This document shows positions 1 through 25,628 of a DNA stretch of 25,628 nt, piece by piece. Numbering within the stretch: position 1 is the stretch's first letter; every line of letters starts with the position of its first letter. The notes beneath the pieces were generated by a model, which worked only from the letters and a program-made list of their open reading frames with translations, was not told the origin of the DNA and searched no databases. Made by a program: the position numbers and the translations under genes. The stretch comes from a virus. The stretch spans positions 1 through 25,628 of the IMG/VR virus record IMGVR_UViG_3300010391_000042; one strand, 5' to 3'.

Positions 1-13
1 ACTCCAGCCAATT

Positions 14-163
14 TGACGAACCTTATTTAAGTGACGTTGTATGTGATACTAGCGTCAAAATTATGGAGAATAAGTAAGAGATTAAAATTCTCCGAAGACC
101 ATGAAAGGTTATCTGTGGCCTAAAGCACAGTATGAGTTAGACATGACTCTAACAGGTTCGTCA
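14..163 (+). ncRNA. Structured RNA, 5' module (multi-branched fold upstream of HNH gene)
   Basis: No gene covers this stretch, but it is dense in exact inverted repeats. A 9-bp closing helix pairs 14-22 (TGACGAACC) with 155-163 (GGTTCGTCA). Inside it lie 32-36/53-57 (TGACG/CGTCA) with an inner 39-42/46-49 helix, 65-71/87-93 (GGAGAAT/ATTCTCC), 97-100/107-110 (GACC/GGTT), 113-117/126-130 (CTGTG/CACAG) and 136-141/148-153 (GTTAGA/TCTAAC). Five hairpins closed by one long helix in 150 nt is what a folded RNA looks like. It ends 20 nt before the HNH start codon, so it could be a leader of that gene, part of a group I intron, or the 5' half of a large phage RNA whose other half is at 769-1123. The family was not identified; the pairings are read directly, the function is inferred. 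Confidence 0.55.
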
Positions 164-183
164 TTTATTGTAATAAGGAAACG

Positions 184-768
184 ATGATAGATTTAACCGG
201 AAAACAATTCGGGAGATGGACGGTCATGGGGCACGATCATACGGAACGCCGAGGTTCCAACTCTGATAGGTATTTACAGTATTGGAAATGCAAATGTATT
301 GAGGGAAACGAGAAGATTGTTGAAGGATTGTTTTTGCGGCGAGGCTCATCAAAAAGTTGTGGATGTTTGAAAGACGAGGGTTATATTTGTATGAAGCATA
401 AAACTCTACCATTTATGTATTTATTCAATAGATTAAATACTATAGCGAAATCCAGAGGATTAAGCGTCGGATTTACCTATGAAGATTTTCTCACATTTAC
501 AAAAATATCTAAGTGTCATTATTGTGAAACTAAAATTACATGGTATCCTCATTCTGTAAAAAGGGAGAATACTACTTATAGTTATAATCTTGACCGGACG
601 GATAATTCCGAGGGATATACTAAAGATAATTGTGTGGTTTGTTGTAAAGAATGTAATAATGCTAAAAATAATTTCTTTACTTATGATGAAATGATAATTA
701 TAGGTAGAGCTATAAAGGAAATTAGGCAAAAAAGAATGGAAGGTAAACTGATCGGGGTATCAGGATAG
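184..768 (+). CDS. HNH homing endonuclease (194 aa)
   Basis: Free-standing or intron-type HNH endonuclease that would nick or cut DNA at a specific site and promote spread of its own gene. Residues 3-62 follow the N-terminal module common in phage HNH proteins: LTGKQFGRWTV, then WKCKC (34-38) and a closing KSCGCL (57-62), likely a small zinc-binding DNA-recognition unit. The HNH nuclease core is at about 110-165: CHYC (111-114), YNLDR (134-138) and VCCKECNNAKN (152-162), giving the two Cys pairs of a zinc-bound beta-beta-alpha-metal fold. An AAGGA Shine-Dalgarno lies just upstream of the ATG. The gene is AT-richer than the structural genes and uses more A/T-ending codons, consistent with recent acquisition. 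It sits between two structured RNA segments, as expected of an endonuclease nested in an intron or other RNA gene. Confidence 0.85.
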   Translation: MIDLTGKQFGRWTVMGHDHTERRGSNSDRYLQYWKCKCIEGNEKIVEGLFLRRGSSKSCGCLKDEGYICMKHKTLPFMYLFNRLNTIAKSRGLSVGFTYEDFLTFTKISKCHYCETKITWYPHSVKRENTTYSYNLDRTDNSEGYTKDNCVVCCKECNNAKNNFFTYDEMIIIGRAIKEIRQKRMEGKLIGVSG

Positions 769-1123
769 ATTGGAAATCTATACGTGCTTTAACTGTGCAT
801 CAGAATCGTGCTCTGTGCCTTCCGCCAATTTTCGATGCGACTGCAACTAGCGATGAAGGTTCGATTCCTTCGTAAAGTGGAACGCAAGTCAGGGGTATGG
901 ATTCCGCTAGGGCCATATCAGCATCAACAATTTTTATGTCGCACGGACCACATTCCTATTTGAAACTTAGAAGGGGAGCACGGGGAGAATTAGGAACATG
1001 GTACAGTGGATGGGTAGCACCCGCAACCAAGTTTGAAAAACGAAGTGCGTCCCGCCGAGTGCGACATGCAAAAGACGTTCCCGATGGCAAAGCATATCGA
1101 AGGCTTTGGGGATATTGGGAATG
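769..1123 (+). ncRNA. Large structured RNA, 3' module, ending just before tRNA-Ser
   Basis: About 360 nt with no convincing gene but many exact helices: 769-773/825-829 (ATTGG/CCAAT); 797-799 and 801-804 with 812-818 (GCA-CAGA/TCTGTGC); 839-844/884-890 with one bulge; a T-arm-like hairpin 855-859/867-871 with loop TTCGATT; 894-900/913-919 (GGTATGG/CCATATC with one GU); a long-range 9-bp helix 936-944/1059-1067 (ATGTCGCAC/GTGCGACAT) enclosing 948-950/999-1001, 953-958/991-996 (TTCCTA/TAGGAA) and 1017-1020/1045-1048; and a long terminal hairpin 1076-1086/1113-1123 capped by 1088-1093/1103-1108 (CAAAGC/GCTTTG). Together with the 14-163 module this resembles the very large ornate RNAs known from phages next to tRNA genes (GOLLD and ROOL classes are the known precedents), but I cannot assign a family. 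A group I intron is the main alternative. Confidence 0.6.
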
Positions 1124-1131
1124 GTGCTAAT

Positions 1132-1223
1132 GGTAGGTTGGCAGAGCACGGCTTATTGTACCTGTTTCGAAAACAGGAGTGGCCTAAAAACCACCGGGGG
1201 TTCAAATCCCTCACCTACCGCCA
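1132..1223 (+). tRNA. tRNA-Ser(CGA): tRNA-Ser(CGA)
   Basis: Complete class II tRNA. The acceptor stem GGTAGGT (1132-1138) pairs perfectly with ACCTACC, followed by discriminator G and an encoded CCA (1221-1223). The anticodon stem is CCTGT/ACAGG with loop TTCGAAA, giving anticodon CGA, which reads UCG serine codons. A long variable arm (GTGG/CCAC stem) is present, as required for serine tRNAs, and the T-arm is GGGGG-TTCAAAT-CCCTC. It follows the structured RNA by 8 nt and is followed by a short T run. TCG codons are common in the Ser-rich tail genes of this window, which could explain keeping this tRNA. Confidence 0.95.
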
Positions 1224-1241
1224 TTTTTCCCAAAAAAAGAT

Positions 1242-1268
1242 TTGACAACCTTCCTCGTTTGTGATAAT
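1242..1268 (+). promoter_or_regulatory. sigma70-like promoter with extended -10
   Basis: TTGACA at 1242-1247 and GATAAT at 1263-1268, the latter preceded by TG one base upstream (extended -10). The spacer is 15 nt, short for sigma70 but tolerated with an extended -10. It follows the tRNA-Ser and precedes the three-gene cluster 1306-2138 by about 38 nt. It looks like a host-polymerase promoter and unlike the TATTTAT sites at the structural genes, suggesting these small genes are expressed early or middle. Confidence 0.55.
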
Positions 1269-1305
1269 CTGTGTGCGTAACGTAAAACTTTAACACATAC
1301 ATATT

Positions 1306-1602
1306 ATGGAAACACAAGAAATCGGTATTTGGTTCTTACTACTCAGTCTTCTCATTCCTCGCTTCGTCCTCTTCTTTTGGTGGATGACAGGAAATCTTCC
1401 CTATAACACAACGCCCTTCGCCGCAGATGCAATCTGTGCCGTTTTCCTTCCAAGGGTGCTCGTTATGGTGTACATCTACCAAAACATGGGCCTCGGCCCG
1501 TGGTTCTACATTCACTTGGTTGCATTTGTAATTGCGGCAGGGTACAATCTCCTGCACTTCGAGAGCAACATAGAGAAACTTAAGAAACTTGGCAATGCCT
1601 AA
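1306..1602 (+). CDS. Small three-helix membrane protein, unknown function (98 aa)
   Basis: Not recognised by family. Hydrophobic segments at about 7-28 (rich in L, F and W), 38-58 and 62-83 predict three membrane helices, followed by a short charged tail (SNIEKLKKLGNA). No signal-peptide cleavage motif is evident. The gene is first in a three-gene cluster behind the promoter at 1242-1268, and its stop overlaps the next start (ATGCCTAA). There is no Shine-Dalgarno before the ATG, which is preceded by an AT-rich leader. It could be a host-takeover or envelope-acting early protein, but nothing in the sequence shows a specific role. Confidence 0.6.
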   Translation: METQEIGIWFLLLSLLIPRFVLFFWWMTGNLPYNTTPFAADAICAVFLPRVLVMVYIYQNMGLGPWFYIHLVAFVIAAGYNLLHFESNIEKLKKLGNA

Positions 1603-1879
1603 GTCAGACTCCATCTTCATCAAGTGTCAGTGCGGATGTTGCTCTTTGCTTGAAGTGAACTTTGACGACCTCTTCGATGACAACGGGCAATGGCAGTTCA
1701 ACGTTGCTATGTGGCAAACCCATTCGGGGACTCGGCCAATGTCCAAGAAGGAAAGAATTCGGTGGTGTGAGCATGTAATGAAAACAGGCAAGCCGTGGGC
1801 AGACCACACCATTTTGAGTAAAGAAGATGCTCTGCGGCTTTCCAAGTTCATCCTAAAACATTCCAAACCTATCAAATAA
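1595..1879 (+). CDS. Small Cys-rich protein, unknown function (94 aa)
   Basis: The best start is ATG 1595, which overlaps the upstream stop by 8 nt; an in-frame TTG two codons earlier is less likely. The protein opens with KCQCGCC (about residues 10-16), a cluster that could bind zinc, followed by an acidic stretch, a Trp-rich middle and a C-terminal part containing WCEHVMKTGKPWADH and an amphipathic helix. The mixed aromatic and charged composition suggests a folded soluble protein. The ERIRWCEHVMKTGKPWADH segment looks conserved in kind, but I do not recognise a named family. Its tight overlap with 1306-1602 implies translational coupling. Confidence 0.6.
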   Translation: MPKSDSIFIKCQCGCCSLLEVNFDDLFDDNGQWQFNVAMWQTHSGTRPMSKKERIRWCEHVMKTGKPWADHTILSKEDALRLSKFILKHSKPIK

Positions 1880-1880
1880 A

Positions 1881-2138
1881 ATGGAACCCCCACGACATGG
1901 AGCGCACTTCGGTATGCTGATTCCTAAAACGGAAACTACGGATAAACCTGAGACAAGACCTGTCAAGTACGTTGTCGTACGAGATGGTCACAGAGTTTCT
2001 GACCAAGAATATGATTCGCCTACAGACCCGCTTTGCGTGGCCGAAATAAAGTTCTGGTCAGGAGTATCCAAGGGCCGCTCTTATGGGGAAAGGGTAGAGG
2101 CGGTTCAATACGATTCAAAGAAACATCGAGTGTGGTAA
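1881..2138 (+). CDS. Hypothetical protein (85 aa)
   Basis: Unrecognised. It starts two nt after the previous gene (TAAaATG) and ends about 35 nt before a strong terminator, so it is the last gene of the cluster begun at 1306. The first 25 residues are Pro/Thr-rich and probably disordered; the middle (VKYVVVRDGHRVSDQEYD) and end (VEAVQYDSKKHRVW) read like short beta strands with charged turns. An internal ATG at 1914 would give a 74-aa version. No catalytic motif, Cys pair or membrane segment is visible. Confidence 0.5.
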   Translation: MEPPRHGAHFGMLIPKTETTDKPETRPVKYVVVRDGHRVSDQEYDSPTDPLCVAEIKFWSGVSKGRSYGERVEAVQYDSKKHRVW

Positions 2139-2171
2139 CGGGGATGAAATAGTATTACATTCAAATGCGTC

Positions 2172-2195
2172 AGCCGCCTTCGGGCGGCTTTTTTT
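2172..2195 (+). terminator. Strong intrinsic terminator
   Basis: Perfect stem AGCCGCC/GGCGGCT closed by a TTCG tetraloop and followed by a run of T (2189-2195). It ends the 1306-2138 cluster and separates it from the next unit, which has its own TATTTAT site 27 nt downstream. Confidence 0.93.
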
Positions 2196-2221
2196 ATGTA
2201 CCTTTGCCAGTACGTATCTCA

Positions 2222-2229
2222 TATTTATT
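2222..2229 (+). promoter_or_regulatory. TATTTAT late-promoter candidate before gene 2233
   Basis: TATTTATT ends 3 nt before the ATG at 2233 and lies 27 nt after the terminator at 2172-2195. It is one of at least six intergenic copies at unit heads. The gp55-like sigma factor at 8481 makes a TATA-type late promoter expected. The motif fills the space a Shine-Dalgarno would occupy. Confidence 0.5.
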
Positions 2230-2232
2230 GGT

Positions 2233-2601
2233 ATGGTCAAAAGAAACAGACAGGCCACAATGAAGGAAAACGAGTTATATATCTTACCCTCTCCAAACGA
2301 TGAGATGCGAAAATTTGTGTCCAAATTTAAGGTGGACATGATGGAGCATGTAGTTTCTAGTATAAAGTTTGCAGTTGAGAATAAGCTTCCTATAGTGGAA
2401 GTATTCCAATTTAAGGACTCCCCCTTTGTTGTGACCATAAATGAACGGGAGTTCGTGCCGAATCTCTCACACATTCGCCAATATTACATGGAAAATGAAA
2501 TGTACGAATTGTGTCCACGAGTAGAAACGTTATGCGAAACACTTAAGAAGCATGAAAAAGAAAAACCTGACACCAACGGACCTAATTCAACCAATAGTTA
2601 A
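2233..2601 (+). CDS. Hypothetical protein upstream of phoH (122 aa)
   Basis: Unrecognised small soluble protein. The first ATG is chosen because the TATTTAT element sits just before it; an ATG at 2260 would remove nine basic residues. The body alternates strands and helices (LYILPSPNDEMRKFVSKFK, then IVEVFQFKDSPFVVTINE), and the C-terminal 25 residues are charged, containing LKKHEKEKPD. The last 50 nt overlap the phoH-like gene in another frame, so the two are probably co-translated. No catalytic motif was seen. Confidence 0.7.
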   Translation: MVKRNRQATMKENELYILPSPNDEMRKFVSKFKVDMMEHVVSSIKFAVENKLPIVEVFQFKDSPFVVTINEREFVPNLSHIRQYYMENEMYELCPRVETLCETLKKHEKEKPDTNGPNSTNS

Positions 2602-3298
2602 AGACAACAGCCCTATTATCCCCCAACGTTCAAAACTCAAGTCAGTCCTCAAAATATATCATCGAGAACTGACCGATAAACAGAAACAATTCCTCGCCCT
2701 CGCTGCCGACAAGACCGTAAAAGTCATTTTTGTCTCTGGCCCCGCTGGCACCGCAAAAACATACCTATCCATTTACCATGCTCTCACCATGATAAACGAG
2801 AAGCGTGTAAGTGACCTCATTTATATTCGTAGTGCGGTTGAATGTTCCGATGCCAAACTTGGGTTTCTTCCCGGTGAGGCCGATGAGAAGATGTCGCCGT
2901 ACATTCAGCCATTGCTCGATAAACTAACCGAACTGCTCCCGAAGGGTGACATTGACGTTCTATTCAAAGAAGAGCGTGTAACGGGCATCCCCGTGGGATT
3001 TCTGCGTGGTTTGAACTGGAATGCGAAGGCTATTATTGCCGATGAAGCCCAGAACATGACCTTCAAGGAACTTTTCACACTTATTACACGCATTGGGGAG
3101 TTCTCGAAAGTATTTATACTAGGCGACCCAGAGCAAAGCGACATCAATGGTAAAAGTGGCTTTATAAAAATGATAGGCCACTTTGACGACGACGAGAGTC
3201 GTGCGAATGGAATACATGTATTCCGCTTCACTGAGGACGATATTGTCCGAAGCGGGCTTGTTCAATTCATCATTAGGAAGATAAAAAAGACACTGTGA
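2552..3298 (+). CDS. phoH: PhoH-like ATPase (248 aa)
   Basis: PhoH-family P-loop NTPase, a frequent cargo of aquatic and T4-like phages. Walker A is GPAGTAKT at 63-70, Walker B is AIIADEAQNMT at 160-170, and the GDPEQSD motif typical of PhoH follows at 191-197. The N-terminal TDKQKQFLAL (41-50) matches the Q-motif-like helix before the P-loop. Its 248 residues are about the usual length for phage PhoH. The start overlaps the preceding gene by 50 nt, and no other ATG occurs before Walker A. Family members are thought to be RNA-linked ATPases (some are fused to PIN nucleases); the role in phages is not settled. It is the last gene before the tail-fibre unit. Confidence 0.93.
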   Translation: MKKKNLTPTDLIQPIVKDNSPIIPQRSKLKSVLKIYHRELTDKQKQFLALAADKTVKVIFVSGPAGTAKTYLSIYHALTMINEKRVSDLIYIRSAVECSDAKLGFLPGEADEKMSPYIQPLLDKLTELLPKGDIDVLFKEERVTGIPVGFLRGLNWNAKAIIADEAQNMTFKELFTLITRIGEFSKVFILGDPEQSDINGKSGFIKMIGHFDDDESRANGIHVFRFTEDDIVRSGLVQFIIRKIKKTL

Positions 3299-3302
3299 TC
3301 GC

Positions 3303-3309
3303 TATTTAT
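3303..3309 (+). promoter_or_regulatory. TATTTAT late-promoter candidate before gene 3315
   Basis: TATTTAT ends 5 nt before the ATG at 3315, inside the 16-nt gap after phoH. There is no Shine-Dalgarno between them. Position and spacing are as at 2222, 6900, 9827 and 11829. Confidence 0.5.
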
Positions 3310-3314
3310 CGTAT

Positions 3315-5231
3315 ATGGCAAATAAAAGAGTATCAGAACTGGCCCCCATCGTTGCTGCCGATTTGGACTTTGCAGACCTCCTGCTTTTATCCGACATCAC
3401 AGCACATGAATCTAAGAAATTAGCGTTACAAGACCTTAGCAGTTTCATTTTGCTTGGTGGGCTTCTCACGGGGTCTCTCTTTGGCACTGCCAGTTATGCC
3501 ATTCATGCCCTCTCGGCATCGTATGCTCCATTCATTTCGGCATCGTATGCAAAGACCAGTAGTTGGGCTTACAACATCTCCACAGCTTCTTACGCTTTGG
3601 CTGCTTTGTCTGCCTCTTATTCATTGAGTAGTTCTTATTGTATTACGGCATCGTATGCGCTTACGTCTTCTGTGCAATTGGTATATTCATCTGCATTTGC
3701 TGATTACTCAAGAACTGCTTCATACTTGCTTTTTACTCCCGGCTCTACAAATGGAACTGCCTCGTATGCGCTTTCGGCTTCGTATTTCCTCGGTACGGCA
3801 CAAGTCTCAGCTTCCTATGCTTTGACATCATCATGGGCATGGAACTCCATTACAGCATCCAGATCCGTTAGTGCTCGAAATGCTGATACAGCATCTTTTG
3901 TTTTTACGGCATCTTTCCTGTCTTTCAACGGTATTGCGAATGGAACTGCTTCTTACGCATTAGTTGCGGGGACTACGCTAAACCCGAGACGAGATTATGG
4001 TATTTTTAATGCCATTACTCAGTCAGTTTCATCATCTCGACTTGACCTGATGGCTGTCACACCAGCCTTGGGAGGTCTCAAGATAACAACGGTTGAAGTA
4101 TATGGAACTATTGTTGTTCCATTCTCATCTTCGGTAAGTCCAACCAATGGAAGAATTGAACTTATCGCTCTAAATAGAGAATATGGGAATTCTCATTCGT
4201 TGGATGTATCATCAATATATGCGGATGTCGGAGGTAGCGCAGCAATTTCTGGAACATTGAAGTATCCATTTACTCTCTGTGGAGAAGCTTCGCTCTATGG
4301 GCTGTATAATGTTTATGTGACGGCTTCTAATGGTGTTTTTATTGAAGGTACACGAACAGCAAGGTTCAAGATTAATAGCGAAAGTGATCAACTTGCTGTC
4401 TCCACAGCCGAACCAATGATATTCACTTCGTATCCGACCAATGCGATCATGTTGTTCTCGTCAAGCTTACATGCGGGCGAGTCTTATTATGGTTCGGCAT
4501 CTCAAGTCACTTTTTCAGGTTCATATGATGTGACAGAGTTGTTTATACCTCCATCTTCGGTAAACATTTTGAACTATACTTGGACGTTAACAAGTGCCTC
4601 AAAAATCACAGTGGACGACAACCCGGGATTGACATATCTGGGTGGTATTCCGGCAGCTTGTATATCTATGTCTGCCGCAAACTGTTCACTGACTGCACTC
4701 CCGACGCTGGTAAGTGGTAGCATATCATATCTGAATGTTCCCGGCAACAATATCGTAGCTGACTTGATATTGCCACATACAATGAGTTATCTTAACGTAT
4801 CCAAAAGCTATTACGTTTCGTTTCCAACTATTATGCCGACTAATATGGCGGTTCTTATAGCCGATGGAGTTGGACTTATTCAAACGCCCATTTCCTTCCC
4901 AAATACATTACTCTCAGCGTCATTTGTGAATTGTCCATTATTGACAACGTGGAATCCCCCGCTCTTCCCTACAAGTTTGATATATTGGAATTCAAATGGG
5001 TCTCCTATGTCTAATTTACCAAGTTCAATGCCAGCGAATCTGGCATATATGAATGTAGCAAATAACAATTTGCCTTCGACAACCATCGGAAGCATTGCTA
5101 CGAGCCTAGTGTCTAATGGATTGAGCAATGGATACTTAAACATTCTCAATAACCCCGGCAGTTCATCGGCCACTAATATTGTGACAAATCTCACAACTTT
5201 AGCCGCTAGTGGATGGACGATAGTATCTTAA
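3315..5231 (+). CDS. Tail-fibre-type protein with SASYA repeats and C-terminal leucine-rich repeats (638 aa)
   Basis: Probable virion tail protein involved in host recognition. Residues 1-50 (KRVSELAPI...LQDLSSFIL) resemble the N-terminus of the next gene, so both probably attach to the same virion site. Residues 57-215 hold about eleven degenerate SASYA/TASYA repeats, a low-complexity fibre-like segment. The middle (225-410) is beta-rich and unassigned. From about 415 to 620 the sequence reads as short leucine-rich-repeat units, such as YLNVPGNNI, TSLIYWNSNGSPMSNLP and NLAYMNVANNNLP, with L/P/N spacing like bacterial LRRs. LRRs are protein- or glycan-binding folds, so this end may contact the receptor. 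It starts directly behind a TATTTAT element and is followed after 10 nt by its paralogue. The tail assignment is inferred from repeats and context. Confidence 0.8.
   Translation: MANKRVSELAPIVAADLDFADLLLLSDITAHESKKLALQDLSSFILLGGLLTGSLFGTASYAIHALSASYAPFISASYAKTSSWAYNISTASYALAALSASYSLSSSYCITASYALTSSVQLVYSSAFADYSRTASYLLFTPGSTNGTASYALSASYFLGTAQVSASYALTSSWAWNSITASRSVSARNADTASFVFTASFLSFNGIANGTASYALVAGTTLNPRRDYGIFNAITQSVSSSRLDLMAVTPALGGLKITTVEVYGTIVVPFSSSVSPTNGRIELIALNREYGNSHSLDVSSIYADVGGSAAISGTLKYPFTLCGEASLYGLYNVYVTASNGVFIEGTRTARFKINSESDQLAVSTAEPMIFTSYPTNAIMLFSSSLHAGESYYGSASQVTFSGSYDVTELFIPPSSVNILNYTWTLTSASKITVDDNPGLTYLGGIPAACISMSAANCSLTALPTLVSGSISYLNVPGNNIVADLILPHTMSYLNVSKSYYVSFPTIMPTNMAVLIADGVGLIQTPISFPNTLLSASFVNCPLLTTWNPPLFPTSLIYWNSNGSPMSNLPSSMPANLAYMNVANNNLPSTTIGSIATSLVSNGLSNGYLNILNNPGSSSATNIVTNLTTLAASGWTIVS
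3483..3963 (+). repeat. SASYA/TASYA coding repeats, block 1
   Basis: About eleven degenerate units of (S/T)ASYA-type residues at irregular spacing of 8-20 residues. At DNA level the core GCATCGTATGC recurs several times (for example near 3538, 3544 and 3650), but most copies have drifted in third positions, so the repeat is kept at protein level. Confidence 0.85.
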
Positions 5232-5241
5232 GGATTGACAT

Positions 5242-6843
5242 ATGCCAGAATTCAATATCAAAATCAGTGAACTCAATGGAGTAACGCCAAATCCTCCATT
5301 TACAGAAGATTTTTTCCCGTTGGTTCACAGTGCGTCAATGACCACTTACCGAGCCACTCTTCAAGACATCGGCTCGTTGATGACCCGTTCTATTTATGCG
5401 GATACTGCATCGTACTTGCTAAGTGCTATTTCAGCATCTCATACTCTTTACTCGGATTCGGCGTCTTATGCTATTAGTTCTTCCCATGCCATCTCAGCAT
5501 CACACGCTCTCCGAGCAGATTCGGCTTCTTATTATCCTCTTGCAAGTACAGTAATATCTTGTTCATGGGCATCGAGTTCGCTCCAATCGTGGTATGCGAC
5601 TCGTTCTATTGATACAGATATTCACGGCCAACAGTTCTTTTTCCCGTGGTGGAACACCAACAATATTGCGGGTACAAATGGAGCGTTATCATCTTCCAGC
5701 CCATTGTTTTTTAGCCGAAGTCAAGGTAATGATGCCTATGGTCCAATTGTAATAGACCCAGCTTGGAGTTTTCAATTTACTAATGATTACTCTGTGCCTT
5801 CTCCCACTACTTATCCGTGGTTTTCACAGTCGGGGTGGTGGAATCCACACAACAATGCGAGACCATCCGATCTATCACCCGACCCCGCAACCTCCGCTGG
5901 AGTTGGAGGATTGTTTAGTCCGTGGCCAATTGTTTCGGGATTATTTTGTGGAACAGATCAAAAAGCATGGTACTATTCGACTGGGAGTGCTCTTGCAGTT
6001 GAAAATACTATTTGGTCGGGGAGTTATGCTTCGGGGTCAAGGAGGCCATTAGATCGAAGCTATGACCAGATTTTCAACGGAAAATGGTTGCGTATTGCGG
6101 TTACTAATACAGGCCCGGACTTTCCAACAACTCCTCATCTTGCACCAAACGTAGCCGCAGGCGAAACCCCGGGGTCATGGAACCATACTGGAATGTTTGG
6201 GCGTATGCGCCTTCGTATAGGCTCCTCCAATTATGGGGGCGGCTCTAATAAAACTTGCATAGTTGATTTTGATATTGAAAATTATTACTGGTCGTCTCAC
6301 ATGTCGGCAAGAGTGAACCATGTTGAAAATGTTAATCTTATTAAATCAATTCGTTTAACCAAGAACTCGTCGAATTATGTCAACGATCCGTTCCAGACAA
6401 TAGATATTCTCTTAGATGGATTTACTTCTTCCGACCATATAATGGATATGACTTTCCAATCGTGGGGCGGCATAAGATTTTTGAATTTCCCGAATCTTGA
6501 TCCTCCCCGAATCATGGATACCGGAAGTAATAATATTCATCAGGATACCAATCAATTGATTTTCCCTGCTCGCCCGGGATTTTATTCTACCTATACCAAC
6601 ACTGCCGACTACAACACATATAACATTTTTGGTCGTAATGTTATTATTGACCCAACAGCAAATGAAATTACAGCATCAGGTCAGATGTCGGCGTTTCAAC
6701 ATTCGTTGAACGTCAGTGGTAGTATCAATACCAACACCAAATACTACTGCGACAATCAAGTGGGGTTGACTACGACAGTTACTTATGGTACGAACACGTT
6801 GACTTTCGTGGGAGGTATTCTGGTTAGCAAGTTCCCACCATAA
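5242..6843 (+). CDS. Second SASYA-repeat tail protein (533 aa)
   Basis: Tail-fibre-type structural protein, partial paralogue of the preceding gene. Residues 1-50 (KISELNGVTP...LVHSASMTTYRATLQDIGSLM) share its N-terminal pattern: a K-x-S-E-L start, a central hydrophobic stretch and an ending LQD-xx-S. Residues 53-105 carry a shorter SASYA/SASHA repeat block. The remainder is Trp/Asn/Tyr-rich and beta-like, with WWNTNN, WSSHMSARVNHVENV and SFQSWGGIRF-like stretches suggesting a receptor-binding or carbohydrate-binding beta structure, though no family is certain. The C-terminus (LNVSGSINTNTKYY, then TVTYGTNTLTFVGGILV) has the short repetitive strands typical of phage fibre tips. An AAGGA Shine-Dalgarno is present. 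A terminator follows 22 nt after the stop. Confidence 0.78.
   Translation: MPEFNIKISELNGVTPNPPFTEDFFPLVHSASMTTYRATLQDIGSLMTRSIYADTASYLLSAISASHTLYSDSASYAISSSHAISASHALRADSASYYPLASTVISCSWASSSLQSWYATRSIDTDIHGQQFFFPWWNTNNIAGTNGALSSSSPLFFSRSQGNDAYGPIVIDPAWSFQFTNDYSVPSPTTYPWFSQSGWWNPHNNARPSDLSPDPATSAGVGGLFSPWPIVSGLFCGTDQKAWYYSTGSALAVENTIWSGSYASGSRRPLDRSYDQIFNGKWLRIAVTNTGPDFPTTPHLAPNVAAGETPGSWNHTGMFGRMRLRIGSSNYGGGSNKTCIVDFDIENYYWSSHMSARVNHVENVNLIKSIRLTKNSSNYVNDPFQTIDILLDGFTSSDHIMDMTFQSWGGIRFLNFPNLDPPRIMDTGSNNIHQDTNQLIFPARPGFYSTYTNTADYNTYNIFGRNVIIDPTANEITASGQMSAFQHSLNVSGSINTNTKYYCDNQVGLTTTVTYGTNTLTFVGGILVSKFPP
5398..5537 (+). repeat. SASYA coding repeats, block 2
   Basis: About six units of ASYL/ASHT/ASYA/SSHA/ASHA/ASYY type in gene 5242-6843, the same repeat family as 3483-3963 but shorter and with His often replacing Tyr. 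Confidence 0.75.
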
Positions 6844-6864
6844 GCATATACGTATTTACAGGCG

Positions 6865-6890
6865 AAGCCCCTTTTAGGGGCTTTTGCTTT
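6865..6890 (+). terminator. Intrinsic terminator after tail-fibre pair
   Basis: Stem AAGCCCC (6865-6871) pairs with GGGGCTT (6877-6883) across the loop TTTTA, followed by a T-rich tail TTTTGCTTT. It lies between the SASYA tail genes and the membrane protein gene, 10 nt before the next TATTTAT site. Confidence 0.87.
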
Positions 6891-6899
6891 GTACAGGGA

Positions 6900-6907
6900 T
6901 ATTTATA
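6900..6907 (+). promoter_or_regulatory. TATTTATA late-promoter candidate before gene 6912
   Basis: TATTTATA ends 4 nt before the ATG at 6912, squeezed between the terminator at 6865-6890 and the start codon. No Shine-Dalgarno fits in the remaining space, so a transcript starting at the usual distance from a -10 box would begin at or next to the ATG. Confidence 0.55.
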
Positions 6908-6911
6908 ACGT

Positions 6912-7919
6912 ATGAAAGACCGTATTTTTAACCGTATTGTTCGGTTCGACATTCTCCTTGGGCTTACCGCAGTCGTCATTGCCCTTGTAGCAGCATTTTT
7001 CTCTGTGTATGGTATTGCGACCCTCTTTGCGGGTGCGTTCGTCCTGACGGCCTTTATGGCCTCTTCCCTTGAAATTGGGAAGCTTGTTGCTGTGACGTTT
7101 CTTTACCGCTACTGGACGAAAACACAGAAATTCCTCAAATACTACCTTAGTATAGCTACTATTGTACTAATGCTTGTCACTTCTATGGGTATCTTCGGGT
7201 ATCTGAGTGCTGCTTATCAGAAGTCATCTATTGAGTTCAAGGCAGGGCAGGAGAAGATTACAATGATTGAGGGACAGAAGGTCTATCTGACTGACAAAAT
7301 TTCCCAGTCCAAGTCTCGTATCAATACTTTGAATGAGATGCGGAAATTACAAGAAAGTCGAATGAATGAATCGCTTACAAATGCTTTCTTGACCCGAACT
7401 CCTATTCAATTCAAACAATTGCAGGACCAAACGGCTGAGATGATTAAGACCGCCGATGCTAACATCGAAGCGGAACAGACTCGTATTCAGACCACAACAG
7501 ATGACATTGCCAAAATTGACCATCAAGTAAACGAGATGAAGTTTGCCTCGGCCAACAAGAAGGACATTCGTACCTTCCAATTTGTTGCCGATCAGTTTGG
7601 GACCACGTTGGATAAGGTTGCTAAGTGGTTCATCTTCACTATCATTTTCGTGTTTGACCCGCTCGCAGTGGCTCTTATCTTGGCTTACAATGTCGTGACT
7701 TATAAAAAGCCCGATGAGCCAGAGAGGAAGTTAACCAACGTCAACAATTTGGAAAAGGTGACGTTAGTTAACCCCCCCCAACAATCAACTAACTCCGAAA
7801 TTCCGAAAAAAGAGGAGATAGTTGATTCGCCGAAACCTGTAACCAATCCCCCCGTAGGTTCGTCTATTGACACCATAAATGCCGGTGAATTGAAGCCTCG
7901 GCCAAGTTGGCTACAGTAA
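6912..7919 (+). CDS. Membrane protein with four helices and a periplasmic/cytoplasmic coiled coil (335 aa)
   Basis: Predicted integral membrane protein. Hydrophobic segments are at about 14-34, 36-64 and 77-101, then a long charged coiled-coil-like region (105-210, rich in E, K, Q and I/L heptads), and a fourth segment at 238-262 (KWFIFTIIFVFDPLAVALILAY). The C-terminal 70 residues are Pro-, Ser- and Lys-rich and probably disordered, containing an 8-C tract in the DNA. The pattern FFSVYGIATLFAG, then SLEIGKLVAVTFLY and IFGYLSAAYQ resembles a family of unassigned membrane proteins in aquatic T4-like phages. It has its own TATTTATA site, so it is probably expressed late. It might act at the cell envelope during assembly or lysis, but no lysis motif is seen. 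Confidence 0.75.
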   Translation: MKDRIFNRIVRFDILLGLTAVVIALVAAFFSVYGIATLFAGAFVLTAFMASSLEIGKLVAVTFLYRYWTKTQKFLKYYLSIATIVLMLVTSMGIFGYLSAAYQKSSIEFKAGQEKITMIEGQKVYLTDKISQSKSRINTLNEMRKLQESRMNESLTNAFLTRTPIQFKQLQDQTAEMIKTADANIEAEQTRIQTTTDDIAKIDHQVNEMKFASANKKDIRTFQFVADQFGTTLDKVAKWFIFTIIFVFDPLAVALILAYNVVTYKKPDEPERKLTNVNNLEKVTLVNPPQQSTNSEIPKKEEIVDSPKPVTNPPVGSSIDTINAGELKPRPSWLQ

Positions 7920-7929
7920 ATATAATAAG

Positions 7930-7957
7930 TTGACAGATTGTTTATATAGTGTATCAT
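7930..7957 (+). promoter_or_regulatory. sigma70-like promoter upstream of gene 8004
   Basis: TTGACA (7930-7935), 16-nt spacer, TATCAT (7952-7957). It lies in the 84-nt gap between the membrane protein and the small acidic protein that leads to the sigma factor gene. A short hairpin GTAGA/TCTAC (7970-7983) and a looser late-type element CATTTATT (7989-7996) follow before the ATG. Dual early and late control of the sigma unit would be sensible, because the late sigma must be made before late promoters work. Confidence 0.5.
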
Positions 7958-8003
7958 TATGGGAACAAGGTAGAAAAATCTACATTTTCATTTATTACTC
8001 TAT

Positions 8004-8186
8004 ATGTATGCGTCAGTTAGTCATAAAAAAATGTCTCCACAAGACACTATGGATCAATCCGACATAACGTACACATTGGAACTTCTAAACGACGCAATCA
8101 CTGAAAGAGATTGGGAAAAAGTAGATGAGGCTCGTGAGACCCTAAAAGAGTTTTTAGATGGTGACGAGTCTCACCTTGAAGAATGA
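8004..8186 (+). CDS. Small acidic protein upstream of sigma operon (60 aa)
   Basis: Unrecognised. The acidic helical core (about 19-55) contains ITERDWEKVDEARETLKEFLDGDE, which reads as one or two amphipathic helices. In-frame ATGs exist at 8004, 8031 and 8049; the first is nearest the CATTTATT element and is used here, but the conserved part would survive with the later ones. Its stop is followed at once by the next gene (TGAtATG), so the two are coupled. The small acidic helical nature would suit a protein-protein adaptor, which is speculation. Confidence 0.6.
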   Translation: MYASVSHKKMSPQDTMDQSDITYTLELLNDAITERDWEKVDEARETLKEFLDGDESHLEE

Positions 8187-8187
8187 T

Positions 8188-8484
8188 ATGATTACATTTC
8201 TATTGGCGTTAAGCCTAGTTATCTCTTTGGGACTTCTCATTACAGCTTACATCATCATCAGGCGGCTTCTCGCAAAAATTGATACGTATGAAGAGTGGAT
8301 ACTAGACTTCAAAACTGACGTTATAGATACACTTGAGCAGATGCGAACAATAGACCGAGGTTCAACGTTCAAGTCATCGTTTGAATCATCTGGTAAAGGA
8401 GCGTTTGAATCGGATGATTTAGTGAGTGGAGTTTTCAAAGATTTGCTGGCGCTAATCGAGAAACTCAACCAACGAACTCAATGA
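8188..8484 (+). CDS. Small single-pass membrane protein next to the late sigma gene (98 aa)
   Basis: Start at ATG 8188, one nt after the upstream stop; an earlier in-frame ATG (8158) would overlap the previous gene and bury the membrane helix. Residues 2-25 (a long I/L/A/S stretch ending in IIIRR) form one N-terminal transmembrane helix, followed by a soluble part with YEEWILDFKTDV and a C-terminal helix (DLVSGVFKDLLALIEKLNQRTQ). Its stop overlaps the sigma factor start as ATGA. Similar small TM-plus-helix proteins occur beside gp55-like genes in aquatic phages as far as I recall; function unknown. Confidence 0.68.
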   Translation: MITFLLALSLVISLGLLITAYIIIRRLLAKIDTYEEWILDFKTDVIDTLEQMRTIDRGSTFKSSFESSGKGAFESDDLVSGVFKDLLALIEKLNQRTQ

Positions 8485-9383
8485 GAAAACACAAAAAGGT
8501 TACACGTCGTCCCCGAGCAGTCAAGCATCGTCGTAAAGTTCAGAAAAAGGTCATCCGCAAGCAAGTAAGGCATAAAAAGCCGAGGAAGCCAGTTGTTATT
8601 CCGGCGGTGACATTTTCTACGACGCCAATTAAGCTTCCCCGAAAACGACGTACCAAAAATGTCACCCGAATGTACTTCACTCAGGAGACTGAGGATGCTA
8701 TTGTTCTGTACAACGCTACCGAAGACCAAGCAACCCGAGAAATTATTTTCCGAGAGAAAATCCTACAGCCGTTCCAAAAGCTTGTAGAGAATGTGTTCAA
8801 CACATTCAAGTTCTCATACTTTGAAACTGGTCCACAGGATGTCCAGAAAGAATGTCTAACTCACCTTGTTGCTAATATGCACAAGTTTGACCCTACTCGA
8901 AAAAGTAAAAATGACCCCACTAAGAAAACAAGAGCGTTCGCTTATTTCTCTATCATTGCAAAGCATTATCTCATCCTTCTTAACAATACCAACTACAAGA
9001 AGTTCAATCAGAATGTTGAGATAAGTGAAGAGCGGGACGAGAATACTGTTCAGCTACAACAGGAAGATAAGTACTACGCCCAACAGGAGTTGACCGACTT
9101 CATCAAACTTATCATTGACTTCTGGGAAAAGAATGTCAACAAAATCTTTACCAAACAGAGAGACTTGAACATTGCCAATGCCGTCGTGGAACTTTTCCGA
9201 AATTCCGAGCGCATTGATGCCTTCAACAAAAAAGCACTCTACCTGTACATCCGTGAAATTGCTGCCTGTAAGACTCAACAAATTACGAAGGTTATCAATC
9301 GCATGAAGCAGTACCATGATAACATTCAGAAGTCATACATGGATCACGGAACCGTCAATACTGACCGCTACGCTTTATCTTAA
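8481..9383 (+). CDS. 55: gp55-like late-transcription sigma factor (300 aa)
   Basis: Likely the phage late sigma factor that directs host RNA polymerase core to late promoters. Residues 64-175 match the gp55-type sigma region: MYFTQETEDAIVLYN at the start, then FQKLVENVFNTFKFSYFET, LVANMHKFDP and AFAYFSIIAKHYLILLNN, corresponding to the core-binding and -10-recognition helices (sigma region 2). The C-terminal half (190-285) is helical. T4 gp55 is about 185 aa; this protein is larger, with an N-terminal extension of 63 residues very rich in Arg and Lys and a longer C-terminus. The start overlaps the upstream stop (ATGA) and has no Shine-Dalgarno, so translation is probably coupled. The TATTTAT sites are candidate targets. 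Confidence 0.82.
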   Translation: MRKHKKVTRRPRAVKHRRKVQKKVIRKQVRHKKPRKPVVIPAVTFSTTPIKLPRKRRTKNVTRMYFTQETEDAIVLYNATEDQATREIIFREKILQPFQKLVENVFNTFKFSYFETGPQDVQKECLTHLVANMHKFDPTRKSKNDPTKKTRAFAYFSIIAKHYLILLNNTNYKKFNQNVEISEERDENTVQLQQEDKYYAQQELTDFIKLIIDFWEKNVNKIFTKQRDLNIANAVVELFRNSERIDAFNKKALYLYIREIAACKTQQITKVINRMKQYHDNIQKSYMDHGTVNTDRYALS

Positions 9384-9394
9384 CACACAAACAT

Positions 9395-9775
9395 ATGACA
9401 AAACATGACAAGAAAGTTCAAAAAGTTCGTCGAGAAACTATTGCCAAAATCCAAGAACATCTCAACAAGCATAAGGTTCCATATTTCGTTTCGCCCGACA
9501 GGGGAGAAGCGGGGTGTGACCTGATTATTGAGGAAGATGGTGTTCTCAAACGAGTGAAATGCCAAGTGGGATGGCATAGAAATGGAAGTATCAATTTCTG
9601 GGTTACAGACCACGACTGCGAAGTGCGACGGTTGGACCTAATCTATGTTCACGACCCACCACTCAAAAAAGTGTACCGTGTTCCCGCACCAATCGCCTCG
9701 GATAGTTGCGGAACATTGAGATATATGCCTGTTTTTCACAGGAAGTTCGTATTCTCCAAAGATTACGAGGATTAA
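9395..9775 (+). CDS. PD-(D/E)XK-like nuclease-fold protein (126 aa)
   Basis: Resembles small PD-(D/E)XK endonucleases of the kind with AxYDLxxxxDGxxxRVQVK. Here residues 38-58 give EAGCDLIIEEDGVLKRVKCQV: D42 fits the metal-binding Asp and the strand after the G50 turn fits the second catalytic strand, but the usual Q-x-K is read as K-C-Q (55-57). The following LDLIYVHDPPLKKVYRVP matches the next strands of that fold, where a Tyr-Val-Pro end is common. The N-terminus (1-28) is a basic helix. It sits 11 nt after the sigma gene and is followed by a hairpin terminator. It could be a nuclease (junction resolution or DNA repair) or a catalytically altered relative; the fold assignment is tentative. 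Confidence 0.55.
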   Translation: MTKHDKKVQKVRRETIAKIQEHLNKHKVPYFVSPDRGEAGCDLIIEEDGVLKRVKCQVGWHRNGSINFWVTDHDCEVRRLDLIYVHDPPLKKVYRVPAPIASDSCGTLRYMPVFHRKFVFSKDYED

Positions 9776-9798
9776 CTCTTGATGACAAATCCCACAGG

Positions 9799-9823
9799 AA
9801 TATTGCCCGAAATGGGCGGTATT
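9799..9823 (+). terminator. Hairpin terminator after sigma unit
   Basis: A 10-bp stem, AATATTGCCC (9799-9808) with GGGCGGTATT (9814-9823), including two GU pairs, closed by loop GAAAT. Only a weak T-rich tail follows (CTCTATTTAT), which doubles as the next TATTTAT element. It lies between a gene end and the next unit head, as the two clear terminators do. Confidence 0.65.
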
Positions 9824-9826
9824 CTC

Positions 9827-9833
9827 TATTTAT
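9827..9833 (+). promoter_or_regulatory. TATTTAT late-promoter candidate before gene 9840
   Basis: TATTTAT ends 6 nt before the ATG at 9840 and begins 4 nt after the hairpin at 9799-9823. It heads the baseplate module. Confidence 0.55.
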
Positions 9834-9839
9834 GTACAT

Positions 9840-10226
9840 ATGAGCGATATGGATTTTGAGATTTTTTCTGGAAAGACTTTTAAGGATTTACTCCGAGAAG
9901 TGGTGGATAGGAGCGAAAATAAAAAAATGCAGATTGACACCCTGATTGGCGACCTTCGTACTCTTATCAAGGGACCGAATGATGTTGGGCAATTCATGCC
10001 CCGCATTAAAGAACTTCTCGAAGTCGGGGTGAAGAACGATGAACAACTCATTAAACTTGCCGCCGTAATTCAACGCATCGCTGCCGCCCAAATTGAAGCC
10101 ACTGGTGGAGAAGGCGTTGGGTTGAGTGAGGAAGAAAAGGAAAAGCTGGTGAAGAATCATATGAATGACCTTGAAGCTTCGCTTAAAAATATCAAAATAG
10201 AAACCGAAACCCCCATTCCCAAGTAA
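9840..10226 (+). CDS. Small structural-module protein (128 aa)
   Basis: A mostly helical soluble protein at the head of the baseplate genes. The opening MSDMDFEIFSGKTFKDLL is followed by amphipathic helices, including VGVKNDEQLIKLAAVIQRIAAAQ, and a charged tail with EEEKEKLVKNHMNDLE. I recall similar small proteins next to baseplate hub genes in aquatic myoviruses but cannot name a function. It ends 3 nt before the spike gene. Being so close to the spike gene, it could be a chaperone or a minor hub component; this is inference from position only. Confidence 0.7.
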   Translation: MSDMDFEIFSGKTFKDLLREVVDRSENKKMQIDTLIGDLRTLIKGPNDVGQFMPRIKELLEVGVKNDEQLIKLAAVIQRIAAAQIEATGGEGVGLSEEEKEKLVKNHMNDLEASLKNIKIETETPIPK

Positions 10227-10229
10227 TTT

Positions 10230-11825
10230 ATGTCTAGCATTGGATATTGGTCAGACAGTCCGAAACCTACTCGCTATCTTGATAGCTTTGGTGTTGCTAC
10301 AAATCATACTACAGGCAAGAGTGGTAATCGAGAATTCCACGAATTAGAATTGGGTGTCGTGCTCGATATTGTATTGGATTTGAAGCATCCAATTTATATT
10401 GGCGCTAATTTATCACAGACAAGAATTGATACAAAACAATGGCCCGTAGATTTGACGGGTGTCCCACCCGCAGAAGGAGACCCCGATTTGACTTGGATTG
10501 GCCGTGTCTTGGTCCGTCCACTGGTTTCGGGTAAAATCACTCAAAAGGACAAACTCAAATGGGCTTATCCGCTTGAGAATAACGTTACGGAATATCCGCT
10601 CATCAATGAGACTGTTGTTTTGTGTGAGCAAGATGGTAAACTGTATTACAGCCGCAAAGTAAATCATCGTAATTGGCCAAACAATAATTTGGACTTTACA
10701 CTTGAGGGGCTAACGTCTGGTACGACTAATACAGTACTGTTCAGCAAGGTTGCTCTCACAGGGAGCATTGAATCCAAGACGAATTGGAAAGGTGATTCGG
10801 GATACCACGGGTTTGCGGGACAGTATTTCTATGCTAATCCTAAAATTCGAACACTACACCGATTCGAGGGTGATTTGTTGTTAGAAAGTCGTCATGGGTC
10901 AGAAATTGTCATGAAAGCGTTTGACAAAACCCGTGACAATGACAGTGGAGACCCCAAGTATCCCGACTATAAAGATGGCGGCAATCCAATGCTTATTCTT
11001 CGCAACCGCCAACGTCAATTGCTCAAAGTCGGACAGACGCTTCCGTTGAAGCACAGCCCGAATCCTGCTACTATAATAGGAACAATCGAGGAAAAGAATG
11101 TAGGTGGATACCTCGATGAGAATATCAATCATGATGGGTCATCCGTTTACATGACGTGCGGACAGACTATTAGTGAGTGGGTAACAACTTGCTTCAAGAG
11201 AATGTTTCACGATGAAAAGGATGAAGAAGTTTCTAAGTTTAAGGGGCCAAGCACGTTTGTTTTTCCGAATCCGATGAAGGGCGACCAGATTGTCATTAAT
11301 TCTGACCGTCTTCTTTTCTCGGCTCGTTATGAAGAAATTCTATCTTATTCCAAGAAACGCTATGGTATTTGTACTGACAACGAATTTACGGTTGATGCCC
11401 ATCAGCAAATGGTGTTGACAACTCACACGAAGATCGTACTCAATTCTCCTGCCATCTATCTCGGGGAGTATGATGAAACTGATGAACCCGTTCTTCTTGG
11501 GCAGACAACGGTTAATTTACTTTGGGACTTCCTTGAAATGTTCAAGCAACATGTCCATAAACACGAACATAGCCATGTTGATGCCGGAGACCCATCACCA
11601 CGCATGACACAAGAACCTATCAATCCGTTTGTTCAACAAGCCACGGCATTGCAAGTTAGACTTAAGAATCTTTTGAGTCGTCGTGTCTATGTAACAGGCG
11701 GAGGATTCGCTCCGGGGCAAAACGGAGCATCTATTCCAGAAGGCACTCCACCTGTCAAAATTGACGTGGGTAGCGGTGTGGGGGCACCGGGAGGTTTCAA
11801 AGGAGTATCGCATAGGACTTCGTAA
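10230..11825 (+). CDS. Baseplate central spike/hub protein, gp5-like (531 aa)
   Basis: Probable membrane-piercing spike of the contractile tail. The N-terminal half contains an OB-like region (the IGRVLVRPLVSG strand near residue 90) followed by a beta-rich section. From about 210 it shows the spike pattern seen in gp5/gpV-type proteins: LLLESRHGSEIVM, NPMLILRNRQRQ, DENINHDGSSVYMT, GDQIVINSDRLLFSA and LTTHTKIVLNSPAIYLG, short strands stacking into a beta-helix. A His-rich stretch HVHKHEHSH at about 440-448 is at the position where spikes carry HxH metal-binding motifs, but here about 80 more residues follow, ending in a Gly/Pro-rich tail. No lysozyme domain is visible, unlike T4 gp5. The start ATG lies in AATTTATG with no Shine-Dalgarno, 3 nt after the preceding gene. 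Confidence 0.82.
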   Translation: MSSIGYWSDSPKPTRYLDSFGVATNHTTGKSGNREFHELELGVVLDIVLDLKHPIYIGANLSQTRIDTKQWPVDLTGVPPAEGDPDLTWIGRVLVRPLVSGKITQKDKLKWAYPLENNVTEYPLINETVVLCEQDGKLYYSRKVNHRNWPNNNLDFTLEGLTSGTTNTVLFSKVALTGSIESKTNWKGDSGYHGFAGQYFYANPKIRTLHRFEGDLLLESRHGSEIVMKAFDKTRDNDSGDPKYPDYKDGGNPMLILRNRQRQLLKVGQTLPLKHSPNPATIIGTIEEKNVGGYLDENINHDGSSVYMTCGQTISEWVTTCFKRMFHDEKDEEVSKFKGPSTFVFPNPMKGDQIVINSDRLLFSARYEEILSYSKKRYGICTDNEFTVDAHQQMVLTTHTKIVLNSPAIYLGEYDETDEPVLLGQTTVNLLWDFLEMFKQHVHKHEHSHVDAGDPSPRMTQEPINPFVQQATALQVRLKNLLSRRVYVTGGGFAPGQNGASIPEGTPPVKIDVGSGVGAPGGFKGVSHRTS

Positions 11826-11828
11826 TCA

Positions 11829-11836
11829 TATTTATA
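11829..11836 (+). promoter_or_regulatory. TATTTATA late-promoter candidate before gene 11842
   Basis: TATTTATA lies in the 16-nt gap after the spike gene and ends 5 nt before the ATG at 11842. Its presence argues for ATG 11842 as the start rather than the upstream in-frame ATG at 11761 inside the spike gene. Confidence 0.5.
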
Positions 11837-11841
11837 CTCAT

Positions 11842-12477
11842 ATGAAAAAATCAGAACTCACACAACTCACACAGATAATTGAGGTTCTCGTTCAACGAGA
11901 ACTCAAAAAGCAACTTCCAAAACTCATTGGGGAGGTATTCCAAAACATGGCTGGAAAGTCAATGGTTACGGAACATGTCCAGCCCGCCCGAAAGGATTAT
12001 GTAGGAAAGGAAGTCGAAGAATCAGCAGTTCCAAAAGACCCCCATGAGTTTCGGGCATCTTTGAAGGAACTATTTGCAGGGTCAAGTCCCGTAACAAGAG
12101 CAGAGTTGGAGGATGGTGTAGCACCGCCCCCTCGTGTTATACGACAATATGCGAAAGACCCCGTTCTGAACCAGATTTTGAATGAAACTACGTCCGACTT
12201 AAGAGCAAGAGAGGGTATGTCGGGTATGGCAGCGTTCCACGGAGGATACAATCCCGGGATGCCCGCAGGTGGGACAGAAACGAGTATTCCAATCGGACAG
12301 CCTCCTATGCTGCGGGAAGGGCAGGAGAGCACTTATGCGCCGTTATCGGCCATTCCCGATGGTATATCTGCCTTGGACGTGGCAAGGGCGGGGATAACAC
12401 CACCAGCCGTAACCGAGGCATTAACCAACTATGACCGAATGAGGAAAATCCTTGAAGCATCGAAGGGTAGGAGATAA
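11842..12477 (+). CDS. Small structural-module protein (211 aa)
   Basis: Start at ATG 11842: an in-frame ATG at 11761 would overlap the spike gene by 65 nt and has no signal, whereas 11842 follows a TATTTATA element and begins with MKKSELTQL, a typical start for phage proteins of this type. The N-terminal 35 residues form an amphipathic helix (ELKKQLPKLIGEVF), the middle is Pro/Gly-rich and probably extended (90-165), and the C-terminus has ISALDVARAGITPPAVTEALT followed by a basic helix ending in KGRR. DPVLNQILNETTSDL (about 113-127) is a recognisable conserved-looking block. Function unknown; its place between spike and gp25 suggests a baseplate or assembly role. Confidence 0.72.
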   Translation: MKKSELTQLTQIIEVLVQRELKKQLPKLIGEVFQNMAGKSMVTEHVQPARKDYVGKEVEESAVPKDPHEFRASLKELFAGSSPVTRAELEDGVAPPPRVIRQYAKDPVLNQILNETTSDLRAREGMSGMAAFHGGYNPGMPAGGTETSIPIGQPPMLREGQESTYAPLSAIPDGISALDVARAGITPPAVTEALTNYDRMRKILEASKGRR

Positions 12478-12478
12478 A

Positions 12479-12778
12479 ATGGCTAACGTCATCAAAAATA
12501 CTCCTATCGGTATTTCATTCCCCATCCGAGATGGGCAATCCGGGTATTTTGAGCAGTCAACCGATAGTTTTACCGCCTATCGGATGAATATCACCAACCT
12601 TTTACGAACAAGGCAAGGTGAACGTCGTATGAACCCGACTTTCGGTAGCCGTCTATGGACCGTCGTGTTTGATCAAAACGATGATTTCGTGGCAAAAAAG
12701 GTCGAAAGTATTGTTTCGGAAGACATTTCACAATGGATTCCCGGAATCACGGTCTCATCAGTGGACGTGAAATACTAG
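12479..12778 (+). CDS. 25: Baseplate wedge protein gp25-like (99 aa)
   Basis: GPW/gp25 family, the small lysozyme-like-fold wedge subunit that joins sheath initiation to the baseplate. The core pattern is present: GISFPIRDG near the N-terminus, then an ITNLLRTRQGERRMNPTFG block (about 43-61), the family hallmark (N-LL-T-GER-M-P-FG), and a closing VSEDISQWIPGITVSSVDV. The start is ATG 12479, preceded by a good Shine-Dalgarno GTAGGAG and 1 nt after the previous stop. At 99 residues it is slightly shorter than T4 gp25 (132). The gene 6 homologue follows downstream, the usual order. Confidence 0.93.
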   Translation: MANVIKNTPIGISFPIRDGQSGYFEQSTDSFTAYRMNITNLLRTRQGERRMNPTFGSRLWTVVFDQNDDFVAKKVESIVSEDISQWIPGITVSSVDVKY

Positions 12779-12807
12779 AATGATGACAAAAGTGTGAACC
12801 TCAGAGA

Positions 12808-12815
12808 TATTTATA
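12808..12815 (+). promoter_or_regulatory. TATTTATA late-promoter candidate with a 90-nt leader
   Basis: The element is embedded in GATATTTATAAAC in the 126-nt gap between gp25 and gp6. Unlike the other copies it is about 90 nt before the ATG (12905), and no ATG follows closely. The leader contains a small hairpin ATTGAT/ATCAAT (12842-12856) and a Shine-Dalgarno-like AAGG near 12893. This copy shows that the motif is not tied to start codons and is better explained as a promoter than as a ribosome site. Confidence 0.5.
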
Positions 12816-12904
12816 AACTATACATCGTCGTCACTTTCGTTATTGATTCTATCAATGCGTCAGATTCGGTAGAACTTACTCTCGATGTGAATAAGGTATA
12901 AGAT

Positions 12905-14884
12905 ATGGCAACAACAACATCTAAAAATTTTGCTCCCAATAGCAAAGACATCCGCTACATCAACCGAGATTTCTCTCAGTTGCGTGAGGCACTCATTAAC
13001 TTTGCCAAGGTCTATTACCCCAATACCTATAAAGACTTTTCCCCCGCTGCCCCCGGCATGATGTTCATCGAGCAAGCGGCTTACGTCGGTGATATTCTTA
13101 GCTATTACACAGATTACATCTTCAAGGAAACCACGATGCAGAGCGCCACTGAGCGCAAAAACATCATTGCCCTCGCAAGGTATTTGGGATATAAAATCAA
13201 ACCATCCACGGCAGCAACAGGTGTGGTCAATCTCCAGCAAATCTGTCCCGCTGCGGGCGATGGAATGGGAACCTATTATCCTGACTCCAATTACATGCTG
13301 ACGGTCAAAGAGAACACTCAATTTTCAAATAATCAAGGAACCTATTACGTTCTAACTGCGGCAGTAGATTTCGCTGTTAGTTCGTCGGTGTCACCAAGAG
13401 CCGAACAGGTTTACGCAAGAAATGATGATGGAACGCCGCAGTTCTTTTTGTTGACGAAGCAAGGCCCATTAAGTTCTGGACAGATATTGACCCGTGAGGT
13501 TGTTGTTGGAAATCCATCACCGTACTTCAAGATTAAACTTAGTGAGACAAATGTCCTTCAAGTCCTTGATATTGTGGACTCGGATAACAATAAGTGGTAT
13601 GAAGTGGATTATTTGGCCCAAGGTATGGTGCCAATTGCTGTTCCGAACGATGCCCAGTACGAAGGGTCATTGTCGCAGTATAAGGATTCGGTTCCCTATA
13701 TCTTACACTATCTCAAAACCTCCCGTAAGTTCATTACTACAGTAGATGAAGACAGCAACATGACTATTGAGTTCGGTGCGGGAGTCAATGGTGTGGACGA
13801 TGAACTTGTGACATTTGACTCTGATTTGATTGGTATTGGGTTGAGTAACATCAACGAAGTTAATTTGCCGTTAGACCCCAGTAACTTCTTGACGAATGAA
13901 AACTATGGTATGGCTCCACAGAATACTGTACTTACGATACGATACACGATTGGTGGTGGATTACAATCCAATTGCCAAGCCGATGAAATTCGTAATGTAG
14001 TGTCAGCCGTGTTTGACAATCCTTCGGAGGGTCTATTGCCCGAACAAATCAATTTGCTTAGAACGGTGGAGAATTCTCTTGCCGTAACGAATCCGTCTCC
14101 ATGTACGGGAGGCAAGGATGCGGAAACGGACGAGGAAATCAGACTGAACGCAATGGCGAATTTTGCCTCCCAGAACAGAACTGTAACTCAGAATGACTAT
14201 CTGGTTCGTCTCTATTCGATGCCTGCTCAGTTCGGTGCTATTGCCAAGGCTCAAGTTATTGCAGACACTAGCTTGCAGGTGGGAATAAACAAAATTCTAC
14301 TTGGCGTGGTTGACCATAATAACATTGCTCAAGTAGTTGACAACAGCGATAACAATTACTTTCGTCGAATTGCCTACGACAATACGAACCCATTTGCCAT
14401 CAATGTTTACATTCTGACCTACAATGCTGATAAACAATTGATGAAGCCAAATACGGCCCTCATATCGAATCTGATTACGTATCTCAAGAGGTATCGTATG
14501 ATTACCGATGGTGTGAATGTCATTGATGGCTACGTTATCAACATTGGAGTGAATTTTACCATCACAGTGTATAAGGGTTTCAACAAGAAGGATGTGTTGA
14601 GCAATTGTATCTCGATAGTGCAGGACTTCTTCAACATTGACCAGTGGAACTTCTCACAGCCAATCAATCTAAGCCAATTGCAACTTGAGATTGCTAAAGT
14701 AGATGGTGTGCAGTCGGTGGTAAGCATTGATATTTATAACAAGACCGCTTTGGATGGGAATTACTCTCCCGTGCAGTACAACATAGAAGCAGCGATTAAG
14801 AATGGGATTATTTACCCATCGGTGGACCCCTCGATTTTCGAGGTAAGGTATCCCGATAGTGACATCAAAGGCTCGGTACTTTAA
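12905..14884 (+). CDS. 6: Baseplate wedge protein gp6-like (baseplate J) (659 aa)
   Basis: Main structural wedge subunit of the contractile-tail baseplate, forming the inner ring with gp25 and gp7-type partners. The N-terminus (about 15-100) has the characteristic DIRYINRDFSQLREALINF, then APGMMFIEQAAYVGDILSYY and ATERKNIIALARYLGYK. The baseplate-J core appears at about 400-450 (GGKDAETDEEIRLNA...RTVTQNDYLVRLYSMP), and the C-terminal part (about 525-620) contains repeated alpha/beta units (LQLEIAKVDGVQSVVSIDI). Length 659 is close to T4 gp6 (660). An AAGG sequence lies upstream of the ATG. It ends one nt before the next start. Confidence 0.93.
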   Translation: MATTTSKNFAPNSKDIRYINRDFSQLREALINFAKVYYPNTYKDFSPAAPGMMFIEQAAYVGDILSYYTDYIFKETTMQSATERKNIIALARYLGYKIKPSTAATGVVNLQQICPAAGDGMGTYYPDSNYMLTVKENTQFSNNQGTYYVLTAAVDFAVSSSVSPRAEQVYARNDDGTPQFFLLTKQGPLSSGQILTREVVVGNPSPYFKIKLSETNVLQVLDIVDSDNNKWYEVDYLAQGMVPIAVPNDAQYEGSLSQYKDSVPYILHYLKTSRKFITTVDEDSNMTIEFGAGVNGVDDELVTFDSDLIGIGLSNINEVNLPLDPSNFLTNENYGMAPQNTVLTIRYTIGGGLQSNCQADEIRNVVSAVFDNPSEGLLPEQINLLRTVENSLAVTNPSPCTGGKDAETDEEIRLNAMANFASQNRTVTQNDYLVRLYSMPAQFGAIAKAQVIADTSLQVGINKILLGVVDHNNIAQVVDNSDNNYFRRIAYDNTNPFAINVYILTYNADKQLMKPNTALISNLITYLKRYRMITDGVNVIDGYVINIGVNFTITVYKGFNKKDVLSNCISIVQDFFNIDQWNFSQPINLSQLQLEIAKVDGVQSVVSIDIYNKTALDGNYSPVQYNIEAAIKNGIIYPSVDPSIFEVRYPDSDIKGSVL

Positions 14885-14885
14885 T

Positions 14886-17363
14886 ATGCACCACTATATA
14901 TTCCCATATCAGGACACGTATATCACCAACCGCCCAACGGGGTTGGATACGAAGAACTTTGGCGTTGACGAAATCCTCCAAGTGGGAACCGACAACTCTA
15001 TTTTTGGATACATAAGCGACACTACAAAATACACTTATTCCAGATCAATATTTTCCCATGTTGGGGTGCAAAGTTTTACGGGAACCTTCACGGGTTCCAT
15101 AACGGGAACCTCAACAACGTCAAGTGCAACGCTCTCGGGAAGTGTTACGGGCTTTTTCACTAGCTCATTCAGTGTTACAGGGTTCTCGGGAAGTATCACC
15201 AATGGTGAGACCATTTGTCTTTATGGCACCGCCTCGGGGGTGGATACTCGCCAGCAACGAAGCCGTGCGTACACGACATCTTCATATAAAGACCGTGCTC
15301 TGATGAAGTTTGATTTGACCACCATTTCGGCGTCAATGGCAACAGGCAGCATCATCAACCCAGCCTTCCACTTGAAGGTGAAGATTTGCAATGAGTATCA
15401 ATTGCCAGTTGAGTATTCAATCTATGCTGCTCCAATTAGCGAGAGTTGGGAAATGGGTAAGGGCTACGCTTCCGATGGAGGTTCGGAGGAAGGAGCAAGT
15501 TGGGTCTATCGTGATTACTATGGTGGCAATCCGTGGGCTATAACTGGTTCAACATATACGTTGCCGTTCTGCTCTCAAAGTTTCCGATACAAATCAGCCG
15601 ATATTGACATGGATGTGACTCCAATTGTCAATCAATGGCTTGCAGGACTCCCGAACAATGGATTTGTCATCATGTCCTCGGACGATTTCCACCCTACTGG
15701 GTCTGGGTTCCTTCTCAAGTATTTCAGCGAAGATACCAACACCATTTACTCTCCGTTCCTAGATGTAGCATGGGGTAGCGATTGGGAGTTTACAACTGGA
15801 AGCTACATGACGAGTAGTGTTGTAATCTCATATTCCTCGGGGTCTTCAACAACTGTACAGGCAGGTTCATCTCTCACGGGCGCTGGCGGGATACATGGTA
15901 ATTTCAAGGGTGCAGCATTTTTGAATGTGTTTCCACATTACCTTACAGCAAGTAATGCCCTTTTCACGGGAAGCTTTCTTCAAAAGTTTACAGGAAGTTT
16001 CATCGGCTTATTCTATGGAGCAGTGGATAATTCCAATGGATTTTATACTGGTAGCGGTGACTTTTCGGCAAGCTATTTTACGGGGTCAGCCGATGGGGTT
16101 GATACTCAAGTAACAAGTGGTAGTGTGACGGGAAGCAACATCTCGGGGAGTCTCATGGGAGAGTTCTCTCTACCTTCATATTTGGGTCAGTACTCGGGGA
16201 GTCTGCAAGGTTCGGCACTTGCTTTCCAAGGTTCTGCCTCGGGATACTATCTTGACGAGACCAACTATTATTATGTCGGATTCATCTCGGCATCAGGACT
16301 TACCGGAAATATAGGTGGTGTTCCCGTCATTGGTCCCGTGGAAGGTTTGATTTCAATTAACAAGGTAACAGTCAACTTACCATCCGAACTTAAGACTCGC
16401 TGTGCGACGGCTCCGATGGAATCCCCATATGGAACTCCCAATTTCCCAACAACCTATAATGCATATACCTATCTCAATTTGGAGTGGGTTTGGGGTGGTG
16501 ATGAAGTGGGATGGTCAAGCACGATTCCAATTACTCCTAATTCTTGTGTTACATCCTCGTGTGGAGTCTCACATTCAGTACAATTGATGACAGGTTCCTT
16601 TACGGGTGGACCTTTCGGTGGTGATAACTTTACGGCCTACTATGAGAACTACCAAATCCTTTTGGCAAATCTCTCGGGGTCATGGAATAGTGCATCTTTG
16701 ATTGGGGCATCATGTATTATACCGATGCCTCAAGCATCCTACCCATACGTGACCGCCTTTATCAGTGGGTTGTATGTCAATGGTCGGGCACTGGGCCTTT
16801 ACACTGTCTCCAGTTCTGTCAGTCAGAGTGTAGCCACAAGTGCAAGCTTCGTTGGTCAGTTTGTGGACGGTCCTCTTGTGGGAGGATACGTTACACTTCA
16901 ACTCTCAGGAAGCGCCTCGACATCAGGCTATGCTTACACAAGTAGCGTGAATTTTACGTCTAGTTTGCTGAATCCGCTCAACACGGAGCGTCCATTTAGC
17001 ATCAACCTTGGGAATCTGCAACCAGAGTATAAGGCGGGCGACATCATCAAGGTAAACGTTTTCGGACGAAAGAAGTTTCCGCTGAAATACTTCGGTATTT
17101 CCACTCAGCAAGAGCAATATCTTGTTCCCGAATTCTTACCGCCAACGTCTTATTATGCGTTGAAGGACAATCAGACTGACGAAATTGTAGTTAATTTCGA
17201 TAGTTATACGCAGATAAGTTGTGGGTATCCCGAAGGAAACTACTTCCTTGTGGATACCACGTCGCTCCCGCAAGAAAGATACTATCGTGTCTTAATTCGG
17301 GTGGAAAATGGTCAAACGATTGATACGATTGACACTGGCAAGACATTCAAGATAACGAGATAA
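14886..17363 (+). CDS. TGS-repeat baseplate/tail protein with DNRLRE-like domain (825 aa)
   Basis: Start at ATG 14886, one nt after the gp6 stop; an in-frame ATG at 14859 lies inside gp6 and is unlikely. Residues 1-35 (MHHYIFPYQDTYITN...) begin like DNRLRE-type domains. A TGS/SGS-rich low-complexity block occupies 63-107, then 133-300 matches a DNRLRE-like beta sandwich: DRALMKFDLTTIS, a W-E-M-G-K-G segment, GASWVYRDY, DIDMDVTPIVNQWLAG and NGFVIMSS. Such domains occur in secreted and surface adhesins. A second block of (F/S)TGS repeats covers about 355-470. The last 125 residues (from FSINLGNLQPEYKAGD) form a non-repetitive conserved-looking end that may dock on the baseplate. The position after gp6 corresponds to the wedge protein gp7 slot. 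Confidence 0.75.
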   Translation: MHHYIFPYQDTYITNRPTGLDTKNFGVDEILQVGTDNSIFGYISDTTKYTYSRSIFSHVGVQSFTGTFTGSITGTSTTSSATLSGSVTGFFTSSFSVTGFSGSITNGETICLYGTASGVDTRQQRSRAYTTSSYKDRALMKFDLTTISASMATGSIINPAFHLKVKICNEYQLPVEYSIYAAPISESWEMGKGYASDGGSEEGASWVYRDYYGGNPWAITGSTYTLPFCSQSFRYKSADIDMDVTPIVNQWLAGLPNNGFVIMSSDDFHPTGSGFLLKYFSEDTNTIYSPFLDVAWGSDWEFTTGSYMTSSVVISYSSGSSTTVQAGSSLTGAGGIHGNFKGAAFLNVFPHYLTASNALFTGSFLQKFTGSFIGLFYGAVDNSNGFYTGSGDFSASYFTGSADGVDTQVTSGSVTGSNISGSLMGEFSLPSYLGQYSGSLQGSALAFQGSASGYYLDETNYYYVGFISASGLTGNIGGVPVIGPVEGLISINKVTVNLPSELKTRCATAPMESPYGTPNFPTTYNAYTYLNLEWVWGGDEVGWSSTIPITPNSCVTSSCGVSHSVQLMTGSFTGGPFGGDNFTAYYENYQILLANLSGSWNSASLIGASCIIPMPQASYPYVTAFISGLYVNGRALGLYTVSSSVSQSVATSASFVGQFVDGPLVGGYVTLQLSGSASTSGYAYTSSVNFTSSLLNPLNTERPFSINLGNLQPEYKAGDIIKVNVFGRKKFPLKYFGISTQQEQYLVPEFLPPTSYYALKDNQTDEIVVNFDSYTQISCGYPEGNYFLVDTTSLPQERYYRVLIRVENGQTIDTIDTGKTFKITR
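15073..15207 (+). repeat. TGS coding repeats
   Basis: Short tandem-like (F/I/V)TG(S/T/F) units in gene 14886-17363; the DNA core ACGGGAACC or ACGGGTTCC recurs several times here, and more dispersed TGS units follow at about 15960-16260. Confidence 0.75.
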
Positions 17364-17366
17364 GCT

Positions 17367-17837
17367 ATGGCCGACTTCTCCACTAACATCCTAGAGTTTC
17401 AGCAGAACGGAACTTATACTTACGAGTTTGATTCCGTTGGGAACTTGTATTTTAACAGTTCCTCGGCTGATTTCTCACAGGTTTATTTGAAGCTGCCGCT
17501 GACCAACGTGGTCTATAATAACTCTAAAATCGAGAAGTTTTATGACCCCGAGTTTCGAGAATTTGTGCCAAGTGTAGCTGTTGTTCCCACAGATAGTGTG
17601 GAAGCATTACAGCAACAACTGAGTGCTATTCAAAGTGAAAACGCAGGATTGCAGACACAGTTGGATAATGTTATTGCTCAAAGCACGGCAATTGCAGATT
17701 CATCTGGGCCAAACCAATTGGCAATCAAGCAAGTCATCTTGGAACTCCGAAAGACGTTGGGTCAGGGGCGGGTGGATTCTGACTTTTCGGATACATTCCC
17801 GTACACCAAAATAATCAAGCCACTACCACAAGCATAA
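17367..17837 (+). CDS. Small coiled-coil structural protein (156 aa)
   Basis: Unrecognised by name. Residues 1-65 are beta-like (TYTYEFDSVGNLYFN, FSQVYLKLPLTNVVY), 73-110 form a clear coiled coil (VEALQQQLSAIQSENAGLQTQLDNV), and a second helix with LAIKQVILELRKTLGQGR follows, ending in a short Pro-rich tail. It starts 3 nt after the previous gene and ends 1 nt before the giant baseplate gene, so it is translated as part of the baseplate operon. A trimeric coiled coil linking two larger baseplate proteins would fit, but this is inference. Confidence 0.75.
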   Translation: MADFSTNILEFQQNGTYTYEFDSVGNLYFNSSSADFSQVYLKLPLTNVVYNNSKIEKFYDPEFREFVPSVAVVPTDSVEALQQQLSAIQSENAGLQTQLDNVIAQSTAIADSSGPNQLAIKQVILELRKTLGQGRVDSDFSDTFPYTKIIKPLPQA

Positions 17838-17838
17838 C

Positions 17839-20800
17839 ATGGACTACACGTCATATCAGATAGTCTCCAATAGCTCAAGCAGCTTGAATACGGGTTCGTA
17901 CTTGAACTCGACGGAGTATGCTATGTTCGTAAATGGATTCCAGCAAGACCTGTGGTTTGGCCTTTCGGAATATGATGTGGTTGAGGTAGGACTTTGGGAT
18001 AGAGATAATAACCAAATGGGGTGGGACACCCTTTATCAGTCCAAGAGTTATGACACTGTAACAGTTTCGTATTTTAATACACTCAATAATGTCGTCTCCT
18101 ATTCCTATCAGGAACTAAATCCTGACTACATTCTTCACAAGACGCAGGACATACTTGTTGACCCCGCCAATCAAGTATCCACTTCCTTCCATATTCCAAG
18201 CGGAAGCTATTTCATCACGTACAATAACACTCGTGAGATGGCAGGTTCACCAACGAATCCACTTATCATCAAAGATATTGCTTCGTCAAGGAAAGAGTTG
18301 AAACTTTATCCTCTCTCTTTCTTCAACGATTCATACACGGCTTTCTGTCAGCACAAATTCTTGATGAATGACGTATCATCGTTGTATATTCAATCCTTGA
18401 AGGGGTGCCCATATGGCCAGATTTACAACCAAGTCTCTCCACTTTACACAAAGGAGATAGCCACAATCAAAGGACTGTTCTTCATTCCTACTGACGGTGA
18501 AATGTTAACATTCTTCAAGAACATATACGAAGACTTGTTGATATATTCTTCGACGCCGGTCCTTTCCGTAACTGGATTGGATGTCGTAAGTAGGAACTTC
18601 ATTTACTTACAAGGCATCAATACCTATTTTAACAACTATCTTCTCTCTAACTCGAAGATCATTGTTGATTTCGATGTTCTCGATGCTCATTTCCGTGGCT
18701 TTGTCTCGGCGTCGGTTGAACGAAAGTTTTCGGCGGCAGGACCACGCCCATCCCAAGAATATGTGGACGCTAAGGCATTCGTCTATGACTACTTTACCAA
18801 ATATTTCTACGAGCCAGTCTCGACCACTCTACGAGCAGCTTACAATGACAAATACTTTGGGTACTTCAAGAATGCACTAAACGTTGGCAACAACCGATTG
18901 CTTCCAATTCTTAGTGTTGGAATGATGGACGAACGAACTAGCCCAGACGACCCGCTTACGCTTTTAGTCAAACTCAAGGATGAGTTGCCGACTGACCTGC
19001 CGACACAAACCTCTTGTTGGGCGTCTAACGTTTCTCTGACGCCATATGTTGTCAGTGCAATCATCACGAGTGATGTATCTAAAATTATTCACCCAATTGG
19101 TCCTCCGAATTTCTCTATACCAATTCCCAACGCCAGTCTTACAAACACAAATGTATCTTATACGGCTAATGATTTGAAGCAGGACGATCAAACTGAGCGT
19201 GACCTCACAGTTAGTAAGAATATCAATGAATTGTCCGTAGATTATACGAATTTCGAGAATTTTGTGGTGTTCTCGTCAGCCGAGATGCGGTTGAAGATTT
19301 TCAAGAACAAAACCATCAATCTCTATGGGCTTAGTGCGTCCCTAGACGTGTTGAATGACACGGCTGATACGTTCCTTGCGGCCAGCGGGAGTATTTACCC
19401 ATACTATCAGTCAGAATACACTTCCATCCAAACTCAAATGGATGACATCGTTAATACCTTTGATGGTTACGAGTCCTACCTCTACAATAATGGAAGCTAT
19501 GCTTTTCAGAATGGAGCATTCGTCAGCGCAAGTTATGTTGCTGACCAAGACACGCTGGCTACGGCATATGATAAGGATAACCGAGACAGCTTAATCAATA
19601 CTTGCCCCGAGCATGTGCTCGTCAATTCGGACAACGATGATTACATCATCTTTTTGTCAATGGTGGGCCATTTCTTTGATACGATATACGTTTACATTGC
19701 CAATATGCCAGCGGAAAGGCAACTTGGAAATGATCCAACCAGTGAATTTACTCGCCGAGTTGTTGACTACATGTTAACGACATTCGGGTGGAAGACTGAC
19801 GATTCCCTCGAACAAGCCAACCTACTCAATAATTACCTTACCAGCGACCAGATTGTTGGACTGAATAGCATGTCAGCAGAAGAGAGATTGAAAACGATTC
19901 GCAATCGTATTCTCAATACTCTCCCCCAGATTTTCAAGACAAAGGGAACAGAAGAAGCCATTCAACTCATCCTCGCATGTTACGGTATTCCATCCGTACT
20001 TCTAAGCGTCCGAGAATACGGTGGAGTAACATATGATGACCCGAAGGCTTCCTATACCCTCTACGAGCGTGTCTATATGCGTCAATGGGACACATCATCA
20101 CGATATGACTCGTACGATTTACAACTCCCAACTGGTTCTCATACTTATCTGTTCAAGGTAAGTGTACCAAGTTCGGAGCCATATACCTACGGCAAAGAAC
20201 AGATTCTCTTTGGTCGTGTAGAAACAACAAGCCGCACATCAATCGGGGCTTCGGGGGAATGGTCTGTTGGATTTATTCGAATTCCAAAAAAGGATAGTGG
20301 TAGAATGTTCTTCCGCATCGGGAATAAAACCCAAGAGTCCTTCAAATTGTACAGCCAAGAGTTCCCACTGTTCGATGGGAATATCTATAGTGTAATGCTT
20401 CGCCGAAATGCTCCTGATGAGGGGTTTGAATATGACTCCAACCCTGATGCTATTCCTGCGAAATATGACTTGTTCGTAAAACGAAACGAATTCGGGAATC
20501 AGCTTGTCAATTTAACTTCGAGTGCCGTTTGCACAGCCAGTGTGTCTAACATTCAATTTGGTGAGGGTGGTTTGCTCAAAATTGGTGGATGGTTTGCAGA
20601 TGTCAATAGCCAAGGTTACACGGGTTGCTTTGATAAGTTCCAAGTGTGGAAAGAGCCTCTCCCCGATTCCAATATGGAAGACTATACCAACAATTTCAGT
20701 GCATATAGTTTCCGGGGAGACACCATTCCATATGAGACTTTATACTTCCGTATGCATACGGATTACCCATTCAATCAACTTGATAAGGGAATATGGATCA

Positions 20801-23106
20801 ATGGAAATCCTTACTTTGCAATATCTTCTTCCGCCAAACTGATGACACTATATGCCGAGCCGAACGCCAATGTGGATTATGTTGTGAGTTCAATGGCTTG
20901 GTCTGGTTCGACTAAAATTGTGGATGGCCCATGTGGTCTAGTATCTCAGTCGGTATATCCCTACCAATTTAAGGTTCTTGATTACCCGAGCACATGGGGT
21001 ATTTCCAAGTACGGCCCAAATAGATTCCGTAACGAGAAAACTCGTTTCATATCACAATCCGTTGAAGCTCGTTTTGATAATTTGGACCGCTCGACGTTCG
21101 TTGACCCCAGTGCGATGGCACCCGACTCAAACCAAGTGGGATTCTTCGTTGATCCACAAGATTTCAAGAATCGTGACATCGTTCGTTACTTTGGTAACTT
21201 CGATTTCATGGATGCCATTGGAGACCCGGGTTATCAGTTCTCTCAAAGCTATGACTCGTTGAGACTCTTTCGTAAGGAATACTCGACAGACCGAAATCAG
21301 TACAGTGGTAGTCGCACACTTTTCAATGAGTTGCTGATAACATACAAGCTGTATTTCAATCGCTCGGTATTTGAAGCTATCAAGAATGTTATCCCCGCAA
21401 GAACGAATGCTCTGGTGGGGGTTGTTATTGAACCAACTATTTTGGAGCGTCCAAAGTATCAGTTAAAAGCACCTACGAGTTCGATTGACTATGGGTTTGA
21501 TGCCACAGTTGGTCATTATGCTCCTAGTACTGGCTCTCTTGTGAGCATGAGTGTGCAACTTATCCCATCTCAATCAATAAATTTGAATATGGAGTATGTT
21601 TCCCTTCCAGTTCGAGATTACCCGGTCAATTATGGTGGGAATTACATCCGAGACCTTTCCGACCCATTTGAATTAGGTCATTTTGGGGGCGGAGTTCCAA
21701 CAAGAACTATTGATTTTATCGGTACTCCTGTGTTTGGAGATGCCCCATTGGCAGTTCAATTTGAGAATCGTTCCTTTGGTGCAAGTGCATATCATTGGGA
21801 TTTTGGAGATGGGCAATCGGCACTTATTTCGACCAACTTTACGCAGGTGAATCGGGCAAACCCAACGCATAGTTATATACTTCCGGGTCTTTATACTGTA
21901 ACATTAACAGGATACTATGGACAATATGGCATTCACAAGACTCGCCCCGACTACATCTTGGTTTCGCAGTACCCCATTAGTGCCAATTTTGACGCTAATC
22001 CCAAGAGTGGTATTGCTCCGTTGCAAGTCAGTTTTAGCAATCTTTCTTACAACGCAGACACTTATGCTTGGACTTTCAATTCTGGGTCTCCACCAGCAAC
22101 GAGTATCGTATTTGGCCCAACCCAATCGTTCAACGACCCCGGTATTTATGACGTAAGCTTGGTAGCTTCCGTTCACCCAGCAGGTACTTCCAATGTCTAT
22201 TCGGCACAGTGCCTTAGTGCAAGTTACATCTATGTTAGTGCGCCACCAAGCAATTGTGTTGGTCCATACTTGCAAGCATTCGCCGGAGGGAACTTCGGCA
22301 ACAAGTTGTTTAGTCAGCCGTTTGTTTATTCGCTCGGGAACCTTACGACTCCAGTAACTTTCAGTTATAACGTGGCCGAAAGTGCTTCCCGTTACGTCAT
22401 CACTATCAATGGCAATACACAACTGGATACGTTGTGGCTGTGCAGTGGCTCGGCGAATCAAGCAATGGTGGATAACATTAACAATGCGATGCTCCCGTAC
22501 GGGGCGAACCCAACGCCATCATATTTATCGGCCTCGTTGAGCAATGTTGTAGCGACTCCGGGCAGTGGAACCATTCATTTCACTAAGATGGAAACGTTCA
22601 ACTTGACTTATGTTAATGTGTACAATCCGTTCAATACGACTTGCAGTTTCACGATGAGTTGCCCAACTTCGTTACCTCTACTACATGCTCCTCTACCGCC
22701 GGTAACGTATTCTTGTAATACTACGGTTGCAGGCAATTCGAACAATACTGAAAATCCACATATATTTGGAATAGACTTTTCTGGATTCCTTTCCGCTAAT
22801 AGTGTGGTCATTTCATGGACCTGCAACAATCCTATCAGGCTTGTTTTCTACTATCCGGGAACAGCAGCGCCAGTGGCATTTAATAGTAACCTTCTATTTC
22901 CTTATGACGGATGGCTAATTGGAGATACTGGGTACGTAGGGGTGGGAGATGTTCGTTTAGCAGCAATTACTTTCTATTTGCCGCAATTCTTTGGAGGAAC
23001 TATTTTTGGATGGCCAGCTAATTCCAATTACATCTTCGGAGTAGCAGTATATGCTCCAACCCCAAATACAGATTATTCAATTTATGTATCCTATCCTTAC
23101 TGGTAA
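17839..23106 (+). CDS. Giant multidomain baseplate protein with LamG-like, PKD and adhesin-like domains (1755 aa)
   Basis: The longest gene in the window. The N-terminal 670 residues are large, Tyr/Asn/Ser-rich and unassigned. At about 679-728, SAEERLKTIRNRILNTLPQ, then KGTEEAIQLILACYGIP and LSVREYGG resemble the tail-protein-I-like connector of baseplates, where a wedge protein meets the hub. Residues about 764-965 read as a LamG/concanavalin-like sandwich (KVSVPSSEPY...GEWSVGFIRI...NIYSVMLRR...FDKFQVWKEPL). Two PKD domains follow: 1290-1375 with the hallmark WDFGDG, then THSYILPGLYTVTLTG, and 1380-1460 with a degenerate YAWTFNSG. A further domain (about 1490-1610: TFSYNVAESASRYVITING) looks like an adhesin module. 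The adsorption role is inferred from the domains. Confidence 0.75.
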   Translation: MDYTSYQIVSNSSSSLNTGSYLNSTEYAMFVNGFQQDLWFGLSEYDVVEVGLWDRDNNQMGWDTLYQSKSYDTVTVSYFNTLNNVVSYSYQELNPDYILHKTQDILVDPANQVSTSFHIPSGSYFITYNNTREMAGSPTNPLIIKDIASSRKELKLYPLSFFNDSYTAFCQHKFLMNDVSSLYIQSLKGCPYGQIYNQVSPLYTKEIATIKGLFFIPTDGEMLTFFKNIYEDLLIYSSTPVLSVTGLDVVSRNFIYLQGINTYFNNYLLSNSKIIVDFDVLDAHFRGFVSASVERKFSAAGPRPSQEYVDAKAFVYDYFTKYFYEPVSTTLRAAYNDKYFGYFKNALNVGNNRLLPILSVGMMDERTSPDDPLTLLVKLKDELPTDLPTQTSCWASNVSLTPYVVSAIITSDVSKIIHPIGPPNFSIPIPNASLTNTNVSYTANDLKQDDQTERDLTVSKNINELSVDYTNFENFVVFSSAEMRLKIFKNKTINLYGLSASLDVLNDTADTFLAASGSIYPYYQSEYTSIQTQMDDIVNTFDGYESYLYNNGSYAFQNGAFVSASYVADQDTLATAYDKDNRDSLINTCPEHVLVNSDNDDYIIFLSMVGHFFDTIYVYIANMPAERQLGNDPTSEFTRRVVDYMLTTFGWKTDDSLEQANLLNNYLTSDQIVGLNSMSAEERLKTIRNRILNTLPQIFKTKGTEEAIQLILACYGIPSVLLSVREYGGVTYDDPKASYTLYERVYMRQWDTSSRYDSYDLQLPTGSHTYLFKVSVPSSEPYTYGKEQILFGRVETTSRTSIGASGEWSVGFIRIPKKDSGRMFFRIGNKTQESFKLYSQEFPLFDGNIYSVMLRRNAPDEGFEYDSNPDAIPAKYDLFVKRNEFGNQLVNLTSSAVCTASVSNIQFGEGGLLKIGGWFADVNSQGYTGCFDKFQVWKEPLPDSNMEDYTNNFSAYSFRGDTIPYETLYFRMHTDYPFNQLDKGIWINGNPYFAISSSAKLMTLYAEPNANVDYVVSSMAWSGSTKIVDGPCGLVSQSVYPYQFKVLDYPSTWGISKYGPNRFRNEKTRFISQSVEARFDNLDRSTFVDPSAMAPDSNQVGFFVDPQDFKNRDIVRYFGNFDFMDAIGDPGYQFSQSYDSLRLFRKEYSTDRNQYSGSRTLFNELLITYKLYFNRSVFEAIKNVIPARTNALVGVVIEPTILERPKYQLKAPTSSIDYGFDATVGHYAPSTGSLVSMSVQLIPSQSINLNMEYVSLPVRDYPVNYGGNYIRDLSDPFELGHFGGGVPTRTIDFIGTPVFGDAPLAVQFENRSFGASAYHWDFGDGQSALISTNFTQVNRANPTHSYILPGLYTVTLTGYYGQYGIHKTRPDYILVSQYPISANFDANPKSGIAPLQVSFSNLSYNADTYAWTFNSGSPPATSIVFGPTQSFNDPGIYDVSLVASVHPAGTSNVYSAQCLSASYIYVSAPPSNCVGPYLQAFAGGNFGNKLFSQPFVYSLGNLTTPVTFSYNVAESASRYVITINGNTQLDTLWLCSGSANQAMVDNINNAMLPYGANPTPSYLSASLSNVVATPGSGTIHFTKMETFNLTYVNVYNPFNTTCSFTMSCPTSLPLLHAPLPPVTYSCNTTVAGNSNNTENPHIFGIDFSGFLSANSVVISWTCNNPIRLVFYYPGTAAPVAFNSNLLFPYDGWLIGDTGYVGVGDVRLAAITFYLPQFFGGTIFGWPANSNYIFGVAVYAPTPNTDYSIYVSYPYW

Positions 23107-23109
23107 ATT

Positions 23110-23865
23110 ATGAACGGAGAAATATACTTCAACATGTTTAAGGAACCGCACCCGATTTATGGGAAGTCCGAGTTTCTGCTCAAACGATGGCAGAAGTACA
23201 CGATTTATGCCAAGTCAGGGTCGTATGAGCGTTCTAACAATCCGGGGGGTAACATGTGGTATTCGGCATCTTATAACCCATCAACTCTTCCTCATACCCA
23301 GTCTTTTTACAGATCGGGAAATCTGTATTCCACCAATTCCATCTATTTGTACGATTATGTAGTGGTCAGTGATACATGGTTTTTGAATAATGTCTATACC
23401 GCTTCTACGGTGGATTCCACTCCTGCTCCTGATGATCGTTATGACATGGGAACAAATTTGTGGAGTCATAGCATAAACACTTGGCATAATAGCCCAGACG
23501 CAAAGACCAACGAATATCTTTTGACGTATGACCCCATTATGTCTCAACCCATTTGGATGGGTGGAGTTGGCCATCCATTCTATGGTCCTCCTATCATTCG
23601 CCGAGATGACGGCACATATTTTGAAATCGTGAGCGGATACCCGAGAAACCACTATATCCATAAGCGGGGGCATTTTGCTTTGGAGAGATACATGAGTTAT
23701 GGATTCATCGGAAGAACCACAACCTCAGCTTCTTACCGAAAGGGTCAACAAACCAATAGCACAACCATTTCTACTACTGGAATTAGTGATGGAAGTGACC
23801 CTGTGCAGATAACTCAGGTCACGAACATTGATCTTATCAAGTCCGACAACGTAATTTACCACTAA
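23110..23865 (+). CDS. Structural protein of the baseplate/tail module (251 aa)
   Basis: Aromatic-rich protein in the baseplate operon, 3 nt after the giant gene. Tyr, Trp and His are frequent throughout (for example IYLYDYVVVSDTWFLNNVY and WMGGVGHPFYGPPIIRRDDG). Near the C-terminus, NHYIHKRGHFALERYMSYG (about 178-196) is followed by a Thr/Ser-rich linker and VTNIDLIKSDNVIYH. I recall similar endings in tail proteins of aquatic phages, so a virion role is likely, but the fold is not assigned. No Shine-Dalgarno is seen. After its stop there is a 52-nt gap before the GIY-YIG gene. Confidence 0.72.
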   Translation: MNGEIYFNMFKEPHPIYGKSEFLLKRWQKYTIYAKSGSYERSNNPGGNMWYSASYNPSTLPHTQSFYRSGNLYSTNSIYLYDYVVVSDTWFLNNVYTASTVDSTPAPDDRYDMGTNLWSHSINTWHNSPDAKTNEYLLTYDPIMSQPIWMGGVGHPFYGPPIIRRDDGTYFEIVSGYPRNHYIHKRGHFALERYMSYGFIGRTTTSASYRKGQQTNSTTISTTGISDGSDPVQITQVTNIDLIKSDNVIYH

Positions 23866-23917
23866 AAACCAGCGTCTCACTGATACTTATAGATGAGTAC
23901 CACTTTATAAAAAGCAT

Positions 23918-24694
23918 ATGGCAACCTGCGGAATTTACAAGATAGAGAACAACGATAATGGAAAGTTCTATATCGGGAGTTCTGACGACATTCATCGTAG
24001 GTTTGGTCGCCATATAAGCGATTTACGCAGAAATAAGCATGACAATGCTCATTTACAGAATGCGTGGAATAAATATGGAGAAAAAAGTTTTGACTTTGAA
24101 GTGGTGAGGGAATGTTCTACACTGGATTTGTTAGTAGAAGAGCAAAAAGACCTTGATGTGTGGGTTGGTAATCCCAACTGCTATAATATCAGAGAAAGTG
24201 CTGAATGTCCTGTCACTCCCGGCTCTAAACGTCCAGAATGGGTGAAAGAAAAAATATCGGCTGCACAAAGAGGAAAGCCACGATGGACAGAAGAACAGAA
24301 AAAACAAATGTCCATAGATAGAAAAGGAAGGAAACCTTCGGCGGAAACTGTTCAAAAACTTAGAAACAGACCGAAATCTTGTTATACGGGAATAGTCAAG
24401 GCACAACAACTAAACGTTGGTAGGATTTATTCGGGTGAACATTGCTTGCATATTTCTAATGGGAAACAATTAACCCCAAAAGTATTTACTGATGAGGAGC
24501 GAATTCATATAAGAGATGGGGTCAGAAAAGCGATTTTAGAAGGCAGATACCACAAGAATAAAATCCCGAAAGAGGAATATGAAATCATACGGACTTTGTA
24601 TTTATCCGGCAGAACAAACAAACGACAACTTGCATTCAAGTATGGAATAACTCCAACTTCTATGTCTCGATTACTGAAAAGAATAGGAATATAA
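23918..24694 (+). CDS. GIY-YIG homing endonuclease with NUMOD3 and HTH (258 aa)
   Basis: Free-standing homing endonuclease inserted between two structural genes. The GIY-YIG domain (1-85) has CGIYKIE (4-10), KFYIGSS (16-22), the catalytic Arg region DIHRRFGRH (24-32), NAWNKYGEKSFDFEV (48-62) and the metal-binding Glu at E75. Residues 108-150 carry NUMOD3-type DNA-binding repeats (VKEKISAAQRGKPRWTEEQKKQMS and DRKGRKPSAETVQKLRN), and the end (230-258) is a small helix-turn-helix (LAFKYGITPTSMSRLLKRIG). The gene is AT-richer than its neighbours. The sequence upstream (CACTTTATAA, 23901-23910) resembles the TATTTAT elements, possibly captured or evolved to use late transcription. It abuts the next start by 1 nt. 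Confidence 0.9.
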   Translation: MATCGIYKIENNDNGKFYIGSSDDIHRRFGRHISDLRRNKHDNAHLQNAWNKYGEKSFDFEVVRECSTLDLLVEEQKDLDVWVGNPNCYNIRESAECPVTPGSKRPEWVKEKISAAQRGKPRWTEEQKKQMSIDRKGRKPSAETVQKLRNRPKSCYTGIVKAQQLNVGRIYSGEHCLHISNGKQLTPKVFTDEERIHIRDGVRKAILEGRYHKNKIPKEEYEIIRTLYLSGRTNKRQLAFKYGITPTSMSRLLKRIGI

Positions 24695-24695
24695 T

Positions 24696-25343
24696 ATGGC
24701 GTACATAGATAACCAAACCGTGACGGTTGATGCAGTTCTTACCCAAAAGGGCCGTCAACTCCTTGCTCAAAATGGTAACTTGAATATAACCAGTTTTGCT
24801 TTGGCCGACGATGAAATTGACTACACGCTTTATCAGCCGAACCATCCCAATGGAAGTGCTTATTATGATATTGCCCTGCGTAATACGCCAGTTTTCGAGC
24901 CACTGACAGATGAAACGCAAGTGATGAAGTACAAACTCGTCACCCTCAATCAGGGGGTTACGTCTATTCCAGTCATCACCATCGCACAAGATAAAATCCT
25001 TGTGACGAAGGATTACACCGGCGACATCATCATTAGCCCCTCGACTAACCCCGCCTACAATTTGCAAGCAGGTTATACAGCCATTCTCGGAAACAAAAAT
25101 GTTGGTATTTTGATTGTGCAGCAGACAAATGCAGCTAATTCCGTTTCTAACGCCGTTCCAACCTTTGCTGGGGACATCAACATTGCTAGTGCTCAAGTCG
25201 TAGTTGGAAACAGTTTTCGGTTCGTTCCAAACAGCGGATTGAATAAAACAACGACCACCAATTTAACGATCATCGGGAATGAATCTGGAGGTAGCACTTC
25301 GATTGAAGTCACGGTTACGGTCCCGACATCTATTACGCTATAA
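24696..25343 (+). CDS. Conserved tail/baseplate structural protein (215 aa)
   Basis: The opening MAYIDNQTVTVDAVLTQKGR followed by LLAQNGNLNITSFALADDEIDYTLY is the signature of a structural protein family common in aquatic myoviruses beside baseplate genes. The middle (ETQVMKYKLVTLNQGVTSIPVI) belongs to the same pattern, and the last 50 residues (SFRFVPNSGLNKTTTTNLTII...) form a short beta-rich end. A GGA Shine-Dalgarno lies near the end of the endonuclease gene. Its separation from 23110-23865 by the GIY-YIG gene suggests the two were adjacent before the insertion. The precise virion position is unknown. Confidence 0.82.
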   Translation: MAYIDNQTVTVDAVLTQKGRQLLAQNGNLNITSFALADDEIDYTLYQPNHPNGSAYYDIALRNTPVFEPLTDETQVMKYKLVTLNQGVTSIPVITIAQDKILVTKDYTGDIIISPSTNPAYNLQAGYTAILGNKNVGILIVQQTNAANSVSNAVPTFAGDINIASAQVVVGNSFRFVPNSGLNKTTTTNLTIIGNESGGSTSIEVTVTVPTSITL

Positions 25344-25347
25344 GATT

Positions 25348-25628
25348 ATGATATTCAACCAATTCGATCCAAACAAAGACGTTGTAGCTGGTCGTGTAAC
25401 CCGCATTGCAAGTGGATTTTGGCCAGATGGCTCGCCAAACTGGGACCAAGGAAATTTCACCGATGACTTCTTACGACTTACTGGCTCGGGAACCCCATCG
25501 CCTTCATATGGAACGTCGTACTACGATGTGCGTTATACGATGTATTATTTGAACGTGTTTCCAGACCAATCGTCTTATGTCAATTATGACCCCTATTTTT
25601 CAGTTGCCTACGGAAATTTCTATGGCAA
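25348..25628 (+). CDS. Tail/baseplate protein, 5' part (runs off window)
   Basis: An open frame from ATG 25348 to the end of the window, 93 complete codons. It begins MIFNQFDPNKDVVAGRVTRI, continues with WPDGSPNWDQGNFTDDFL and YYDVRYTMYYLNVFPDQSS, and the last residues are FSVAYGNFYG. The VAGRVTRIASGFWPDG start and FSVAYG element fit the tail proteins often found at this position in aquatic phages. It starts 4 nt after the preceding stop, without a Shine-Dalgarno. The rest of the product is outside the window. Confidence 0.72.
   Translation, partial: MIFNQFDPNKDVVAGRVTRIASGFWPDGSPNWDQGNFTDDFLRLTGSGTPSPSYGTSYYDVRYTMYYLNVFPDQSSYVNYDPYFSVAYGNFYG

Follow-up and report, generated by a model that had tools for sequence, protein, structure and literature searches.

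RNA A, a conserved structured RNA family in the tRNA arrays of large phages, with one copy next to a putative homing endonuclease gene

The 5' end of IMG/VR record IMGVR_UViG_3300010391_000042 is rich in predicted RNA helices on both sides of an HNH endonuclease gene. The question raised by this locus is whether these helices belong to one large RNA that is interrupted by the endonuclease gene, as proposed in an earlier note made from the sequence, or to separate elements. The record, a linear 25,628-base fragment, is covered in full by the window analysed in this work. The source of the window is judged to be a large tailed phage from its PhoH gene and its tail- or baseplate-like genes, the latter recognised by inspection of the open reading frames (ORFs). 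Positions 3315-6843 and 14859-17363 apparently encode large structural proteins in which ASYALSASY-type repeats are numerous. A GIY-YIG endonuclease-like ORF (start MATCGIYKIENNDNGKFYIGSSDDIHRRFGRH), a second likely homing endonuclease, is located amid structural genes at 23918-24694.

Among the matches to cultured phages that were listed, the window matched only at the tRNA-Ser gene at 1132-1223, and none resembled the locus described here. The PhoH gene, which lies 1.3 kb 3' of the array, served as the anchor with which 80 related contigs were fetched. Extra relatives were obtained through a small ORF, DNA patterns, and two further PhoH searches. The related contigs exhibit a conserved tRNA order of Gln(CUG), Ser(GGA), and Ser(CGA), followed by PhoH. 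Positions 1-1223 of the window are part of a phage tRNA array and not a single giant RNA. The order in the window is the end of tRNA-Gln(CUG), RNA A, the HNH gene, tRNA-Ser(GGA), RNA B, a gene for a protein of 64 amino acids, and tRNA-Ser(CGA) (Table 1). Contig L010 exhibits this order too but lacks both the HNH gene and the small protein gene. Contig L138 lacks only the HNH gene from the series RNA A, HNH gene, tRNA-Ser, RNA B, small protein gene, and contig L015 has RNA A, tRNA-Ser, RNA B, and tRNA-Ser.

Table 1. Features of the tRNA array at the 5' end of the window
Feature	Position	Strand	Evidence
tRNA-Gln(CUG) 3' end (ACTCCAGCCA), cut by the contig edge	1..10	+	Aligned with L010 1174-1247, tRNA-Gln(ctg)
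RNA A	14..163	+	Covariation; closing helix; covariance-model hits
RNA A, P1 closing helix	14-23/154-163	+	Exact, 10-bp
RNA A, P2	32-38/51-57 plus 39-41/47-49	+	Covariation
RNA A, P3 outer; P3 inner	62-66/99-103; 78-81/89-92	+	Comparison of homologues
RNA A, P3 internal loop	67-76/94-98	+	Between outer and inner helix
RNA A, core motif AGAAUAAGUA ... GAAGA	67..98	+	Invariant or near-invariant columns in the homologue alignment
RNA A, possible pseudoknot	106-108/119-121	+	Read from the alignment
RNA A, P4; P5	113-117/126-130; 136-141/148-153	+	Covariation
HNH endonuclease gene (putative)	184..768	+	PHROG endonuclease hits; absent from most relatives
tRNA-Ser(GGA) (probable)	738..827	+	Sequence; near-identical copies in L010, L018, L173; same place as tRNA-Ser(gga) of relatives
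RNA B	834..925	+	Six homologues, pairing counts
RNA B, closing helix; third hairpin	834-838/921-925; 896-900/913-917	+	Homologue comparison
RNA B, T-arm-like hairpin, loop UUCGAUU	855-859/867-871	+	Homologue comparison
64-aa protein gene	936..1130	+	dN/dS 0.05-0.2; homologues in L002, L003, L053, L138
tRNA-Ser(CGA)	1132..1223	+	ARAGORN; Rfam

Structure and distribution of RNA A

Positions 1-183 of the window fold at -50.7 kcal/mol (z = -5.0), and none of 200 shuffled sequences folded as well. The earlier note had described here a closing helix around five hairpins. The closing helix was borne out, with 10 bp, and five inner hairpins were seen, but the second differs from the hairpin at 65-93 of the MFE structure. 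The comparison of homologues gives an outer helix, an internal loop, and an inner helix at this place (P3), so that RNA A has four hairpin arms (P2-P5) on P1. The members are about 150-190 nt in length.

The pairing was counted in two alignments. In the structure-free alignment of 22 homologues, 88.7% of the cells are paired compared to 30-41% when the partners are slid by 1-3 columns, and both sides have changed in 20 of the 24 pairs (114 such cells vs 33.5 in shuffles). The alignment of 33 distinct homologues, which was made to the model and leans towards it, has 92.0% of the cells paired vs 30-41% when slid, and compensatory changes on both sides occur in all 24 counted pairs (202 cells vs 53 in shuffles). 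The support for RNA A as a structured RNA is strong.

The helix sequences vary around an internal loop in P3 that is fixed, with AAUAAGUA on the 5' side and GAAGA on the 3' side, where AGUA and GAA are nearly invariant. RNA A is taken to be a functional structured RNA because its helices vary freely around this fixed loop. From the motif alone, we take AGUA/GAA to resemble the bulged-G (loop E / sarcin-ricin) motif. Apart from the pair adjacent to tmRNA genes (L187 and L195, which have no clear P1), almost every uncut member has a P1 of 6-11 bp. The P1 sequence changes among the members, as in the strand pairs AACAACGGAU/AUCCGUUGUU, UGACGAACCU/AGGUUCGUCA, GGAGAACCU/AGGUUCUCC, and UGUGACGGG/CCCGUCACA. 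One subgroup exhibits AGG or GGG before P4 that covaries with CCU or CCC in the P4 loop, a possible pseudoknot of three bases as read from the alignment.

The neighbours of RNA A were compared among the contigs. Twenty-three members come after tRNA-Gln(CUG) and usually run straight into tRNA-Ser(GGA). Other contexts were also identified. L049 has a terminator hairpin after tRNA-Gln and then the promoter-like TTGCCA-16-TATATT that ends a few bases before RNA A, and L092, L179, and L054 have a promoter-like sequence immediately 5' of RNA A (by inspection). L087 has no tRNA 3' of RNA A, and its P1 3' strand leads into UUUUUU. In L067, RNA A is preceded by a protein gene and followed by a terminator hairpin. 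In L187 and L195, RNA A begins 3-4 nt past the end of a tmRNA gene, and these copies have E-values of 1e-9 to 1e-7 under a model built without them. A divergent copy is located between tRNA-Ser(UGA) and tRNA-Ser(GCU) in L140. Since a promoter-like site at the 5' end, a terminator, or adjacency to tmRNA is found in some relatives, RNA A appears to be an RNA gene of its own, presumably expressed, that founds a separate family.

RNA A occurs as a single copy per record in records of up to 250-365 kb, and the records of 250-365 kb that carry it encode tmRNA too. The phage tmRNA genes at L187 747-1132, L195 4055-4437, and L192 4272-4647 have unusual tags that end with AVA or VVA and not LAA. No tmRNA was identified in the window by ARAGORN and Rfam, both of which find tmRNA in related phages. 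Some relatives (L030, L059, and L173) have lost RNA A, which shows that the array can do without it. With the RNA A models R1 and R2, no match was obtained in the relatives lacking it or in the T4 tRNA cluster (L141), except the divergent L140 copy. This search thus gave no homology of RNA A to T4 RNA C/D. RNA A was also found neither in the INPHARED cultured phages (blastn), nor in a 30-base pattern scan of the bacteria and archaea in GTDB with one genome per species, nor in Rfam 15. The earlier note's description of a structured non-coding RNA of no known family, beside phage tRNAs and with an HNH gene nearby, was borne out.

Array components 3' of RNA A

The 3' segment behaves differently from what had been proposed. 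The earlier note had read it as one structured RNA module, but positions 769-1131 fold no better than shuffles (z = +0.30) and split into the rest of tRNA-Ser(GGA), RNA B, and a gene of 64 codons. This gene at 936-1130 encodes MSHGPHSYLKLRRGARGELGTWYSGWVAPATKFEKRSASRRVRHAKDVPDGKAYRRLWGYWEWC. The dN values between the window and L002, L003, and L138 are 0.09, 0.20, and 0.28 vs dS values of 1.58, 1.65, and 1.37, which give dN/dS of about 0.05-0.2, and most of the differences fall at third codon positions. These ratios point to a protein gene under purifying selection. An RNA module at 936-1130 was rejected on the same ratios, and the claim that no protein gene explains the helices failed there. 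The long-range helix 936-944/1059-1067 begins at the ATG of this gene and its strands are unpaired in L002 and L138, and the helix 1076-1086/1113-1123 is broken in relatives (strands compared by eye in both cases). A family of small basic proteins is seen in phage tRNA arrays (window 936-1130; L004-L007), and the C-terminal motif DVPDGKAYRKL of the 64-aa protein is common to much more distant phages.

RNA B is about 92 nt in length and has a perfect tRNA T-arm (GAAGGUUCGAUUCCUUC) without a cloverleaf. All of the counted cells are paired in the six homologues (100%), with changes on both sides in 8 of the 20 pairs. The next tRNA gene after RNA B is tRNA-Ser(CGA) in four contigs, namely L010, L015, L138, and the window, the last two of which have the small protein gene in between. 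RNA B is located 5' of tRNA-Ser(GCU) in L137, and in L140 it is located 5' of a matching tRNA-Ser gene that was not called by ARAGORN. RNA B is regarded as a separate unit because it precedes different tRNAs among the contigs. RNA A and RNA B are independent families. Many contigs have RNA A without RNA B (L018, L021, L028, and others), and L137 carries RNA B where the RNA A model gave no match. A blastn search of cultured phages with RNA B returned only tRNA-like or chance matches. Another conserved hairpin-rich element (start TTTGACGCCGAGGTTCGTC) stands before tRNA-Ser(CGA) at the place of RNA B in L049 (6483-6562) and L052 (447-525).

The probable tRNA-Ser(GGA) gene was not called by ARAGORN and falls below the Rfam threshold. 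Its acceptor arm (GGAAGGU/GCCUUCC) and its anticodon arm (loop UUGGAAA) are complete. The T-loop AUCGUGC is non-canonical in that positions 54 (A) and 58 (U) are swapped, and it is conserved in four contigs. The last 31 nt of the HNH ORF are inside this gene and coincide with its 5' part.

In most relatives, tRNA-Ser(GGA) comes directly after RNA A and an endonuclease gene is absent. Because the site between RNA A and tRNA-Ser(GGA) is empty in most relatives, the HNH gene is best read as an intergenic insertion of a putative free-standing homing endonuclease. Its domain and its presence or absence at a conserved intergenic site are the features by which such endonucleases are recognised. At this site, L010 has part of another reading frame, a short segment resembling an endonuclease remnant, which matched no Pfam family. 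No close relatives of the HNH protein were found in IMG/VR.

Possible function of RNA A

The best explanation, to which we assign a probability of about 0.68, is that RNA A is a discrete RNA gene that is released by tRNA processing or transcribed from its own promoter and that acts in trans, with RNA B as a second RNA and the HNH gene as an intergenic gene. The transcript of the array would read through RNA A together with the tRNAs. Processing of the 3' end of tRNA-Gln probably frees the 5' side of RNA A, and the RNase P cut at tRNA-Ser probably frees its 3' side. P1 joins both ends and would protect them. In the relatives with the promoter-like site, RNA A is apparently transcribed alone. 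The invariant internal loop of P3 would be the most likely binding surface for a partner from the translation apparatus, and RNA A would act in trans during infection. Such a role is suggested because the neighbours are constantly tRNA or tmRNA genes and the internal loop is fixed. RNA A may also found a class of phage RNAs associated with translation that work with tRNAs and tmRNA, for example by binding the ribosome or a translation factor through the loop-E-like core, and that would be carried along in the tRNA/tmRNA operons of large phages. We put this reading forward tentatively as a whole.

The fit of RNA A between two tRNA genes in most members, with the ends of P1 a few nt from both, would also be expected if it were a mere element for processing or insulation of the tRNA precursor, that is a spacer that prevents misfolding of the tRNAs or guides RNase P/E. 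Folding is also common in such places, since z is below -2 for about half of the 125 spacers from the tRNA arrays that were fetched. However, a spacer alone does not account for an internal loop that is invariant while the helices vary, nor for the members with their own promoter-like site, with a U-run (L087), with a protein gene on the 5' side (L067), or with tmRNA on the 5' side (L187 and L195), and we consider this explanation rather unlikely. RNA A is directly 5' of the HNH gene in the window and might be its cis-regulatory leader, as RNA structures that hide the start sites of T4 homing endonucleases control the translation of segB and mobE (PMC2988022). Most homologues have tRNA-Ser(GGA) and no ORF after RNA A, and the ribosome binding site of the HNH gene is outside the RNA A fold, which makes a leader very improbable.

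The reading with which this locus was first approached, in which the HNH gene splits either one RNA of the GOLLD or ROOL type or a group I intron, draws on the location beside tRNAs and on the HNH gene in the middle. Positions 1-1300 gave only tRNA and chance matches in Rfam at E-values up to 10. GOLLD and ROOL matched neither at the gathering score nor at this E-value, so the precedent offered in the earlier note did not hold. A group I intron over both segments was likewise without a match at E up to 10, and the flanks are tRNA and RNA genes with no split exon. RNA A and RNA B are found independently of each other and are separated by a probable tRNA-Ser gene, the HNH gene is absent in most relatives, and the 3' part is a protein gene. 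A single interrupted RNA was rejected, and we give this reading next to no weight. RNA A as a discrete RNA gene is the reading that we retain.

To our knowledge, the spacers in the long tRNA arrays of large phages have rarely been examined. Other recurrent spacer families were seen, such as those that separate Ala(GGC) from Ala(CGC) in L021, L033, L049, and L092. Some of the recurrent sequences may be missed tRNAs and others may be further RNA families. What is new here is RNA A, a phage RNA family of wide distribution and without a match in Rfam. One array spacer is a strongly covarying RNA family that is found in records of up to 365 kb and that extends from tRNA arrays to tmRNA genes. The T4 small RNAs, whose setting is alike, have been known for decades, still with no known role. 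A widespread family with an invariant core, some members of which have a promoter-like site of their own or adjoin tmRNA, gives a concrete handle on such RNAs in the phage control of translation.

Comparison with known systems

In the literature on spacer RNAs of phage tRNA arrays, only GOLLD/ROOL and T4 RNA C/D were found. GOLLD and ROOL are phage-encoded structured RNAs near tRNA islands whose function is unknown (PMC12286853). They are far larger (many GOLLD RNAs exceed 800 nt) and form oligomeric cages, whereas RNA A has 150-190 nt and RNA B has 92 nt. Only the neighbourhood is common to both groups.

T4 SegB is a free-standing homing endonuclease whose gene lies between tRNA genes (PMC2988022, Table 1). 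The gene in the window is similar in being an endonuclease gene at a tRNA intergenic site. SegB is a GIY-YIG enzyme, whereas the endonuclease of the window is an HNH enzyme with putative activity.

The T4 rnaC and rnaD (species 1 and 2) are late RNAs of 139 and 119 nt with no known role (PMC3014915, PMC9697503). Unlike them, RNA A is a junction of several helices in which one internal loop is invariant, and it is known from sequence alone. RNA B and T4 rnaC both exhibit a tRNA-like T-arm hairpin (compared by eye). RNA A lies in a tRNA cluster, the location by which a small RNA like T4 RNA C/D is recognised, and both pairs of RNAs share their phage tRNA cluster with a gene for a free-standing homing endonuclease (segB in T4, putative in the window). 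By this setting, the T4 small RNAs C and D appear to be the nearest known kind.
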